Both the position numbers and the translations under genes were made by a program. The notes beneath the pieces were generated by a model that saw only the letters and a program-made list of their open reading frames with translations, was not told where the DNA came from and ran no database searches. 64,000 bases of DNA from Yoonia vestfoldensis DSM 16212 (GTDB taxonomy: Bacteria > Pseudomonadota > Alphaproteobacteria > Rhodobacterales > Rhodobacteraceae): contig NZ_KB907973.1 of the NCBI RefSeq assembly GCF_000382265.1, positions 186,001 to 250,000 on the forward strand, read 5' to 3'. The number at the start of each line of letters is the position of its first letter. Within the stretch, counting starts at the first letter, position 1. This document shows, one piece after another, positions 1-64,000 of the stretch.

Positions 1-216
1 CTGCCCGTCCTGTTGCGCGGTCAGATACCGTGGCTGCCAGCCCGTGCCGGGACCAACGGAATAGCTGTCCTCCAGCGCCTTCAGAAAGCGGTGCGTCGTG
101 AAGGGGTCGGTCGGGCGGCCATCCGTGGCCTCGGGGCAGGCGCAGGCATCCCAATCGGCGGGGGAAATGCCGGTGATGCTGGCATGGGTGGTAATTTCGA
201 TCGCTGATCCGTCCAT
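1..216 (-). CDS. GNAT-family / FemAB-like protein (DUF482), N-terminal fragment
   Basis: The first 72 codons of a minus-strand gene run off the left edge of the window. The reading frame is open and starts MDGSAIEITTHASITGISPA, followed by a DWDAC motif, a PFTTHRFLKALEDS segment and a GWQPRYL segment. This pattern matches the start of the proteobacterial PF04339 family (peptidoglycan-type GNAT/FemAB-like acyltransferases) as I remember it. The start codon is at 216, with only a weak purine-rich stretch ahead of it. The glycerophosphodiesterase and RidA genes lie upstream on the same strand and may be cotranscribed. The catalytic part is outside the window, so the substrate cannot be judged. 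Confidence 0.6.
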   Translation of the reverse strand, partial: MDGSAIEITTHASITGISPADWDACACPEATDGRPTDPFTTHRFLKALEDSYSVGPGTGWQPRYLTAQQDGQ

Positions 217-247
217 CTGCTTTTAACTGGGGGGCGCAGGGCGCGCG

Positions 248-1000
248 TCAAGCAAGATAACCCTCGAACGTCACATTATCCGCGATTTCGCGGGCCTGTG
301 CCTCGGCTATCGCGGACCGGATCGTCCAGCACAGGACAGGCGCGCCCGTCGCCTTGATCTCAGCCACGCGGGGGCGGGCCAGATCAAGCGCCTCGTGGCT
401 GATGAAACAGGCACCAACGCGGTCGTAATCGGGGATGCCGCGCAGATGGTCGCAGATCGCCGGTGTCAGTTCGGGCCAGAACACCGGATCATAGGCCGAT
501 GTCACCAGCCCGCGTGCAATGGCAGGGGCGATGGTCCGGCAGGCGGCGATGCTGTGCGGGTTGAACGACATCAGCGCGACATCGCCCGCGTAATTCGCGA
601 GCGCGGCACAGGTCGCTGTTTCCAGCGGCCCCACATCGGGGCCCATCCGGCCATCCTGATCCTTGATCTCGATCAGCAGGGGCACTTGGCCTGCGACCAA
701 GGCGAGCACATCGGCAAGCGCGGGGATTGTGCCGGTGTCATCCTTCAGCGCGATCTTTTCCAGTTCCGCACGGCTGCGCGCACGGACCGGCCCGCTTTGC
801 GCGGTCAGCCGGTCCAGCATGTCGTCGTGAAACACCATCGCCTGCCCGTCGCTGGACAATTGCACGTCGATTTCGATGCCGTATCCGGCAGCAATCGCGG
901 CCTTGATCGCGGCCATCGAACTTTCCACGCGCCCCGCCTTGCGGTCATGCAAGGCGCGGTGCGCGATGGGGCGGGCAAGGAACGCGGCAGGCAGGGTCAT
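248..1000 (-). CDS. Glycerophosphodiester phosphodiesterase family protein
   Basis: A 250-residue cytoplasmic protein with the GDPD TIM-barrel signature. IAHRALH near residue 12 carries the catalytic His-Arg. EIDVQLSSDG near residue 43 and VFHDD near residue 56 supply metal ligands and the second catalytic His. LLIEIKD near residue 108 supplies the later acidic and lysine residues. Family members hydrolyse glycerophosphodiesters to glycerol-3-phosphate and an alcohol. There is no signal peptide, so it is likely an intracellular lipid-headgroup recycling enzyme. It overlaps the stop of the upstream ridA-like gene by four bases, which suggests translational coupling. Confidence 0.88.
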   Translation of the reverse strand: MTLPAAFLARPIAHRALHDRKAGRVESSMAAIKAAIAAGYGIEIDVQLSSDGQAMVFHDDMLDRLTAQSGPVRARSRAELEKIALKDDTGTIPALADVLALVAGQVPLLIEIKDQDGRMGPDVGPLETATCAALANYAGDVALMSFNPHSIAACRTIAPAIARGLVTSAYDPVFWPELTPAICDHLRGIPDYDRVGACFISHEALDLARPRVAEIKATGAPVLCWTIRSAIAEAQAREIADNVTFEGYLA

Positions 1001-1458
1001 GCGATCTCGAAAATGCCTTCGATTTCGACCGCGACGCCAAAGGGCAGGCTGGCGGCACTGACGGCAGACCGTGCATGGCGGCCTTTGTCGCCCAAGGCAG
1101 CGACCATGAAGTCAGAGGCGCCGTTGATGACCTTGGGCTGGTCGCCAAAATCGGGGGTCGAATTGACGAAACCCACCAGTTTCACGACCCGCACCAGCCG
1201 GTCGATATCACCGCCACAGGCGGCTTTGAGTTGTGCCAGCAGGCTGACCGCACAGGCACGCGCGGCGGCGGCTCCGGCCTCGACATCCATGTCAGCACCC
1301 AGCTTGCCCTTGATCATGCCATCCGCATTGGCCGAGATTTGCCCCGACACATGCACCAGATTGCCTGTCTGCACGAAAGGCACGTAATTCGCCGCAGGGG
1401 CAGGGGCGTCGGGCAGGGTCACGCCCAGTTCGGCAAGACGGGTTTCGATCACGCTCAT
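997..1458 (-). CDS. RidA/YjgF family protein
   Basis: A 153-residue protein of the RidA superfamily, specifically the longer YjgF-like branch. Visible blocks are FVQTGNLVHVSGQI near residue 28, VVKLVGFVNSTPDF near residue 111 and the C-terminal ARSAVSAASLPFGVAVEIE block, which contains the arginine that in RidA proteins binds the carboxylate of enamine/imine intermediates. Canonical RidA deaminates reactive 2-aminoacrylate-type enamines; members of this branch are less well defined. AGGAG lies seven bases before the ATG, which supports the start. Its last four bases overlap the GDPD start. Confidence 0.88.
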   Translation of the reverse strand: MSVIETRLAELGVTLPDAPAPAANYVPFVQTGNLVHVSGQISANADGMIKGKLGADMDVEAGAAAARACAVSLLAQLKAACGGDIDRLVRVVKLVGFVNSTPDFGDQPKVINGASDFMVAALGDKGRHARSAVSAASLPFGVAVEIEGIFEIA

Positions 1459-1513
1459 GTCACACTCCTTGGATGTTTGGCCGGACGCTAGCGGGCAATG
1501 CGCGGGGGTGCAA

Positions 1514-2806
1514 TCAGCTGTCGCGAAACGCGCGGGTGAAATAATCCGCCAGCGGTTTGATCAGGTAATCCATCGGCCTGCGGTCGCCTGTGCGCACAAA
1601 CGCCTCGACCGGCATGCCGGGCAGCAGGGCCAGATCGGCGGGTAGCCGCTGGATTTCCCCGTCGTTCAACTGCACTTCGGCGCGGTAGAACGACTGGCCC
1701 GTCACCTCGTCCTGAAACGCATCCGCCGACAACAGCGTGACGCGCCCCGCCAGTTCAGGCGTGCGCCGCTGGTCAAAGGCCGAAAACCGCAAGGTCACGT
1801 CTTGGCCTACAAAGACCTGATCGATGTCCGTGGTCTGCACCTGCGTCGCGATCACAAGGGGGCGGTCCTGCGGGATCAGGAACAGCACCGGATCAGCGGG
1901 GCGGATCACAGAGCGGGGCGCAAAGACCTGCATGCCATAGACGATCCCCGACACCGGCGCGCGGATGTCCAGCCGGTCAAGCTGGCGCAGCAGGGTCTGG
2001 CGGCGTTCGGCCAGTTCCAGCTGGTTGAATTGCAGATCGCGCAGGCGGGTGATCGCCTCTTCGCGGCGCGCCGATGCAAGGCCCAGCACCTGAATCTCGA
2101 TCTCGGTCATGCGCTCGGCGGCTTGGGCGGCCTGCGCTGTCAATTCGCCGACACGGCCCAGAAGGCTTGCCTCTTCGCGTTGCAGTGCCAGCACGCGGCT
2201 GGCCTGCGACAGCCCGCGGTCGAGCAGGCTTTGCTGGTCGGCCAGTTCGCGCGCGATCAGGCCCTGTTGCGTTTGCAGCGCGGTCTGCTGCGCGGTGATG
2301 CCCGTGATCTGGCTTGCAATCTGGGCGCGCTGCTGGGTCAGCTGGTCGATGGATTGCAGGCTGGTTTCCAGCCGCGCCGCGAACAGCCGTTCCTGCCCCT
2401 GCATCAGCTCTGCCGCCTCGGGCGTGCCCGCGCCCAGCAGGATCGGATCGAACACCAAAGCTGTCGCGTCGTCGCGTTCCGCCTCCAGCCGCGCGCGGCG
2501 GGCGAGGATTTCGAAATACTGCCCTTCGACGATGGCCAGTTCCGATTGCAGGTCAGTCGGATCGAGGCTGATCAGCAGGTCGCCTTCCGCCACGCTGTCG
2601 CCTTCGACGACAAGGATCTCCGCCACCACCCCGCCGAACGGGTGCTGCACGACCTGACGATTGCGGTCGACCTCGATCTGGCCGCTGGTGATGACCGCAC
2701 CGTTGATCTCGGCCATGACGGACCATGTGCCGAACCCACCCACCAGAACAGCCAGCGCGGCCGTGCCGATGATCATATAGCGCCGGACGGGCCATTGCGC
2801 GGTCAT
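1514..2806 (-). CDS. HlyD-family type I secretion membrane-fusion protein
   Basis: A 430-residue adaptor of the PrtE/HlyD type. A short cytoplasmic N-terminus is followed by one membrane segment (about residues 9-31), a lipoyl-like half-motif (GGVVAEILVVEGDSV), a long alpha-helical hairpin rich in Gln, Glu, Ala and Leu, the second half (LDIRAPVSGIVYGM) and a C-terminal beta-barrel ending in the usual PGMPVEAFVRTG and membrane-proximal tail. I chose the ATG at 2806 because it overlaps the stop of the ABC transporter as ATGA and begins just before the membrane helix; a longer in-frame extension upstream only shadows that transporter. The outer-membrane TolC partner and the secreted substrate are not in the window. 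Confidence 0.93.
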   Translation of the reverse strand: MTAQWPVRRYMIIGTAALAVLVGGFGTWSVMAEINGAVITSGQIEVDRNRQVVQHPFGGVVAEILVVEGDSVAEGDLLISLDPTDLQSELAIVEGQYFEILARRARLEAERDDATALVFDPILLGAGTPEAAELMQGQERLFAARLETSLQSIDQLTQQRAQIASQITGITAQQTALQTQQGLIARELADQQSLLDRGLSQASRVLALQREEASLLGRVGELTAQAAQAAERMTEIEIQVLGLASARREEAITRLRDLQFNQLELAERRQTLLRQLDRLDIRAPVSGIVYGMQVFAPRSVIRPADPVLFLIPQDRPLVIATQVQTTDIDQVFVGQDVTLRFSAFDQRRTPELAGRVTLLSADAFQDEVTGQSFYRAEVQLNDGEIQRLPADLALLPGMPVEAFVRTGDRRPMDYLIKPLADYFTRAFRDS

Positions 2807-4542
2807 GACACGCCCCCTGACTGGGGTGCGGCGCGTTTGATCTGGGCGTGGTTCTGCACAAGGTCGGCCAGCACCTCGTCCTTGGGGCCGAAGGCGCGGC
2901 GCATCCCGTTGTCGATCACCAGCAGCAGGTCGCATTCCTGTATCGCCGCAGGCCGGTGCGCCATGATGAACACGATCCCGCCCGCCGCCTTGAACGCGCG
3001 GATCGCGGCGTTCAGCGCCAGCGACCCGTCATTGTCGAGGTTGGAATTCGGCTCATCCAGCACCAGCACCACGGGGTCGCCATACAGCGCGCGGGCGAGG
3101 CCGATCCGCTGGATCTGCCCGCCCGACAGCCGGCCCGTTGTCGCACTCACGCGGGTGTCGTAACCGTCTGGCAGTTTCAGGATCATGTCATGCGCCGCGG
3201 CCTTTTGTGCGGCCAGCACGACCGCCGCATCGTCGGGCGCCATCGCCATGCGGGCGATGTTGTCCTTGATCGTGCCGTCGAACAATTGCACGCGCTGCGG
3301 CAGATACCCGATATGCTGGCCCAGCACGTCCGCATCATATTGATCCAGCGCCGCGCCATCCAATCTGATCTGCCCGCCCGCCGGTTGCCAGACGCCGGTC
3401 AATGCGCGGGCCAGCGTGGATTTGCCCGCGCCGGATGTGCCGATGACCCCCACGGCCTGCCCTGCGCCCACATCGAAACTGACCATGCGCATGGCGGCGA
3501 CACTCTCTCCCGGGGGAACGACGGTGATCTGTTCCGCACTCAGCCGCGCCTTGGGCCGTGGCAGGCGGGTGCGCGCTGGCTCTGGCGTGACCTGCCCCAG
3601 CAGGACCGCCAGATTGCCCCAGCCTTCGCGCCCGCGCTGGAACACGGCCCATTGGCCCACGATCATCTCGATCGGGGCGAGCGCGCGGCCGAGCAGGATC
3701 GACCCCGCGATCATCGCACCGGGCGACAGTTCCCCTTGCAGCACCAGATAGGCGCCAAGGCCCAGCATTGCCGATTGCAGGAACAGCCGGAACGCCTTGG
3801 TCAGCGCGGTATAGCTGCCGGCGGCATCCGACGCGCCGATACTGGCATCAAGCGACGCATTGCGCGCGACCTGCCAGCGGTCGAAGGCAGCACCCCGCAT
3901 GCCCAGCGAATGGACCATCTCGCTTTCCTGCCGGATCTGGCTGCCTATCTGGTCGGACGCAAAACTGGCGGCATTGGCCTGCACCAAAGGCGCGCGGGTG
4001 TTGATCTGGTTCAGCACGGCCACGACGACCAGCACCAGCGCACCGCAGACGGCCAGCAGCCCCATCAGCGGATGGAAGATGAAGATGCCGAAGAAAAACA
4101 ACGGCGCCCAAGGCAGGTCGAACACCGCCATCAGCGCGGGCGAGGTGATCAGCCGCTGCACGGATTCCAGATCGCGCAGGCCGGTCGCTGCCTCGCGCGG
4201 GGCGCGTTGCAAGGTGGTGGCGCGCATGACGGCTGCAAACACGCGCCGGTCCAGCCGCGCCTGAAACCGCGCACCGACCCGCGCCATGACCCGGCCGCGC
4301 ACATGGTCGAGAATGCCCATCATCGCATACAGAAACGCCACCAGCACCGTCAGCGCGATCAGCGTCTCGACCGAGCGCGAGTTCAGCACGCGGTCATAGA
4401 CGTTCAGCATGTAAAGCGGGCCGGTCAGCATCAGCAGGTTGACGAAAAAGCTGAAGATGCCGACGATCCAATAGAGCAGCCTGCTCTCGCGCCGCGCGCT
4501 GCGCAGTTCCGCCCGTCCTTGTGCCGCTGGATTATCCGTCAT
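2803..4542 (-). CDS. Type I secretion system ABC permease/ATPase (PrtD family)
   Basis: A 579-residue half-transporter. Several membrane helices occupy roughly residues 20-290, followed by a nucleotide-binding domain with Walker A GTSGAGKST (368-376), signature LSGGQ (472-476) and Walker B VVLVLDE (491-497). It lacks an N-terminal C39-like domain, so it belongs to the PrtD/AprD branch that exports RTX proteases and related repeat proteins in one step to the outside. The ATG at 4542 is preferred over a TTG nine bases upstream. It is coupled to the downstream adaptor by a 4-base overlap. No RTX-repeat substrate is encoded nearby in the window. Confidence 0.93.
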   Translation of the reverse strand: MTDNPAAQGRAELRSARRESRLLYWIVGIFSFFVNLLMLTGPLYMLNVYDRVLNSRSVETLIALTVLVAFLYAMMGILDHVRGRVMARVGARFQARLDRRVFAAVMRATTLQRAPREAATGLRDLESVQRLITSPALMAVFDLPWAPLFFFGIFIFHPLMGLLAVCGALVLVVVAVLNQINTRAPLVQANAASFASDQIGSQIRQESEMVHSLGMRGAAFDRWQVARNASLDASIGASDAAGSYTALTKAFRLFLQSAMLGLGAYLVLQGELSPGAMIAGSILLGRALAPIEMIVGQWAVFQRGREGWGNLAVLLGQVTPEPARTRLPRPKARLSAEQITVVPPGESVAAMRMVSFDVGAGQAVGVIGTSGAGKSTLARALTGVWQPAGGQIRLDGAALDQYDADVLGQHIGYLPQRVQLFDGTIKDNIARMAMAPDDAAVVLAAQKAAAHDMILKLPDGYDTRVSATTGRLSGGQIQRIGLARALYGDPVVLVLDEPNSNLDNDGSLALNAAIRAFKAAGGIVFIMAHRPAAIQECDLLLVIDNGMRRAFGPKDEVLADLVQNHAQIKRAAPQSGGVS

Positions 4543-4698
4543 CTTGCGCAATCAATTTCCGCTTGTGCGAGGACCAAAATACAATTCGTTGGTACTGAAG
4601 GATAACAGTGTTTTCCGCCAGGCAATATAGTCCGAGCTTGACTGTGCTTTCGAAGAAAGTCGAGTTGTGTTGCGACAAAAAGCACTGCTTCCTCGTCC

Positions 4699-5466
4699 TC
4701 AAAGGCCCTCGGAGGTGGCGCAAGTGAGAAACCTTGCCACGTTCTGATAAATGATGTGCCAATTTGGTAATTCCGTGCGCAGAAAGCTCATGCGCACGTC
4801 CATCCCGGAAAGACGGGTCGTGTGGCTACAGCCTGCGTTGAGGGTGAAATTGACTCCACTCACCCCGCAGAGCATCCATCCGGCTAACTGCTGTTCGTCG
4901 TCGTAATGCACGAAAAGGTCTTCGCCTCCCAAACGTTCAGGCGCGACGACGCGGGTCAGGCCATTGGGTCCCGGCTCAGATGGGAAATCATTGACGTCAG
5001 GAATAGGCCGAGGCTTTCCTATATCTTCGATGGTGATGGGCAAGTCTAGCGTTAGACCCACTGTATGATGCATCGGAAGCTGGTCTGTCACTGCGAAGTC
5101 CATCCAGTCCCATGGGAGTGCAGCCGCATTGCGTCTTCCCGTTTCCGCGCGCGTGACTGGCTCGAACGTTGGAACCTCGATCCGAAACAACTGGGTGCCA
5201 TGCTTGACCCCTTCTTCATGATCAAAGCGGTCCTCCAAATAGCGTTTCGGTACGCGCATCGGGACCAACCGCTCCTCCTGCTGCATCTCGATAAAAAATC
5301 CGACCATGTCCTCGTCGGGCGTAAAGTAGCGGCAGGGATCGAGAGCCGGATCAATCATGCTGGGCGGTTGCGCGTTCCTGTCCGGGCGCGGCGCCGGTTG
5401 ATCCGCTCTCGCAGCAGACAGCAAGAGCGTGAAGAACCACGCAAGTGTCAGAAGCGTCTGTTTCAA
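4699..5466 (-). CDS. Secreted protein of unknown function
   Basis: A 255-residue protein that I do not recognise. A TTG start at 5466 is preferred because GGGAAAGG lies six bases upstream and the product then begins LKQTLLTLAWFFTLLLSAARA, a good Sec signal peptide; a GTG at 5505 would add 13 residues. The mature part starts with a Pro/Asp-rich linker and contains three cysteines plus a C-terminal one (MLCGVSG, NAGCSH, FLTCAT), compatible with disulfides in the periplasm. Its base composition is visibly lower in G+C than the neighbours. It is divergent from the SUMF1-like gene, so the two may act together, but nothing in the sequence proves this. Confidence 0.6.
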   Translation of the reverse strand: MKQTLLTLAWFFTLLLSAARADQPAPRPDRNAQPPSMIDPALDPCRYFTPDEDMVGFFIEMQQEERLVPMRVPKRYLEDRFDHEEGVKHGTQLFRIEVPTFEPVTRAETGRRNAAALPWDWMDFAVTDQLPMHHTVGLTLDLPITIEDIGKPRPIPDVNDFPSEPGPNGLTRVVAPERLGGEDLFVHYDDEQQLAGWMLCGVSGVNFTLNAGCSHTTRLSGMDVRMSFLRTELPNWHIIYQNVARFLTCATSEGL

Positions 5467-5782
5467 GGTGAACCTTTCCCAATTGTCGTGGTGTAATGGT
5501 GGCACCGCGTCCTCAATCGATCAACTCAAGACAAGTTATCACGCGATCCTCCTTTTCAGCGGCTCTCTGGCCGGACACCCTCGTCCAAGACGGGGCGTGT
5601 TATGCTCAGTCCGCCGACCGCATGCTTGCATCGCTCCCGACTTTCGCGGTTGAAGGGTGAGAAGCAAAAGGTTTACGTATCGTGACGAAATCTGGTGCAG
5701 GCTGCGCCGGTTCGGTCTGGTCCGGATGGGGAAGAGCGTGTAACGCTTCGTACACCTCAAGATTGCAGAGCGGGTCATCTTC
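5467..5782. other. Divergent intergenic region of the islet
   Basis: About 316 bases between the two divergent secreted-protein genes. I see no convincing coding region here; the open frames that exist have no ribosome-binding site and do not resemble proteins. The region should hold both promoters. It contains a short imperfect inverted repeat, GTGTAACG-CTT-CGTACAC, at about 5738-5755, some 30 bases before the plus-strand start, which could be an operator. Confidence 0.35.
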
Positions 5783-6775
5783 ATGCGCAAAACCCAGTTG
5801 ACGGCCATGATCGCGACGCTAGGCGGTACAGTCGCGCTGGCCTTGCTGCCATTGGCCGCGGCGGCCGAGGAGACGCCGACCTATCTGCTCACCAACGGCA
5901 CGACGGTCACCGATTTCGACATGTTCAAGGAATGCGATGTCTGTCCGGAGATGATCGTCATGCCGCAGGGGTCGTTCATGATGGGGGCGATCGAGGGGGA
6001 GTCACGCAATCCGTTTGACTTCTATGGTCAAGGTGCGACGGGCCGTGTTCGTAGACCAGATGAGATCAACATTATTCCCAACGAACACCCCCGCCATCTG
6101 GTGGAGATTGATATTCCCTTCGCTGTCGCGCGTAATGAAGTGACGGTTGCTGAATGGGATGCCTGTGTGGCCGATGGAGGGTGTTCTCATACGCCCCGGC
6201 ATGAAGTACTGGTTTTTGGGCAAGGCTATGTGCCGCTTGGTCCCAACCACCCCGTGGTCAATGTTTCTTTCCTTGATGCGCAGGAATATGTGATTTGGTT
6301 GAATGCCAAGGTTGGTGCCGTTGTTTACCGTCTGCCGACAGAAGCCGAATGGGAGTATGCCGCGAGGGCTGGTACGACGACGCGCTTTGCCCAAGGGGAT
6401 GAGTTGACGACGGATCAGGCAAATTTCAGTCGCGCGGCGACCGAGAACGTCCGCCGACGCGAAATGCCTGACCTCGTCAATCGTCGAATGCCGGTCGAAG
6501 TTGACACGCTTGATGCGGCAAACGCGTGGGGCGTGCGCCACTTGTCTGGCAACGTTGACGAAGTCACGCTCTCTTGTTGGTCGGACACACACTTGGGTCT
6601 GCCCACAGCATCAGCGTACTTTGATCATGCGCAATCAAACAAGCCGTGTATTCGTGTCGGGAAAGGGGGAGGTTACGGAACTGCCATGGACGGACTGCGC
6701 CTAGCGAGCAGAGCACGCCCCACAGAGGACTACCGCCGTGACTTTTACGGGTTTCGCATTCTTCGCACCTTTTGA
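5783..6775 (+). CDS. Secreted SUMF1 / formylglycine-generating-enzyme-fold protein
   Basis: A 330-residue protein with a signal peptide (MRKTQLTAMIATLGG start, AAAAEE cleavage region) followed by an FGE-sulfatase (SUMF1) domain. Typical blocks are MIVMPQGSFMMG near residue 55, NEVTVAEWDACV near residue 117, HPVVNVSFLDAQEYVIWLN, YRLPTEAEWEYAARAG near residue 179, HLSGNVDEVT and the C-terminal LRLASRARP...YGFRILR. In place of the usual RGGSW block it has RVGKGGGYG, and the two catalytic copper-binding cysteines of true FGE are not obvious. It is therefore more likely a structural or binding member of the fold than a sulfatase-modifying enzyme. No sulfatase gene is present in the window. Confidence 0.8.
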   Translation: MRKTQLTAMIATLGGTVALALLPLAAAAEETPTYLLTNGTTVTDFDMFKECDVCPEMIVMPQGSFMMGAIEGESRNPFDFYGQGATGRVRRPDEINIIPNEHPRHLVEIDIPFAVARNEVTVAEWDACVADGGCSHTPRHEVLVFGQGYVPLGPNHPVVNVSFLDAQEYVIWLNAKVGAVVYRLPTEAEWEYAARAGTTTRFAQGDELTTDQANFSRAATENVRRREMPDLVNRRMPVEVDTLDAANAWGVRHLSGNVDEVTLSCWSDTHLGLPTASAYFDHAQSNKPCIRVGKGGGYGTAMDGLRLASRARPTEDYRRDFYGFRILRTF

Positions 6776-6881
6776 TAAACGCTTTGCGTGCCGAGTCTGA
6801 TCGCACCAATCCACATGACAACCATGTGCATCACCCCTGCCACCTGTTGATTGCGCGTGGAATTTGCCGCATGAGTGGGGG

Positions 6882-7247
6882 ATGATCCGATTTTTGAGCC
6901 TTCCTGCCGTTTTGATCGGCCTTGTGCCTGCCGTGCTGTCGGCAGCGCCCTATGATGGCGTCTATCGCCAGACCGCCAATGCCGAATGTGCGCTGATCGG
7001 CGTTGATGGCGGGTCGGTGCGGATTGCGGCAGGCATCTTCTATGGCGTCGAAACCCAGTGCCAGATGACCCGCCCGGTGGATGTCAACGGGATGGAGGCC
7101 ACGCTCTACACGATGGAATGCGTGGCCGACGACCAGCAATGGACGGAACGGGCGATGCTGATGCGCACAGCCGATGGCGGGGGGCTCTATATGATCTGGG
7201 ACGGGTATGTCTTTGTCTACAGCCTGTGCCCGGAAGGGGCGCCATAA
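6882..7247 (+). CDS. Small secreted hypothetical protein
   Basis: A 121-residue protein with an N-terminal signal peptide (MIRFLSLPAVLIGLVPAVLS, then AAPYDGVYR). The mature part has cysteines in NAECALIG, ETQCQMTR, TMECVADD and YSLCPEG, likely forming two disulfides. The start is taken at the ATG at 6882; an in-frame TTG 18 bases upstream is less likely. Acidic and aromatic residues dominate. It is convergent with the penicillin-binding protein gene with ten bases between the stops. I do not recognise a named family. Confidence 0.62.
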   Translation: MIRFLSLPAVLIGLVPAVLSAAPYDGVYRQTANAECALIGVDGGSVRIAAGIFYGVETQCQMTRPVDVNGMEATLYTMECVADDQQWTERAMLMRTADGGGLYMIWDGYVFVYSLCPEGAP

Positions 7248-7257
7248 CGCCCCGTTC

Positions 7258-9420
7258 TCAGTTCGTCGCGTCGCCGTTGACCAGCAGGTCCAGCAGGTTG
7301 ACGATGTCGTCATCCACCACTTCACCACCCTGACTTTCCAGAATGCCTGTCGGAGCCGCCGCTTGTGGTGCCATCATCGGCAGCGGCGTCGGCATCCGCC
7401 CTTCCAGCACGCGCACCATGGTTTCGCGCCAGATCTCGGCGGGCAGGCCGCCCCCGGTCACACCGCGCAAGGGTGTGTTGTTGTCATAACCCATCCAGAC
7501 ACCCGTCACGTAATCGCCCGTAAAACCGATGAACCATGCATCGCGCGACGAATTTGTCGTGCCGGTCTTGCCTGCGATTTCCCAGCCATCGATGCGCGCA
7601 CGCCTTCCGGTGCCTTCCTCGACGACCTTGGTCATCATCCAGGTCAGTTGCCGCGCGGCCTCTTCGCTGATGATCCTGTCGCCGATGCCTGCACCCATCG
7701 AATCCATCAGCACCGCGGAATCGCCCTGAATGCGCAGATCAAGAAGGCCGTAAGGCGTCACCTGAGACCCGCCGTTCAGGATGCCCGCATAGGCGCCGGT
7801 CAGGTTGAGCAGCGTGCTTTCGGACACGCCCAGCGCCAGTGCCGGCCCTTCGGCCAGTTCCCCTTGCAATCCGAACCCGTTGGCGACGTTGCGGACATAT
7901 TCGCGCCCAACATCCTCGGACAGGAAAATGGCGGGCAGGTTCCGGCTTTCGGCAAGCGCCTGGGTCATCGTGATAGGCCCCTTGAACTCGCGGTCATAAT
8001 TCTCTGGGCACCATTGCCGTGACCCGGGGATAGACCAGCATTGCGGCGCATCGCTGATCAACGCATAGGGCGAGACACCCAGATCGAGCGCCGCCGCATA
8101 GATGAACGGTTTGAACGCCGATCCGGTCTGGCGCAGGGCCTGCGTGGCGCGGTTGAACGCGCCCGTGGCCCGCAGGTTGCGCCCGCCAACCATGGCGCGG
8201 ACAGCCCCATCAGCAGACATCACCACGATGGCGGCCTGTGCTTCGGACCCTTCGGCGACCTGGTTTTCAAAGACCGAGACCAGCGCCTCTTCGGCGGCGC
8301 GCTGGATACGCTGGTCAAGCGTGGTGCGGATGATCACGTCTTCGGTCGTGTTGCGGGTAAAGAATTCCGGCCCGCTTTCCATGACCCAATCGGCAAAGAA
8401 CCCACCTGACCGCGCCTCGGCGGCGCGCGACAGGGCGGCGGGGTTGGCGATCGCTTCCTGCGCCTGCACGGCGGTCAGATAGCCCTGGTCCCGCATCAGG
8501 CCGATCACCACGGCGGCGCGTTCACGCGACCGTTCGATATTGGCCGTGGGGGCAAGGGTCGACGGCGCCTTGAGAAGACCCGCCAGCATCGCCGCCTGCG
8601 CGGGGTTCACCTGTGCCGCCGAGATCCCGAAATAGCGTTGCGCCGCCGCCTCGAAACCACGGCTACCGGCACCCAGATAGGCCCGGTTGAGATAGAGCGT
8701 CAGGATCTCTTCCTTGGTATAGGCGATTTCCATGCCGATGGCGAAAAGCGCCTCGCGGCCTTTGCGGTACAGGGACGATTGGCGGCAATCGGCTTCATAG
8801 GCGGCCTCGGAGTCCCATGCGGTCGAATCGTAGGGCACCCCAAGACACAGCAATTTGGCCGTCTGCTGCGTGATCGTGGACCCACCGTTGCCCGACAAAG
8901 GGCCGCGTCCTTCGCTCAGGTTGATGCGGATGGCGGATGCGATGCCGCGGGGCGACAGGCCGAAATGCCGATAGAACCGCCGGTCCTCGGTGGCGACGAC
9001 GGCATTGTGCAGGTGGGGTGACACCGTGCTGGCCGTCACCATCCCGCCGAACTGGTCACCGCGCCAGGCAAAGACGTCGCCGGTGAGATCGGCCATGGTG
9101 ACCGACCCACGCGCGCGCTGGTCGATGATCTGTTCGATAGGTGGCATTTGCGACGCGAAATAGGCCGAGATGCCGCCGACGATCAGTGCCGTGACCAGCC
9201 CGACCCGCCAGCTGACAGCCCAGAGGATGCGCAGAATGATCCTGAACGGCCAGAGCAGCCACCCAAGAACCGTGGTAGGGCGCCCGCCGGTGCGGGCCTT
9301 GCGCGCGCGCGCCGTACGTTTGGGCGCAGGTTTCTTGGCTGCGGGTTTTTTCGGGGCTGCCCTGCCCTGATAGCGTTTTTCGGCCACCAGCGGTGTCCGT
9401 CGATTGTCGTTGCCACTCAT
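7258..9420 (-). CDS. Class A penicillin-binding protein (PBP1A type)
   Basis: A 720-residue bifunctional peptidoglycan synthase. A Lys/Ala/Pro/Arg-rich cytoplasmic tail (1-48) precedes a membrane anchor (about 70-90). The GT51 glycosyltransferase domain shows EDRRFY with catalytic Glu145 and GGSTITQQTAK (179-189). The transpeptidase domain carries SAFK (Ser434, Lys437), SRN (492-494) and KTGTT (618-622), so both active sites are complete. The family polymerises lipid II and cross-links stem peptides at the periplasmic face. It stands alone on the minus strand, divergent from glnK. Confidence 0.95.
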   Translation of the reverse strand: MSGNDNRRTPLVAEKRYQGRAAPKKPAAKKPAPKRTARARKARTGGRPTTVLGWLLWPFRIILRILWAVSWRVGLVTALIVGGISAYFASQMPPIEQIIDQRARGSVTMADLTGDVFAWRGDQFGGMVTASTVSPHLHNAVVATEDRRFYRHFGLSPRGIASAIRINLSEGRGPLSGNGGSTITQQTAKLLCLGVPYDSTAWDSEAAYEADCRQSSLYRKGREALFAIGMEIAYTKEEILTLYLNRAYLGAGSRGFEAAAQRYFGISAAQVNPAQAAMLAGLLKAPSTLAPTANIERSRERAAVVIGLMRDQGYLTAVQAQEAIANPAALSRAAEARSGGFFADWVMESGPEFFTRNTTEDVIIRTTLDQRIQRAAEEALVSVFENQVAEGSEAQAAIVVMSADGAVRAMVGGRNLRATGAFNRATQALRQTGSAFKPFIYAAALDLGVSPYALISDAPQCWSIPGSRQWCPENYDREFKGPITMTQALAESRNLPAIFLSEDVGREYVRNVANGFGLQGELAEGPALALGVSESTLLNLTGAYAGILNGGSQVTPYGLLDLRIQGDSAVLMDSMGAGIGDRIISEEAARQLTWMMTKVVEEGTGRRARIDGWEIAGKTGTTNSSRDAWFIGFTGDYVTGVWMGYDNNTPLRGVTGGGLPAEIWRETMVRVLEGRMPTPLPMMAPQAAAPTGILESQGGEVVDDDIVNLLDLLVNGDATN

Positions 9421-9543
9421 GATCCGCTCGACTGTTTGTGCGTCTGTTTTGCGGCATCTTAAACGGATCGAAACGAATTGTAGAGACGCGATGAGTCGCG
9501 CTGCCTGTTTTTTGTACTGCCTAATTTCTGTGCTAATGGCTTA

Positions 9544-9564
9544 AATTGTGCAATAATTGTGCAA
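9544..9564 (+). promoter_or_regulatory. Direct repeat AATTGTGCAA x2 upstream of glnK
   Basis: Two exact copies of AATTGTGCAA start at 9544 and 9555, one helical turn apart, in the 270-base region between the penicillin-binding protein and glnK. The surrounding bases are unusually A+T-rich. The position, about 130 bases before the glnK start, fits an activator or repressor site for the nitrogen-controlled operon. The GTGCA cores resemble NtrC half-sites but are in direct rather than inverted order, so the factor is uncertain. Confidence 0.4.
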
Positions 9565-9690
9565 ACTCGCCTGATCTGCACCCGTCCGGACATAGGCAGA
9601 ACCTTGCTCATGCTGCACTGCCGCGTTCTTTGGTGCGTGCAAGCGGACGCCGGGCTGGGCGTTGCCGCAATCCATTGCGAGGGGAAGAAC

Positions 9691-10029
9691 GTGAAACTCA
9701 TCATTGCAACAATCAAGCCGTTCAAGCTCGAGGAGGTCCGCGAAGCGCTGACCTCTGTCGGCGTGCGCGGCATGATGGTGTCAGAAATCAAGGGGTTCGG
9801 ATCGCAGTCTGGCCACACCGAAATCTACCGCGGTGCGGAATATGCCGTGAATTTCGTGCCCAAGGTGAAGCTCGAGATCGTCGTGCCCGACAGCATGGCC
9901 GATCAGGTCGTCTCCACCATCGCCACCACTGCCAAGACCGACAAGATCGGGGACGGCAAGGTTTTCGTGCTCGACGTGCAAAGCGCCCTGCGGGTGCGCA
10001 CCGGCGAGACCAATGATGACGCGCTTTGA
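9691..10029 (+). CDS. glnK: P-II nitrogen regulatory protein GlnK
   Basis: A 112-residue P-II protein. GTG at 9691 is the start, with GAGGGGAAG just upstream, and gives the canonical MKLIIATIKPFKLEEVREAL beginning. The T-loop carries Tyr51 within YRGAEYAVN, the uridylylation site, and the C-terminal signature KIGDGKVFVLDV is intact. P-II trimers sense 2-oxoglutarate and ATP/ADP and, when paired with amtB as here, gate the ammonium channel. The amtB start follows 25 bases later, so the two form an operon. The symbol glnK rather than glnB rests on this linkage. Confidence 0.95.
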   Translation: MKLIIATIKPFKLEEVREALTSVGVRGMMVSEIKGFGSQSGHTEIYRGAEYAVNFVPKVKLEIVVPDSMADQVVSTIATTAKTDKIGDGKVFVLDVQSALRVRTGETNDDAL

Positions 10030-10054
10030 TCGCGGCGTAACGAGGAACAAATCG

Positions 10055-11398
10055 ATGAATACGAAAAAACTACTTATGCTTGGTGCGGGGCTTGCGCTGC
10101 TTCCGGTCATCGGATTCGCGCAAGAAACCACAGAGGTGGCCGAAGAGATCGCAGAAGCCGCGCCGTCCTTCGACGAAATCGGCCCCTATATCATGACCAC
10201 CCTGCTGTTCCTTGTGGGCGGCTTTCTGGTGTTCTGGATGGCGGCAGGTTTCACCATGCTGGAGGCCGGTCTGGTCCGGTCCAAAAACGTCACCACGCAG
10301 TTGACCAAGAACATCGCCCTCTTTTCCATTGCGGGCATCATGTACTGGCTCGTTGGCTTCAACCTGATGTATCCGGGTGAATTCAACGGCTATGTCGGCG
10401 GGTTCTTCAATATCACTGTCCTCGAGGCTGTGGGCTTGGGTGCGGACGAAGCGTCGCTGGATTATGCATCCGTCGCGTCTGACTTCTTCTTCCAGCTGAT
10501 GTTCGTGGCCGCGACCGCGTCCATCGTGTCGGGCGCGCTTGCCGAACGGATCAAGCTGTGGCCGTTCCTTGCCTTCGTCGTCGTTCTGACGGGCTTCATG
10601 TATCCGATTTCGGGTTCCTGGCAGTGGGGCGGCGGCTGGTTGTCCGAGATGGGCTTCTCCGACTTCGCCGGTTCGACGATCGTTCACTCGGTTGGTGGCT
10701 GGGCAGCCTTGGCCGGTGCAATCGTGCTGGGTCCACGTTTGGGCAAATACAAGGACGGTCGTGTCAACCCGATGCCAGGGTCGAACCTTGCGCTGGCGAC
10801 ATTGGGCACGTTCATCCTGTGGCTGGGCTGGTTTGGTTTCAACGGCGGTTCGCAGCTGGCTGCGGGCACTGTTGGTGACATCACCGATGTCGGCCGGATC
10901 TTTGCAAACACCAACATGGCCGCATCTGCCGGTGCCGTGACCGCGCTGATCCTGACGCAGATCCTCTACAAGAAGGTCGACCTGACCATGGTGCTGAACG
11001 GCACGCTGGCCGGTCTGGTCGCGATCACTGCAGAGCCGCTTTACCCGTCGCTGTTCGGGGCGCTGTGGATCGGTGCCGTCGGTGGTGCGATCGTCGTCTT
11101 TGCCGTGCCGCTGCTCGACAAGATGAAGATCGACGACGTGGTCGGTGCGATTCCTGTTCACCTCTTCGCAGGCATCTGGGGCACCATCGCCGTCGTGTTC
11201 TACAACGAGGGCACCAGCCTGATGACGCAGCTGACGGGCATTGTCGCCTACGGTGTGTTCACCTTCGTTGTGTCCTTCATCGTGTGGTACATCTTCAAGA
11301 TGACGATCGGTATCCGCGTCTCGGAAGAATCCGAGTTGACCGGTCTCGATCTGAGCGAGCTGGGTATGGAAGCTTACCCCGAGTTCTCCAAGAGCTGA
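10055..11398 (+). CDS. amtB: Ammonium transporter AmtB
   Basis: A 447-residue Amt/Rh-family channel. An N-terminal signal-like segment (MNTKKLLMLGAGLALLPVIG, then FAQE) is followed by 11 or so membrane helices. Recognisable blocks are the TMLEAGLVRSKN region, the periplasmic DFAGSTIVHSVGGWAAL block with the first pore His, and the GAIPVHLFAGIWGT block with the second. The ATG at 10055 has AGGA ten bases upstream. It conducts ammonium into the cell and is blocked by GlnK from the preceding gene. A strong terminator follows. Confidence 0.95.
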   Translation: MNTKKLLMLGAGLALLPVIGFAQETTEVAEEIAEAAPSFDEIGPYIMTTLLFLVGGFLVFWMAAGFTMLEAGLVRSKNVTTQLTKNIALFSIAGIMYWLVGFNLMYPGEFNGYVGGFFNITVLEAVGLGADEASLDYASVASDFFFQLMFVAATASIVSGALAERIKLWPFLAFVVVLTGFMYPISGSWQWGGGWLSEMGFSDFAGSTIVHSVGGWAALAGAIVLGPRLGKYKDGRVNPMPGSNLALATLGTFILWLGWFGFNGGSQLAAGTVGDITDVGRIFANTNMAASAGAVTALILTQILYKKVDLTMVLNGTLAGLVAITAEPLYPSLFGALWIGAVGGAIVVFAVPLLDKMKIDDVVGAIPVHLFAGIWGTIAVVFYNEGTSLMTQLTGIVAYGVFTFVVSFIVWYIFKMTIGIRVSEESELTGLDLSELGMEAYPEFSKS

Positions 11399-11422
11399 GG
11401 TCATCCTTGCGGACAAAACATC

Positions 11423-11449
11423 AACCCGGGCGTTCGCGCCCGGGTTTTT
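11423..11449 (+). terminator. Rho-independent terminator of glnK-amtB
   Basis: A perfect 10-bp stem AACCCGGGCG / CGCCCGGGTT closed by a TTCG tetraloop (11423-11446) is followed directly by a T run (11445-11449). It begins 25 bases after the amtB stop and would end the glnK-amtB transcript. This is the clearest intrinsic terminator in the window. Confidence 0.92.
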
Positions 11450-11623
11450 CTGTTGTAGGATCGGCAAGGACGCTCAGGCAGTTGTGGTCGATTCTTCGAT
11501 GAAACGCGCGGTATGCGCGGTCTTCGTCGAATAATGCGGCCCTGAGCGGTGTATTTGCAAAGATTGCCCCGCGGTTTTCGCGTTATCCTGCCGTTGACAC
11601 CTTTACCCTGACCGGAGCTTGCG

Positions 11624-12625
11624 ATGATCCAGACCCCTTACCTTTTGTTCCTTGGCGATGCGCCTGACCAGCTGGCCGCCAAGGTGGCGCAGGGGATCAA
11701 GGATTGGCGTCCGCAGAACGCGGTTGGCCAATACAGGATGCCCGGTTGCGGGGCTGATGTCGGGATCACCGATATGACCCTGGCCGAAGCGAGAGCCGCG
11801 GGTGCCAAGACCTTGGTTATCGGTGTGGCCAATCGCGGCGGCGTGATTTCTGCCGCGTGGAAGGAGATATTGATCGAGGCGCTGACGATGGGCTTTGATC
11901 TGGCCTCGGGCCTGCATAACCTGCTGCGCGACGAGGCCGATCTTGTCGAGGTCGCCCGCACACGTGGCCGCACCCTGTTCGATGTGCGCGTACCATCGGT
12001 CGCCTATCCGATCGCGAATGGCGTGAAGCGGACAGGCAAACGCTGTCTGGCTGTCGGCACGGATTGTTCGGTGGGCAAGATGTATACCGGCCTTGCCATG
12101 GATATCGAGATGCGCAAGCGCGGCATGAAATCGACTTTCCGCCCCACAGGTCAGACAGGCATCCTGATCACCGGTGGCGGCGTGCCGCTCGATGCGGTGG
12201 TTGCGGATTTCATGGCCGGTGCCGTCGAATATCTGACCCCCGACAACGACCCCGACCATTGGGATCATATCGAAGGGCAGGGCAGCCTGTTTCATGTGTC
12301 CTACTCCGGCGTCACCATGGCGCTGATCCACGGCGGCCAGCCCGACGCGCTGGTGCTGGCGCATGAACCGACGCGCAAGCATATGCGCGGCTTGCCCGGC
12401 TATGCGCTGCCGTCTCTCGAGGCGCTCCGCGACATGGTTCTGCCGATTGCGCAGATTGCCAACCCCGCCTGCCGGATCGTGGGCGTTTCGGTCAACACGC
12501 AGCATCTGTCCGAGGATGACGCTTTGGCCTATCTGGCCGAGGTCGAAGGGCGGATGGGCTTGCCGACAGTCGATACGTTCCGACAGGGGGCAGCGCGGCT
12601 GGTTGATGCGCTGGAGGGGATTTGA
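11624..12625 (+). CDS. dgcN: DUF1611 protein, probable D-glutamate N-acetyltransferase DgcN
   Basis: A 333-residue DUF1611 protein. A P-loop-like GTDCSVGK motif lies at 145-152, preceded by a Rossmann-like N-terminal domain and followed by TGQTGILITGGGVPLDAV. In marine bacteria DgcN acetylates D-glutamate and DgcA, an enolase-superfamily racemase, converts the product to N-acetyl-L-glutamate. Here the next gene is an enolase-superfamily enzyme and the third a D-amino-acid aminotransferase, so context supports the same role. A regulator of this pathway is not visible nearby. The name is an inference from family and context. Confidence 0.72.
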   Translation: MIQTPYLLFLGDAPDQLAAKVAQGIKDWRPQNAVGQYRMPGCGADVGITDMTLAEARAAGAKTLVIGVANRGGVISAAWKEILIEALTMGFDLASGLHNLLRDEADLVEVARTRGRTLFDVRVPSVAYPIANGVKRTGKRCLAVGTDCSVGKMYTGLAMDIEMRKRGMKSTFRPTGQTGILITGGGVPLDAVVADFMAGAVEYLTPDNDPDHWDHIEGQGSLFHVSYSGVTMALIHGGQPDALVLAHEPTRKHMRGLPGYALPSLEALRDMVLPIAQIANPACRIVGVSVNTQHLSEDDALAYLAEVEGRMGLPTVDTFRQGAARLVDALEGI

Positions 12626-12628
12626 TGC

Positions 12629-12648
12629 CGGATTTCTGGCGAAATCCG
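12629..12648 (+). repeat. Hairpin after dgcN
   Basis: A perfect 8-bp inverted repeat CGGATTTC / GAAATCCG with a TGGC loop starts four bases after the dgcN stop. It lacks a T run, so it is more likely an RNA-stabilising or attenuating hairpin than a terminator. It abuts the dispersed element at 12651. Confidence 0.55.
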
Positions 12649-12650
12649 AC

Positions 12651-12683
12651 GCCTCCGGCGGGGATATTTGGGCTCGGAAGATG
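12651..12683 (+). repeat. Dispersed intergenic element, copy A (variant 1)
   Basis: The element runs from GCCTCCGGCGGGGATATTT to CTCGGAAGATG and matches copies at 28545, 48573 and 48622. Here its last three bases are the ATG at 12681, a start codon of the downstream enolase-superfamily gene, and its GGAAG is the only Shine-Dalgarno-like sequence for that gene. Confidence 0.75.
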
Positions 12684-13643
12684 ATGAAGATTACAGTTTC
12701 ATCTGATGTGTTCCGGCTGGCGCAGGTGTTTACCATCAGCCGCGGGTCGCGGACCGAAGCGCAGGTGCTGACCGTGACCGTGGCGGGTGACGGCTTTGTC
12801 GGGCGCGGCGAATGCGTGCCCTATGCGCGCTATGGCGAGACTTTGGAGAGTGTTGCCGCGCAGATCGCGGGGTTCGCGGGGGCGTGGCCTGACTTGCAGG
12901 ACGCATTGCCCGCAGGGGCCGCGCGCAATGCGCTTGATTGCGCGTTCTGGGATCATGCGGCCAAGAAGGCAGGCAAACGTGTCTGGGACCTGCTGGGTCT
13001 GCCTGCTCCGCGGCCTGCGATCACAGCTTACACGCTGTCGCTGGATACGCCTGAGGCGATGCAGGCGCAGGCGGCGCTGAACGCGCATCGTCCGCTGCTC
13101 AAGATCAAACTCGGCACGCCCGACGATATGGCGCGGCTGGAGGCGGTGCGGCGTGGCGCGCCCGCCGCCCGCATCATCGTCGATGCCAATGAAGGCTGGA
13201 CCGCTGAGGTTTACGCCGATCTGGCCCCGCATCTGATCCGGCTTGGCGTGCAGATGGTCGAACAGCCTTTGCCTGCCGGTGCTGACGACATGCTGGCGGA
13301 AATCGACCGGCCTTTGCCGGTCTGTGCCGACGAAAGCTGCCATGACCGTGCGAGCCTGCCGGGGTTGCGTGGCAAATATGACATGGTCAATATCAAGCTC
13401 GACAAGACCGGCGGGCTGTCCGAGGCGCTGGCGCTGAAGGCGCAGGCGCTGGCCGAAGGGTACGGGGTGATGGTCGGCTGCATGGTCGGATCATCACTGG
13501 CGATGGCGCCCGCGACGATTCTGGCGCAGGGCGTGGCCTTCACGGACCTTGACGGGCCGCTCTTATTGGCCGAAGACCGTGCTGCACCTTTGCACTATGA
13601 CGACACTGGCGTGCATCCGCCCGCCGCTGACCTTTGGGGATGA
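12681..13643 (+). CDS. dgcA: Enolase-superfamily racemase, probable N-acetyl-D-glutamate racemase DgcA
   Basis: A 320-residue muconate-cycloisomerase-group enolase-superfamily protein. The catalytic Lys pair is in KIKLG (141-145). Metal ligands are Asp168 of DAN, Glu194 of EQP and Asp217 of DES. The second catalytic Lys is in NIKLDKTGG (237-245). This residue pattern is that of dipeptide epimerases and N-acyl amino acid racemases. Gene order with the DUF1611 gene suggests the D-glutamate pathway, though L-Ala-D/L-Glu epimerase activity in peptidoglycan recycling is an alternative. Two adjacent ATGs (12681, 12684) are possible starts. It overlaps the aminotransferase gene by ATGA. Confidence 0.78.
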   Translation: MMKITVSSDVFRLAQVFTISRGSRTEAQVLTVTVAGDGFVGRGECVPYARYGETLESVAAQIAGFAGAWPDLQDALPAGAARNALDCAFWDHAAKKAGKRVWDLLGLPAPRPAITAYTLSLDTPEAMQAQAALNAHRPLLKIKLGTPDDMARLEAVRRGAPAARIIVDANEGWTAEVYADLAPHLIRLGVQMVEQPLPAGADDMLAEIDRPLPVCADESCHDRASLPGLRGKYDMVNIKLDKTGGLSEALALKAQALAEGYGVMVGCMVGSSLAMAPATILAQGVAFTDLDGPLLLAEDRAAPLHYDDTGVHPPAADLWG

Positions 13644-14506
13644 ATATGCGCACAGTTTACGTCAACGGCACCTATCTGCCCGAAAACGAAGCTACGATTT
13701 CGATCTTTGACCGTGGGTTCCTGATGGCCGATGGCGTTTACGAGGTTACCTCGGTGCTGGACGGCAAGCTGATCGATTTCGCCGGCCACGCCAAACGGCT
13801 GGAACGGTCGCTGAACGAACTCGACATGCCGCACCCCGATTGCCTGCCTGATCTGCTGGACATCCACCGCGAATTGGTGCGCCTGAACGGGATCGAGGAA
13901 GGGATGATCTATTTGCAGATCACCCGTGGCGCGCCCGGTGATCGCGATTTCGCTTTTCCTGACCCTGCAACCTGCACGCCGACGGTGGTGCTGTTCACCC
14001 AGAACAAGCCCGGACTGGCCAACAGCCCCGTTGCCAAGACCGGCATCAAGGTCATTTCCGTCGCCGACCAGCGCTGGGCGCGCCGCGACATCAAGACGGT
14101 GCAACTGCTCTATCCGTCGATGGGCAAGATGATGGCCAAGGCCGCCGGTGTCGATGACGCATGGATGGTCGAGGACGGGATGGTGACCGAAGGCACATCC
14201 AACAACGCCTATATCGTCAAGGGCAACACGATCATCACCCGCCATCTGGGCAATGAGATCCTGCACGGGATCACCCGCGCCGCCGTGCTGCGGTTCGCGC
14301 GCGAAGCGCAGATGCAGGTCGAAGAGCGCAGTTTTTCGATCGAAGAGGCGCAGGAGGCGGACGAGGCGTTCATCACCTCGGCCAGCATGTTCGTCATGCC
14401 GGTGGTAGAGATCGACGGGGTTGCCGTAGGCACCGGCGTGCCGGGGTCGGTCGCGGCGCGTCTGCGCGAGATTTACCTGGATGAAAGCCGCAAGGTCGCG
14501 GTTTAA
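13640..14506 (+). CDS. dat: D-amino-acid aminotransferase
   Basis: A 288-residue class IV PLP aminotransferase. The N-terminal FDRGFLMADGVYEVTSVLDG block and the ATG at 13640, overlapping the previous stop, set the start. The PLP Lys is Lys152 in the RDIKTVQLL segment, and the TEGTSNNAYIV block binds the cofactor phosphate. The RDIKT sequence is typical of D-amino-acid transaminases rather than branched-chain ones. It would move the amino group of D-alanine or D-glutamate to a keto acid, which fits with the two upstream genes in D-amino-acid use. Its stop overlaps the convergent minus-strand gene by four bases. Confidence 0.85.
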   Translation: MNMRTVYVNGTYLPENEATISIFDRGFLMADGVYEVTSVLDGKLIDFAGHAKRLERSLNELDMPHPDCLPDLLDIHRELVRLNGIEEGMIYLQITRGAPGDRDFAFPDPATCTPTVVLFTQNKPGLANSPVAKTGIKVISVADQRWARRDIKTVQLLYPSMGKMMAKAAGVDDAWMVEDGMVTEGTSNNAYIVKGNTIITRHLGNEILHGITRAAVLRFAREAQMQVEERSFSIEEAQEADEAFITSASMFVMPVVEIDGVAVGTGVPGSVAARLREIYLDESRKVAV

Positions 14507-14835
14507 TCCACTTTGTCGTAGAACGGCGTCATCTGGGCCACGATGACGCTGTTTTCATCCAGCGCGCGCTGCATCAATTCGCGTTCTTCGTCAGAGATGT
14601 CGTGCCCTTCGGCCAGTCGTTCTTCCAGCGTGCCATAGCCTGACACGTCCAGAGGTGCCAGATCGGCCTGTTTGAGGATCGCCACGGTTTCGCGCACCGC
14701 CTCGGCCTCGTCCACGCCGGAGGCATAGCACATCAGCGCCGCACCCGTCGCCCCGTCGGGCAGACCGTCGCCGGTGCTGCGCCCGACTTCGACCAGCAGG
14801 GTAAAGACCTTTTGGCGGCTTTCCTTCTTTGTCAT
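14503..14835 (-). CDS. Conserved small hypothetical protein
   Basis: A 110-residue soluble, acidic protein beginning MTKKESRQKVFTLLVEVGRS. A helical middle section (VDEAEAVRETVAILKQA) is followed by a charged DISDEERELMQRALDEN segment. The ATG at 14835 overlaps the stop of the upstream membrane-protein gene as ATGA. I do not recognise the family. It is the third gene of an apparent dapD operon. Confidence 0.7.
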   Translation of the reverse strand: MTKKESRQKVFTLLVEVGRSTGDGLPDGATGAALMCYASGVDEAEAVRETVAILKQADLAPLDVSGYGTLEERLAEGHDISDEERELMQRALDENSVIVAQMTPFYDKVD

Positions 14836-15113
14836 TTTTCGTCTTTCTCGGTCCAGCGGGACCGCACAGCCCAGATCGTCGATACGATGGCAACGACCTG
14901 AAAAGGCACGTAGATCACCGTGAAAAGCACAAGTATGGTGAGCGCCAGCCCAAGATGCGCAACGTATATCATCGTAAGGACCGGTTGCCAGATCACCGCC
15001 AGCACAAGAACGATCGCAACGATATCGAACGCCACCGGCGCCCATGCGGCACGGAATGACGGCAAGGTCTGTGCCGCGATCCGTTTGCGCGCAAGGCTCC
15101 GGCTGAGGATCAT
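14832..15113 (-). CDS. Small inner-membrane protein, two predicted helices
   Basis: A 93-residue protein with a basic N-terminus (MILSRSLARKRIAAQ) and two long hydrophobic segments, roughly residues 28-50 and 55-78, ending in a charged SRWTEKDEK tail. The start at 15113 lies one base past the dapD stop, and its own stop overlaps the next start, so it is translationally linked to both. No known family is evident. Confidence 0.68.
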   Translation of the reverse strand: MILSRSLARKRIAAQTLPSFRAAWAPVAFDIVAIVLVLAVIWQPVLTMIYVAHLGLALTILVLFTVIYVPFQVVAIVSTIWAVRSRWTEKDEK

Positions 15114-15114
15114 G

Positions 15115-15942
15115 TCAGTCGCGCAGCAATTCGTTGATGCCGGTCTTGGAGCGGGTCTTCTCATCGACGCGTTTGACGATCACGGCGCAGTAGAGGTTGA
15201 TCCCGTTCGAAGATGGCATGGAGCCTGCGACGACCACCGAATAGGGCGGCACTTCGCCGTACATCACTTCTCCGGTGGCGCGGTCGACGATCTTGGTGGA
15301 TTGACCGATGAACACGCCCATACCAAGGACCGACCCTTCACGGATGATGCAGCCTTCGACGACCTCGGAGCGTGCGCCGATAAAGCAATTGTCCTCGATG
15401 ATGGTCGGCCCCGCCTGCATCGGTTCCAGCACGCCGCCGATTCCGACGCCGCCGGACAGATGCACGTTCTTGCCGATCTGCGCGCAGGACCCGACCGTGG
15501 CCCAGCCGTCGACCATGCTGCCTTCGTCGACATAGGCGCCAAGGTTCACAAAGGACGGCATCAGCACGACGCCTTTGCCGATAAAGGCCGAGCGGCGCAC
15601 GATGGACCCCGGCACAGCGCGGAAACCGGCGGTGCGCCATTCCGCCTCGCCCCAGCCGTCGAATTTGGACGGCACCTTGTCCCACCATGTGCTGCCGCCA
15701 TTGCCGCCGGAAATCGGCGCCATGTCGTTCAGGCGGAAGGACAAAAGCACTGCTTTTTTCGCCCATTGGTTCACATGCCAGGACCCGTCCGCCTGCTTTT
15801 CGGCGACGCGCAACGTGCCGCTGTCCAGCGCGTCCAGAGTCGTCTCGATCGCGTCGCGGACTTCGCCCGTGGTCGCGGGGGTGATCGTGTCGCGCGCATC
15901 CCATGCGGCTTCGATGGCGGTTTCCAGGGCTGTGTGCGACAT
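15115..15942 (-). CDS. dapD: 2,3,4,5-tetrahydropyridine-2,6-dicarboxylate N-succinyltransferase DapD
   Basis: A 275-residue enzyme, the normal DapD length, beginning [21 protein letters not shown] helical N-terminal domain is followed by a left-handed beta-helix built of hexapeptide repeats (for example [19 protein letters not shown] and [13 protein letters not shown]). It transfers succinyl from succinyl-CoA in the succinylase branch of lysine and meso-diaminopimelate synthesis. The ATG at 15942 is chosen because the upstream extension is not DapD-like. Two small coupled genes follow it. Confidence 0.96.
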
Positions 15943-16025
15943 GCGTTTCTCCGGATTTGCTGTGGTCTGTGGTTGCAAGGGGCTATAGACCGGAACAGCC
16001 CGAGGGCGCAATCAAGGAAGACGCC

Positions 16026-16871
16026 ATGAAAGACGACCGCCGCCATCCGTTTCGTGACAGCCAGCAGGACCGCGAGGCCGCAACGCATATCCCCGACACG
16101 CCGCAGACCCGCGCGCCGTCCTACGCGCTGGCCTTTGCCGATCAGGATTTCCTGCTGCGCGAGGAATTACGCCCCGTTCGGTTGCAACTGGAATTGCTGA
16201 AACCGGAACTGATGATGAACGAGGCGGGGATCAATTCGACAATCGTTCTGTTTGGCGGCGCGCGCATTCCCGAGCCTGCACAAAAACACACAGCCAAGAC
16301 CGAAGCGCTGGCGGGTCTGTCCGCCTATTACGACGAGGCGCGCAAATTCGCGCGGCTGGTGACGGAACGGTCCTTGCAGGCGGGCGGCACCGAAAATGTC
16401 ATCGTCACAGGCGGCGGCCCCGGCGTGATGGAGGCGGGCAATCGCGGCGCGCAGGACGCAGGTGGGCGGTCTATCGGGCTCAACATCGTGCTGCCGCATG
16501 AACAGGCGCCGAATATCTATGTCACGCCGGAGCTGTGTTTCAACTTCCATTACTTCGCCATCCGCAAGATGCATTTCCTGATGCGCGCCTCGGCGGTCTG
16601 CGTGTTTCCGGGCGGGTTCGGCACGCTCGATGAAACTTTCGAGGCGCTGACCCTGATCCAGACCGGGCGCATGGGGCGGGTGCCGTTCCTGCTGTTTGGC
16701 CGCGCGTTCTGGGAAAAGATCATCAACTGGGATGCGCTGGCCGATGCGGGCACGATTTCCGCCGATGACCTCGACCTCTTCCGTTTTGTCGAAACCGCCG
16801 AAGAGGCGCTTGAGGCGATGGACACATGGGAAGGCACCGGCACCAAGCGCAGCGCGATCCCGGGGCGCTGA
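16026..16871 (+). CDS. LOG-family (TIGR00730) nucleotide phosphoribohydrolase-like protein
   Basis: A 281-residue protein of the LONELY-GUY/lysine-decarboxylase-like fold. Key motifs are GGGPGVMEAGNRG and FPGGFGTLDETFEAL, which are the LOG active-site signatures. It carries an N-terminal extension of about 75 residues compared with the small plant-type LOG enzymes. Family members cleave nucleoside 5'-monophosphates to base and ribose 5-phosphate; the physiological substrate here is unknown. It is one base upstream of gluconokinase and divergent from dapD. Confidence 0.85.
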   Translation: MKDDRRHPFRDSQQDREAATHIPDTPQTRAPSYALAFADQDFLLREELRPVRLQLELLKPELMMNEAGINSTIVLFGGARIPEPAQKHTAKTEALAGLSAYYDEARKFARLVTERSLQAGGTENVIVTGGGPGVMEAGNRGAQDAGGRSIGLNIVLPHEQAPNIYVTPELCFNFHYFAIRKMHFLMRASAVCVFPGGFGTLDETFEALTLIQTGRMGRVPFLLFGRAFWEKIINWDALADAGTISADDLDLFRFVETAEEALEAMDTWEGTGTKRSAIPGR

Positions 16872-16872
16872 C

Positions 16873-17358
16873 ATGCATCCCGCGATCATGGTCATGGGCG
16901 TGTCAGGCTGTGGCAAGTCCACGGTCGGTGCGGGGCTGGCCGCTGCCATCGGCGGCACCTTTCTGGATGGCGACGATTACCACCCGCCGCTGAATGTCGC
17001 GCAGATGGCGGCAGGCCAGCCACTGACCGATGCGATGCGCTGGCCGTGGCTTGATACGCTGGCAAAGGCGGTGCAGGACGCGCGGCAGGGCGGGCCGGTT
17101 GTCTTTGCCTGTTCCGCGCTGCGCAAACCTTACCGCGACCATCTGCGCGCGGCCGTCCCCGACCTGCGGATCGCCTATCTCGATGCGCCGCGCGATGTGG
17201 TGACGGCGCGTCTGGCGCAAAGGCAGGGGCATTACATGCCAGCAAGCCTGCTTGACAGCCAATACGCCACACTGGAAATCCCGCAACATCCGACGATCGC
17301 CGTGCGGATCGACCAGCCAGTCGCCGCGATCATCGCCGCGCTACGGCGGATCGTCTGA
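16873..17358 (+). CDS. gntK: Gluconokinase
   Basis: A 161-residue P-loop sugar kinase. GVSGCGKST (about residues 9-17) is the Walker A, LDGDDYHPP supplies the substrate-binding Asp and His, and FACSALRKPYRD is the typical GntK block. It phosphorylates gluconate to 6-phosphogluconate for the Entner-Doudoroff or pentose phosphate pathway. The start at 16873 lies one base after the LOG stop. Its 3' end overlaps the convergent LacI-type gene by 18 bases. Confidence 0.93.
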   Translation: MHPAIMVMGVSGCGKSTVGAGLAAAIGGTFLDGDDYHPPLNVAQMAAGQPLTDAMRWPWLDTLAKAVQDARQGGPVVFACSALRKPYRDHLRAAVPDLRIAYLDAPRDVVTARLAQRQGHYMPASLLDSQYATLEIPQHPTIAVRIDQPVAAIIAALRRIV

Positions 17359-18384
17359 CGGCACCTCCAGCGCCTGCATCGGCGGCAGGTCGGGGTTGCG
17401 TATCGCCTGAATCGCGGCCTTGGCCAGAAATTCCCCCGCGATCCCGATTTTTTCGGACAGCGTCAGAATATCGGCGCGGAACAGTTTCAGGAACGGCACG
17501 GCCTCTTTCGCGAAGACGTCGACCTCTTTGCCAACTGTTTTGCCGCATTGTTCGATCGCCGATACCGCGGCCATCGCCGATGTGGTCGAGCCGACGATCA
17601 CCGCGTCAATGTCGGGATTGCGGGTCAGGGTGTCGATGATGAAGGTCACGACCTCGGCGCTTTTGTTGTCGCTTGAGACTGCCTTGGAAATCGTCAGATC
17701 GATCCCGCCTTCGCGCGCCGCACCGCTGACGCCCGCGATCATGTGCTGGGCATAATTATGTTCCGTGGGCGGGGCGATCAGCAGGATATGTTTGCGCCCA
17801 CGTGCGATCAGCCGCTGTGCCGCAAGGGTGCCGAAAGCTTGGTTGTCGAAATCATAATAGGGATGCAGGTCGGCCCGTTTGGTCCGGCCATGGGTCGCAA
17901 AAGGAAAATGCCGGTCCATCATGTAATTGACCCGCGGATCATCGGGCCTGATCTGGTTCAGGATGATCGCATCGGCGGACCCTGTTTCGACGATGTAGCG
18001 GACGGGTTCCATCGCGTCCTGATCGGGGAAATAGGGCGTGACAATCAGGTGATAAGGCGTGTCGCGCAGCGCCCCCGCCACCGATGAGATCAGCCGAGCG
18101 GTATGGCTCATCAGATCCATTTCGGTGGACATCACCAGACTGATGACGTTCGTGCGCCCTGTGCGCAGCCGAACGCCCGCGCGGTTGGGGACATAGCCGA
18201 TGTCGCTGGCGATCTTGCGGATCAGTTTCTTGGTCTCATGGCCGATATCGGGCGCATCGTTCAACGCACGTGAAACGGTGGGGACGGCAAGGCCGCTGAT
18301 GCGGGCGATGGTTTTCAATGTCGGCTTGCCGCTGACTTCGGCGGTGGATGCCGCGATTTCAGCGCTGGTTCTGCTTGCCGCCAT
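17341..18384 (-). CDS. LacI-family transcriptional regulator
   Basis: A 347-residue repressor. The helix-turn-helix is TLKTIARISGLAVPTVSRAL (about residues 22-41), the hinge lies near GYVPNRAGVRLRTGRTN, and a periplasmic-binding-protein-like sugar sensor domain follows. There is a longer than usual N-terminal tail of about 20 residues. It is divergent from the sugar ABC operon and most likely controls it and itself through the palindrome at 18535-18568. The inducer is presumably the imported saccharide or its breakdown product. Confidence 0.93.
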   Translation of the reverse strand: MAASRTSAEIAASTAEVSGKPTLKTIARISGLAVPTVSRALNDAPDIGHETKKLIRKIASDIGYVPNRAGVRLRTGRTNVISLVMSTEMDLMSHTARLISSVAGALRDTPYHLIVTPYFPDQDAMEPVRYIVETGSADAIILNQIRPDDPRVNYMMDRHFPFATHGRTKRADLHPYYDFDNQAFGTLAAQRLIARGRKHILLIAPPTEHNYAQHMIAGVSGAAREGGIDLTISKAVSSDNKSAEVVTFIIDTLTRNPDIDAVIVGSTTSAMAAVSAIEQCGKTVGKEVDVFAKEAVPFLKLFRADILTLSEKIGIAGEFLAKAAIQAIRNPDLPPMQALEVPSDDPP

Positions 18385-18460
18385 GAAACGTCTTTCCTTG
18401 CCTCGCGTCAGGTGGTCCCGTCAGAAATCACGCCCAAGACCCCTGCGTCGGTCGAAAAAT

Positions 18461-18483
18461 GATATAGGATAAGACGTTATATA
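18461..18483 (+). promoter_or_regulatory. Second, weaker operator-like sequence
   Basis: GATATAGG at 18461 and CGTTATA at 18475 repeat the half-site words found in the strong palindrome at 18535 (CGATATAG and, on the other strand, CGTTATAG), here in direct orientation. It lies nearer the regulator gene and could serve autoregulation. Confidence 0.35.
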
Positions 18484-18534
18484 TGCACCATCTGCCCTGA
18501 AAGATATTGTCTTATTTTTTCTTGCGAGGTCAAT

Positions 18535-18568
18535 CTAAATCGATATAGGCTAATCTATAACGATTTAG
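18535..18568. promoter_or_regulatory. Palindromic operator upstream of the sugar ABC operon
   Basis: CTAAATCGATATAG at 18535-18548 and CTATAACGATTTAG at 18555-18568 form an inverted repeat with one mismatch in 14 positions and a 6-base spacer. It ends 18 bases before the GTG start of the binding-protein gene. The CGAT-centred arms and location between divergent lacI-type and ABC genes support it as the operator of the adjacent LacI-family protein. Confidence 0.7.
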
Positions 18569-18586
18569 GCCAGGGAGGAAAGAATC

Positions 18587-19813
18587 GTGAAACTGTCAAC
18601 AAAATTGCTTGCTGCGACGTGTATCGTCAGCGCATCCGCTGCTTCGGCTGTCGAACTGGAGGTCACACATTGGTGGACATCCGGCGGAGAGGCGGCCGCT
18701 GTCACGAAATTCGCAGAAGCCTGGAACGCGACCGGCAACACATGGATCGACGGCGCGATCGCCGGGTCCGGTGGCACAGCGCGCCCCATTATCATTTCAC
18801 GTATTCTGGGCGGCGACCCGATGGCCGCGACCCAGCTGAACCATGGCCGTCAGGCCGAGGAACTGATCGAGGCGGGCCTGATGCTCGACCTGACCGAGGT
18901 GGCCGAGGCTGGTGGTTGGCGCGACATCGTCAACCCGTCGTCGCTGCTTGACAGCTGCACGCTGGATGGCCGGATTTATTGCGTGCCGGTGAACATCCAT
19001 TCCGCGCAATGGATGTGGCTCAGCCATGCGGCCTATGAAACCGCAGGTCTGCCAGTGCCGACGACCTGGACCGAATTCGTCGAAACCGCACCGGCCCTGC
19101 GCGAAGCGGGCCTTCAGCCACTGGCAATGGGGCAGCAAGGCTGGCAGCAGAACCTTGCGTTCGGCGCGATCACTCTGGCGGTTGCCGGGCTTGACCCATG
19201 GCGCGAAGTGACCGTGAACAAGAACGCCGATGTGGCCGCTGGTCCTGACTATGCAGCCGTGTTTGCGGCTGTGGCCGATGCGCGTGAATTCGCGCGCGGC
19301 TCGAACGTGCAGGACTGGAACCAGGCCACCAACATGGTGATTTCCGGCACGGCAGGCGCGCAGTTGATGGGCGACTGGGCACAGGGGGAATTTTCGGTCG
19401 CGGGGATGCAGGAAGGCGTCGATTATTCCTGCCTGCCCGGCCTTGGTCTGAACGCCATTCTGGATACCGGCGGGGATGCGTTCTATTTCCCTGTCAACAG
19501 TGACCCTGAAATCACCGCTGCCCAGCTTGAACTGGCCGCGCTGCTGATTTCGCCGGACGTGCAGGTTGATTTCAATCTCGCCAAAGGGTCGCTGCCGGTG
19601 CGCGGTGACATCGATCTGGTCGCCGCCAACGGCTGTATGCAGAAGGGTCTCGAAATCCTTGCAAACGGCGGCATCCTGCCGTCCGGAGACCAGTCTTTGT
19701 CCCCCGACAGCCAGTTGCAGATCGAGGATCTGATGGCCGAATTCTGGTCCGGTGACATGTCTGCCGAAGATGCGCAGGCACGGTACGCAGCCATCATCGC
19801 CAGCGCGGACTGA
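18587..19813 (+). CDS. Sugar ABC transporter substrate-binding protein (family 1)
   Basis: A 408-residue periplasmic binding protein. The GTG start has GGGAGGAAAG just upstream. A signal peptide (MKLSTKLLAATCIVSASAAS) precedes LEVTHWWTSGGE, the characteristic first strand of carbohydrate-binding CUT1 proteins. Further markers are SRILGGDPMAATQL and MGDWAQGEF. It delivers sugar to the two following permeases. The GH2 enzyme in the operon suggests a short beta-mannoside as ligand; that is inference. Confidence 0.93.
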   Translation: MKLSTKLLAATCIVSASAASAVELEVTHWWTSGGEAAAVTKFAEAWNATGNTWIDGAIAGSGGTARPIIISRILGGDPMAATQLNHGRQAEELIEAGLMLDLTEVAEAGGWRDIVNPSSLLDSCTLDGRIYCVPVNIHSAQWMWLSHAAYETAGLPVPTTWTEFVETAPALREAGLQPLAMGQQGWQQNLAFGAITLAVAGLDPWREVTVNKNADVAAGPDYAAVFAAVADAREFARGSNVQDWNQATNMVISGTAGAQLMGDWAQGEFSVAGMQEGVDYSCLPGLGLNAILDTGGDAFYFPVNSDPEITAAQLELAALLISPDVQVDFNLAKGSLPVRGDIDLVAANGCMQKGLEILANGGILPSGDQSLSPDSQLQIEDLMAEFWSGDMSAEDAQARYAAIIASAD

Positions 19814-19894
19814 TCTCTCCCGCGGGCGGGTCCGGCCTGAGTGCCGGGCCCGTTTTCAGCCCAAGACCAATACGTCATGCCGGGGGAACGGACA

Positions 19895-20815
19895 ATGACC
19901 ACAACACTTGCACCATCGCAGGCGCGCCCTGCGAAGCGGCCTGTCCGGCTGTTCCGGCATCTGATGTCCAAGGTCGCGCTGATCCCGATGATCCTGACCG
20001 CGCTGGTTGTTTTTGTCGGCGGTACGGCCTGGACGGTTGTTCATTCCTTCACCAATTCGCGCCTGTTGCCGCGTTTGGAGTTCATCGGTTTCGACCAATA
20101 TGAAAGGCTGTGGTCCACGGCGCGCTGGATCGTGTCGATCCAGAACCTCGCGCTTTATGGTTTTTTGAGCATGATCCTGTCGCTGGTGATCGGCTTTACG
20201 CTGGCCGCATTGCTGGACCGCAAGATCCGGTTCGAAGGCGCGTTCCGCAGCATTTTTCTTTGTCCTTTCGCCCTGTCCTTCGTCGTCACGGGCGTGGCGT
20301 GGCAATGGATACTGAACCCCGATTTCGGATTGCAAAACCTTGTGCGCGGCTGGGGTTGGGAAAGTTTCGCGTTCAACCCGCTCAATGACCCTGACACCGT
20401 GATGTTCGGCCTGTTGATCGCGGGCATCTGGCAGGGCTCGGGGCTGATCATGTGCATCATGCTGGCCGGTCTGCGCGGCATCGACGAGGATATCTGGAAA
20501 GCGGCCCGCGTCGACGGGATCGGCACGGTGAAAACCTATGTGCGGATCATCATCCCGATGATGCGGCCTGTGTTCGTCACAGCGCTGGTGCTGATCGCGT
20601 CGGGTATCATCAAGCTTTACGATCTGGTCGTCGCCCAAACCAACGGGGGCCCCGGCATTTCATCGGAAGTGCCGGCGAAATACGTCATCGACTACATGTT
20701 TCGCGCGCAGAACTTGGGGCAGGGCTTTGCTGCATCCACGATGATGCTGGTGTCGGTGCTGATCATTCTTGTCCCCTGGGCTTACCTTGAATTCGGAGGC
20801 AAGAAACGTGGCTGA
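19895..20815 (+). CDS. Sugar ABC transporter permease (MalF type)
   Basis: A 306-residue permease with six predicted membrane helices and the EAA loop near ADGIGTVK-like DEDIWKAARVDGIGTVK. The start is taken at the ATG at 19895, eight bases after GGGGGA; upstream in-frame ATGs lack a comparable site. It forms the channel with the next gene product. Its stop overlaps the next start. Confidence 0.92.
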   Translation: MTTTLAPSQARPAKRPVRLFRHLMSKVALIPMILTALVVFVGGTAWTVVHSFTNSRLLPRLEFIGFDQYERLWSTARWIVSIQNLALYGFLSMILSLVIGFTLAALLDRKIRFEGAFRSIFLCPFALSFVVTGVAWQWILNPDFGLQNLVRGWGWESFAFNPLNDPDTVMFGLLIAGIWQGSGLIMCIMLAGLRGIDEDIWKAARVDGIGTVKTYVRIIIPMMRPVFVTALVLIASGIIKLYDLVVAQTNGGPGISSEVPAKYVIDYMFRAQNLGQGFAASTMMLVSVLIILVPWAYLEFGGKKRG

Positions 20816-21707
20816 CGCAACCTTGCACGCGGGCCCGCGCGGGCCGAAACCCAAACGCGCCTTTTCGCGTGCCAATATCTTTATCTATGGCACCCTGCTG
20901 CTGGTCAGTATCTACTACCTGCTGCCGCTTTACGTGATGATCGTGACCTCGCTGAAAGGCATGCCCGAAATCCGCATGGGCAACGTCTTCGGCCCGCCAA
21001 TGGACGTGACGTTCGAGCCGTGGGTCAAAGCATGGTCAGAGGCTTGCACAGGCATCAACTGCGACGGCCTCAGCCGTGGTTTCTGGAATTCCGTCAATAT
21101 CTTGATCCCGTCCGTGATCCTGTCGATCGGGATTGCGTCGGTGAACGGCTACGCGCTGTCGAACTGGAAATTCAAAGGATCAGAAGTGTTTTTCACCATC
21201 CTCATCATCGGTGCCTTCATCCCCTATCAGACGATGCTGTATCCGATCGTGATCCTGCTGCGTGAAATCGGGCTGATGGGCGAATTGTCGGGGCTGGTGC
21301 TGGTGCATACGATCTTTGGGATGCCAATCCTGACGCTGCTGTTTCGCAATTATTTCGCCTCTGTGCCGGAAGAATTGTTCAAGGCGGCGCGCGTCGATGG
21401 CGCAGGGTTCTGGCGGATCTATTTCCAGATCATGCTGCCGATGGCGCTGCCGATCTTCGTGGTGGCGATCATCCTGCAGGTGACAGGCATCTGGAACGAT
21501 TTCCTCTTTGGTGTGATCTACACCAAGCCCGCCACCTATCCGATGACGGTGCAACTGAACAACATCGTCAACTCGGTGCAGGGCGTGAAGGAATACAACG
21601 TCAACATGGCCGCGACCCTGCTGACCGGTCTTGTCCCTCTCATCATTTATTTTGCCTCTGGCAAACTTTTTGTCCGCGGCATCGCCGCCGGCGCAGTCAA
21701 AGGCTGA
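20808..21707 (+). CDS. Sugar ABC transporter permease (MalG type)
   Basis: A 299-residue CUT1 permease. GTG at 20808 with GGAGGC nine bases upstream is taken as the start and overlaps the preceding stop by eight bases. Six helices are evident, and the EAA motif appears as VPEELFKAARVDGAGFWRIY. The protein pairs with the MalF-type permease and the ATPase that follows three bases later. Confidence 0.92.
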   Translation: MADATLHAGPRGPKPKRAFSRANIFIYGTLLLVSIYYLLPLYVMIVTSLKGMPEIRMGNVFGPPMDVTFEPWVKAWSEACTGINCDGLSRGFWNSVNILIPSVILSIGIASVNGYALSNWKFKGSEVFFTILIIGAFIPYQTMLYPIVILLREIGLMGELSGLVLVHTIFGMPILTLLFRNYFASVPEELFKAARVDGAGFWRIYFQIMLPMALPIFVVAIILQVTGIWNDFLFGVIYTKPATYPMTVQLNNIVNSVQGVKEYNVNMAATLLTGLVPLIIYFASGKLFVRGIAAGAVKG

Positions 21708-21710
21708 TCC

Positions 21711-22790
21711 ATGACCTATTCCGTTGAAATCAGACAACTCGACCTGTCCTTCGGCGCGGTCAAGGTGCTGAAAAACCTCGACCTCGATATCCATGAAGGC
21801 GAATTCCTTGTCCTGCTGGGGTCGTCCGGCTGCGGCAAATCCACCTTGTTGAACTGTATCGCGGGGCTGTTGGAGGTCAGCGATGGCCAGATCTTCATCA
21901 AGGGCCGCAATGTGACCTGGGCCGAACCGTCCGAGCGTGGCATCGGCATGGTGTTCCAGTCCTACGCGCTTTATCCGCAGATGACGGTGCGGGGGAACCT
22001 GTCGTTCGGGTTGAAAAACGCGCGCTTGCCCAAGGATGAGATCGAAAAGCGCGTGGCCCGTGCGGCGTCGATCCTGCAGATCGAACCGCTGCTCGACCGC
22101 AAGCCGGGGGCCTTGTCGGGTGGCCAGCGCCAACGCGTTGCCATCGGCCGCGCCTTGGTGCGGGATGTCGATGTGTTCCTGTTCGACGAACCCCTGTCCA
22201 ACCTTGACGCCAAGCTGCGCGTCGATCTGCGGGTCGAACTCAAGCGCCTGCACAACCAGTTGCAGAATACGATGATCTATGTGACCCACGACCAGATCGA
22301 GGCGATGACACTGGCCGACAGGATCGCCGTGATGAAGGGTGGCAAGATCATGCAACTGGGCAGCCCGGACGAGATCTACAACCGGCCCCGCAACCTCTAT
22401 GTCGCGGATTTCATCGGCAGCCCGTCGATGAATTTCCTGCACGGGCATCTGCAAGGCGGCCAGTTCAAGGTCGATGACATGGTCATGCCGATGACAGGTT
22501 ACGAATTCGCCGCCCCGCAAGTTGCGGACCGCCCTGCCGTGATCGGCATCCGGCCCGAACATGTCGTCACCGGCGAACTGGTGCGCAACGCGCCGCTGCA
22601 ATTCAGCGTCGATGTCGATCTGGTCGAGCCGATGGGGTCCGACACGCTGATCTATGCCAAGTTGGGCCAGCATCCGTTCCGTATCCGCATGGACGGGCAG
22701 GCGCGCGTCAGATCGGGCGAGGTTCTGGCCATCGGAATCGACCCGTCGCGCGCGTCGCTCTTTGACCAAACCACCGAGGATCGCCTCTGA
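21711..22790 (+). CDS. Sugar ABC transporter ATP-binding protein (UgpC/MsmK type)
   Basis: A 359-residue ATPase with Walker A GSSGCGKST, Q-loop QSYALYPQMTV, signature LSGGQRQR, Walker B VFLFDEPLSNLDAKLR and the H-loop YVTHDQIEAMTLAD. The last 120 residues form the TOBE/MOI-type regulatory domain (IGIRPEHV). It powers import through the preceding permeases. Its TGA overlaps the ATG of the GH2 gene by one base. Confidence 0.94.
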   Translation: MTYSVEIRQLDLSFGAVKVLKNLDLDIHEGEFLVLLGSSGCGKSTLLNCIAGLLEVSDGQIFIKGRNVTWAEPSERGIGMVFQSYALYPQMTVRGNLSFGLKNARLPKDEIEKRVARAASILQIEPLLDRKPGALSGGQRQRVAIGRALVRDVDVFLFDEPLSNLDAKLRVDLRVELKRLHNQLQNTMIYVTHDQIEAMTLADRIAVMKGGKIMQLGSPDEIYNRPRNLYVADFIGSPSMNFLHGHLQGGQFKVDDMVMPMTGYEFAAPQVADRPAVIGIRPEHVVTGELVRNAPLQFSVDVDLVEPMGSDTLIYAKLGQHPFRIRMDGQARVRSGEVLAIGIDPSRASLFDQTTEDRL

Positions 22791-25162
22791 TGCACTATGA
22801 TCTGGCAGGCGCATGGTCGCTGTCGGATGACAGCGGCACGCACGCTTGTGCGATGCTGATGCCCACCGACGGGATCTCTGCGCTGCACGCGGCGGGGCTG
22901 ATCCCCGATCCCTATTGGGGGCGCAACGAATATGACATGCGCTGGATTTGCGAACGCGACTGGACAGCGACGCGCGATTTTGACCTGACCGAAACAGGGG
23001 TCGATCTGGTCCTGTCAGAGGTCGATTGCGTTGCGACGGTGCGGGTCAACGATCAGGTTGTCCTGCAGGCCGAAAACGCGTTCCGCAGCTACCGCGTGTC
23101 TTTGGCGGCTGTTGCCCGCGTCGGGCGCAACAGCATCAGCGTGACCTTTCATTCACCTGTCAGGGTCGGGGCGGAAAAACAGGCGGCCTTGCCGTTTGTC
23201 GTGCCGCATCACCCCGATAATTGCCCGATCCCCAATGGCAACATGCTGCGCAAACCCGCCTGCGATTTCGGCTGGGACTGGAACATCGCGCTGGCGCCTT
23301 TCGGGATTTACGGTTTGATGCAGGTGGTGCCATCCCGCGCCGCGCGGATCGACAGTGTGATGGTCGCGCAGAGCCATGCAAACGGGGTGGTGACGCTGGA
23401 TATCACCGTCGCAACGGCTCATGTTGCTGGCGATTTGACCGCCACAATTGCGGGGCAGACAGCCTCTGCGCCATCGGAAAACGGCACGGCCAAGCTGCGT
23501 ATCGCCATCCAGAACCCCGACCTCTGGTGGCCTGTGGGGCAGGGGGACCAGCCGCTTTATGATCTGACGATCACGGCGGGCGCGGCACAGGCCCACCGCC
23601 GGATCGGGCTGCGCGAAATTGCCTTGGTCACGACACCCGACGCCGCCGGCCTAGGTTTCAAGTTCCGCGTCAACGGGCGGGATGTGTTCTGCAAGGGTGC
23701 CAACTGGATTCCCGCCGATGCGCTGGCGGGCCGGATCACCGATGCCAAGACCCGCGACCTGCTGCAATCCGCGGTCGATGCGCACATGAACATGATCCGC
23801 GTCTGGGGTGGCGGGCGGTACGAGCGGGACAGTTTCTACGATACCTGCGACGCATTGGGCCTGCTGGTCTGGCAGGATTTCATGTTCGCCTGCAATCTTT
23901 ACCCCTCGACCCCTGCATTTCTGGCCGAGGTCACGGCGGAGGTCGCCGAAAACGTCACCCGCATCCAGCATCACGCCTGTCTGGCACTGTGGTGTGGCGA
24001 CAACGAACTGATCGGCGCGCTGAACTGGTACGAGGTCAGCCGCAAGGACCGTGACCGCTATCTGGCGAATTACGACCGGCTGAACCGCTGTATTGAAACC
24101 GCGTTGAAAGAGACCGACCCTGCCGCGATCTGGTGGCCGTCGTCACCATCGCCCGGCCTGATGTCCTTTGGCGATGCTTGGCATAACGACGGATCGGGCG
24201 ACATGCATTTCTGGTCGGTCTGGCACGAAGGCCGCGATTTCGACCATTACCGCGATGTGGCCCCGCGTTTCTGTTCTGAATTCGGGTTCCAAAGCTATCC
24301 GTCGATGAATGCGATCCGGCGGTTCACCGGACTACATGACCAGAATATCGCAGCCCCGGTGCTGGAAAGCCACCAGAAGAACAAAGGCGGCAATGCGCGG
24401 ATCGCGGAAACCATGTTCCGCTATTTCCGCTGGCCCAAACATTTCGACGATTTCGTCTATCTGTCGCAGATCCAGCAAGGCCTTGCGATCAAGACCGCCG
24501 TCACTCATTGGCGCAGCCTGAAGCCGCATTGCATGGGCACGCTGATCTGGCAGCTGAACGACACATGGCCGGTCTGTTCCTGGGCCTCGCTCGATCATGG
24601 CGGCGACTGGAAACTGATGCATCATATGGCAAAGGCGTTTTATGCGCCGGTGCTGGTGACAGCGGTGCCTGTGGGTGACCGGATCGTGCTGCGCGGGATC
24701 AACGACAATGCCACACCGCAATCAGTCCAAGTCTGCGCCCGTGCGATACGCCCCGACGGCAGCCAGCGCGATATGGGGATGGCGCGTGTGACACTGTCTG
24801 GCGGGGCCGTGAATATGATGGAAATCCCGTGCTCCGCCTTGGCCGAGGATGAAATGCTCCACTTTCGCTGGCAGGATGACGCCGGTATCCGGGGCAACGA
24901 TATTCACGCACCCCTTCCGTTCAAGTCCTATGACCTTGTGGCACCCCATCTGTCGATGCAGGTCGATGGCCTGTCCGTCACCATCACTGCGCAGGCGCTC
25001 GCGCTCTTCGTCGCGGTCGAGGCGGGTGTCGCCGGACGCTGGTCGGGCAACGTCCTCCACTTGCTGCCGGGTGAGACTTGCACCCTGACCTTTCAGCCCG
25101 CCGATCCCGCCAGCACACCCACCTTTTCGCTGCGCGACCTGCACAGCGCCACTTATGCCTGA
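22790..25162 (+). CDS. GH2 beta-mannosidase, cytoplasmic
   Basis: A 790-residue glycoside hydrolase family 2 enzyme. An N-terminal sugar-binding domain, an immunoglobulin-like domain and a TIM barrel can be followed. LALWCGDNE carries the acid/base Glu406 and CSEFGFQS the nucleophile Glu497; the WCGDNE and FKVNG/FCKGANWIPAD blocks (here FRVNGRDVFCKGANWIP) are those of beta-mannosidases. There is no signal peptide, so it would act on imported oligosaccharides. It follows the ABC ATPase directly. It is somewhat shorter at the C-terminus than eukaryotic beta-mannosidases. Confidence 0.88.
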   Translation: MHYDLAGAWSLSDDSGTHACAMLMPTDGISALHAAGLIPDPYWGRNEYDMRWICERDWTATRDFDLTETGVDLVLSEVDCVATVRVNDQVVLQAENAFRSYRVSLAAVARVGRNSISVTFHSPVRVGAEKQAALPFVVPHHPDNCPIPNGNMLRKPACDFGWDWNIALAPFGIYGLMQVVPSRAARIDSVMVAQSHANGVVTLDITVATAHVAGDLTATIAGQTASAPSENGTAKLRIAIQNPDLWWPVGQGDQPLYDLTITAGAAQAHRRIGLREIALVTTPDAAGLGFKFRVNGRDVFCKGANWIPADALAGRITDAKTRDLLQSAVDAHMNMIRVWGGGRYERDSFYDTCDALGLLVWQDFMFACNLYPSTPAFLAEVTAEVAENVTRIQHHACLALWCGDNELIGALNWYEVSRKDRDRYLANYDRLNRCIETALKETDPAAIWWPSSPSPGLMSFGDAWHNDGSGDMHFWSVWHEGRDFDHYRDVAPRFCSEFGFQSYPSMNAIRRFTGLHDQNIAAPVLESHQKNKGGNARIAETMFRYFRWPKHFDDFVYLSQIQQGLAIKTAVTHWRSLKPHCMGTLIWQLNDTWPVCSWASLDHGGDWKLMHHMAKAFYAPVLVTAVPVGDRIVLRGINDNATPQSVQVCARAIRPDGSQRDMGMARVTLSGGAVNMMEIPCSALAEDEMLHFRWQDDAGIRGNDIHAPLPFKSYDLVAPHLSMQVDGLSVTITAQALALFVAVEAGVAGRWSGNVLHLLPGETCTLTFQPADPASTPTFSLRDLHSATYA

Positions 25163-25181
25163 ATGAACAAAGGAAACGACC

Positions 25182-25928
25182 ATGCCACGCATCGCCTATC
25201 AGCTCTATTGCTCACGCAATTTCCCGCCCCTTGCCGACACCATGCGCACGCTGGCCGAGATCGGCTATCGGGATGTCGAAGGCTATGGCGGCCTGCTGGC
25301 GGATACCGACGGGTTGAAGGCCGCCTTGGGTGAAACTGGGCTGCAGATGCCAAGCTGTCATTTCGCGCTCGACATGCTGGAACAGGACAGCGCGGGGGCC
25401 ATCGCCACGGCCAAGGCGCTGGGTATCGGCAAGGTGATCGTGCCTTACCTCAACCCCGAAAGCCGGCCCACCGATACCGCAGGTTGGGCCGCTTTCGGCG
25501 CAAGGCTGGCCGCAGCAGGCAAGCCTGTGCAGGATGCGGGGCTGGTGTTCGGTTGGCACAACCATGCCTTTGAATTGGACCCCACCCCCGAAGGCGATCT
25601 GCCGCTGGACCTGATCGCCGCCGCCTCGCCCGATCTGATGCTGGAGCTTGATCTGGGCTGGGTGCGTGTTGCGGGCCATGATCCGGTGGCTTGGGTCCAG
25701 AAATTCGGGCCCCGCATCACCGCTGTCCACATCAAGGACATCGCCGCCGACGGCACCGCCGTGGACGAGGATGGCTGGGCCGATGTGGGCCATGGCATCA
25801 TGGACTGGGCCGCCATCCACGCCGCGCTGCAAGAGGCGGGTGTCGACCACTATGTCGTCGAACATGACAACCCCAGCGATGACGCCCGTTTCGCCCGCCG
25901 CAGCCTTGCTGCCGTGCACTCATTCTAA
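25182..25928 (+). CDS. Sugar phosphate isomerase/epimerase (AP-endonuclease-2-like TIM barrel)
   Basis: A 248-residue xylose-isomerase-like TIM-barrel protein. Metal and substrate residues are suggested by FGWHNHAFEL, MLELDLGWV, TAVHIKDI and YVVEHDNP. Such proteins isomerise or epimerise keto-sugars, and in several bacterial operons act with Gfo/Idh/MocA oxidoreductases on 3-keto-glycosides. It lies between the GH2 gene and the oxidoreductase with short spacers, and AAAGGAAACG precedes its ATG. The substrate is unknown. Confidence 0.85.
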   Translation: MPRIAYQLYCSRNFPPLADTMRTLAEIGYRDVEGYGGLLADTDGLKAALGETGLQMPSCHFALDMLEQDSAGAIATAKALGIGKVIVPYLNPESRPTDTAGWAAFGARLAAAGKPVQDAGLVFGWHNHAFELDPTPEGDLPLDLIAAASPDLMLELDLGWVRVAGHDPVAWVQKFGPRITAVHIKDIAADGTAVDEDGWADVGHGIMDWAAIHAALQEAGVDHYVVEHDNPSDDARFARRSLAAVHSF

Positions 25929-25938
25929 GGACCATCCC

Positions 25939-27057
25939 ATGACACAGCTTGGCGTCGGCATCATCGGATGCGGCAATATCTCGACCACCTACCTGACATT
26001 CGCACCGATCTTCAAATCTTTGCGGCTGGTGGCGGTGGCGGATATCAACATGGATGCAGCGCGCGCGCGGGCGGCCGAATACGGTCTGCGGGCGGAAAGC
26101 GTCACCGACCTGCTCAAGTCGCCGGATGTCGATGTGGTGGTCAACCTGACCATTCCTGCGGTGCATTTCGCGGTAACAAAGCTGATCCTCGAGGCGGGCA
26201 AACACGCCTATTCCGAAAAGCCGCTGGTCCTGACGCTGGCCGAGGGCGAGGAATTGCGCAATCTGGCGGCTGCCAAGGGGCTGGCCATCGGGTCCGCGCC
26301 CGACACTTTCCTTGGCGGCGCGCATCAACAGGCGCGCGCGGCCATCGATGCGGGCGATGTGGGCCAGATCATCGGCGGCACCTGCCATGTGATGGGCCAC
26401 GGCATGGAGGCTTGGCACCCGAACCCCGATTTCTTTTTCCAGCCGGGGGCGGGCCCCGTGCTGGATATCGGCCCCTATTACATCACCAACCTGATCCAGC
26501 TGATCGGGCCTGTGAAATCGGTGGCGGCCCTTGCCACCGCGACCTTTGCCGAACGCACCATCGGCAATGGCGCGCGCCTTGGCCAAAAGGTGCCTGTCGA
26601 CACGCCCACGAACATCCACGCGCTGCTGGAATTCGCCAATGGCGCGACCGTGACCTTGGGCGCCAGCTGGGACGTCTGGGCGCATCGCCACGCCAATATG
26701 GAACTGTACGGCGAAACCGGATCGCTGTTCATCCCCGACCCCAATTTCTTTGGCGGCACGGTGGAAATCGGCGGACAGGACAAGGCAATCACGGCGCTGC
26801 CTGCATGGGACCACCCGTTCCGCATCCCCAATCAGGACGACCGCGCCAATTACCGCTGCGCGGGGCTGGCCGATATGGCCACAGCAGTGACGGAAGGCCG
26901 CGCGCATCGCTGCAACATCGACCTTGCCGTTCATGCGGTGGATGTGATGACCGGCATCCTGCGCGCAGGCGAAGAACGGCGGTTCATCGACATGACCACG
27001 ACCTGCGATCGTCCCGCAGCGCTGTCGCCCGATCAGGCGCGCGCGCTGCTGGTTTGA
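25939..27057 (+). CDS. Gfo/Idh/MocA-family oxidoreductase
   Basis: A 372-residue NAD(P)-dependent sugar dehydrogenase. VGIIGCGNIS at the N-terminus is the Rossmann motif, YSEKPL the catalytic EKP motif, and GPVLDIGPYYITNLIQLIGP carries the conserved active-site GxxxDxGxxY/H. It starts 10 bases after the isomerase stop and closes the operon. It may oxidise or reduce a sugar released from the imported saccharide. Confidence 0.92.
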   Translation: MTQLGVGIIGCGNISTTYLTFAPIFKSLRLVAVADINMDAARARAAEYGLRAESVTDLLKSPDVDVVVNLTIPAVHFAVTKLILEAGKHAYSEKPLVLTLAEGEELRNLAAAKGLAIGSAPDTFLGGAHQQARAAIDAGDVGQIIGGTCHVMGHGMEAWHPNPDFFFQPGAGPVLDIGPYYITNLIQLIGPVKSVAALATATFAERTIGNGARLGQKVPVDTPTNIHALLEFANGATVTLGASWDVWAHRHANMELYGETGSLFIPDPNFFGGTVEIGGQDKAITALPAWDHPFRIPNQDDRANYRCAGLADMATAVTEGRAHRCNIDLAVHAVDVMTGILRAGEERRFIDMTTTCDRPAALSPDQARALLV

Positions 27058-27076
27058 TGATCCGTCGCCGCCAGTT

Positions 27077-27247
27077 TCAGGCGGCGACGGATTTGCGCCC
27101 GCGGTCCCGCGCCATTTTGGCACGGCGATTGAAATCGTTGCGCAGGGCTTCGCAGATGATCCTTCGGATCTCTGTATCGTCTCGGCCGCCCAGATGTTGC
27201 AGGGCGTCCATGATTTCGGGCGGAAGGCCAAGGATGATGTGTTTCAT
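27077..27247 (-). CDS. Small ribbon-helix-helix-like protein
   Basis: A 56-residue frame starting MKHIILGLPPEIMDALQHLG, followed by GRDDTEIRRIICEALRND and a very basic tail. The layout (a short strand, a helix, a turn and a second helix ending in NDFNRR) resembles a CopG/Arc-type DNA-binding protein. The frame is closed by TGA and is preceded by a short AAACGGGGTC sequence. It lies alone between the oxidoreductase and rlmN genes. Whether it regulates either is unknown. Confidence 0.6.
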   Translation of the reverse strand: MKHIILGLPPEIMDALQHLGGRDDTEIRRIICEALRNDFNRRAKMARDRGRKSVAA

Positions 27248-27298
27248 GACCCCGTTTCACCATGAATTGGTGAAAATTTCGTTAGCCATGAATGAAAA

Positions 27299-28474
27299 TC
27301 AGAGCCTGGCTTCCTGTGCAATCTGGGCCTTGGATTTGCGCGCGCGCTCCGTCGCGGATTTCAACTGGCCACAGGCGGCCATGATATCTTCGCCCCTCGG
27401 GGTGCGGATGGGCGAGGCATAGCCCGCCTTGTAGATGATGTCGGCAAAGGCGCGGATCCGGTTGTTCGACGACCGCTTGTAAGACGCGCCGGGCCATTCG
27501 TTGAACGGAATGAGGTTGATCTTGGCGGGGATGCCGTCGATCAGCTTGATCAGGCGGCGCGCATCGGCGTCGCTGTCGTTGACGCCGTCGAGCATCACAT
27601 ATTCGAACGTGATCCGTTCCGAATTGCTGACCTTGGGATAGCTGCGCAGGGCGTCAAGCAGGTCCGCGATCGGCCAGCGCTTGTTGATCGGGACCAGCTT
27701 GTCGCGCACCTCGTCCGTCGTCGCATGGAAGGAAATCGCGAGTTGGCAGCCGATTTCCTGTGCCGTACGCGCGATTTCCGGCACGACACCGGATGTCGAC
27801 AGCGTGATCCGGCGGCGCGACAACTGGATGCCATGCGGGTCCATCGCGATCTTCATCGCGTCGCGGACGTTCTCGAAATTGTACAAAGGCTCGCCCATGC
27901 CCATGAGCACGATATTGGACAACAGCCGTGTTTCATCCTTGGGCGCGCCCTGCACAGGCCATTCGCCCAGATCGTCCCGCGCGACCATGACCTGCCCGAT
28001 AATCTCGGCGGCGGTCAGGTTGCGCACCAGTTTCTGCGTGCCGGTATGGCAGAACGAACAGGTCAGTGTGCAACCGACCTGCGACGAAATACAAAGCGTG
28101 CCACGGTCGGTTTCGGGGATATAGACAACCTCGACCTCGTGGCCGCCCGCGATGCGTACCAGGTACTTGCGCGTTCCGTCGCTGCTGACCTGACGGGTCA
28201 CAACCTCTGGCACGGTCATGACAAAGTTTTCGGCCAGCATGGCGCGATATTCTTTCGCCAGGTTGGTCATCAGCGCGAAATCGCGCACGCCCCAATGATA
28301 GATCCATTGCCAGATCTGGCCCACGCGCATTTTCGCCTGCTTTTCCGGCGTTCCGACCGCGATCAGCGCATCGTGCATCGCATCGCGGGTCATACCGACA
28401 AGGTTCGGCAGACCGTCCGGCACCTTGCGCGGAATGGTCAGCACGTCTTGCGTGATCGGGGCTTGGGCGTCCAT
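27299..28474 (-). CDS. rlmN: Dual-specificity 23S rRNA/tRNA methyltransferase RlmN
   Basis: A 391-residue radical SAM enzyme. The cluster-binding Cys135, Cys139 and Cys142 lie in [29 protein letters not shown] and [12 protein letters not shown] are typical SAM-contacting blocks, and [14 protein letters not shown] carries the C-terminal catalytic Cys. It methylates C2 of A2503 in 23S rRNA and A37 of some tRNAs. The ATG at 28474 gives the standard length. Element copy B lies about 70 bases upstream. Confidence 0.96.
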
Positions 28475-28544
28475 GATGGGTCTTTCTGGCAGGATATCCC
28501 CGCCATATAGGCGAAAGGGCCGGTTTCCACAAGAAAACCGCCCC

Positions 28545-28577
28545 CATCTTCCGAGTATAAATATCCCCGCCGGAGGC
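28545..28577 (-). repeat. Dispersed intergenic element, copy B (variant 1)
   Basis: On the minus strand this reads GCCTCCGGCGGGGATATTT, then ATACTCGGAAGATG, matching copies A, D1 and D2. It sits 23 bases after the stop of the IalB-like gene, in the same orientation as that gene, and upstream of rlmN. Confidence 0.75.
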
Positions 28578-28599
28578 AAGGATGTTTTTTACAGATCCA

Positions 28600-29130
28600 T
28601 CAACCCGCGCAGCGGCTTGCCGCTTCGTCCACAGCGGCGGTGAACCCGATCAGGCTAAAGCGGTCGCTGGTCTGCGTGCCGCGCGACGACCGGCCGACGA
28701 CCGTGGCATCAGCGCCCCGCTTCATCGCGGCGACAATACTGGCGTCATCGGCGGCAGAGGCGGGCCATGCGAAATTGCCCTCGGTGAACAATTCATAGGT
28801 TGTCTCGCCGATCCGTATCGTCACGACCGATCCGGGGGCAAACGGATAGCCGCCCGCAAACATTACCTGCCCTGCGATACTGTCGCCGGGGCGATAAAAG
28901 ATGATCAGCTGGATATCGCCACGGTTCACATCGACCGCGTTCCCGTCGCGGGTGTTGATCGTCTCGACGGGGGCGGACACCGCCCAGCATTCACGCGGGC
29001 TTGCCTCGACATAAACCGCCCAGTCCGATGTCGCCGCGACGCGGTTTTCGCTCTGTTCTTGTGCCGTCGCCATGCCAGCCAGCATCATCGCCGCCAGCAA
29101 TCCGCCCATCTTCATCGTTTTCAAGATCAT
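28600..29130 (-). CDS. Invasion-associated locus B (IalB) family protein
   Basis: A 176-residue exported protein. A signal peptide (KMGGLLAAMMLAGMATAQ) precedes a domain with SDWAVYVEASPRECWAVS, YRPGDSIAGQVMFAGGYPF and GTQTSDRFSLIGFTAAVDEA. These are the usual IalB-family segments; the protein is common in Rhodobacterales and its role there is not established. Starts at 29130 or 29115 are both possible. It is divergent from the asparaginase gene. Confidence 0.85.
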   Translation of the reverse strand: MILKTMKMGGLLAAMMLAGMATAQEQSENRVAATSDWAVYVEASPRECWAVSAPVETINTRDGNAVDVNRGDIQLIIFYRPGDSIAGQVMFAGGYPFAPGSVVTIRIGETTYELFTEGNFAWPASAADDASIVAAMKRGADATVVGRSSRGTQTSDRFSLIGFTAAVDEAASRCAG

Positions 29131-29330
29131 CCTGTCGTCTCCAAACCGTCTTTGCCTCTGGACGTCCATCTGCACGCCCCAGATGCATCTTGCGGCACCC
29201 TTTTGGCTGGCAGGCACGTCTCTAACCCGATACGCTGACAGCTATCAAGAAAAAGCGCCTCTGGGAAACCCCCGAAAATTGCACTCGGCAAAGTAGCGCA
29301 GTAAAGGCACCGTTCTAAAAAAGGCAAAAC

Positions 29331-30320
29331 ATGATACATCCTGTTGATCTGGTCGAAGTCTGGCGCGGCGACCTGTGCGAAAGCCTGCATCAGGGCCATG
29401 CCGTCGTTTGCGACGACACAGGCGCAATCGTGCAGGCCTGGGGAAACCCGCAAGCGGTCATCTATCCGCGATCGTCCTGCAAGATGCTGCAGGCGCTGCC
29501 CTTGATGGAAAGCGGCGCAGGCGCGCATCTGAAGGGCGAACAGCTGGCACTGGCCTGCGCCTCGCATGAAGGTGCGCCGCTCCATGTGTCGATGGTGGGC
29601 GACTGGCTCGCCGATCTGGGGCTGGGGGACGATGATTTCCGCTGCGGTCCGCAGGCGTCGCGCGACAAGGACCTTTATCTGTCGATGATCCGCGCGCACC
29701 GCGAACCTTGCCGTATCCACAACAACTGTTCGGGCAAACATGCGGGTTTCCTGACGCTGACCAAGCATTTGCACGCAGGGCCTGAATATACCGAGATCGA
29801 CCATCCGGTGCAGGTCGCCTGCAAATCCGCCTTCGAGGAAGTCACGCAGGAAACCAGCCCCGGCTACGGGATCGACGGTTGCACCGCCCCCAACCATGCC
29901 TGCACGGTCCACGGCCTTGCGCGCGCGATGGCGTTTTTCGCCTCGGCGCGGGACCGCCACGACACCCGCAGCACGGCGGCGCAGAAACTGACCGACGCGA
30001 TGATGGCCTTTCCCGAACTCGTCGCAGGGCAGGGCCGGGCCTGTACGGAGCTGATGCGCGCGATGGATGGCAAGGTCGCAGTGAAAACCGGGGCCGAGGG
30101 CGTGTTCATCGCGATCATCCCTGAAAAGCGGCTGGGCGTCGCGCTCAAGATCACTGATGGTGCCACGCGCGCCAGCGAATGCGCGATGGCCGCCATTCTG
30201 GTCAAGCTTGGCGTTCTGAACGCCGCGCATCCCGCGGCAAAGGCGCGGATGACGCCGCCCGTGCTGAACTGGGATGGCCGCGTGACGGGCCATATCACGC
30301 CGACCGCCGCCCTTCTTTGA
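29331..30320 (+). CDS. ansA: L-asparaginase, Rhizobium etli type
   Basis: A 329-residue protein of PF06089. Conserved segments include YPRSSCK (45-51) with the serine-lysine pairs, NNCSGKHAGFL, GIDGCTAPN and KTGAEGVFIAII. This family is unrelated to the E. coli AnsA/AnsB enzymes and contains no signal peptide, so it is a cytoplasmic asparagine-degrading enzyme. It begins a plus-strand run with exonuclease III and an oxidoreductase. Confidence 0.9.
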   Translation: MIHPVDLVEVWRGDLCESLHQGHAVVCDDTGAIVQAWGNPQAVIYPRSSCKMLQALPLMESGAGAHLKGEQLALACASHEGAPLHVSMVGDWLADLGLGDDDFRCGPQASRDKDLYLSMIRAHREPCRIHNNCSGKHAGFLTLTKHLHAGPEYTEIDHPVQVACKSAFEEVTQETSPGYGIDGCTAPNHACTVHGLARAMAFFASARDRHDTRSTAAQKLTDAMMAFPELVAGQGRACTELMRAMDGKVAVKTGAEGVFIAIIPEKRLGVALKITDGATRASECAMAAILVKLGVLNAAHPAAKARMTPPVLNWDGRVTGHITPTAALL

Positions 30321-30341
30321 TTTGCTGATAGAAAGCCTGCC

Positions 30342-31130
30342 ATGCCCTTTACCCTTGCCACTTGGAACATCAACTCGGTCCGCCTGCGCGAAGAGCTTGT
30401 ACTGCAATTGCTGCGCGACGAATCCCCCGACATCCTGTGCCTGCAGGAATGCAAGAGCCCGGTTGACCTGATCCCCGTCGCGCAGTTTCAGGCGCTGGGA
30501 TACACCCACATGGTCGCGCGCGGGCAGAAGGGGTATAACGGTGTCGCCATCATCTCCAAGCTCCCGCTGGAGGAGGCCGGGGCCGAGGATTACGCAGGGC
30601 TGGGCCATGCCCGCCATGTCGCGGCGCGTTTGGAAAACGGCGTGACGATCCACAACCATTATATCCCCGCTGGCGGCGATATCCCCGACCGCGAGGTGAA
30701 TGCCAAATTCGGCAACAAGCTGGATTACCTGACCGACATGCGCGACGCTTATCACGAGATGAAGCCTGAAAAGGCGATCCTTGTCGGCGATCTGAACATC
30801 GCCCCGCGCGAAGATGATGTCTGGAACCACAAGGCGCTGCTGAAGGTGGTCAGCCACACGCCCATCGAAGTCGATCATTTCGGGCAGGTGATGGACGCGG
30901 GCGGCTGGGTTGACGTGACGCGACAGGACATCCCGCAGGGCAATCTTTACAGCTGGTGGTCCTACCGATCACCTGATTGGGATGCCGCCGACAAGGGCCG
31001 CAGGCTTGATCATGTCTGGGCGACACCCGACATCAGTGGGGCGGCACACGGTTCGCGTGTGTTGCGTCATGTGCGTGGCTGGGACAAACCCAGCGACCAC
31101 GCCCCTGTATTTGCGAGCTTTGATCTATGA
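30342..31130 (+). CDS. xth: Exodeoxyribonuclease III
   Basis: A 262-residue AP endonuclease/exonuclease of the Xth family. TLATWNINSVRLR and LCLQECK carry the metal-binding Asn and Glu, LVGDLNIAPRE the catalytic Asp-Asn pair, and WDKPSDHAPVFASF the catalytic His. It repairs abasic sites and removes 3' blocks. It lies 21 bases after ansA and overlaps the next start by ATGA. Confidence 0.95.
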   Translation: MPFTLATWNINSVRLREELVLQLLRDESPDILCLQECKSPVDLIPVAQFQALGYTHMVARGQKGYNGVAIISKLPLEEAGAEDYAGLGHARHVAARLENGVTIHNHYIPAGGDIPDREVNAKFGNKLDYLTDMRDAYHEMKPEKAILVGDLNIAPREDDVWNHKALLKVVSHTPIEVDHFGQVMDAGGWVDVTRQDIPQGNLYSWWSYRSPDWDAADKGRRLDHVWATPDISGAAHGSRVLRHVRGWDKPSDHAPVFASFDL

Positions 31131-32152
31131 CACTTCCCACAACGATGCGCGCCCTTGTGCAATTGCACGATGGCTATGCCGGCACCCAGACCGGCCCCGA
31201 CCTTGCCGATCCTGCGCCTTTTGTCGCCCTGCGGGACATTCCCGTGCCAACCCCCGGCAAAGGGCAGGCGCTGATTAAGGTGAAACTGGCCGCCGTGAAC
31301 CCATCGGATATCCATTTCATCAAGGGTGAATACGGCCAGCCGCGTGTGGCAGGCCAGCCTGCTGGTTTCGAAGGCGTGGGCGAAGTTGTCGCCGGTGACA
31401 CGCCGCTGGTAGGCCAGCGCGTCAGTTTCTTTGCCGGTGCTTCGGGCACATGGGCCGAATATGCGATGACCGACATCAGCGGGCTGATCCCCTGCCGCCC
31501 CGATCTGGCGGATGTGGATGCCGCAGGGCAGTTGGTGAACCCGCTGACCGCGATTGCGATGTTCGATCTCGTCAAGGACAGCGGTGCGGACAGTTTCGTG
31601 CTGAACGCTGCTGGTTCTCAACTGGGCAAGCTGCTGATCGCCTTGGGTCGGGATCATGGGATAGCACCCATCGCCGTTGTACGCCGTGCGGAACAGGCCG
31701 ATGCCTTGCGCGCGCTGGGCGCGGCGGATGTGATCGTAACGGGCGCGGCTGATCCGCTGGATCAGGCGCGCGCCGTCTTCAAGACCCGCAAGCCGCGCAT
31801 CCTGCTCGATGCCGTCGGTGACCAGTTCACCGCCGATCTCTTTTTTGCTATGCCGGGTGGCGCGCGTTGGGTCAATTACGGCAAATTGTCCACCGATGCG
31901 CCGAAAATCGCCGAGCTTGGGCAGATGATCTTTCAAGGCAAGCGAATCGAAGGTTTCTGGCTGACGCGCTGGATGAAAGAGGTCGACCCCGCGCTCATCC
32001 CTGCGGCCTTCGCGACCATTCAGGACCGTTTCGTCACAGGGGCATGGACCACCGATGTCGCGGGCATCGTGCCCTTGTCGGACGCGATGACGAAGCTGCC
32101 GGAGGTTCTGGCAAAGCCGGATGGCAAGGCGTTTATCGACCCGACCGCGTGA
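31127..32152 (+). CDS. Zinc-independent MDR-family quinone oxidoreductase-like protein
   Basis: A 341-residue medium-chain dehydrogenase/reductase. The GroES-like N-terminal half has KVKLAAVNPSDIHFIKGEYG and the Rossmann half begins VLNAAGSQLGKLLIALG. The cysteine zinc ligands of alcohol dehydrogenases are missing, so it resembles quinone oxidoreductases and 2-enoyl thioester reductases. Its start overlaps the xth stop. The physiological substrate is not evident. Confidence 0.87.
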   Translation: MTLPTTMRALVQLHDGYAGTQTGPDLADPAPFVALRDIPVPTPGKGQALIKVKLAAVNPSDIHFIKGEYGQPRVAGQPAGFEGVGEVVAGDTPLVGQRVSFFAGASGTWAEYAMTDISGLIPCRPDLADVDAAGQLVNPLTAIAMFDLVKDSGADSFVLNAAGSQLGKLLIALGRDHGIAPIAVVRRAEQADALRALGAADVIVTGAADPLDQARAVFKTRKPRILLDAVGDQFTADLFFAMPGGARWVNYGKLSTDAPKIAELGQMIFQGKRIEGFWLTRWMKEVDPALIPAAFATIQDRFVTGAWTTDVAGIVPLSDAMTKLPEVLAKPDGKAFIDPTA

Positions 32153-32211
32153 TCCGGCATTGCCATCACGGTGTATTTCCGCCAAAGGAGCGGCTTGCCC
32201 TCTCGGATTTG

Positions 32212-32240
32212 TTGAAAAATGGCAGGGCGATTGCTAGTTT
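32212..32240 (+). promoter_or_regulatory. Candidate rsfS promoter
   Basis: TTGAAA at 32212-32217 and TAGTTT at 32235-32240 are separated by 17 bases and lie about 50 bases before the possible leader frame. The surrounding A+T-rich stretch is unusual for this chromosome. Assignment is by inspection only. Confidence 0.4.
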
Positions 32241-32289
32241 ATAGCTATGCCCTGCGCCGAGGCTTTGTCGGCGCCAACCTAGGAGGACA

Positions 32290-32358
32290 ATGCACTGTCT
32301 CTTTCTCCATCGGCTGCACCGGCAGCCAACACCGGAGCCCATGCCATGCAGGCTCTGA
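32290..32358 (+). CDS. Possible 22-residue leader peptide overlapping the rsfS start
   Basis: An ATG at 32290 follows AGGAGG with three bases between. The frame encodes 22 residues, starting MHCLFLHRLHRQPTP, and ends at TGA 32356-32358, 13 bases inside rsfS in another frame. A perfect hairpin GGCTGC-ACCG-GCAGCC (32312-32327) lies inside it. The overlap would couple ribosome movement on the leader to rsfS translation. The short Shine-Dalgarno spacing is a weakness, and the AGGAGG may serve another purpose. Confidence 0.35.
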   Translation: MHCLFLHRLHRQPTPEPMPCRL

Positions 32359-32702
32359 ACACCGTGAACAGCGAAACCATTCTGGCGGCTGTCCTGCAAT
32401 CCCTCGATGATGACAAAGGCGAAGACATCGTGCAGATCAATCTGCGCGGAAAGTCGGAAATGGGTGACTACATGGTCATCGCATCCGGCCGGTCGACGCG
32501 TCAGGTCTCGGCGATGGCTGAAAAGCTCACGGACAAGCTCAAGCAGGACCTTGGCATCATCTCCAAGACCGAAGGCAAGGATATCGGCGATTGGGTGCTG
32601 GTGGATACCGGCGACGTGATCGTTCACATCTTCCGCCCCGAAGTGCGCGAGTTCTACCAGCTTGAAAAGATGTGGCAGCCGGGCAAAGTCGCCGCCGGCT
32701 GA
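32346..32702 (+). CDS. rsfS: Ribosome silencing factor RsfS
   Basis: A 118-residue RsfS/Iojap protein: ILAAVLQSLDDDKGEDIVQI, MGDYMVIASGRSTRQVSAMA, GDWVLVDTGDVIVHIFRPEVREFY and a YQLEKMW end. It binds ribosomal protein uL14 and blocks subunit joining in stationary phase. GGAG precedes the ATG at 32346 by eight bases. It overlaps rlmH by one base (TGATG). Confidence 0.94.
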   Translation: MQALNTVNSETILAAVLQSLDDDKGEDIVQINLRGKSEMGDYMVIASGRSTRQVSAMAEKLTDKLKQDLGIISKTEGKDIGDWVLVDTGDVIVHIFRPEVREFYQLEKMWQPGKVAAG

Positions 32703-33172
32703 TGCGCGTCCAGATTTGCGCCGTGGGCCGGCTGCGGCAGGGCCCGGAGCGCGAATTGTACGACGACTACCTGACCCGGTTCGACCGGACAGGACGGGCC
32801 TTGGCCCTTGGCCCCGCGCAACTGATCGAGGTCGAGCACAAGAAGGGTGGTGGCATGGTGGCGGAAGCCGCATTGCTGCGCCGCACGGTGCCGGATGGCG
32901 CGATGATCTGCACGCTCGATGAACGTGGCAAGGTGATGAGTTCACCGCAGTTTGCCGACCTTCTGGCGCTGTGGCGCGATCAGGGGCGGCAGGACGTGGC
33001 CTTTGTGATCGGTGGCGCGGACGGGATCGATCCCGCCCTGCGCGCGGATGCGGATGCTTCCTTGAGTTTCGGTGCGATGGTCTGGCCGCATATGCTGGTG
33101 CGGGTGATGCTGGCCGAACAGCTGTACCGTGCAGCGTCGATCCTTTCGGGCGGGCCGTATCACAGACTTTGA
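32702..33172 (+). CDS. rlmH: 23S rRNA pseudouridine-1915 N3-methyltransferase RlmH
   Basis: A 156-residue SPOUT methyltransferase, the family's normal length. MRVQICAVGRL, CTLDERGKVMSSPQFAD, FVIGGADGID and the trefoil-knot SFGAMVWPHMLVRVMLAEQLYRAASILSG region with YHRL ending are all characteristic. It methylates pseudouridine 1915 in the 23S rRNA. The rsfS-rlmH pair is a common bacterial arrangement. Confidence 0.96.
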   Translation: MRVQICAVGRLRQGPERELYDDYLTRFDRTGRALALGPAQLIEVEHKKGGGMVAEAALLRRTVPDGAMICTLDERGKVMSSPQFADLLALWRDQGRQDVAFVIGGADGIDPALRADADASLSFGAMVWPHMLVRVMLAEQLYRAASILSGGPYHRL

Positions 33173-33173
33173 T

Positions 33174-33209
33174 GCGCTCCGCGCGGGGAGTATTTTTGGA
33201 AAAAAGAAG
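33174..33209 (+). repeat. Dispersed intergenic element, copy C (variant 2, degenerate left end)
   Basis: GCGCTCCGCGCGGGGAGTAT followed by TTTTGGAAAAAAGAAG begins two bases after the rlmH stop. Its right part, GAGTATTTTTGGAAA-AAGAAG, matches copy E at 62514, while the left CCTCCGGCGGG is altered. Confidence 0.6.
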
Positions 33210-33275
33210 TTGCCTGTCGGGTTGGCGCTGGACTGATCCGGCGGTATGACACGCGGGCAAGTGAAGGAGTCCTCC

Positions 33276-34790
33276 ATGTCCGCACCCAAACCTGTCGTTC
33301 TGTGTATTCTCGATGGCTGGGGCCTGCGCGACGACGCTGAAGGCAATGCGCCCAAGCTCGCCCATACCCCGCATTTCGACGTGATCATGCACGGGCCGCG
33401 CGCGAAGCTGCTGACGCATGGCAATGATGCGGGCCTGCCGACCGGACAGATGGGCAATTCGGAGGTCGGGCACACCAATATCGGCGCGGGTCGCGTCGTG
33501 GCGATGGACCTCGGGCAGATCGATCTGGCGATCGAGGATGGTTCGTTCTACCGCAACCCGGCTCTGCTCGCGTTCATCGCGGCTCTGCGCGCCAGCGGCG
33601 GCGCGGCGCATCTGATGGGGTTGGTGTCGGATGGCGGTGTGCATGGGCATCTTCGCCATATCGCCGCCGCAGCGCGCGCGATCAGCGATGCGGGCGTGCC
33701 GGTGATTGTGCATGCGCTCACGGACGGGCGCGATGTCGCTCCGTCTTCGGCCCGTCATTTCATGACGGAGCTGATGGAAATGTTGCCACCACAGGTGCGG
33801 ATCGCCACGGTGACCGGGCGCTATTTCGCGATGGACCGCGACAATCGCTGGGACCGGGTGGAAACTGCCTATCGTGCCATTGCGCAAGGGCAGGGCGTGC
33901 CCGCCGATGATCCGCTGGCGGCGGTTGCCGCGGCGCAGGCGCTGGGCCAGACCGACGAATTCATCCCGGCGCATATCATCGGAGATTACGCGGGGTTTGC
34001 GCCCGGTGACGGGCTGTTCTGCCTGAATTTCCGGTCCGACCGCGCGCGCGAGATATTGGCGGCCATCGCCGATCCTGATTTCGATGGCTTCGGGCGGGAA
34101 AAGCCAGCGCTGGCCTCTTTGCTCGGGATGGTGTCTTATTCCGATCGTCACGACGGCTGGTTCGAGACCGTCTTTCCCAAGCGCGACATCCAGAACACGT
34201 TGGGGGCTTGGGTCGCGCAGCACGGTCTGCGCCAGTTTCGGCTGGCCGAGACCGAGAAATATCCGCATGTGACGTTTTTCCTCAATGGCGGGGTCGAGAC
34301 GCCCTATCCCGGCGAGCACCGCCATATGCCGCAATCGCCCAAGGTTGCGACGTATGACCTGCAGCCCGAAATGTCCGCCGCCGCCGTGACGCAGGCGTTT
34401 GTGGAGGCGATCGGCGCGGGCTATGACCTGATCGTCACGAATTACGCCAACCCCGATATGGTCGGGCATACCGGCGACATCGCGGCCGCGGTGAAGGCCT
34501 GCGAGGCCGTTGACGCGGGTCTGGGTGCTGTGCTTGCCGCGCTGAAGGCGGCAGGCGGTGCGATGATCGTCACGGCAGATCACGGCAATTGCGAAACCAT
34601 GATCGATCCGGTCACGGGCGGGCCGCATACGGCGCATACGCTGAACCCCGTGCCTGTGGCGCTGGTCGGTGGGCCTGACGGCGTGACCCTGCGGGATGGG
34701 CGTCTGGCCGATCTCGCGCCCACGGTTCTGGACCTCATGGGGCTGGACCTGCCGCCTGAAATGACCGGCCGGACCCTGATCCGGCGATGA
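33276..34790 (+). CDS. gpmI: 2,3-bisphosphoglycerate-independent phosphoglycerate mutase
   Basis: A 504-residue alkaline-phosphatase-superfamily enzyme. LCILDGWG provides a metal Asp, MGNSEVGHTNIGAGR the phosphorylated Ser62, YSDRHDGWFETVF and YANPDMVGHTGD further metal residues, and VTADHGNCE the final Asp-His. It interconverts 3- and 2-phosphoglycerate. The ATG at 33276 with AAGGAG upstream gives the standard length. The EnvC-like gene overlaps its stop. Confidence 0.96.
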   Translation: MSAPKPVVLCILDGWGLRDDAEGNAPKLAHTPHFDVIMHGPRAKLLTHGNDAGLPTGQMGNSEVGHTNIGAGRVVAMDLGQIDLAIEDGSFYRNPALLAFIAALRASGGAAHLMGLVSDGGVHGHLRHIAAAARAISDAGVPVIVHALTDGRDVAPSSARHFMTELMEMLPPQVRIATVTGRYFAMDRDNRWDRVETAYRAIAQGQGVPADDPLAAVAAAQALGQTDEFIPAHIIGDYAGFAPGDGLFCLNFRSDRAREILAAIADPDFDGFGREKPALASLLGMVSYSDRHDGWFETVFPKRDIQNTLGAWVAQHGLRQFRLAETEKYPHVTFFLNGGVETPYPGEHRHMPQSPKVATYDLQPEMSAAAVTQAFVEAIGAGYDLIVTNYANPDMVGHTGDIAAAVKACEAVDAGLGAVLAALKAAGGAMIVTADHGNCETMIDPVTGGPHTAHTLNPVPVALVGGPDGVTLRDGRLADLAPTVLDLMGLDLPPEMTGRTLIRR

Positions 34791-35854
34791 GATTTGTCGC
34801 TCTCCTTATCATGTTGGCGCTGCCTGCCGCCGCCCAGCAAACGGCAGACGAGGCCGCCCGGCAGCTTTTGGCGGCCAATGCGCAGCTTGGCGCGGCGGAA
34901 GGGGCCGCCGATCAGGTGACGGCGCTGACCCAGACGGTGCAGGCCTATGAGGCCGGGCTGATCGCGATGCGCCAGAGCCTGCGCGAGATCACCGAGCGCG
35001 AGGCTGTGCTGGCCTCTGAGCTTGCCGCGCGCCGGGACGAAATCGCCGGGCTGCTGATGGTGCTGGCCAGTATCGGCCAAAGCCCGCAGCCCGTGATGCT
35101 TGCCAACCCCGAAGGACCGGTGGGTGCGGTGCGCGCGGGGATGATGATCGCCGATCTGGCGCCTGCCTTGCGCGATGATGTGGCAAGGCTTCAGGGCGAG
35201 CTTGACACATTGCGCGACCTGCGTGACCGGCGGGTTGCTGCGGCGGATATGCTGCGCGAAGGGCTGGATTTTGCGCAGACGGCGCGGGCATCGCTTGGGC
35301 GCGCGATTTCGGAAAGGCAGGACGTGCCGCGCCTTTTCGTCGAAGATCCGGCCCAGACAGCCCAGCGTATCGCCAGCGCCGAGACATTGGGCGCGCTGGC
35401 TGCCGAATTGGCGGCACTGGGGTCGCCCGGGGATAGCACGCGAGAACCAGCCGCCGATCTGCCGCTGCCTGTCGCGGGGATCATCAGCACCGGCACCCGT
35501 GAACGCCCCGGCATCACAATCGCTGCGGCCCCCCGCGCGCTGGTCACATCCCCTGTGCGCGCGACGCTGCTGTTTCGTGGACCCTTGCTCGACTATGGCA
35601 ATGTGATCATTCTGGAACCCGCCGAGGATGTGCTTTTCGTGATCGCCGGCATGGCCGAGGCCTTTGGAGAGCCGGGCGAGATCATCGAGGCCGGTGCGCC
35701 ACTTGGTCTCATGGGGGGCGACGTGGGCATGGATGACGCTATGATCGGTCACAATCAGGCGATTGAAGCGGGCCAAACCGCGCAGCCCCTTTATCTTGAG
35801 GTGAGAGGCGGGCAAGGTTCCGTCAACCCGGACGCGTGGTTCGCGCTGGAATGA
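34787..35854 (+). CDS. EnvC-like murein hydrolase activator, degenerate LytM domain
   Basis: A 355-residue exported protein. A signal peptide (MRFVALLIMLALPAAAQQ) is followed by a long coiled coil (about 20-200) and a C-terminal LytM/M23 fold beginning PVRATLLFRGPLLDYGNVII. The His and Asp zinc ligands of active M23 peptidases are absent at the expected places, as in E. coli EnvC, which activates amidases rather than cutting murein. Overlap with gpmI (ATGA) and with ctpA downstream indicates an operon for envelope processing. Confidence 0.88.
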   Translation: MRFVALLIMLALPAAAQQTADEAARQLLAANAQLGAAEGAADQVTALTQTVQAYEAGLIAMRQSLREITEREAVLASELAARRDEIAGLLMVLASIGQSPQPVMLANPEGPVGAVRAGMMIADLAPALRDDVARLQGELDTLRDLRDRRVAAADMLREGLDFAQTARASLGRAISERQDVPRLFVEDPAQTAQRIASAETLGALAAELAALGSPGDSTREPAADLPLPVAGIISTGTRERPGITIAAAPRALVTSPVRATLLFRGPLLDYGNVIILEPAEDVLFVIAGMAEAFGEPGEIIEAGAPLGLMGGDVGMDDAMIGHNQAIEAGQTAQPLYLEVRGGQGSVNPDAWFALE

Positions 35855-35868
35855 AAATGGGGAATGAC

Positions 35869-37209
35869 ATGAAAAAGCTGATGATGGCTGCGACAGGCGG
35901 TGCCGTGCTAGGGCTTCTGGTGACAAGCCAGGTGGCAGGGCCGCTGTTGGCGCAGGAAACCGGCGACGGTGGCAGCGTCTATGAACAGCTTGATCTGTTC
36001 GGCGATATCTTCGAACGGATCCGCGCGGGCTATGTCGAAGAGGTCGACGACAAGGCGCTGATCGAAGCGGCGATCAACGGTATGCTCACGTCGCTTGATC
36101 CGCATTCCAGCTATCTGTCTGCCGAGGATGCCGCCGCGATGCGGGTGCAGACATCGGGCGAATTCGGTGGTCTAGGGATCGAGGTCACGCAGGAAGAAGG
36201 CTGGGTCAAGGTCGTATCCCCGATGGATGGCACACCGGCGGATGCCGCGGGGATCATGGCGGGCGATTATATCACGGCGGTCGATGGCGAAAGTGTCATG
36301 GGCTTGACGCTGGACGATGCCGTTACCCTGATGCGCGGCCCCGTCGGATCTGAAATCGTGATCACTGTTGTCCGCGAGGGCGAGGTGGAACCTTTCGAGG
36401 TTTCGATCATCCGTGACACGATCAAGCTGACCGCCGTGCGGACCCGGACCGAAGGCGACGCCGTCGTGTTGCGGGTGTCGACCTTCAATGAACAGACCTT
36501 CCCCAACCTGCGCGACGGCATGGCCGAACAAGTCGAAGCCGCGGGCGGGATTGAGAACATCGACGGGATCGTGCTGGATTTGCGGAACAACCCGGGCGGG
36601 CTGCTCAATCAGGCGATTTTCGTTGCCGATGCGTTCCTTGACGCGGGCGAGATCACATCGACGCGCGGCCGCAACCCCGAGGATGGGGACCGCTTCAACG
36701 CCACACCCGGTGATCTGGCCGAAGGCAAGCCGATCGTGGTGCTGATCAACGGCGGGTCCGCATCCGCGTCTGAAATCGTCGCCGGTGCCTTGCAGGATCA
36801 TCGCCGGGCGATCATCATCGGTACCAATTCCTTTGGCAAGGGGTCGGTCCAGACCGTTGTACCGCTGCGTGGCGAAGGGGCAATGCGCCTGACGACATCG
36901 CGCTATTACACGCCATCGGGACGGTCCATTCAGGCCTTGGGCATTTCGCCCGACATCATCGTGGAACAGCCGCGCCCGCAGCCGGTATCGGAAGAGGATG
37001 AAACCGCGCCGATCACCCGCTCCGAAGCGGATCTGCGCGGTGCTTTGAACAACGGCCTGTCCGATGACCAGCTGCGCCAGATCGAGGAAGAGCGCGCCCG
37101 CGCCGAGACAGCCGCCCAGCTGCGCGAGGAAGATTACCAGCTTGCCTATGCGATCGACATCCTCAAGGGGTTGAACGCGCTTGGCCCGCTGCGCGCCAGC
37201 GGGAACTGA
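35869..37209 (+). CDS. ctpA: S41-family C-terminal processing peptidase CtpA
   Basis: A 446-residue periplasmic protease. A signal/anchor (MKKLMMAATGGAVLGLLVTS) precedes a helical segment, a PDZ domain (about 92-180, with FGGLGIEV) and the S41 core. The catalytic Ser299 lies in GGSASASE and Lys324 in SFGKGS, the family's usual 25-residue spacing. A C-terminal helical extension follows. The start at 35869 has GGGGAA upstream; ATG 35851, overlapping the EnvC-like stop, is also possible. With the EnvC-like protein it probably controls cell-wall hydrolase activity. Confidence 0.94.
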   Translation: MKKLMMAATGGAVLGLLVTSQVAGPLLAQETGDGGSVYEQLDLFGDIFERIRAGYVEEVDDKALIEAAINGMLTSLDPHSSYLSAEDAAAMRVQTSGEFGGLGIEVTQEEGWVKVVSPMDGTPADAAGIMAGDYITAVDGESVMGLTLDDAVTLMRGPVGSEIVITVVREGEVEPFEVSIIRDTIKLTAVRTRTEGDAVVLRVSTFNEQTFPNLRDGMAEQVEAAGGIENIDGIVLDLRNNPGGLLNQAIFVADAFLDAGEITSTRGRNPEDGDRFNATPGDLAEGKPIVVLINGGSASASEIVAGALQDHRRAIIIGTNSFGKGSVQTVVPLRGEGAMRLTTSRYYTPSGRSIQALGISPDIIVEQPRPQPVSEEDETAPITRSEADLRGALNNGLSDDQLRQIEEERARAETAAQLREEDYQLAYAIDILKGLNALGPLRASGN

Positions 37210-37218
37210 TCGCGCAGT

Positions 37219-37239
37219 TAAGTCAGTATTGTTGACTTA
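37219..37239. promoter_or_regulatory. Palindrome overlapping the aminotransferase promoter
   Basis: TAAGTCA-GTATTGT-TGACTTA is a perfect 7-bp inverted repeat. Its right arm contains most of a TTGACT -35 box (37232-37237), and TAAACC at 37254-37259 is a possible -10 with 16-base spacing. No T run follows, so a repressor or activator site is more likely than a terminator for ctpA. Confidence 0.55.
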
Positions 37240-37299
37240 GCATGTGTTCGCGGTAAACCTTTCCAGTGACCGGATCATCGGTCATTGGGGAGGGCTTTC

Positions 37300-38517
37300 A
37301 TGCGGTGGGAACAGGTGTTCGCGACACGGATCGCGCGGATGAAGGCGTCCGAGATCAGGGAACTTCTCAAGCTTCTGGATCAGCCCGACATCATCTCATT
37401 CGCGGGTGGTATTCCCGATCCGGCGTTGTTTCCGGCGCAGGCGTTTCAGGCGGCCTATGCCGATATCTTCACATCGGGCGATCATACGGACGCGCTGCAA
37501 TATTCCGTCAGCGAAGGCTATGCGCCGCTGCGCCGCTGGCTGGCGGACCACATGGCGGGTCTGGGTGTGCCCTGCGGGATCGACAATATCCTGATCACGT
37601 CAGGATCGCAGCAGGGGCTGGATTATCTGGGCAAGCTGTTCCTGTCGCCCGGTGATACCGCCCTTGTCGGCTGGCCGACATATCTGGGGGCCTTGGGCGC
37701 GTTCAACGCCTATGAGCCGCATTACGACCGCCTGTACACCCACGGCAACCGCGCGCCTGCTGACTACGCCGACATGGCGGCGGCCAAGGGCGGGGCGGTG
37801 AAATTCGCCTATATGTCCGTCGATTTCGCCAATCCGACAGGTGAAACCATCGACCGTGCCGGGCGCGACAACGTGCTGGCGCTGGCCGAGGTGCTGGATA
37901 TCGCCGTGATCGAGGATGCGGCCTATCAGGCGCTGCGTTATGACGGCGAGGCGATCCCCCCGATCCTTGCACTGGAAATCGCGGCCAAGGGCGATATCGA
38001 CGCCTGCCGGACCATCTATTGCGGCAGCTTTTCCAAGACGCTGGCACCGGGGTTGCGGGTGGGCTGGGTCGTGGCGGCCAAGCCTGTGATCAGCCAGCTG
38101 GTGCTGATGAAACAGGCGGCGGACCTGCATTCCTCCACGATCAACCAGATGGCCATCGCGCGGGTGGCGGAAACCGTTTTCGCCGATCATGTGGCAAATT
38201 TACGCCAGACCTATCGCGCGCGGCGCGATCATATGCTGAAACGACTGGCCGAAAATATGCCAGACGGTGTGACATGGACCAAACCCGAAGGCGGCATGTT
38301 CGTCTGGATCACCCTGCCTGCCCATGTCGACGGGGCCGAATTGCTGGCGAATTCACTGCAAAGCGCGCGGGTGGCTTTTGTGCCCGGCCGTGCGTTTCAC
38401 GCGGACGGATCGGGCGGTAACACGATCCGTCTGAGCTTTTCACTGGCCGACGAGGCGACGATCGACACAGGGATCAGCCGCCTTGGCGCATTGATCCGCG
38501 ATCACATATTGGGGTAA
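37300..38517 (+). CDS. PLP-dependent aminotransferase, LysN / 2-aminoadipate type
   Basis: A 405-residue fold-type I aminotransferase. ISFAGGIPDP near residue 33, QYSVSEGYAPLR, TSGSQQGLD, NPTGETID and SFSKTLAPGLRVGW (Schiff-base Lys) are the landmarks of the 2-aminoadipate/MocR-aminotransferase group. It lacks the N-terminal GntR domain of MocR regulators, so it is an enzyme. GGGAGGG precedes the ATG by five bases. The amino acid substrate is not determinable. It overlaps the convergent ETF-QO gene by 16 bases. Confidence 0.88.
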   Translation: MRWEQVFATRIARMKASEIRELLKLLDQPDIISFAGGIPDPALFPAQAFQAAYADIFTSGDHTDALQYSVSEGYAPLRRWLADHMAGLGVPCGIDNILITSGSQQGLDYLGKLFLSPGDTALVGWPTYLGALGAFNAYEPHYDRLYTHGNRAPADYADMAAAKGGAVKFAYMSVDFANPTGETIDRAGRDNVLALAEVLDIAVIEDAAYQALRYDGEAIPPILALEIAAKGDIDACRTIYCGSFSKTLAPGLRVGWVVAAKPVISQLVLMKQAADLHSSTINQMAIARVAETVFADHVANLRQTYRARRDHMLKRLAENMPDGVTWTKPEGGMFVWITLPAHVDGAELLANSLQSARVAFVPGRAFHADGSGGNTIRLSFSLADEATIDTGISRLGALIRDHILG

Positions 38518-40148
38518 TTCGGCCCGTCGCCGCCCTGCGGGACGGTCCAGACGATGTTCTGGCTGGGGTCCTTAATATCGCAGGTCTTGCAATGCACGCA
38601 GTTCTGGAAATTGATCTGGAACCGCGTGTCATCACCCGTGCCCACGAATTCATAGACCCCCGCCGGACAATAGCGCGCTGACGGGCCTGCGAATTTCGGC
38701 AGGTTCACCGCCACCGGGATGGTGGGGTCGATCAGTTGCAGATGCGCAGGCTGGCTTTCCTCGTGGTTGGTAAAGCTGAAGGCGACATTGGTCAGCCGGT
38801 CGAAGGACAGCTTGCCGTCGGGCTTGGGGTAATCGATGGGTTTGTGCTTGTCTGCGGGTTCTGTCGCCAAGGCATCGGATTTGCCGTGCTTGAGCGTGCC
38901 CAGAACGCCGATCCCCAGCGTGTTCATCCACATATCCGCGCCGCCGATGCCCAGCGAGGCCATCAGCCCGTATTTCGACCACAGCGGTTTGACATTGCGG
39001 ACCTTTTTCAGATCCTTGCCAATCTCGCCCTTGCGCACCGCGCTGTTGTAATCGTCCAGCGCGTCACCGCTACGCCCTGCCTTGATCGCCGCAACGGCGG
39101 CTTCGGCGGCAGCGATGCCCGACAGCATGGCGTTATGGTTGCCCTTGATGCGCGGCACGTTGACCATGCCCGCCGCACAGCCGAGCAGCGCACCGCCCGG
39201 AAAGGCCAGTTGTGGCATCGACTGGAACCCGCCTTCGGAAATCGCGCGCGCACCATAGGCCACGCGCTTGCCGCCTTTCAGCAGCTCCGCCACCATCGGG
39301 TGATGTTTGAACCGCTGGAATTCCATGTAGGGAAAGACATAGGGGTTCTTATAATTCAGGTGGACGACGAAGCCAACATAAACCTGATTTTTGTCAAGGT
39401 GATAGATGAAAGACCCGCCGCCTGCGTTGCTGTCCAGCGGCCAGCCCATCGTATGCGTCACGGTGCCGGGCCGGTGCTTTTCCGGGTCGATCTCCCAGAT
39501 TTCCTTCATGCCGAGGCCGTATTTTTGCACGTCGGATTTCGCATCCAGATCGTATTTTGCGATCACCTGTTTGGACAAGGATCCGCGCACGCCTTCGCCA
39601 AGGAACACGTATTTGCCATGCAATTCCATGCCGGGTTCATAGTTCGGGCCTTGGGTGCCATCGGGGTTCTTGCCGAATTCACCCGCGACCACGCTTTTGA
39701 CCTCGCCATCGGCGCCGTAAACCAGTTCAGAACAGGACATGCCGGGGAAAATCTCGACGCCCAGTGCCTCGGCCTGTTCGGCCATCCAGCGGCAGACATT
39801 TCCCATCGACACGATGTAATTGCCGTGGTTGTTCATCAAGGGCGGCATCAGGATATTGGGAATGCGCAGTTGCCCCGCTTCGCCCAGCATGTAGAAATTG
39901 TCGTCGGTCACGGGCACGTTCAGGGGCGCGCCCTTGGCCTTCCAGTCAGGGATGAGCTTGTTCAGGCCAACAGGGTCAAGCACCGCGCCCGACAGGATAT
40001 GCGCGCCGACTTCCGACCCTTTTTCCAGAACGACCACGTTCAGATCGGCATCAAGCTGTTTCAGGCGGATCGCCGCGGACAGACCTGCGGGGCCTGCGCC
40101 AACGATCACGACATCATATTCCATCGCTTCGCGTTCGATCTGGGTCAT
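38502..40148 (-). CDS. Electron transfer flavoprotein-ubiquinone oxidoreductase
   Basis: A 548-residue membrane-associated flavoprotein. YDVVIVGAGPAGLSAAIRL is the FAD site, VGAHILSGAV is the usual ETF-QO block, and the C-terminal CPAGVYEFV with NCVHCKTCDIKDPSQNI holds the 4Fe-4S cluster cysteines. It passes electrons from acyl-CoA and sarcosine-type dehydrogenases via ETF to ubiquinone. No ETF genes lie beside it in the window. Confidence 0.96.
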   Translation of the reverse strand: MTQIEREAMEYDVVIVGAGPAGLSAAIRLKQLDADLNVVVLEKGSEVGAHILSGAVLDPVGLNKLIPDWKAKGAPLNVPVTDDNFYMLGEAGQLRIPNILMPPLMNNHGNYIVSMGNVCRWMAEQAEALGVEIFPGMSCSELVYGADGEVKSVVAGEFGKNPDGTQGPNYEPGMELHGKYVFLGEGVRGSLSKQVIAKYDLDAKSDVQKYGLGMKEIWEIDPEKHRPGTVTHTMGWPLDSNAGGGSFIYHLDKNQVYVGFVVHLNYKNPYVFPYMEFQRFKHHPMVAELLKGGKRVAYGARAISEGGFQSMPQLAFPGGALLGCAAGMVNVPRIKGNHNAMLSGIAAAEAAVAAIKAGRSGDALDDYNSAVRKGEIGKDLKKVRNVKPLWSKYGLMASLGIGGADMWMNTLGIGVLGTLKHGKSDALATEPADKHKPIDYPKPDGKLSFDRLTNVAFSFTNHEESQPAHLQLIDPTIPVAVNLPKFAGPSARYCPAGVYEFVGTGDDTRFQINFQNCVHCKTCDIKDPSQNIVWTVPQGGDGPNYPNM

Positions 40149-40363
40149 TGTCTATCCTTTAGAAAAACGGGCCTTTGAAGATCGGGGGACGCCCCCTTTT
40201 ATCCGGTCGCAGCAAGAGTTACCTGATGCGGTGGCACGGGGCAATCAAGACACAGCGTCAAAATGCGCCAGTGCGCGCCTTATCGCGGCAGGCCTTGACT
40301 TTGCTCTGCCCTGATAGGCTATGAACGTCGGACTGATATTTTTCGCCCGGGAGGGCCTGCGAG

Positions 40364-40834
40364 ATGGAAAAGATTCCACTGACCCGTGCGGGTTTCGACA
40401 AGATCGATGCCGAGTTGAAGCATCTGAAGACCGTGGAACGCCCCGCGATCATACGCGCGATCTCGGAGGCGCGCGAACATGGCGATCTGTCGGAAAACGC
40501 CGAATACCATTCCGCCAAGGAAAAGCAGTCCTTTATCGAAGGGCGCGTGAAGGAACTGGAAGGCGTGATTTCGTTGGCCGAGGTGATCGACCCGTCCAAA
40601 TTCTCGGGCCCCGTCAAATTCGGCGCGACAGTCCTGTTGGTCGACGAGGACACCGACGAGGAAAAGACCTACCAGATCGTCGGTGAATACGAGGCCGACA
40701 TCGAAAGCGGCAAGCTGAACATGAAATCACCCCTGTCGCGTGCCTTGATCGGCAAGGACGAAGGCGACAGTATCGAGGTCAGCACGCCCGGTGGGGTGCG
40801 CAGCTACGAGATTTTGAAGATCACCTACAAATAG
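40364..40834 (+). CDS. greA: Transcription elongation factor GreA
   Basis: A 156-residue protein with the N-terminal coiled-coil ([40 protein letters not shown]) carrying the acidic tip and a C-terminal FKBP-like domain ending [13 protein letters not shown]. It rescues backtracked RNA polymerase by stimulating transcript cleavage. GGGAGGG lies eight bases before the ATG. A possible -35 TTGACT occurs at 40295-40300 with TATGAA 19 bases downstream. Confidence 0.96.
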
Positions 40835-40848
40835 AAAGCGCGCATCGC

Positions 40849-41772
40849 ATGCCGCAGAGGCCGCACACCGATGATCTGCAAGGGTTTACGCAGACAGAAG
40901 CCGCGGCCGCGGTACTGTCGGTTTTCTGGATCGCGGGCATTGGCCTTTTCTTCTGGTATCTGCCTGACGATGCCGGCGGTCTGCGCCCTGTGGTGATGCT
41001 GCTTGCGATGTTTGTGCCGGTCGGCATGGCGTGGGTCGCGTTCGTCTCTGGGCGCGCGGCGCGCCGTATGGCTGCTGAAACGCAGCGGCTGGAAACGGCA
41101 ATTGATGCCTTGCAACAGGCCGTGCTCGCCGCGAAACCGGCCCCCGCTGCACCCGTGGCAGAACCCAAATCCGAGGCTGCGACATCACGTTTCGCCTCGC
41201 GCCGCGAGGTGTCGCGCCTGATCGTGCCGCGCGCCGCCCCGCAAAGGCAGGCCGACCAGCCCACGCTTGCGCTGGGTCCCGGACCCGAGGATGACGACCC
41301 GCCGCTGGAGCGCCCCGATCTGGTGCGCGCCTTGAACTTTCCCGAAAATCAGGATGACACCGATGGCTTCGCCGCGCTGCGCCGTGCCTTGCGCGACAGG
41401 CGTGCGCGCCGTCTGGTGCAAGCGAGCCAGGACGTGCTGACGCTCTTGTCGCAGGACGGCATCTATATGGACGACCTGCGCCCCGAACCCGCGAGCGCCG
41501 ATCTCTGGCGCCGCTTTTCCAAGGGCGAACGCGGGCGCAGCATGGATGCATTGGGCGCTGTCCGCGACCAGGCGGCGCTGTCGCTTGTCGCGGGACGGAT
41601 GCGCGAAGACACGATTTTCCGCGACGCCGTGCATCATTTCATGCGCCGTTTCGACGAAATCCTCGTGACGTTCGAGGAAAACGCCACCGACACCGACCTG
41701 TTGGAACTGGCTGAAACGCGCACCGCGCGGGCTTTTATGCTGCTTGGACGCGCGACACGGACCTTCGACTAG
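40849..41772 (+). CDS. Inner-membrane protein with long cytoplasmic domain, unknown function
   Basis: A 307-residue protein. Two hydrophobic segments (about 20-37 and 46-65) are followed by an ARRMAAETQRLETAIDALQQ coiled-coil piece, an Ala/Pro-rich linker and a C-terminal helical domain with ALRRALRDRRARRLVQASQD and MRRFDEILVTFEENA. I do not recognise a named family, but the structure suggests a membrane-anchored cytoplasmic scaffold. It follows greA by 14 bases and overlaps nothing downstream. Confidence 0.75.
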   Translation: MPQRPHTDDLQGFTQTEAAAAVLSVFWIAGIGLFFWYLPDDAGGLRPVVMLLAMFVPVGMAWVAFVSGRAARRMAAETQRLETAIDALQQAVLAAKPAPAAPVAEPKSEAATSRFASRREVSRLIVPRAAPQRQADQPTLALGPGPEDDDPPLERPDLVRALNFPENQDDTDGFAALRRALRDRRARRLVQASQDVLTLLSQDGIYMDDLRPEPASADLWRRFSKGERGRSMDALGAVRDQAALSLVAGRMREDTIFRDAVHHFMRRFDEILVTFEENATDTDLLELAETRTARAFMLLGRATRTFD

Positions 41773-41776
41773 GCGC

Positions 41777-42712
41777 ATGTGGGACATCTTTCTCAAGACG
41801 CTGCCGTTCTTCATGCTGATCGCCCTTGGCTACGGGTCGGGCCGGACGAAATTCTTTTCCGCTGAAGCCACGGCCTATCTGACAAAATTCGTGTTCTATT
41901 TCGCGCTGTCGGCGATGCTGTTCCGGTTTTCGGCCAATCTGTCGCTGGATGCGATCCTCGACTGGCAATTCGTCTTTGCCTATCTGGTGGGGACCAGCGT
42001 CGTATATGTGCTGGCCACATTGGTCGCGCTGCGCCGCCACCGCCCGATGACCGAAGCCGCGGTCGAGGCGCAATGCGCCGTGATCGGCAACGTCGGTTTC
42101 CTTGGCATCCCGATGCTCGTCCTGCTTTTGGGCGAGGCGGCGATCGGCCCGATCATGCTGGTGCTGGCGGTCGATCTGATCGTGTTCGGCAGTCTGATCG
42201 TCATCCTGATCACGGGATCGCGTGACGGGCGCATGTCGCCCCTGATCCTTGTCACGGTGTTCACGGGGCTGATCAAGAATCCGATGATCGTGTCGATCAC
42301 GCTGGGGCTGACGGTGTCGTCCTTTGGCTGGGCTGTGCCTGTCCCCGTCAACGAATTTCTGGTCCTGCTGGGGGCTGCCGCGACACCCGGCGCTTTGTTT
42401 GCCATAGGTGCGTCGCTGGCCACGAAATCGGCCGAACGCGTCGCGGTCGCAGGCTGGCTGACGTTCTGCAAGCTGGTGCTGCATCCTGCAGCGGTGGCCA
42501 TCGCCGCCCTTTTGGTCTTTACAATCGACCCCTACGCTGCAGGTGTGATGATCGCGGCCGCCGCCCTTCCGGTGGCGGGCAATGTGTTCATTCTGGCGCA
42601 GCATTACCGCGTCGCGCCTGCGCGTGTTTCGGCATCGATCCTGCTGTCGACGGCGGGCAGCGTGGTGACGGTGTCACTGGTGATCGGCTGGGTCACGGGA
42701 TTCATGGGATAG
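41777..42712 (+). CDS. AEC-family transporter (auxin efflux carrier fold)
   Basis: A 311-residue membrane protein with about ten helices in two repeats. MLIALGYGSGRTKFF at the start, the AVIGNVGFLGIPM block in the first half and ALPVAGNVFILAQHY in the second are AEC-family landmarks. Members export or import organic acids such as malonate or malate. The ATG at 41777 lies four bases after the preceding stop. Confidence 0.87.
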   Translation: MWDIFLKTLPFFMLIALGYGSGRTKFFSAEATAYLTKFVFYFALSAMLFRFSANLSLDAILDWQFVFAYLVGTSVVYVLATLVALRRHRPMTEAAVEAQCAVIGNVGFLGIPMLVLLLGEAAIGPIMLVLAVDLIVFGSLIVILITGSRDGRMSPLILVTVFTGLIKNPMIVSITLGLTVSSFGWAVPVPVNEFLVLLGAAATPGALFAIGASLATKSAERVAVAGWLTFCKLVLHPAAVAIAALLVFTIDPYAAGVMIAAAALPVAGNVFILAQHYRVAPARVSASILLSTAGSVVTVSLVIGWVTGFMG

Positions 42713-42721
42713 GACAGACTG

Positions 42722-43552
42722 ATGAAAACAATCGCGGAAAACCGCTGTTTCGGCGGCACACAGGGCGTTTACAGCCATGCATCGGACGCCTGCGGCGTCG
42801 ATATGACATTTGGCCTGTTCCTGCCCGAAGAGGCCGCAGATGGCCCTGTGCCGGTGTTGTGGTTCCTGTCGGGGCTGACCTGCACGCATGAAAACGCAAT
42901 GATCAAGGCGGGCGCGCAGGGCTGGGCCGCCGAGCAGGGGATCGCGGTGGTATTTCCAGACACATCGCCGCGCGGCGAAGGTGTCGCCAATGACGAGGCT
43001 TACGATCTGGGGCAGGGGGCGGGGTTTTATGTGGACGCTACCCAAGACCCTTGGGCGCCGCATTTCCAGATGCGGGATTACGTCAGCCGCGAATTGCCCG
43101 ACCTGATCGGGGTCAATTTCTCGCTCGACATGGACCGTCAGGCGATCACCGGCCATTCGATGGGCGGGCATGGTGCGCTGACGCTGGCGATGGGCTTGCC
43201 GGGGCGGTTCCGGTCTGTCTCTGCCTTCGCGCCGATCTGCCATCCCACGCGCAGCGACTGGGGCCGCAAGCAGTTCACCGCCTATCTGGGCGCGGACGAG
43301 GCGGCATGGGCCGCGCATGACGCGACGATCTTGATGAAGGAGCGGGGCTTTGACGGTCCTGTGCTGATCGACACCGGCACGGCGGATCAGTTTGGCGACT
43401 TGCTGGGCACCGAACATCTGGCCGCCGCGATGGCCGCGCGCCGACAAGACGGGGTGCTGCGCCTGCAAAAAGGCTATGACCATTCGTATTTCTTCATCGC
43501 GACCTACATGGAAGACCACGTCGATTTCCACGCGCAGGCGCTTTACGCATGA
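42722..43552 (+). CDS. fghA: S-formylglutathione hydrolase
   Basis: A 276-residue esterase-D-type alpha/beta hydrolase. [38 protein letters not shown] and [10 protein letters not shown] with the nucleophile Ser are diagnostic, and [20 protein letters not shown] carries the catalytic His (here in YDHSYFF). It hydrolyses S-formylglutathione to formate and glutathione, the second step of formaldehyde detoxification; the first-step dehydrogenase is encoded at 54856. It overlaps the next gene by ATGA. Confidence 0.95.
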
Positions 43553-43995
43553 TTTACATTGATGCCGATGCCTGCCCTGTGAAGGCAGAGGTGGAACGCG
43601 TCGGAACCCGCCACGGTCTGCGGATGTTCGTGGTGTCAAACGGCGGCATCCGGCCTTCACCCAATCCGCTGGTCGAAACCGTTGTGGTGCCGGACGGGCC
43701 TGACATTGCCGATATCTGGATCGCGGATCGTGCCACCAAGGGCGATGTCGTGATCACGGGCGACATTCCGCTGGCGGCACGTTGCATCGCAAACGGCGCA
43801 CTGGTGCTCAAACATAACGGAGAGGCGCTGACGCAGGCCAATATCGGCAACGTGCTGGCGACGCGCGATCTGATGGCCGACATGCGCGCCGCCGACCCAT
43901 TCCGGCAAGGCGGCGGCAAACCTTTCAGCAAGGCTGACCGCGCACGGTTTCTCGACGCGCTCGAACGCATGGTCCGTGCGGCGGCGCGCGAATGA
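43549..43995 (+). CDS. YaiI/YqxD family protein (DUF188)
   Basis: A 148-residue protein starting [19 protein letters not shown], the DUF188 signature, with [33 protein letters not shown] and a C-terminal [19 protein letters not shown] tail. The fold resembles PIN-like nucleases, with conserved acidic residues at Asp5, Asp7 and in GDIP. Function is not established. It is translationally coupled on both sides by ATGA overlaps. Confidence 0.92.
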
Positions 43996-44945
43996 CGGCG
44001 CTGTCGCCCAAGGCGCTGGGCGCGCTTTGCGCGGTGCTGGCGGTGGTGTTCTTTTCGGCCAATGACGTGGCGATCAAATCGCTGAGCGATGGCTATGCCC
44101 TGCATCAGGTCGTGCTGATCCGGTCCTTCATCGGGCTGGCCTTCATCCTTGCGCTCATCGCACCCTTGACCGACGGTTTTGCCATCGCGCGGACCAAGCG
44201 GCTGAAGATGCATTTGCTGCGCGGCGGTTTTGTCGTCTTCGCCAACCTGACCTTCTTCCTCGCCCTCGCCGCCATGCCACTGGCCGAGGCGGTGGCGATA
44301 TTCTTCATCAGCCCGCTGGTCATCACCATCTTTTCGGTCCTGTTTCTGGGCGAAAAGGTCGGGCCACGACGCTGGGCGGCGATTGCACTGGGTTTCGCGG
44401 GCGTGCTGATCATGGTGCGCCCCGGCACGGCGGCGTTTCAACCTGCGTCCGTGCTGCCGCTGGTGTCGGCGACTTGCTATGCCGCGATGCATGTGATGAC
44501 GCGCCGGATCGGCGGCACGGAAAGTGCGGCGACAATGGCGTTCTACATCCAGATCGTGTTCATCATCGTCTGCACCGCAATGGGGCTGACGGTGGGCTGG
44601 GGCCAGTTCGCGGACCAGTCCGACCCGTCGCTGGCGTTTCTGCTGCGCGCATGGGACTGGCCGCAGATGGCGGATATGCCGGTGTTTGTGGTCATTGGGG
44701 CGGGTACAGCCTTTGCCGGTTATCTGATCAGCCAGGCTTACCGCGTGACCGAGGCGTCCTTTGTCGCCCCTTTCGAATACCTTGCACTGCCGATGGCGGT
44801 GGTCTGGGGGATGGTGGTGTTCGACGAATTTCCGGTCCTTGCCGATTATCTGGGGATGGCACTGATCATGGCGGCGGGGCTTTTCATGCTGTGGCGCGAC
44901 GCGCAAAAACCACCTGCCGGTTTACAGCGCCCGCTGCGGCGCTAA
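43992..44945 (+). CDS. DMT-family (EamA) transporter
   Basis: A 317-residue membrane protein with ten predicted helices and the EamA duplication. [20 protein letters not shown] starts the first repeat, [20 protein letters not shown] and [20 protein letters not shown] end it, and the second finishes near [20 protein letters not shown]. It probably exports a small metabolite; the substrate is unknown. Confidence 0.88.
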
Positions 44946-44973
44946 GCTGTGCAGAACCAAAGCAGGAGCAGTC

Positions 44974-45597
44974 ATGTCCCAGATCAACGCGGTCATCTTT
45001 GACATCGGAAATGTGCTGATCGAATGGCAGCCGGAACGATTCTTCGACAGCGTGATCGGTGCGGAACGCCGCAAAGCCATGTTTGCCGCGATTGATCTGC
45101 ACGGGATCAATGATGTGGTCGACCGGGGTGGGCATTTCCGCGACACGATCCAGGCCGCCGCTGACGCCAACCCCGACTGGCGCGACGAGGTCCTGATGTG
45201 GCACGACCGCTGGATCGACATGGCAGCGCCCGCCATCGACCATTCCGTCCGCCTGCTGCGTGCGCTACGCGCCAACGGCGTACCGGTCTTTGCGCTGACC
45301 AATTTCGGCATCCAGACGTATCAGATCGCCGAACCTGTCTATCCGTTTCTGGGCGAGTTCGACCGGCGCTATATCTCTGGCCATATGGCAGTCATCAAAC
45401 CCGACCCCCAGATATATGCCATGGTCGAGGACGATTGCGGGCTGGACCCTGCAACGCTTTTGTTCGCCGACGACCGGATCGACAATATCAACGCCGCCGC
45501 CGCGCGCGGTTGGCAGACGCATCTGTTCACGCATCCCCAAGGCTGGGCCGACCGCCTTGTCGGGGCGGGGCTCTTGTCAGAAAGCCAAGCCCGATGA
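44974..45597 (+). CDS. HAD-family hydrolase (subfamily IA)
   Basis: A 207-residue HAD phosphatase/dehalogenase-like protein. AVIFDIGNVLIEW contains the nucleophile region, FALTNFGIQT the Ser/Thr of motif II, KPDPQIY the Lys of motif III, and LFADDRIDNINAA motif IV. The first motif reads DIGN rather than DxDx, so the second Asp is changed to Gly-Asn as in the haloacid-dehalogenase and YihX-like groups. GGAG precedes the ATG. Its stop overlaps the next start. Confidence 0.88.
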   Translation: MSQINAVIFDIGNVLIEWQPERFFDSVIGAERRKAMFAAIDLHGINDVVDRGGHFRDTIQAAADANPDWRDEVLMWHDRWIDMAAPAIDHSVRLLRALRANGVPVFALTNFGIQTYQIAEPVYPFLGEFDRRYISGHMAVIKPDPQIYAMVEDDCGLDPATLLFADDRIDNINAAAARGWQTHLFTHPQGWADRLVGAGLLSESQAR

Positions 45598-46508
45598 CCG
45601 TGATGATCCCCTTCGCCGAAGCCGATGCCATGCTCGACTGGCTCGCCCTGACCGATGCGCTGGCCGCAGGGCATGAACGGCCAAAGGCCGATGTGGCCGA
45701 TGTGTTCCTGTACGAAGGGGCGAACACCTTGCTCAACCGTTCCGCCTGGATCGCGGGGCTGGGGCTCGCGGTGAAATGCGCCACGATCTTTCCGGGCAAC
45801 AAGGCGCTGGGCAAGCCCGCCATAGGTGGTGCGGTGAACCTCTTTTCAGGGCAGGACGGGGCGCTGGAAGCGATCCTTGATTTCCATCTGGTGACGAAAT
45901 GGAAAACCGCCGGTGACAGCTTGCTGGCCGCGCGCCGCCTGGCGCGCCCTGACAGCCGCAACATCCTGATCGTGGGGGCTGGCACCGTGGGCCAGTCGCT
46001 GCGGCAAGCCTATGGCGCGGCCTTTCCGGACGCACGCTTCACCGTCTGGAACCGCTCCGCCGAAGCGGCAGAGGCGTTCCGCCAGACCTTTCCCGATGTG
46101 ACCATCGCGCAGGATCTGGAACAAGCGGTGCGCGAGGCCGACATCGTGACCTCTGCCACCATGTCCACCGCCCCGCTGATCAAGGGCGATTGGCTGCGCC
46201 CCGGCACCCATGTCGACCTGATCGGCGCCTACCGTCCCGACATGCGCGAGGTCGATGACGCCGCCCTGCAAAAGGCGCGGATCTTCGTCGACAGCCGCGA
46301 CACGACGACCCACCATATCGGCGAGCTGAAGATCCCGATCGCCACTGGGGTCATTTCAGAAAAAGATGTTCTTGCGGATTTCTATGCGCTAGATCGCTTT
46401 GAACGTGAAAGTCAGGACGAAGTTACCCTTTTTAAGAACGGCGGCGGTGCCCATCTTGATCTGATGACATGCCGGCACATTCTGGACGTCTGGCAAACGC
46501 GGCAGTGA
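45594..46508 (+). CDS. Ornithine cyclodeaminase / mu-crystallin family protein
   Basis: A 304-residue NAD(P)-binding protein. The Rossmann motif is ILIVGAGTVGQSL, with NRSAEAAEAF for the cofactor ribose and DIVTSATMSTAPLIKGDWL, GTHVDLIGAYRPDMREVDD and TLFKNGGGAHLDL as family blocks. Members include ornithine cyclodeaminase, alanine dehydrogenase and pyrroline-2-carboxylate reductase. The precise substrate cannot be assigned. The ATG at 45594 overlaps the HAD gene stop. Confidence 0.87.
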   Translation: MTVMIPFAEADAMLDWLALTDALAAGHERPKADVADVFLYEGANTLLNRSAWIAGLGLAVKCATIFPGNKALGKPAIGGAVNLFSGQDGALEAILDFHLVTKWKTAGDSLLAARRLARPDSRNILIVGAGTVGQSLRQAYGAAFPDARFTVWNRSAEAAEAFRQTFPDVTIAQDLEQAVREADIVTSATMSTAPLIKGDWLRPGTHVDLIGAYRPDMREVDDAALQKARIFVDSRDTTTHHIGELKIPIATGVISEKDVLADFYALDRFERESQDEVTLFKNGGGAHLDLMTCRHILDVWQTRQ

Positions 46509-46524
46509 TAAAGGACGCGGCGTT

Positions 46525-47448
46525 ATGTGGTATCTGGTTTCTTTTCTTGCGGTCCTTGTCGCCGTCGCGGCGTTGCCCATCTGGCTGGAACGGCGGCGGA
46601 TCACGATCGGACCCGCGCAACGCCAGAACGCCAAGGGCGAATTCGCGGTGCTGTCCCAAGGTGTCACCTATTACCGCTGGCTGGGGTCGGCGCGCGGCCC
46701 TGTCGCGGTGCTGGTCCACGAAATCGCGACACCTTCGGTCGCGATGTACGATCTGGCCGAAGGGCTGGGCCGAATGGGCTATCGCGTGCTGGTCTATGAT
46801 CTTTACGGGCGGGGCTTGTCGGACGCGCCGCGCGGGCGGCAGAACGGCGCGTTCTTTCTGCGGCAATTATCGGACCTCTTGAACCATCAGGACGTTCCGG
46901 ATGAAGTGACGCTGGTCGGCTATTCCATGGGCGGTGCGATCGCGACGCTGTTCACCGCGCGGAACCCGCACCGGGTGACGCGGCTGATCCTGTTCGCCAC
47001 GGCCGGGATCGTGACCCCCGAGGATGATTTCGCACGCTTTTGCAGGCGGACACCCGTGATCGGTGACTGGGTCCACGGCATGTTCGCGCGCCGCCGTATT
47101 CTCGATGCGATTCCGGCGGATGGGCCAAACCCGAATTTGAATGTCGTCAGATACGCTCAGCGCGAAGAGCTGAACCGCAAGGGATATCTGCGCGCGATCC
47201 TGTCCAGCAGGCGCGGCGTCCTGTCCGAGCGCTTGGAAAAAGAGCATCGCAAGATCGCCAAGATGGCGCTGCCCGTCATCGCGATCTGGGCCGAAGATGA
47301 CGAGGTGATTCCGCTTTCCGCACTTGGCCTGCTTGCCCAGTGGAACCGCAGCGCGCATCACGAGGTCGTGGCAGGCGCAGGCCATGCCATGCCCTACAGC
47401 CATCCCACCGAAGCGATGAAGGCGCTGCGCATCGGCTTGCGGGACTGA
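46525..47448 (+). CDS. Alpha/beta hydrolase, membrane-anchored
   Basis: A 307-residue protein. A hydrophobic N-terminus (MWYLVSFLAVLVAVAALPIW) is an anchor or uncleaved signal. The hydrolase domain has LVGYSMGGAIATL with the nucleophile Ser, IAIWAEDDEVIPL with the acid and EVVAGAGHAMPYSHP with the His. The substrate is unknown. It follows the cyclodeaminase-like gene by 16 bases. Confidence 0.85.
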   Translation: MWYLVSFLAVLVAVAALPIWLERRRITIGPAQRQNAKGEFAVLSQGVTYYRWLGSARGPVAVLVHEIATPSVAMYDLAEGLGRMGYRVLVYDLYGRGLSDAPRGRQNGAFFLRQLSDLLNHQDVPDEVTLVGYSMGGAIATLFTARNPHRVTRLILFATAGIVTPEDDFARFCRRTPVIGDWVHGMFARRRILDAIPADGPNPNLNVVRYAQREELNRKGYLRAILSSRRGVLSERLEKEHRKIAKMALPVIAIWAEDDEVIPLSALGLLAQWNRSAHHEVVAGAGHAMPYSHPTEAMKALRIGLRD

Positions 47449-47500
47449 TCCTGGCGGCAGGGTGCTTTTCAAGGCAGCACGGTGACGCTATGCAGCGCGC

Positions 47501-48562
47501 ATGACACTCCAACAGGCATATGAGGCCGCCGTCGCTGCGGGAAAACTGACGCCTGATCGGGCGCAACAGGACGCCTTGCCCGAACTGGAACGGATCAGGG
47601 TGGCGCTGGCCGTGCCCGTCAAATCGGGGGTTTTCCGCAAGACACCGCCGCCTGCAAAGGGCCTTTACCTGTGGGGCGGGGTCGGGCGCGGCAAATCCAT
47701 GCTGATGGATATGCTTTTTGCTGCCGTGGATGCGCCCAAGGAACGCCGCCATTTCCACGCTTTCATGCAATGGGTCCATGCCGAAATCGCGCTGGCCCGC
47801 AAGGACGGGGTGGATGACGCCATCGCGCCGGTGGCGGCAAAGCTGGCCGGGCGTGTGCGGTTTCTGGCCTTTGACGAGATGCAGATCAGCGACATCACCG
47901 ATGCGATGATTGTGGGGCGACTGTTCACTGCGCTGATGGCGGCGGGGGTCGTGGTGGTGACCACCTCGAATCGCCCGCCGGATGATCTCTATCTCAACGG
48001 GTTGAATCGGCAGCTGTTCCTGCCGTTCATCGCGCTTCTCAAGGACCGGATGGTGGTGCATGAACTTGCGAGTGCGACCGATTACCGGCAGGACAGGCTG
48101 GCAGGCAGCCCCAGCTATTTTACTCCGATCAATGCTGACGCCCGGGCCGCGATCAACGCTATCTGGGATGATTTCAGCATGGGCCAGTCCGAAGCGCTGG
48201 TGCTGCATGTCAACGGACGGCAGGTGACGCTGCCGCGGTTTCACAACGGCGTCGCGCGGGCGACATTCTATGATCTCTGCGGCCGCCCGCTGGGCCCTGC
48301 GGATTATCTGGCGCTGGCCGATGCCGTGCGCGTCCTGATCCTTGAAGATATCCCCGCCCTGTCGCGCAGCAATTTCAACGAGGCCAAACGCTTTGTCACG
48401 CTCATCGACGCGCTTTACGAGGCCAAGGTGCGGCTGATCTGCGCGGCCGCCGCCAGCCCCGAGATGCTGTATCTGGAAGGCGAAGGCACGTTCGAATTCG
48501 CCCGTACCGCCAGCCGCTTGCGCGAAATGCAATCGGCGGGATGGGGGCAGGCGGCAGGATAA
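47501..48562 (+). CDS. zapE: Cell division ATPase ZapE (AFG1 family)
   Basis: A 353-residue AFG1-like P-loop ATPase. LYLWGGVGRGKSMLMDMLF is the Walker A, RFLAFDEMQISDITDAM the Walker B, TTSNRPPDDLY the sensor region and FNEAKRFVTLIDALYE near the C-terminus a typical ZapE block. It modulates FtsZ rings at late division in E. coli; a protein quality-control role is the other known AFG1 function. Two copies of the dispersed element follow it. Confidence 0.93.
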   Translation: MTLQQAYEAAVAAGKLTPDRAQQDALPELERIRVALAVPVKSGVFRKTPPPAKGLYLWGGVGRGKSMLMDMLFAAVDAPKERRHFHAFMQWVHAEIALARKDGVDDAIAPVAAKLAGRVRFLAFDEMQISDITDAMIVGRLFTALMAAGVVVVTTSNRPPDDLYLNGLNRQLFLPFIALLKDRMVVHELASATDYRQDRLAGSPSYFTPINADARAAINAIWDDFSMGQSEALVLHVNGRQVTLPRFHNGVARATFYDLCGRPLGPADYLALADAVRVLILEDIPALSRSNFNEAKRFVTLIDALYEAKVRLICAAAASPEMLYLEGEGTFEFARTASRLREMQSAGWGQAAG

Positions 48563-48572
48563 AGACTTTCTG

Positions 48573-48605
48573 GCCTCCGGCGGGGATATTTCCACTCGGA
48601 AGATG
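48573..48605 (+). repeat. Dispersed intergenic element, copy D1 (variant 1)
   Basis: GCCTCCGGCGGGGATATTTC followed by CACTCGGAAGATG begins ten bases after the zapE stop and is in the orientation of zapE. It faces copy D2, 16 bases further on. Confidence 0.75.
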
Positions 48606-48621
48606 CACAGACCTAAATCCT

Positions 48622-48655
48622 CATCTTCCGAGCCCCAATATCCCCCGCCGGAGGC
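48622..48655 (-). repeat. Dispersed intergenic element, copy D2 (variant 1)
   Basis: On the minus strand this is GCCTCCGGCGGGGGATATTG followed by GGGCTCGGAAGATG. It lies 31 bases after the stop of the minus-strand SbtB-like gene and in that gene's orientation. With D1 it makes a large inverted repeat between convergent genes. Confidence 0.75.
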
Positions 48656-48686
48656 CTCGACGTTTTTTCCGCGCGGTCCGCGCGGA

Positions 48687-48995
48687 TCAGAACCGTTCGG
48701 CACGCAGCACATGCGCATCAGTGACGCTGACGACGCCGATATGTTTCTTGACCACCGCAAAGATCGCATCCAGCAGGCCGTCCAGCCGCTCAGGCTTGAT
48801 CAGGCAAACGACGCTGACCATGCCTGCGCGCCCAACCTGTCCGTCGCGGGACCATTGGCCGGACCGTCCCGACCCGCCCAGCACCGGCAGCACCGTATAG
48901 CCGGTGACACCGGCAGCGGTCAGGGCATCGGTCAGGCGGCGTTCCAGCGGGGCTTCGATGACGATCTCGACGCGTTTGGCGATATGGGTCTGCAT
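48687..48995 (-). CDS. P-II-like regulatory protein, SbtB type
   Basis: A 102-residue P-II-fold protein beginning MQTHIAKRVEIVIEAPLERR, with GVTGYTVLPVLGGSGRSGQW and a T-loop-like charged glycine-rich segment, then SVVCLIKPERLDGLLDAIFA and GVVSVTDAHVLR. It lacks the uridylylated Tyr of GlnK and the C-terminal cysteine hairpin of cyanobacterial SbtB. GGAG precedes the ATG, which is one base past the SbtA stop. By linkage it should bind and gate the bicarbonate transporter in response to adenine nucleotides; this is inferred from cyanobacteria. Confidence 0.82.
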   Translation of the reverse strand: MQTHIAKRVEIVIEAPLERRLTDALTAAGVTGYTVLPVLGGSGRSGQWSRDGQVGRAGMVSVVCLIKPERLDGLLDAIFAVVKKHIGVVSVTDAHVLRAERF

Positions 48996-48996
48996 G

Positions 48997-49977
48997 TCAG
49001 GCTCCGGTCACGGCTTGGGCGATGGCAAGATAAAGCGGAATGCCCAGCGTCAGGTTGAAAGGGAAGGTGACGCCCAGCGACAGGGTCAGATAGACGGCCG
49101 GATTGGCCTCTGGCAAGGCGACACGCATCGCGGCGGGCACGGCGATGTAACTGGCCGAGGCGCAGAGCACCATCATCAGCACCACGCCGCCCAGCGACAA
49201 CCCGATCAGCGCCCCGATGCCCAGCCCGATCATGGCGCTGACCAGCGGCATGGCGATGGCGAAACCAACGGCGCCCATGCCCAGGACGCCGCGTGATTGA
49301 CGCAACCCGCGTCCCGCGATCAGCCCCATGTCGAGCAGGAACAGGCACAGCACGCCTTTGAACGGGGCCTCGATGAAGGCGCTGATCTCTGCAAAGCCCT
49401 TTTCGCCGGTGATGGCCCCGATGAAGAAGGCCCCGACAAGCAGCACGATCGACCCGTTCAACAGCAATTCGCGGATCAGGCCGGGGTCCATCCTTGCCTC
49501 TCCGCTGCCGCTGCGCGCGACAAGCCAGAGCGCCGACAGGATCGCGGGTGCCTCCATCACGGCCGCTACGGCGACCATGTACCCTTCGGAGGAGATCATC
49601 CGTCCGTTCAGGACTGATGTCGCTGCAACGAAGGTGACAATGCTGATCGACCCGTAATGTGCGGCGACGGCGGCGGCGTCGATGGCAGACAGCCCGGTCA
49701 TCACCCGCAGCAGCCCAAAGGCCAGGAGCGGCAACACGAACGACAGCACCAGCCCTGCGATCAAGGCCAGCACCAACGTCTGGTCGATCCCATGCGCGCT
49801 GACCGCGACGCCGCCCTTGAACCCGATGGAGAAGAGCAGATAGATCGACATGCCCTTCGCCACCGCCTCTGGAATGGTCAGGTCGGAGCGTGCCAGCGCC
49901 GCAAGCAACCCCAAGGCAAAGCTCAGGATGATCGGCGAGATCAGGTTGGCCCCCGCAAGGGACAGGATTTCGGTCAT
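48997..49977 (-). CDS. sbtA: Sodium-dependent bicarbonate transporter SbtA family
   Basis: A 326-residue membrane protein of the SbtA family (formerly DUF897) with about ten helices in two inverted repeats. ISPIILSFALGLLAALARSD starts the first, YLLFSIGFKGGVAVS and AHYGSISIVTFVAATSVL are typical core blocks, and SASYIAVPAAMRVALPEANP ends the second. In cyanobacteria SbtA imports bicarbonate with sodium. It lies between a carbonic anhydrase and an SbtB-like gene with spacers of nine bases and one base. Confidence 0.9.
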   Translation of the reverse strand: MTEILSLAGANLISPIILSFALGLLAALARSDLTIPEAVAKGMSIYLLFSIGFKGGVAVSAHGIDQTLVLALIAGLVLSFVLPLLAFGLLRVMTGLSAIDAAAVAAHYGSISIVTFVAATSVLNGRMISSEGYMVAVAAVMEAPAILSALWLVARSGSGEARMDPGLIRELLLNGSIVLLVGAFFIGAITGEKGFAEISAFIEAPFKGVLCLFLLDMGLIAGRGLRQSRGVLGMGAVGFAIAMPLVSAMIGLGIGALIGLSLGGVVLMMVLCASASYIAVPAAMRVALPEANPAVYLTLSLGVTFPFNLTLGIPLYLAIAQAVTGA

Positions 49978-49986
49978 GTCAGGCTT

Positions 49987-50634
49987 TCACAAAGGGACAA
50001 AGAGATCGCGATCCGGGTCGTAGGTTTCGAGCCGGCCTTCGCCGATGTTCTTCCATAATCCGTGTAGGGTGATGCTGCCATCCAGCACCGCAACGCGGAT
50101 GAACGGGAACGTCATCAGGTTCTGCAACGAAACCAGAATTGACGCCTTTTCCAACGCCGTTTTTCGGCTGGCGTCGTCCCCGGCGGGCAGGGCGTGATAG
50201 GCAGGACGCATGATGTCGAGCCAGCGGCCCACGAAACTTGTCTGTTCGTTCAGTTCCGGCGCGTGGCCTGCGCACATGTTGTAGCAGCCTTCGACACCGC
50301 CGCAGCCCGAATGGCCAAGCACGATCAGATGTTCGACTTTCAGGGTCCGCACCCCGTATTCCACCGCAGCCGAGGTGCCGTGGTGCAGGCCGTCGGGTTC
50401 GTAATGCGGGATCAGGTTCGCGATATTGCGGTGGATGAACAATTCGCCCAAATCCGCACCGAACATCGAAGTGACATGCAGACGGCTGTCGCAGCAGGAC
50501 ACCACCATAATCCGCGGGCGCTGCCCCTGGGTCGCCAATTCACCGAAAACCGCCTTGTTGGCTTCGAAGACGGTCGATTTCCAGCCGTGATAGCGCTTGA
50601 CCAGATAGGCCGGAAGCGGGCGGACGTATTGCAT
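49987..50634 (-). CDS. Beta-class carbonic anhydrase
   Basis: A 215-residue beta-carbonic anhydrase. Cys47, Asp49 and Arg51 form the CxDxR motif and His108 with Cys111 the HxxC motif, giving all zinc ligands and the Asp-Arg dyad. The IHRNIANLIP block is also conserved. It interconverts CO2 and bicarbonate. There is no signal peptide. It is the first gene of the apparent carbonic anhydrase-sbtA-sbtB operon. Confidence 0.94.
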   Translation of the reverse strand: MQYVRPLPAYLVKRYHGWKSTVFEANKAVFGELATQGQRPRIMVVSCCDSRLHVTSMFGADLGELFIHRNIANLIPHYEPDGLHHGTSAAVEYGVRTLKVEHLIVLGHSGCGGVEGCYNMCAGHAPELNEQTSFVGRWLDIMRPAYHALPAGDDASRKTALEKASILVSLQNLMTFPFIRVAVLDGSITLHGLWKNIGEGRLETYDPDRDLFVPL

Positions 50635-50745
50635 GCATCAATCCTTGCGACTTGCGACTGGATACGTCGCATTTTCGGGAATTTCGAGCTATTTTTCACT
50701 GTTGCGTCAACCTTATGGGAAGCTCGGTGGTTTAGGACTGCGGGC

Positions 50746-51162
50746 ATGGACAAGACCGTACCCTTCCCCATGCCGCGGCATCGCCCCGAGTGCGAGGTGG
50801 TGATTCTGCGCCCGCTGGAGCACCCGCGTCAGGATATGCCGCTTGTTGCGCATGCCTTCGCCGACAGGTCGCAGCGCGAAGCTGAGGATATGCTTTGCGC
50901 CATTCTGGAAGGGATCGCCGACTGGCTGGACCTGTTGCAACAGGGGCTGGCGGCTGGAAATCACGGCATGATCGGCAAGCCCGCCCGCCGGATCGCGCTG
51001 GTTGCGGGCCAGATCGGGTTGACGGATGTCGCAATCGCTGCCGACCATGTCGTGCAATGTGCGACCCGTGGCGACAGGCACGCGCTGGCCGCAACAATCG
51101 GGCGACTGGAGCGCGCGTTCGACATTGCAGTGACAAAAGTGTGGGATTTCCGCGATCCGTGA
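50746..51162 (+). CDS. Helical hypothetical protein, possibly Hpt-like
   Basis: A 138-residue soluble protein starting MDKTVPFPMPRHRPECEVVI. Long amphipathic helices (ILEGIADWLDLLQQGLAAGN, RIALVAGQIGLTDVAIAADH, LAATIGRLERAFDIAVTKVW) suggest a four-helix bundle. The spacing of helices resembles histidine phosphotransfer domains, but no clear phospho-His motif is seen. It is divergent from the carbonic anhydrase gene and followed by leucyl aminopeptidase. Confidence 0.62.
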   Translation: MDKTVPFPMPRHRPECEVVILRPLEHPRQDMPLVAHAFADRSQREAEDMLCAILEGIADWLDLLQQGLAAGNHGMIGKPARRIALVAGQIGLTDVAIAADHVVQCATRGDRHALAATIGRLERAFDIAVTKVWDFRDP

Positions 51163-51234
51163 CCACAGGATGGCCCTTGCAGCCCCGATGGCGACCGTTA
51201 GTCTGGCATGTGACCTGACCAGACTGGATGAACC

Positions 51235-52611
51235 ATGCCGCTTTCTTTTGCTCCTGCCGACATGTCGGCGATCCCCGTTCATGTCGTGCAAGCCGATGAG
51301 GCGGCGGACTATCTTGCCGCTTTGCCCGCTGCCGGGCAGGCTTGGGCGCGGCATCAGGCATTCGCGGGGACCCTGGGGCAGGTGCTGGTGCTGCCCGATG
51401 CGCAGGGTGCCGTTGCACAGGTGGTGGTTGGATACGGATCACCGAAAGGGCGCGCGCGCGCGCGCTTTCATATGGGCGCGGTTGCGCGGCAATTGCCCAA
51501 AGGGACCTACCGGATCGCGTCCGGCTTGGCCGGACCTGATCTGGAGGAGGCATCGCTTGCCTGGTTGTTGGCAGGCTATCAGTTCGACCGCTACCGCAAG
51601 CCCGCCGAGCCGATCGCGGGGTTGATCGCGCCGGACGGCATCGACGCCGCGCGCACAGAGATCATCGCGCAGGCCGAGGCACTGACGCGCGACCTGATCA
51701 ACACGCCTGCATCTGACATGGGACCGCAGGAGCTTGAGGACGCCGCGCGCACAGTGGGCGAGGCTTATGGCGCGGCGATCACCGTCACGACAGGCGACGA
51801 CCTGATCGGGGCGTTTCCGCTGATCCATGCCGTCGGGCGCGCCAGCACCCGCGCGCCGCGCCTGATCGACATGCGCTGGGGTGACGCGGGGCCAACGCTG
51901 ACGCTGGTCGGCAAGGGCGTGTGTTTCGATACCGGCGGGCTGAACATCAAGCCGGGTGCATCCATGGGGCTGATGAAAAAGGACATGGGCGGGGCCGCGA
52001 CCGTACTGGGGCTGGCGCAGATGATCATGGCGCTGGGCCTCAAGGTCCGCTTGCGCGTGCTGATACCGGCGGTGGAAAACAGTATCGCGGGCAATGCTTT
52101 CCGTCCGCAGGACATCCTGCCGTCGCGCAAGGGGCTGACGGTCGAGATCAACAATACCGATGCCGAAGGGCGGCTGGTCCTGGCCGATGCGCTGGCACTC
52201 GCGGATGAGGAAAGCCCTGATCTGGTGATCTCCATGGCCACACTGACGGGGGCAGCGCGGGTTGCGGTGGGGCCGGACCTGTCGCCGTTCTTTACCGACC
52301 ACGACGATCACGCCGCCGCGATTGCAACCGCTGCGCGGCAGGTGGCCGACCCTGTCTGGCGGATGCCGTTCCACGACCCTTATGAGGCGCTGATCGAACC
52401 GGGCATTGCCGATCTGGATAACGCGCCGGGCGGTGGCATGGCGGGCAGCATCACGGCGGCGCTGTTTCTGCGGCGTTTTGTGCAAAGCCCTTATGTGCAT
52501 TTCGACATTTACGGCTGGCAACCATCTGCAGCCCCGTCGCGCCCCAAAGGTGGCGTCGGCATGGGCGCACGGGCGCTGCTCGCGGCCCTGCCGCGCCTTT
52601 TGAAACTGTGA
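51235..52611 (+). CDS. Leucyl aminopeptidase family protein (M17)
   Basis: A 458-residue M17 peptidase. The catalytic domain shows TLVGKGVCFDTGGLNIKPGA, MKKDMGGAATVLG and NTDAEGRLVLADAL with the dinuclear-zinc ligands and catalytic Lys/Arg, and GPDLSPFFTD, PFHDPY further on. It removes N-terminal residues from peptides in the cytoplasm. Its stop overlaps a GTG start of the NlpC/P60 gene, so the two are coupled; both may act in peptide or murein-peptide turnover. Confidence 0.93.
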   Translation: MPLSFAPADMSAIPVHVVQADEAADYLAALPAAGQAWARHQAFAGTLGQVLVLPDAQGAVAQVVVGYGSPKGRARARFHMGAVARQLPKGTYRIASGLAGPDLEEASLAWLLAGYQFDRYRKPAEPIAGLIAPDGIDAARTEIIAQAEALTRDLINTPASDMGPQELEDAARTVGEAYGAAITVTTGDDLIGAFPLIHAVGRASTRAPRLIDMRWGDAGPTLTLVGKGVCFDTGGLNIKPGASMGLMKKDMGGAATVLGLAQMIMALGLKVRLRVLIPAVENSIAGNAFRPQDILPSRKGLTVEINNTDAEGRLVLADALALADEESPDLVISMATLTGAARVAVGPDLSPFFTDHDDHAAAIATAARQVADPVWRMPFHDPYEALIEPGIADLDNAPGGGMAGSITAALFLRRFVQSPYVHFDIYGWQPSAAPSRPKGGVGMGARALLAALPRLLKL

Positions 52612-53423
52612 CCGACCGCCGCCTGACGCCTGCGAATGGCCGTGTCGCCGCCTTGCATCTGGCGGGGCAGGTCACGGCGGACCGCTATCTGGCGGGACAG
52701 CCGATGATGCTGGTCCGCCCTGTCAGCGATCTGTGTGCGGCACCTGCGGGGGCGCGCGACCGGCAGATGCTGTTGGGCGCCGTTGTCACGGTGTTCGAGG
52801 ATCGGGACGGCTGGTCCTTTGTGCAAGGCGCGGATGGCTATGTCGGCTATGTCGCGTCAGACCGGCTGGGCGCGGTGCAAGTGGCGACCCATATGGTCGG
52901 CACCATGGCGACCCATGCCTATCTGGCCGAGGATATGAAATCGCCCGATGTGATGGCGCTGCCGTTCGGGGCGCGTGTCACGGTTCTGGATGAACGATCG
53001 AAGTTCTTTGAAACGACGCTGGGCTATGTTCCGAAAAAGCACCTGCGCCCGCTGGACCGGCCTTTTACCGATCCCGCCACTGTCGCGCAGTTGCATTTCG
53101 GCGTGCCCTATCTCTGGGGTGGCAATTCCACGCGCGGCATCGATTGTTCGGGTCTGGTGGCGGCGGCATTTGGGGCTTGCGGTGTCCCGTGTCCTGCCGA
53201 CAGCGACCTGCAATGCGCGGGGCTCGGTGTCGATTTCACAGGACCTGCGCGGCGGGGCGATCTGGTCTTCTGGCGGGGGCATGTCGCGATGATGGTGGAC
53301 GAGGCGACGCTGATCCATGCCAATGCGCATCACATGGCCACCAGCTATGAACCGCTTGAGGCCGCGACGCTGCGCATTGCAGCCCAGGACGGCGGGTCGG
53401 TGACCGCGCGCCGCCGCATCTAG
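52608..53423 (+). CDS. NlpC/P60-family peptidase with SH3-like domains
   Basis: A 271-residue protein, GTG start. Two SH3b-like segments occupy the first 150 residues (VTVFEDRDGWSFVQGADGYV; VTVLDERSKFFETTLGYV). The NlpC/P60 domain has GVPYLWGGNSTRGIDCSGLV with the nucleophile Cys and GDLVFWRGHVAMMVD with the His. Such enzymes cleave gamma-D-glutamyl-diaminopimelate bonds of murein peptides. There is no signal peptide, so a cytoplasmic recycling role with the aminopeptidase is likely. It overlaps the convergent small gene by four bases. Confidence 0.92.
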   Translation: MTDRRLTPANGRVAALHLAGQVTADRYLAGQPMMLVRPVSDLCAAPAGARDRQMLLGAVVTVFEDRDGWSFVQGADGYVGYVASDRLGAVQVATHMVGTMATHAYLAEDMKSPDVMALPFGARVTVLDERSKFFETTLGYVPKKHLRPLDRPFTDPATVAQLHFGVPYLWGGNSTRGIDCSGLVAAAFGACGVPCPADSDLQCAGLGVDFTGPARRGDLVFWRGHVAMMVDEATLIHANAHHMATSYEPLEAATLRIAAQDGGSVTARRRI

Positions 53424-53653
53424 TGCAGATAGGCCGGCGTCTCGGGCCGCTGCACCAGCATCTGCCTGATCCGTAGGCCGGATGACCCTGCCGTCGCCGT
53501 CAGGTGCGGGGCCAGATCGGCACGCCTGGCGCAGCGCCCTTGGGACCCTTTGCACCAAAGCCGCCGATAGATGACGACGCAGGCTTCCACATCATCAAGC
53601 TGGGACAGGCGGGCGGTCGTTTGATTGCACAGCAACGGATCATCCAGGCTCAT
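53420..53653 (-). CDS. Small hypothetical protein coupled to hemP
   Basis: A 77-residue basic protein starting MSLDDPLLCNQTTARLSQLD, with cysteines at three positions (LLCN, ACVV, LWCKGSQGRCARR). Its ATG overlaps the hemP stop as ATGA, which is the main evidence that it is real. I do not recognise the family. It may have a role with HemP in iron or heme handling, by linkage only. Confidence 0.55.
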   Translation of the reverse strand: MSLDDPLLCNQTTARLSQLDDVEACVVIYRRLWCKGSQGRCARRADLAPHLTATAGSSGLRIRQMLVQRPETPAYLH

Positions 53654-53817
53654 TTCGTCAGGATCAGCTTGCCAGCGCGGGTGATCCGCAAGGTATAGGT
53701 CTGATCACCCAGCACGATCAGCGCCTGGTTACCGCCCTCGGTCAGGCTGGCGGCATCATGCGCTGGCAAGACCCGGGTCGCCTGCGCTTCGGACGGGGGA
53801 AGAGTGTGAACTGTCAT
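53650..53817 (-). CDS. hemP: Hemin uptake protein HemP
   Basis: A 55-residue protein ending QTYTLRITRAGKLILTK, the hallmark of the HemP family, after a Pro/Ala-rich N-terminus (MTVHTLPPSEAQATRV). HemP is a small iron-regulated protein needed for expression or activity of heme uptake in several proteobacteria. GGGGGAAG lies 12-20 bases before the ATG at 53817. No heme receptor gene is present in the window. Confidence 0.88.
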   Translation of the reverse strand: MTVHTLPPSEAQATRVLPAHDAASLTEGGNQALIVLGDQTYTLRITRAGKLILTK

Positions 53818-53888
53818 TTGCCACGGACCTTTCAAAGCAGTTGATCGGGCTTGCCTGCAAGGGGGACAGGCTGGCTGGACACATGCCG

Positions 53889-53917
53889 ATATTCCCGCTG
53901 GCGGGTCCGAATGTCAA
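53889..53917 (-). promoter_or_regulatory. Candidate hemP promoter
   Basis: On the minus strand TTGACA (53917-53912) and GAATAT (53894-53889) are spaced by 17 bases. The -35 is a perfect consensus hexamer. The predicted start would be about 65 bases before hemP. No clear Irr or Fur palindrome was found by eye in this region. Confidence 0.45.
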
Positions 53918-53942
53918 TCCGAGTTTTTTAGTCAGGTATAAA

Positions 53943-54281
53943 TTATTTGTCGACCAGCCGGATCAGCTTGCGTTCGAGCACCTGCAACACGGCCTTGAGA
54001 TCGTTGCCGCGTTTGAGCACCTGCCCGTCCATGCCGATCACCGCATATTGCCCTTGGCGCAGCCGCAAGCGCGGATGCTTTTCGATCCGATAAAGTGGGT
54101 TTTCCGCCGTGCGCCGGAAGATCGAAAAGACCGCCATGTCACGTAGGTTGGAAATGCCATAGTCGCGCCATTCACCGGCCGCGACCATGCGTCCGTAAAG
54201 CCCCAGAATCAGCCCAAGCTCAGTGCGTTGAAAAGCGACCTGCGCGGGCGCGTGGAAAGGTGAGGGTGTCTGAATGGTCAT
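53943..54281 (-). CDS. DUF2794 domain-containing protein
   Basis: A 112-residue protein with FQRTELGLILGLYGRMVAAG, WRDYGISNLRDMAVFSIFRR, PLYRIEKHPRLRLRQGQYAV and VLKRGNDLKAVLQVLERKLIR. These segments match DUF2794, a small alphaproteobacterial family of unknown role. The gene stands alone between hemP and a 207-base non-coding stretch. Confidence 0.88.
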   Translation of the reverse strand: MTIQTPSPFHAPAQVAFQRTELGLILGLYGRMVAAGEWRDYGISNLRDMAVFSIFRRTAENPLYRIEKHPRLRLRQGQYAVIGMDGQVLKRGNDLKAVLQVLERKLIRLVDK

Positions 54282-54488
54282 CCTGAATGTTCACCCCGTC
54301 CGCTTTGGAAATCAAGCCGCGTTACAATACGGCCATCGTTCTGCCGTAATTATACCGCCGGAATGCCCCGACAGCAGCCCAATTGGAACACATGTCGCCG
54401 CAATAGTTAATGCATAGCGAAATGCTACCTCGATGTCGCGGCCAACAGCCCCCACCCAGTTCGCGGCATCGAGGACTTTGCTCTTCAG

Positions 54489-54755
54489 TCAGCCACACGT
54501 GATATCTGCGATGATCTCCTGATCGCTGATCATGAAATTGATCCGCTCCGGGCGGTAGTCCATTGTCACAATCGTGTCTGGTCGGACAAGCCTCACGACG
54601 TCCATGATCAGCACCCGTTCAAGGGCCGTCGCCGGTTGCCCGACCAGGTAGGTGTAGGCGCCAGCGCCGCAGGTGTCGGGCAGCGATGGCGCGCTGGTCG
54701 TGTCGTCCACGGTTGCACAGGCCGCAAGGACCACAAGGGGGATCAGGTAGCGCAT
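54489..54755 (-). CDS. Peptidase inhibitor I78-family lipoprotein
   Basis: An 88-residue protein. MRYLIPLVVLAAC is a lipoprotein signal with the lipobox Cys. The mature part has CGAGAYTYLVGQPATAL and ends RPDTIVTMDYRPERINFMIS, then ITCG, the I78 pattern of LVGQ, VRPDxxVTMDxRPxR and a closing cysteine. Such small proteins inhibit serine proteases in the periplasm. It is divergent from the formaldehyde dehydrogenase gene. Confidence 0.85.
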   Translation of the reverse strand: MRYLIPLVVLAACATVDDTTSAPSLPDTCGAGAYTYLVGQPATALERVLIMDVVRLVRPDTIVTMDYRPERINFMISDQEIIADITCG

Positions 54756-54855
54756 GGTCGGAGTTTCCCTGTCATTGCAATCCTTGGCAAGTGTGAGGTT
54801 GAAATCCCTGCCGGTTTCGCAGATCAACATGGCACAACAGCACGGAGAGGTCGAC

Positions 54856-55968
54856 ATGCGCACAAGAGCAGCAGTGGCAATGGCAGCAGGGCAGCCGTTG
54901 CAGGTGATGGAAGTCAATCTCGAAGGCCCCCGCGCGGGTGAGGTCCTGGTCGAGATCAAGGCAACAGGTATTTGTCACACCGACGAATTCACCCGGTCCG
55001 GTGCAGACCCCGAAGGTATGTTTCCAGCGATCCTTGGCCATGAAGGCGCGGGCGTCGTCATCGAGGTGGGCGAAGGTGTGACATCCTTGCAGCCGGGCGA
55101 TCACGTCATCCCGCTTTACACGCCCGAATGTCGCGAATGCGAATATTGCCTGAACCCGAAAACCAACCTGTGTCAGTCGATCCGCACGACCCAAGGCAAA
55201 GGCGTCATGCCCGACGGCACCAGCCGGTTTTCCATGCTCGATGGCACGCCGATCCTGCATTACATGGGCTGTTCGACATTCGCCAACCACACGGTCCTGC
55301 CGGAAATCGCGCTTGCCAAGGTCCGCAAGGACGCGCCCTTCGACAAGATCTGCTATATCGGCTGCGGTGTCACCACGGGTATCGGCGCTGTGATCAACAC
55401 CGCCAAGGTCGAAATCGGCAGCCGTGCCATTGTGTTCGGTCTGGGCGGCATCGGGTTGAACGTGATCCAGGGCCTGCGTCTGGCGGGGGCCGACCAGATC
55501 GTCGGCGTGGACCTCAACGAGAGCAAGATCGAGATGGCGACACGTTTCGGGATGACCGATTTCGTGAACCCGTCGAAAGTATCGGGCGATCTGGTCGCGC
55601 ATCTGGTCGCGCTGACCAAAGGCGGGGCCGATTACACGTTCGACGCCACCGGCAATGTCGGCGTGATGCGTACAGCACTTGAATCCGCGCACAAAGGCTG
55701 GGGCGAAAGCATCATCATCGGGGTGGCGCCTGCGGGTGCCGAAATCTCGACCCGGCCGTTCCAGCTGGTGACAGGGCGCAGCTGGCGGGGCACCGCGTTC
55801 GGCGGCGCGCGGGGCCGCACGGATGTGCCAAAGATCGTCGACTGGTACATCCAGGGCAAGATCGAGATTGATCCGATGATCACCCACAAACTGAGCCTTG
55901 ACGACATCAACCATGGCTTTGATCTGATGCACGAAGGCAAAAGCATCCGCGCGGTCGTCGAATTTTAA
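54856..55968 (+). CDS. S-(hydroxymethyl)glutathione dehydrogenase / class III alcohol dehydrogenase
   Basis: A 370-residue zinc MDR enzyme. ATGICHTDEFTRSG contains a catalytic zinc Cys, GHEGAGVVIEVG the His-Glu pair, PECRECEYCLNPKTNLC the structural zinc cysteines, and FGLGGIGLNVIQGLRLAGA the NAD site. GAISCKSL-like GCSTFANHTVLPEIALAK is typical of class III. It oxidises S-hydroxymethylglutathione to S-formylglutathione in formaldehyde detoxification, with FghA at 42722 as the next step. GGAGAGG precedes the ATG at 54856. Confidence 0.95.
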   Translation: MRTRAAVAMAAGQPLQVMEVNLEGPRAGEVLVEIKATGICHTDEFTRSGADPEGMFPAILGHEGAGVVIEVGEGVTSLQPGDHVIPLYTPECRECEYCLNPKTNLCQSIRTTQGKGVMPDGTSRFSMLDGTPILHYMGCSTFANHTVLPEIALAKVRKDAPFDKICYIGCGVTTGIGAVINTAKVEIGSRAIVFGLGGIGLNVIQGLRLAGADQIVGVDLNESKIEMATRFGMTDFVNPSKVSGDLVAHLVALTKGGADYTFDATGNVGVMRTALESAHKGWGESIIIGVAPAGAEISTRPFQLVTGRSWRGTAFGGARGRTDVPKIVDWYIQGKIEIDPMITHKLSLDDINHGFDLMHEGKSIRAVVEF

Positions 55969-55997
55969 GCCGCATGAGCAGCACAGAAAGGGCAGAC

Positions 55998-56738
55998 ATG
56001 GCCAAGGATCGTATGTTGTTGGCCGTGTTGATCGACGCGGACAACATCCCCGCCAAATACGCAGGCCCGATCCTGCGCGAGGTCACGACCTATGGCGAAC
56101 CGGCCCTGCGCCGCGTCTATGGCGACTGGTCCAGCCCCGCCTTGGGTGGCTGGAAGAAAGAGGTCATGGACCTGGGGTTGGTCGCCAATCAGGAAACAGC
56201 CAATACCCGCGGCAAGAACGCCAGCGACATCGGGCTGGTGATCGACGCGATGGATATCCTGCATTCGGGGCGGTTCGACGGGTTCGTGCTGGTCAGCTCC
56301 GACAGCGATTTCACCGCGCTTGCCAACCGGCTGCGTGAAAACGGTGTCGTCGTGATCGGGATCGGTGAAGGCAAGGCGCCCGTCAGCCTGCGCAACGTCT
56401 GCAACCGGTTCATCCTGATCGAAAACCTTGTGGATCAGGACAAGGACCAGCCGGTCGCGGCCAAGGGGGCCGCCGCAAGACCCGCGCCTGCCAGCGCACC
56501 ACCGCGCAACCCGCCGTCTGCTGCGATCCCGATGGTGATCAAGGCGATGGACAGCATCGACGCCGAAGGTGAATGGTATTCGTTGGGTCAGCTGGGCCAG
56601 TATATCACGCGCGCCGCACCCGATTTCGACCCGCGTACCTATGGCAGCGCGAAACTGTCCGATCTGTTGGTCAAATCAGGCCGGTTCGAGGTCCGCAAAG
56701 GCCAAGGCAACCATCTTGAAGCCCGCAGGCTGGATTAG
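55998..56738 (+). CDS. NYN-domain protein with C-terminal OST-HTH/LOTUS domain
   Basis: A 246-residue LabA/DUF88-type protein. The NYN nuclease-like domain shows AVLIDADNIPAKYAGPIL, NTRGKNASDIGLVIDAMDIL and FVLVSSDSDFTALANRLREN with the conserved acidic residues. An Ala/Pro linker is followed by a LOTUS-like domain (about 170-246, SLGQLGQYITRAAPDFDPRT). It is likely an RNA-binding or RNA-cleaving protein. The ATG at 55998 with GAAAGGG upstream is preferred; an ATG at 55974 has no site. Confidence 0.88.
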   Translation: MAKDRMLLAVLIDADNIPAKYAGPILREVTTYGEPALRRVYGDWSSPALGGWKKEVMDLGLVANQETANTRGKNASDIGLVIDAMDILHSGRFDGFVLVSSDSDFTALANRLRENGVVVIGIGEGKAPVSLRNVCNRFILIENLVDQDKDQPVAAKGAAARPAPASAPPRNPPSAAIPMVIKAMDSIDAEGEWYSLGQLGQYITRAAPDFDPRTYGSAKLSDLLVKSGRFEVRKGQGNHLEARRLD

Positions 56739-57358
56739 CGTTTGACCCCGTAACGGGCCATGAACATTTCCACCGCGCCGTTGATCGTGCGGTCCTTGTC
56801 GGCCCGTGTGATCGGGTCGGACATGCTGAAAATCATGCGCGGGAACAGGTCGGCCTTGCACAATTCGTGAAACTGGTCGGCGGCCAACAGCACATCGTCG
56901 ATCTGCAATTCGCCCCTGTCCATCGCCATGCGGAAGAAATCGGCAAGGCGTTCGCGGATCAGCATCGGTCCGCTTTCATAAAACTCCCGGGCCAGTTCGG
57001 GGAACCGTTCGCTTTCGCCGACACAGATGCGAAACACGCGGGTCCCGAATTCGGAGGTGATGAAATCCACCATCTCGGTCGCGATCCGGTGCAGCACCTG
57101 CGCTGTCGGCGCGTTAAAGTCGATGGTTTCGATCGCGTGCTGGGTCTGGCGGTGACAGGCGGTTTTCGCGACCTGCATGAACAGGAACTTCTTGTCGGGA
57201 AAATAGCTGTACAGCGTCGCCTTTGACACACCCGCAGCTCGCGCAATGTCATCGACAGATGCGCCCTCATAGCCGTCAGACATGAAAACCTGACGCGCGC
57301 CTTCCAGAACCTGATCGAATTTGCGGCCCTTCTTCGGCTCTATCGCACCATCTGGCAT
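56735..57358 (-). CDS. TetR/AcrR-family transcriptional regulator
   Basis: A 207-residue repressor. The helix-turn-helix reads SVDDIARAAGVSKATLYSYF, followed by the usual PDKKFLFMQVAKTA. The C-terminal domain (TetR_C_7-like AefR group, with TRVFRICVGESERFPELARE) is the ligand part. GGGGAG precedes the ATG at 57358. Its stop overlaps the NYN gene by four bases. Three matching palindromes at 57384, 57667 and 57699 are its likely operators. Confidence 0.93.
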   Translation of the reverse strand: MPDGAIEPKKGRKFDQVLEGARQVFMSDGYEGASVDDIARAAGVSKATLYSYFPDKKFLFMQVAKTACHRQTQHAIETIDFNAPTAQVLHRIATEMVDFITSEFGTRVFRICVGESERFPELAREFYESGPMLIRERLADFFRMAMDRGELQIDDVLLAADQFHELCKADLFPRMIFSMSDPITRADKDRTINGAVEMFMARYGVKR

Positions 57359-57383
57359 TGTAGTCTCCCCTTGTGTGCTATCA

Positions 57384-57399
57384 TAAACCGAGCAGTTCA
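57384..57399. promoter_or_regulatory. TetR-type operator, site 1
   Basis: TAAAC-CGAGCA-GTTCA, an inverted repeat of the form TRAAC-N6-GTTYA with one mismatch, lies 25 bases upstream of the tetR-type ATG. It fits autoregulation and matches sites 2 and 3. Confidence 0.65.
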
Positions 57400-57450
57400 C
57401 TTCGGGCAAGGCGATAACGCCAGATGGCGATGCGTGTCTTGACCCCTGCC

Positions 57451-57633
57451 TTACTTGGCAGGTGCCGCGCAGGTATCAACCAGCGGGGTGACCAGGCCGC
57501 CACAAGATTGCGCGACGTCAGGCACGGGCGCGGGTGGATAGGTCAGCGTGGGCAAGCTGAACGAAACCGAAAATGCGGTGGCAGGGGCGGCGAAGGCGGC
57601 GCAAAGCGCGAAAGCAAGGATCAGGCGGGTCAT
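57451..57633 (-). CDS. Small secreted proline-rich protein
   Basis: A 60-residue protein with a signal peptide (MTRLILAFALCAAFAAPATA) and a mature part of about 40 residues, rich in Pro and Ser (SFSLPTLTYPPAPVPDV), ending with two cysteines (SCGGLV, DTCAAP). CAGGAGATG lies before the ATG, so it is a believable gene. It lies upstream of tetR on the same strand and downstream of operator sites 2 and 3. The function is unknown. Confidence 0.7.
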   Translation of the reverse strand: MTRLILAFALCAAFAAPATAFSVSFSLPTLTYPPAPVPDVAQSCGGLVTPLVDTCAAPAK

Positions 57634-57666
57634 GGGTCATCTCCTGTGGTGTGTTTGATTATCTAC

Positions 57667-57682
57667 TAAACAGTTCAGTTTA
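57667..57682. promoter_or_regulatory. TetR-type operator, site 2
   Basis: TAAAC-AGTTCA-GTTTA is a perfect inverted repeat with 5-bp arms. It lies 33 bases upstream of the small secreted gene start and 32 bases centre-to-centre from site 3. Confidence 0.7.
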
Positions 57683-57698
57683 CTTTTCAAGATAAAAA

Positions 57699-57714
57699 TG
57701 AACCGGGTAGTTCA
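57699..57714. promoter_or_regulatory. TetR-type operator, site 3
   Basis: TGAAC-CGGGTA-GTTCA is a perfect inverted repeat with 5-bp arms. Beyond the arms it shares ACCG-G-AGTTCACT with site 1. It lies between the divergent small secreted and mbfA genes. Confidence 0.7.
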
Positions 57715-57749
57715 CTATTGTTGCTTGTCAGATCTCATGAAGTGTTTAG

Positions 57750-57766
57750 ATTAGAATCATTCTAAT
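57750..57766. promoter_or_regulatory. Irr-type iron control element upstream of mbfA
   Basis: ATTAGAA-TCA-TTCTAAT is a perfect 7-3-7 palindrome, 13 bases before the mbfA start codon. The iron control element of alphaproteobacterial Irr has the form TTTAGAA-N3-TTCTAAA, so this differs by one base in each arm. mbfA is a known Irr target in rhizobia, which supports the assignment. Confidence 0.75.
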
Positions 57767-57779
57767 TCGAGGGCCTCAG

Positions 57780-58757
57780 ATGATTCCGGGTTTTGCCGAA
57801 CGCCGCCGCTTTAACGATTTGTCGGAACAGGAAATTCTGGCACTCGCAATTTCGTCCGAAGAAGATGATGCGCGGATCTACAGGTCCTACGCCGATAAAC
57901 TGCGCGCGGAGTATCCCGCATCGGCGGGCGTCTTTGACGGCATGGCCGCTGAAGAGAACGAACATCGCCGTCGCCTGATCGACCTGCATATCGCGCGATT
58001 CGGGGACGTCATTCCCCTGATCCGCCGCGAACATGTTGCAGGTTTTTATGCCCGTCGTCCGGTCTGGCTGGTCGAAAACCTGAGCCTTGAGCGCATCCGC
58101 GACGAAGCGGCACGGATGGAACGCGACGCCCAGCGGTTTTATGAACTTGCCGCGGCCAAGGCGCGCGATGCGGCCACCCGCAAACTGCTGGGCGATCTGG
58201 CCGCAGCAGAGGCCGGACATTCCGACAAGGCCGCAACCTTGACCGCCACATATCTGGATGACGATGTCAGGTCGACAGAGGAATCCGCCGCTTATCGGCA
58301 ATTCGTGCTGACATGGGTGCAACCGGGGCTGGCGGGGTTGATGGATGGCTCTGTCTCCACACTCGCGCCCATTTTCGCGGTCGCCTTCGCGACGCAGGAC
58401 ACATGGACGACATTCCTTGTCGGACTGGCAGCGTCGGTCGGCGCGGGGATCTCGATGGGATTCACCGAGGCTGCGTCGGACGACGGAAAGATCTCGGGCC
58501 GGGGGTCGCCCTATAAACGCGGGCTGGCGGCAGGTGTGATGACGACGCTCGGCGGGTTGGGTCATGCGCTGCCCTACCTGATCGCGGATTTCTGGACCGC
58601 GACCACCGTCTCGCTGATCGTCGTCGTCGTCGAGCTGTGGGCGATCGCGTGGATTCAGAACAAATACATGCAAACGCCATGGGGGCGGGCGATCTTTCAG
58701 GTGGTTCTGGGCGGTGCCTTGGTCTTTGCAGCAGGCGTGCTGATCGGGTCGGGATAG
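57780..58757 (+). CDS. mbfA: Membrane-bound ferritin-like iron exporter MbfA
   Basis: A 325-residue protein with an N-terminal ferritin-like (erythrin-vacuolar) domain, residues 1-160, where [28 protein letters not shown] and [11 protein letters not shown] carry the Glu/His di-iron ligands, fused to a VIT1/CCC1-type membrane domain with about five helices ([20 protein letters not shown]). MbfA exports iron and protects from iron and peroxide stress. CGAGGG precedes the ATG. The Irr-type palindrome upstream fits iron control. Confidence 0.93.
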
Positions 58758-59332
58758 ATGTCGCGCACCATGGTCGTGGCGGCATTGAAGCCAAAAACAT
58801 GCCGCCAGAGCCCCAGTTTATGCGTCTGCATTTCGACGAAGCCTTGGTGCAGATATAGCGCCCGCGCCCGCGGATTCGTGTCGATCACGTCCAGACGCAC
58901 CTGCCGGTAGCCACGCGTCTTGGCCTCTGCCGTGATCGCGTTCAGCAGCGCGGTGCCCACGCCGCGCCCGCGATATTCGGGGGCCACGAAAATCCCGTCC
59001 ATCAGGAAACGGTCATTGTCGGTGTCCCGTTCCAGCGCCGACAAAAGGCCCATCCGCACCGCCGCGCCGACATAGCCGTAAACCCGCCGCAGGTCGGTGA
59101 AACTACCACTGACCAGCGCGCCGTGATGCGTCTTGAAACCGGCGACGCCCAGCAAACGGCCATTCAGATCATGTGCGCAGATGCCGTGATCAGACCGCAG
59201 GACCTGCGTGATAAACACAAGCGCGCGGTATTTCGGCCCCATGACGAAACCCAGCTTTTCGCCGAACGCCTCCCAGTAGAGCGCGGCGACTTCGGCACGG
59301 TTCGCATCGGGAATGCCGACGGTGATCTTCAT
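58697..59332 (-). CDS. GNAT-family N-acetyltransferase
   Basis: A 211-residue acetyltransferase. [20 protein letters not shown] holds the acetyl-CoA binding Q/RxxGxG/A motif (YRGRGVG), followed by [20 protein letters not shown], the usual C-terminal half. The substrate is unknown. Its last 20 codons run antisense to the end of mbfA (61-base overlap), and that tail ([12 protein letters not shown]) is low complexity. It overlaps the next gene's stop by four bases. Confidence 0.88.
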
Positions 59333-61416
59333 GTGTAGCTACCAAACGGGATATAGGTGACAGGATCGCCGGGAGAGATATTCATCGCCGCGTCCGGCAG
59401 AACCACCAGCCCTTCGGCCCATGCCAACCCGCTGACCCGGCCTGATCCTTCGGAGGCAAAGACCTCGGCCTTGCCGTCCCTGATGCGCGCGCGCAGGTAT
59501 TCGCGCCGCCCTGCCTTTTTGGACTTGGCAAAGGCGGCGGGCACCATGAACCCCTGCGGTTCCGGCCAGTCGCCGCCGGCCATCAGGGCCAGTGCCGGAT
59601 GCGCAAAGACCAGCGCACAGACCATCGCTGCGACCGGATTGCCGGGCAGGCCAAGCACCGGCCTGCCGCCCCAAACGCCCATGGCAAGCGGCCGCCCCGG
59701 TTTCATCGCCACCCGCCAAAGTGCGAGTGTCCCGGTGCCCGCCAGCATTGCGGACATATGATCCTCATCCCCCGCAGAGGCCCCGCCCGAGGTCAGGATC
59801 ACGTCGCAGGTCGCGGCCCCCTGATCGAGGATTGCGCGCAAGGCGTCGCGGTCATCGGGCGCGCGGCCCAGATCGACAGCATCGTGGCCCCATTGCCGCA
59901 CGAGGGCGGTCAGCATCGGGCGGTTGGCATCGAAAATCTGTCCCTCTGCGGCCTGACTGCCCGGTTCGCGCAATTCATCGCCTGTGGACAAAATGCCAAC
60001 CCGCAGGGGGCGATAGACGTGGACCGTTCCGATACCAACCGCCGCGCACATGCCCAGATCGGCGGGCGTCAGCCTGCGCCCTTGCCGTGCGATGGTCTGG
60101 CCTGCGGTCATATCCTCGCCCGCCGCGCGCGCGTTGGCGCCGCGTTTCAGCGGGCCTTGAAAGGTGATGGCGGTGTCCGTCGCCTGCACGTCTTCCTGCA
60201 TCACGACAGTATCCACGCCCAGCGGCAGGATCGCGCCGGTCAGGATGCGAATGGCGTGGCCTGCAGGGACGGTGCCGGCGAATGGCTGGCCAGCGGCGGC
60301 GCGCCCTTGCACCAGCGTCAAGGATTGCGTGCCGGTGCCTGCCGGTCCGGCGAAGCCATAGCCGTCAACAGCCGCATTGGGGCTGGGAGGATGCGCGCGC
60401 AAGGCGGTGGCATCCTGCGCCAGATACCGCCCTGATGCATCCGCCAGCGGCCGGGTTTCAACCTCGGCCACAGGGCGCAGATGGTGACGCAGGTGGGCCA
60501 GCGCCTGATCCACCGGCGTCCAATGCACCCCTTGCGGGAGGGCAAAGCAATCGTTGCGCAGAACGGGCGCACGGGCCGCCTGTTCCAGCAGCGGCACATG
60601 GCCGAGCCCGAGGATCGACCCTTCGGCATTTGCGGGCACGGCAAGCATGCGCGCCAGATCGTCAGGTGCCAGCGCCGAGAGCGCGCGCGCCAGAACCCGC
60701 ACCTGATGCGCGTCCTTGATCGCATCCGGCGGGCAGGTCGCGGCGATGGTCTTGGCGATAAGCGAGGGCCAGACCTCGACCAGCGCAATCGGCGGCGTCA
60801 GCGGTTCGAACGGCCAGACGGCAAACTCTGCACCAAAGCGGTGCCGCAGCCGCGCCAGCACGGGCAGCCCCATGATGACCTGACTGCCGACAGCCCCCGC
60901 GCCAGAGAGTTGCCAGACCGGAAAGGCCCCCTTGGCATTTTGTTCGGCGGTGCGTTTTTCGGGCATCCCGTGCCCGTGCCGCGCCAGCCCCTTGCGCGGC
61001 AGGTCGGGAATGTCGCGGGCCAGCCCGTTGCCCCAGAACGGCCCGATCCCGGGGAAAAGCGCGTTGATCCGGCCCGCCAGATCGAAACGGTTGTTGGCGT
61101 TGGGGCTGTCCTGCACGCGCGCGGCGAACCAGTCCCAGATCGCAAAAGGATCGTCCGATCCGGTCAGCACCTTCCCGAACCCCGCCGGATAGCCGAAGGC
61201 GAAATCGAACCCCGCCAGCACGCGCCGTCCGGCATTGCGTTCCGTCGTCAGGAAGTGCGTGATCCAGTCCTCGGCCAGTTGGCGGTTGCGGTGATAGACG
61301 GGGTCCTCGGCCACGCCTGCGCGGGCCACACCTGTCCAGATCGCGTCTTTCTTGGGGCTGGCGCCGCGGTCATTGCCGCCTGACCAATCGACGATCAGCA
61401 CAGTGTCCCACATCAA
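59329..61416 (-). CDS. Fusion of DUF429-like domain with molybdopterin molybdenumtransferase MoeA
   Basis: A 695-residue two-part protein. Residues 1 to about 295 form a domain with VLIVDWSGGN (6-15), AGFDFAFGYP (68-77) and VEVWPSL (214-220), which recalls the RNase-H-fold DUF429 family. Residues 296-695 are a full-length MoeA: AAVDGYGFAG, GVDTVVMQED, VGILSTGDEL, ILTSGGASAGDED and GLPGNPVAAMVC. MoeA inserts molybdate into adenylated molybdopterin. The gene follows mobB with a 4-base overlap, so the fusion is part of a cofactor operon. The role of the N-terminal domain is unknown. Confidence 0.88.
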   Translation of the reverse strand: MMWDTVLIVDWSGGNDRGASPKKDAIWTGVARAGVAEDPVYHRNRQLAEDWITHFLTTERNAGRRVLAGFDFAFGYPAGFGKVLTGSDDPFAIWDWFAARVQDSPNANNRFDLAGRINALFPGIGPFWGNGLARDIPDLPRKGLARHGHGMPEKRTAEQNAKGAFPVWQLSGAGAVGSQVIMGLPVLARLRHRFGAEFAVWPFEPLTPPIALVEVWPSLIAKTIAATCPPDAIKDAHQVRVLARALSALAPDDLARMLAVPANAEGSILGLGHVPLLEQAARAPVLRNDCFALPQGVHWTPVDQALAHLRHHLRPVAEVETRPLADASGRYLAQDATALRAHPPSPNAAVDGYGFAGPAGTGTQSLTLVQGRAAAGQPFAGTVPAGHAIRILTGAILPLGVDTVVMQEDVQATDTAITFQGPLKRGANARAAGEDMTAGQTIARQGRRLTPADLGMCAAVGIGTVHVYRPLRVGILSTGDELREPGSQAAEGQIFDANRPMLTALVRQWGHDAVDLGRAPDDRDALRAILDQGAATCDVILTSGGASAGDEDHMSAMLAGTGTLALWRVAMKPGRPLAMGVWGGRPVLGLPGNPVAAMVCALVFAHPALALMAGGDWPEPQGFMVPAAFAKSKKAGRREYLRARIRDGKAEVFASEGSGRVSGLAWAEGLVVLPDAAMNISPGDPVTYIPFGSYT

Positions 61417-61904
61417 AGGCCAACCTCGGACAGGATGAAATCGGCGATGGCGCGGGTGTCGTTGAGATCGAAAGCAGGCCGGTCGAGTGTCAGGGGAGTG
61501 TCGCTGGCCACCGCGCGCACGGTCGGGTCGTCAGGTGCTATCAGCGGGTTGCCGGTGGCGGCGCGGAAGGCTTCGACCTTGGGGTGGGCGTCGCGTTTGT
61601 AGCCTTCGACAAGCACCAGATCGACGGGCGACAACAGGCGCAAGAGATCGGCAAGCGGTGGTTCATCCGCACCGCGCAATTCGGTCATTAGCGCCCAGCG
61701 GTCGCCCGAGGCCAGCAAGACCTGGCTAGCCCCCGCCTGCCGGTGGCGAAAGGAATCCTTGCCCGGCTGGTCCACGTCGAACGTGTGGTGTGCGTGTTTC
61801 AGGGTCGAAACGCTGAACCCGCGTGCCGTGATGTCACTTACCAGCCGTTCCATCAGCCCGGTCTTGCCTGCGTTCTTGTAACCGACGATGCCGTAGACCT
61901 TCAT
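61413..61904 (-). CDS. mobB: Molybdopterin-guanine dinucleotide biosynthesis adaptor MobB
   Basis: A 163-residue P-loop protein. VYGIVGYKNAGKTGLMERLV is the Walker A, STLKHAHHTFDVDQPGKDSF and HRQAGASQVLLASG are typical MobB blocks, and VLVEGYKRDAHPKVEAFR completes it. MobB binds GTP and assists MobA. It overlaps both neighbours by four bases. Confidence 0.95.
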   Translation of the reverse strand: MKVYGIVGYKNAGKTGLMERLVSDITARGFSVSTLKHAHHTFDVDQPGKDSFRHRQAGASQVLLASGDRWALMTELRGADEPPLADLLRLLSPVDLVLVEGYKRDAHPKVEAFRAATGNPLIAPDDPTVRAVASDTPLTLDRPAFDLNDTRAIADFILSEVGL

Positions 61905-62482
61905 AGCATCGCCTGCGCGCGGGCCAGATCATCGGGCGTGTTGACGTTGAAAAAGGCCAGATCATCGGGGAATTCCGCCGTGCCCGCGCCATGCCTTTCG
62001 GTCCAGAGCACGACCTTGCGCAGCCCGTCCTGCAAGGCCGCGCGCAGGTCATCGCGCAGCGCGACAGGCCAGAGACCGAAGGTCGGCTGCCTGCCACCCG
62101 GGCTTGCCGCCAGCGCGAGCCCCATATCGCCGCCCGCCAGTTGCAGGCGCGGCACCAGATCGCAAGGCAGGAACGGCGTGTCGGCGGCGGCGGTGACGAT
62201 ATGGGTGGCCCCCTGCGCCGCCGCCCAGTCGAGACCGGCCAGCACGCCCGACAAAGGCCCGGCGAAGCCTGCGACGCTGTCCGCGATCACGGGCAGGCCG
62301 AGGTCTGCGAAACGGACCGGATCGCCGTTTGCATTCAGCGCAAGCCCGGCGACTTGCGGGTGCAGCCGGTCGATCACGGACCCGAGGATCGTGCCGGAGC
62401 CCAGGGGTAAAAGCCCTTTGTCGCCGCCGCCCATGCGCCTGGCCAGGCCACCCGCAAGGATCACCCCCAAAGGCGCGTTCAC
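61901..62482 (-). CDS. mobA: Molybdenum cofactor guanylyltransferase MobA
   Basis: A 193-residue nucleotidyltransferase. GVILAGGLARRMGGGDKGLL is the GTP-binding signature, AAADTPFLPCDLV carries the catalytic Asp and FFNVNTPDDLARA is the C-terminal block. It attaches GMP to molybdopterin to give the bis-MGD cofactor of formate dehydrogenases. GTG at 62482 is preferred because upstream codons run through the dispersed element. It overlaps mobB by four bases. Confidence 0.92.
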   Translation of the reverse strand: MNAPLGVILAGGLARRMGGGDKGLLPLGSGTILGSVIDRLHPQVAGLALNANGDPVRFADLGLPVIADSVAGFAGPLSGVLAGLDWAAAQGATHIVTAAADTPFLPCDLVPRLQLAGGDMGLALAASPGGRQPTFGLWPVALRDDLRAALQDGLRKVVLWTERHGAGTAEFPDDLAFFNVNTPDDLARAQAML

Positions 62483-62513
62483 CGCGCCACCTGCATATGG
62501 TGATGGTTTGGGA

Positions 62514-62546
62514 GCCTCCGGCGGGAGTATTTTTGGAAATAAGAAG
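62514..62546 (+). repeat. Dispersed intergenic element, copy E (variant 2)
   Basis: GCCTCCGGCGGGAGTATTTT followed by TGGAAATAAGAAG lies between the fdhD stop and the mobA start, in the opposite orientation to both genes. Its right half matches copy C at 33174 and its left half matches copies A, B, D1 and D2. Confidence 0.7.
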
Positions 62547-62555
62547 CGCGACGAA

Positions 62556-63437
62556 TCATGGTGCGGCCTTGCGCCCCATGCGCGCGGGTTCATCCGGGAT
62601 CAGGCTGGGATCGGCGTCGCGGATCAGGCGGTGTTCGCCCGCCAGACAGACGAAGCGCTGGCCTTTCATCCGCCCGATCAGTGTCAACCCGACCTGTTGC
62701 GCGATTTCTACCCCCCATGCGGTGAAGCCCGAGCGCGAGGCCAGCGCGGGAATGCCCATGAGCGCGGTCTTGATCACCATTTCGGAGGTGAGCCTGCCGG
62801 TGGTGTAGAGCAGCTTGTCACCTGCTGTCACGCCGTGGTGCAGCATCCAGCCTGCGATCTTGTCGACGGCGTTGTGGCGGCCCACATCCTCCATATAGAC
62901 GAGCGGTCGGTCGCCTTGGCAGAGCACCGTGCCGTGGATGGCGCCCGCCTCGAGGTAGAGCGAGGGCGTCCGGTTGATCGTGGCGGCGAGCGCATAGAGG
63001 TCCGAGGTGCGCAGGGCCATGTCGGGCAGGGTGACATCGGCCAGCCCTTCCATCATGTCGCCAAAGACGGTGCCTATTGCGCAGCCACTGGTGCGGGTTT
63101 TCTTGCGCAGCTTATCTTCATAGGTCGTCTGCGATGCGGTGCGCACGACCACGGTTTCTAATTCCTCGTCATGGTCGATGCCGGTCACGGTGTCGTCGTC
63201 GCGCAGCATCCCCTGATTGCGCAGGAACCCCAGCGCGAGATATTGCGGGTAATCGCCGATCGTCATGGCGGTGACGATTTCCTGAGCGTTCAGGTAAATT
63301 GTCAGCGGCCGTTCCTCGATCACGCGCAGGGCGATGGGCGCGCCTGTCTGGTCGGTGCCGGTGACGGCGCGCGTCAGCCGGTCGGCAGCCGGGTCAGGCG
63401 CGATCAGATAGGACGAGAGATCATCAAGCCGTGCCAA
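62556..63437 (-). CDS. fdhD: Formate dehydrogenase accessory sulfurtransferase FdhD
   Basis: A 293-residue FdhD. PLTIYLNAQEIVTAMTIGDY, LALGFLRNQGML, TSGCAIGTVFGDMMEGL and VYMEDVGRHNAVDKIAGWML are diagnostic, and LLYTTGRLTSEMVIKTALMG follows. FdhD passes sulfur from the IscS cysteine desulfurase to the molybdenum cofactor of formate dehydrogenase. The active loop here has one Cys (SGCAIG) where E. coli has a CxxC pair. It heads the mobA-mobB-moeA run and is divergent from the permease gene. Confidence 0.93.
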   Translation of the reverse strand: MARLDDLSSYLIAPDPAADRLTRAVTGTDQTGAPIALRVIEERPLTIYLNAQEIVTAMTIGDYPQYLALGFLRNQGMLRDDDTVTGIDHDEELETVVVRTASQTTYEDKLRKKTRTSGCAIGTVFGDMMEGLADVTLPDMALRTSDLYALAATINRTPSLYLEAGAIHGTVLCQGDRPLVYMEDVGRHNAVDKIAGWMLHHGVTAGDKLLYTTGRLTSEMVIKTALMGIPALASRSGFTAWGVEIAQQVGLTLIGRMKGQRFVCLAGEHRLIRDADPSLIPDEPARMGRKAAP

Positions 63438-63497
63438 TTGTCATTTCCATTCTGCGGGTTTAAGCCTGCCGCACCACAGCCAAGCTAGGCCAAAGCC

Positions 63498-64000
63498 ATG
63501 ACAACTTCTACCGTCAAAGCACCTGCGAAATCCGCCTATTGGGCGGGTGTTCGCGACGGCAGCCCGTTCATTCTGATGGCCGTGCCGTTCGCCACGCTGT
63601 TTGGCGTGGTGGCGACCGATGCCGGGCTGACGGTGGCGCAGGCGATGGGGTTCACCGTGCTGGTCATCGCGGGGGCTGCGCAATTCGCCGCCGTACAGAT
63701 GATGATGGAAGATGCGGGCATCGCCTTTGTGCTGCTGGCGGCACTGGCCGTCAATCTGCGGATGGCGATGTATTCGGCGTCGCTTGTGCCCTATCTGGGG
63801 GCGGCGCCTTTGTGGAAACGCGCATTGGTGGCCTATCTGAATTTCGACCAGACCTATATCACCTCGGTCGCCCGCTACGAGGCGCGCCCCGAGATGAGTG
63901 TGCAGGACCGTGTGTCCTATTTCCTTGGTGTGGCGACCCCGATCACGCCACTTTGGTTTATCATGACGCTGGTCGGGATCATGGTCGGGTCCGCCATCCC
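63498..64000 (+). CDS. AzlC-family branched-chain amino acid exporter subunit, partial
   Basis: The first 167 codons of a membrane protein cut by the right edge. It starts MTTSTVKAPAKSAYWAGVRD, then SPFILMAVPFATLFGVVATD, AGAAQFAAVQMMMEDAG and LAVNLRMAMYSASLVPYLG. These are the AzlC (YgaZ) family blocks, including the characteristic NLRHxLYS-like motif (here NLRMAMYS). AzlC with the small AzlD exports branched-chain amino acids. The partner would be expected just outside the window. Confidence 0.88.
   Translation, partial: MTTSTVKAPAKSAYWAGVRDGSPFILMAVPFATLFGVVATDAGLTVAQAMGFTVLVIAGAAQFAAVQMMMEDAGIAFVLLAALAVNLRMAMYSASLVPYLGAAPLWKRALVAYLNFDQTYITSVARYEARPEMSVQDRVSYFLGVATPITPLWFIMTLVGIMVGSAI

Follow-up and report, generated by a model that had tools for sequence, protein, structure and literature searches.

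Conserved operator-like sites around an AefR-like TetR gene beside mbfA point to a small chemical-stress regulon in Rhodobacteraceae

In Yoonia vestfoldensis DSM 16212, a tetR gene, a gene for a small, apparently secreted protein, and mbfA lie side by side around three copies of one inverted repeat, which raises the question of what the regulator controls and whether iron export is among its targets. The first-pass annotation of the 64-kb window (64,000 nucleotides, the whole stretch of DNA analyzed here) read the three copies as TetR operators and predicted autoregulation, cooperative repression of the small gene, and a possible influence on iron export. Comparison with related genomes indicates that the three sites probably serve as operators for the neighboring repressor, an AefR-like TetR protein that would head a small chemical-stress regulon, and the locus looks like the hub of such a response rather than an iron-export switch. 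The conservation of the motif, its dependence on tetR, its recurrence at a few genes, and its position next to promoter elements together make the regulon readable in the sequence.

Table 1. Features of the locus, with positions in the window, and genes next to strict motif matches elsewhere in the genome.
Feature	Position	Strand	Evidence and context
tetR, AefR-like TetR repressor (207 aa)	56735..57358	-	Pfam TetR_N and TetR_C_7 above cut-off
Operator 1 (candidate)	57384..57399	.	exact pattern match, 25 bp upstream of tetR ATG
Small gene, 60-aa protein	57451..57633	-	ORF; signal-peptide-like start and P-x-L-T-[FY]-P core
Operator 2 (candidate)	57667..57682	.	exact pattern match, conserved; between -35-like element and small gene
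Candidate -35 (TTGAAA) of small gene	57685..57690	-	between operators 2 and 3
Operator 3 (candidate)	57699..57714	.	exact match, upstream of -35-like element, 32 bp from operator 2
Irr/ICE-like box TTAGAATCATTCTAA	57751..57765	.	pattern match in front of mbfA
mbfA	57780..58757	+	NCBIfam FeExpMbfA, 556.6 bits, above the cut-off of 450
RND adaptor (TIGR01730) and AcrB-type pump			strict site upstream; Pfam/NCBIfam
rpoH (TIGR02392)			strict site upstream; 373.6 bits, cut-off 323.1
Enoyl-CoA hydratase/isomerase, nearest PaaG			strict site upstream; 289 bits, below cut-off of 345
2Fe-2S protein and molybdopterin-binding oxidoreductase operon			strict site upstream; Pfam/NCBIfam
OMPP1/FadL/TodX porin			strict site adjoining; Pfam/NCBIfam
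YrbL-type protein			strict site adjoining; Pfam/NCBIfam

The sites at 57384, 57667, and 57699 all fit TRAAC-N6-GTTYA, as first reported, and they are the only three matches in the 64-kb window, where 0.09 would be expected and none of 100 shuffles reached three. Their arms are TAAAC/GTTCA (site 1), TAAAC/GTTTA (site 2), and TGAAC/GTTCA (site 3). The description of two of them as perfect palindromes holds for the 5-base arms of sites 2 and 3 and fails for the 6-base cores, which are not palindromic. The placement of site 1 ahead of the regulator gene and of sites 2 and 3, spaced 32 bp, ahead of the small gene agrees with the coordinates. Both tetR and the small gene are on the minus strand, separated by a 92-bp gap that contains site 1, and the starts of operators 2 and 3 are 33 and 65 bp ahead of the small-gene ATG. 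The most likely tetR start is the ATG at 57358; a longer TTG-started frame, to 57409, would cross site 1. A search of 55000-60000 with Rfam gave no family above threshold.

The motif was also searched in the whole genome (3.72 Mb, 45 contigs), with the pattern read backwards as a control. Such a scan had been suggested in the first-pass annotation, and it gave 12 matches to the loose pattern compared to 3 for the reversed control. The tighter pattern TRAACYRNNYRGTTYA gave 8 sites compared to 0; this strict form is matched by sites 1 and 3, while site 2 is one base off. Allowing one mismatch in it yielded 15 sites, which were left unused because the control reached 8. Three loose matches (C5:50371, C12:49754, and C15:7085) do not fit the tighter pattern and were counted as background.

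A scan of genome contigs returned 156 tetR relatives, of which the best 80, at 57-86 percent identity, were kept. In the 629 kb of sequence around these best 80 of 156, the motif occurs 163 times and its reversed form 5 times, in line with the expectation that a true operator is conserved in orthologous regions above chance; 2 of the 163 copies sit beyond the tetR start. The recognition-helix residues V44-Y50 are identical in all 81 TetR proteins. As judged from these comparisons, the motif behaves as a conserved operator of the adjacent TetR, and the grouping of the sites with tetR and the small gene is shared by many related marine bacteria. Autoregulation of tetR, which had been predicted from site 1, is plausible in this genome and is not universal: among the best 80 of 156 loci, a site no more than 75 bp from tetR occurs in 36, and 9 contain no motif at all despite the tetR relative. 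It can be regarded as moderately supported by the sequence.

Relatives of the small gene were found in 54 of the best 80 of 156 tetR loci (48 by rule and 6 by hand). When two operators 21-37 bp apart were scored as a pair, it was present in 45 of the 54 loci with the small gene and in none of the 26 without it, again among the best 80 of 156, although the resulting Fisher value of 9e-14 is too good because one deletion could remove both gene and pair and because the loci are related. The gaps between successive distal sites are mostly 32 bp (28 cases) or 33 bp (10 cases). In 17 loci, mostly from Roseovarius, a third operator lies 22-29 bp nearer the small gene, and L046 provides an eighteenth case with an overlapping match. 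In an alignment of promoters from 48 loci and the window, 38 have a pair at 28-37 bp, and all 38 show a TTG between the paired operators, which is read as the -35 element. The pair thus sits on the promoter of the small gene with conserved spacing, so that the earlier claim of its repression by the regulator appears well supported at the sequence level, and the spacing hints at possible cooperativity between sites 2 and 3.

The 60-residue protein of the window matched no Pfam or NCBIfam family, and one of 25 members of its family gave a weak match to DUF4148 (E 0.005). Its signal-peptide-like start was judged by eye and by model, and the AlphaFold prediction (pLDDT 63) has one N-terminal helix and is otherwise uninformative. 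A cysteine pair near the end is present in most small proteins of the closer relatives and is absent in Roseovarius-type members. A profile of the small protein found matches in 42 of 198 genomes sampled from the family; among the 30 small-gene loci examined, a tetR relative lies in the same stretch of approximately 3 kb in 25, and one or more operators are present in 29. Four loci (L306, L321, L327, and L328) carry operators at the small gene with no tetR relative in the ~3-kb stretch, and the regulator may have moved elsewhere in these. At another locus (L045:3621-3926), the small protein is a shortened remnant, the pair is gone, and the tetR-proximal site alone remains.

Six strict sites lie outside the window, and their neighboring genes were named by Pfam and NCBIfam (Table 1). 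A site is found before rpoH and before the PaaG-like hydratase in 13 of 18 same-genus genomes each, before the RND adaptor in 12 of 13 genomes with an ortholog of at least 65 percent identity, and before the molybdenum oxidoreductase operon in 7 of 9 genomes with an ortholog of at least 81 percent identity. The reversed pattern occurs once in 30 rpoH loci and not at all in 30 loci each of the adaptor, the hydratase, and the oxidoreductase; the corresponding counts are 1 in 23 loci for FadL and 0 in 16 for YrbL. The YrbL-like gene, with a site in 1 of 15 genomes, was rejected as a core target, and the FadL/TodX porin, with a site in 3 of 18, was kept only as a possible one, which indicates that some genomic matches are not conserved targets. 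The target set named at first, which was confined to the locus, missed the RND pump, rpoH, the PaaG-like isomerase, and the molybdenum oxidoreductase, where the same motif is found.

For the adaptor and the oxidoreductase, inspection by eye places the operator immediately after a -10-like hexamer, and many rows also show a TTG-type -35 farther upstream. Operators beside or flanking promoter elements are in the position expected of a repressor that excludes RNA polymerase. Between the operator and the start of rpoH, an element CTTGAAA...CCATATCC is conserved (L098:5350-5462, L109-L122), which resembles a sigma-32 promoter. Since the operator lies upstream of this element, TetR may gate a separate upstream promoter, and the arrangement suggests that rpoH has one self-controlled promoter and another that is predicted to be TetR-controlled.

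The dependence of the sites on tetR could be examined across the genus. The tetR gene was searched in 18 same-genus genomes including the own genome, and strict sites were scanned in 19, the nineteenth (G029) being outside the tetR search. Strict sites are present in 16 of the 19 genomes; the exceptions, G010, G013, and G014, have 0 genome-wide, compared to 1-8 in each of the other 15 genomes searched for tetR. At E 1e-20, tetR has no match in G013 or G014, and its single match in G010 is at 34 percent identity. All three assemblies are MAG-like and incomplete, with completeness values of 88, 91, and 94 percent, and the reversed control gives 4 matches in G010, 3 in G013, and 0 in G014. The rpoH site is present in 13 of 15 genomes with tetR and 0 of 3 without it (Fisher 0.012, an optimistic value because the genomes and loci are related), the hydratase site in 13 of 15 compared to 0 of 3, and the oxidoreductase site in 7 of 7 compared to 0 of 2. 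Genomes having tetR and lacking a site are G001 and G007 for rpoH, G009 for the RND adaptor, and G005 and G008 for the hydratase. The loss of sites in the tetR-less genomes, together with the invariant V44-Y50 residues, ties the motif to the tetR product. A separate observation concerns the tetR-less G013, in which the RND adaptor ortholog (L157) is reduced to pieces with internal stop codons.

The regulator scores 56.5 bits with TetR_N (cut-off 24) and 139.3 bits with TetR_C_7 (cut-off 22) in Pfam, and it is the only TetR_C_7 match in its own genome; the NCBIfam MtrR model gives 34.7 bits, below the cut-off of 280. A TetR fold is predicted (AlphaFold pLDDT 85), and the nearest structures are those of FrrA, MexL, 3bhq, AefR, and NalC, among which MexL represses an RND operon. 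By its sequence, the regulator falls into the AefR-like group; its predicted targets form a new combination, and the most heavily guarded promoter belongs to an unnamed small exported protein. In the model that we propose, a TetR dimer at operator 1 would limit tetR transcription, dimers at operators 2 and 3 would flank the -35 element of the small gene and repress it tightly, and single operators would repress the RND efflux pump, rpoH, the PaaG-like isomerase, and the molybdenum oxidoreductase. A hydrophobic ligand, probably aromatic or phenolic, would release the repressor, whereupon efflux, the heat-shock sigma factor, the small protein, and the genes that handle aromatics would be turned on together; mbfA would be a neighbor controlled through a separate Irr-type box. 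The best guess for the inducer is an aromatic or phenolic compound, because of the PaaG-like isomerase and, in a few genomes, the TodX/FadL porin among the putative targets, and by analogy with relatives at 24-35 percent identity.

It is improbable that the paired operators also control mbfA and that TetR thereby influences iron export, as had been proposed. It is true that site 3 ends 65 bp ahead of the mbfA ATG and 10 bp ahead of a weak -35-like match at 57725, and that mbfA is adjacent in 33 of the 45 pair-bearing loci. However, with mbfA counted as adjacent when its start is within 600 bp, the pair is present in 33 of 55 loci with adjacent mbfA and in 12 of 25 without it (p 0.34), a comparison in which three loci whose contig ends before the mbfA position (L016, L038, and L056) count as being without mbfA, and one of the 12 is a contig ending early. 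Moreover, none of the 16 loci with adjacent mbfA and no small gene carries the pair, and such cases of pair without mbfA and of mbfA without pair are more telling than the Fisher value given above for the small gene. In addition, mbfA has its own Irr/ICE-like box, and 45 of the 55 loci where mbfA is adjacent show such a box at most 60 bp from it. The presence of the pair is thus not tied to mbfA, and iron-export control by the pair was rejected as the main reading on these counts; mbfA is a divergent neighbor and probably not a main target, although site 3 may affect it in this one genome. For R. sphaeroides, the accessible text of PMC3413700 describes binding of Irr to the mbfA promoter and a 5' end that maps inside the box, and the ICE-like palindrome predicted here near the mbfA start resembles that arrangement. 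Unlike the members of the TetR regulon, the Irr/ICE-mbfA unit is, by the comparative test, a neighboring system.

A purely local circuit, with TetR acting on its own gene and the small gene only and with distant sites that arose by chance or belong to another regulator, would account for the unconserved matches at the YrbL-like gene (1/15) and FadL (3/18). It is nevertheless hard to reconcile with sites that are conserved at four other promoters, where the control is near zero, and that are lost in genomes without tetR, or with an own genome having one TetR_C_7 protein (in a search limited to the TetR_C_7 subfamily), and we consider it quite unlikely. Still far less credible is that the three sites arose by chance because the sequence is AT-rich: 57634-57780 has a GC content of only 37 percent compared to 62 percent for the window, but the base composition of the 421-bp region predicts approximately 0.001 matches there, and the conserved motif and spacing in related loci refute this idea. 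The nature of the signal leaves somewhat more room for an alternative, although a doubtful one, that TetR senses oxidants or electrophiles via conserved cysteines instead of an aromatic ligand and that the regulon is a thiol-stress response. The near-invariance of C68 (81/81), C112, and C167 (79/81 each) and the presence of rpoH and a possible aldehyde oxidoreductase among the putative targets are in its favor, whereas four proteins lack one of C112 or C167 and 26 of 138 C-terminal columns are equally conserved; the cysteines could form a thiol switch or be merely structural.

The proposed aromatic-responsive regulon can be compared with known systems as they are described in the accessible parts of the cited papers. 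MtrR of Neisseria gonorrhoeae, a TetR-family protein, is a direct repressor of both rpoH and the RND efflux operon mtrCDE, from which hydrophobic ligands release it (PMC10850145). It is the functionally closest system, given the operators predicted here at the RND operon (adaptor, 12/13) and rpoH (13/18 genomes), but the present regulator belongs to another subfamily (TetR_C_7) and has additional putative targets and the small exported protein. NalC of Pseudomonas aeruginosa, a relative found in the PDB search (E 4e-16), responds to pentachlorophenol, controls the small-protein operon PA3720-armR beside nalC, and requires the half-site AGAACTGT (PMC3290565), to which the half-site TRAACYG (GAACTG-type) is close. 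ArmR is a MexR antirepressor, whereas the start of the present small protein looks like a signal peptide, by eye and model, and no cytoplasmic ArmR-type antirepressor was found as the neighbor; unlike NalC, the present regulator also has predicted direct sites at the RND operon and rpoH. FrrA of Bradyrhizobium, the top structural match at 35 percent identity, is reported to act with genistein on the FreCAB pump, and AefR of Pseudomonas fluorescens is a flavonoid-binding regulator of MexEF-OprN (PMC4070704, PMC11915855). Each of the two is a TetR regulator that responds to flavonoids and is connected with an RND pump, which is similar to the proposed regulon, but the accessible text describes no small exported gene or rpoH target for either.

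A literature search, with most subscription journals outside its reach, found no description of this regulon. The accessible parts of a Roseovarius tolerans transcriptome study (PMC11580390) contain nothing on these genes, and those of a survey of proteobacterial regulons (PMC5343134) list the TetR regulons FabR, FadP, LiuQ, PsrA, and RutR, the present regulon being absent. If the model is true, Rhodobacteraceae would have arrived, by way of another TetR subfamily, at an MtrR-like wiring with efflux and rpoH under one repressor, and the promoter of this switch most heavily guarded by operators would be that of an unnamed family of exported peptides. The analysis yields a motif and a short target list for a binding experiment, and it removes the unsupported link to iron export. 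A more speculative extension, which we consider unlikely, is that the exported protein represents an unnamed family of periplasmic or secreted peptides of ~30-40 residues with the P-x-L-T-[FY]-P core and is the main output of the regulon, being guarded by 2-3 operators compared to one at the other targets examined; under stress from aromatic compounds it would modulate the RND pump or the envelope, or serve as a signal, and the heat-shock sigma factor would be gated by the repressor of the small gene as well.

On the other side of tetR, and convergent with it, positions 55974-56738 encode a protein with NYN and OST-HTH/LOTUS domains, a relative of which is present in 24 of the 80 tetR loci (best 80 of 156 relatives).
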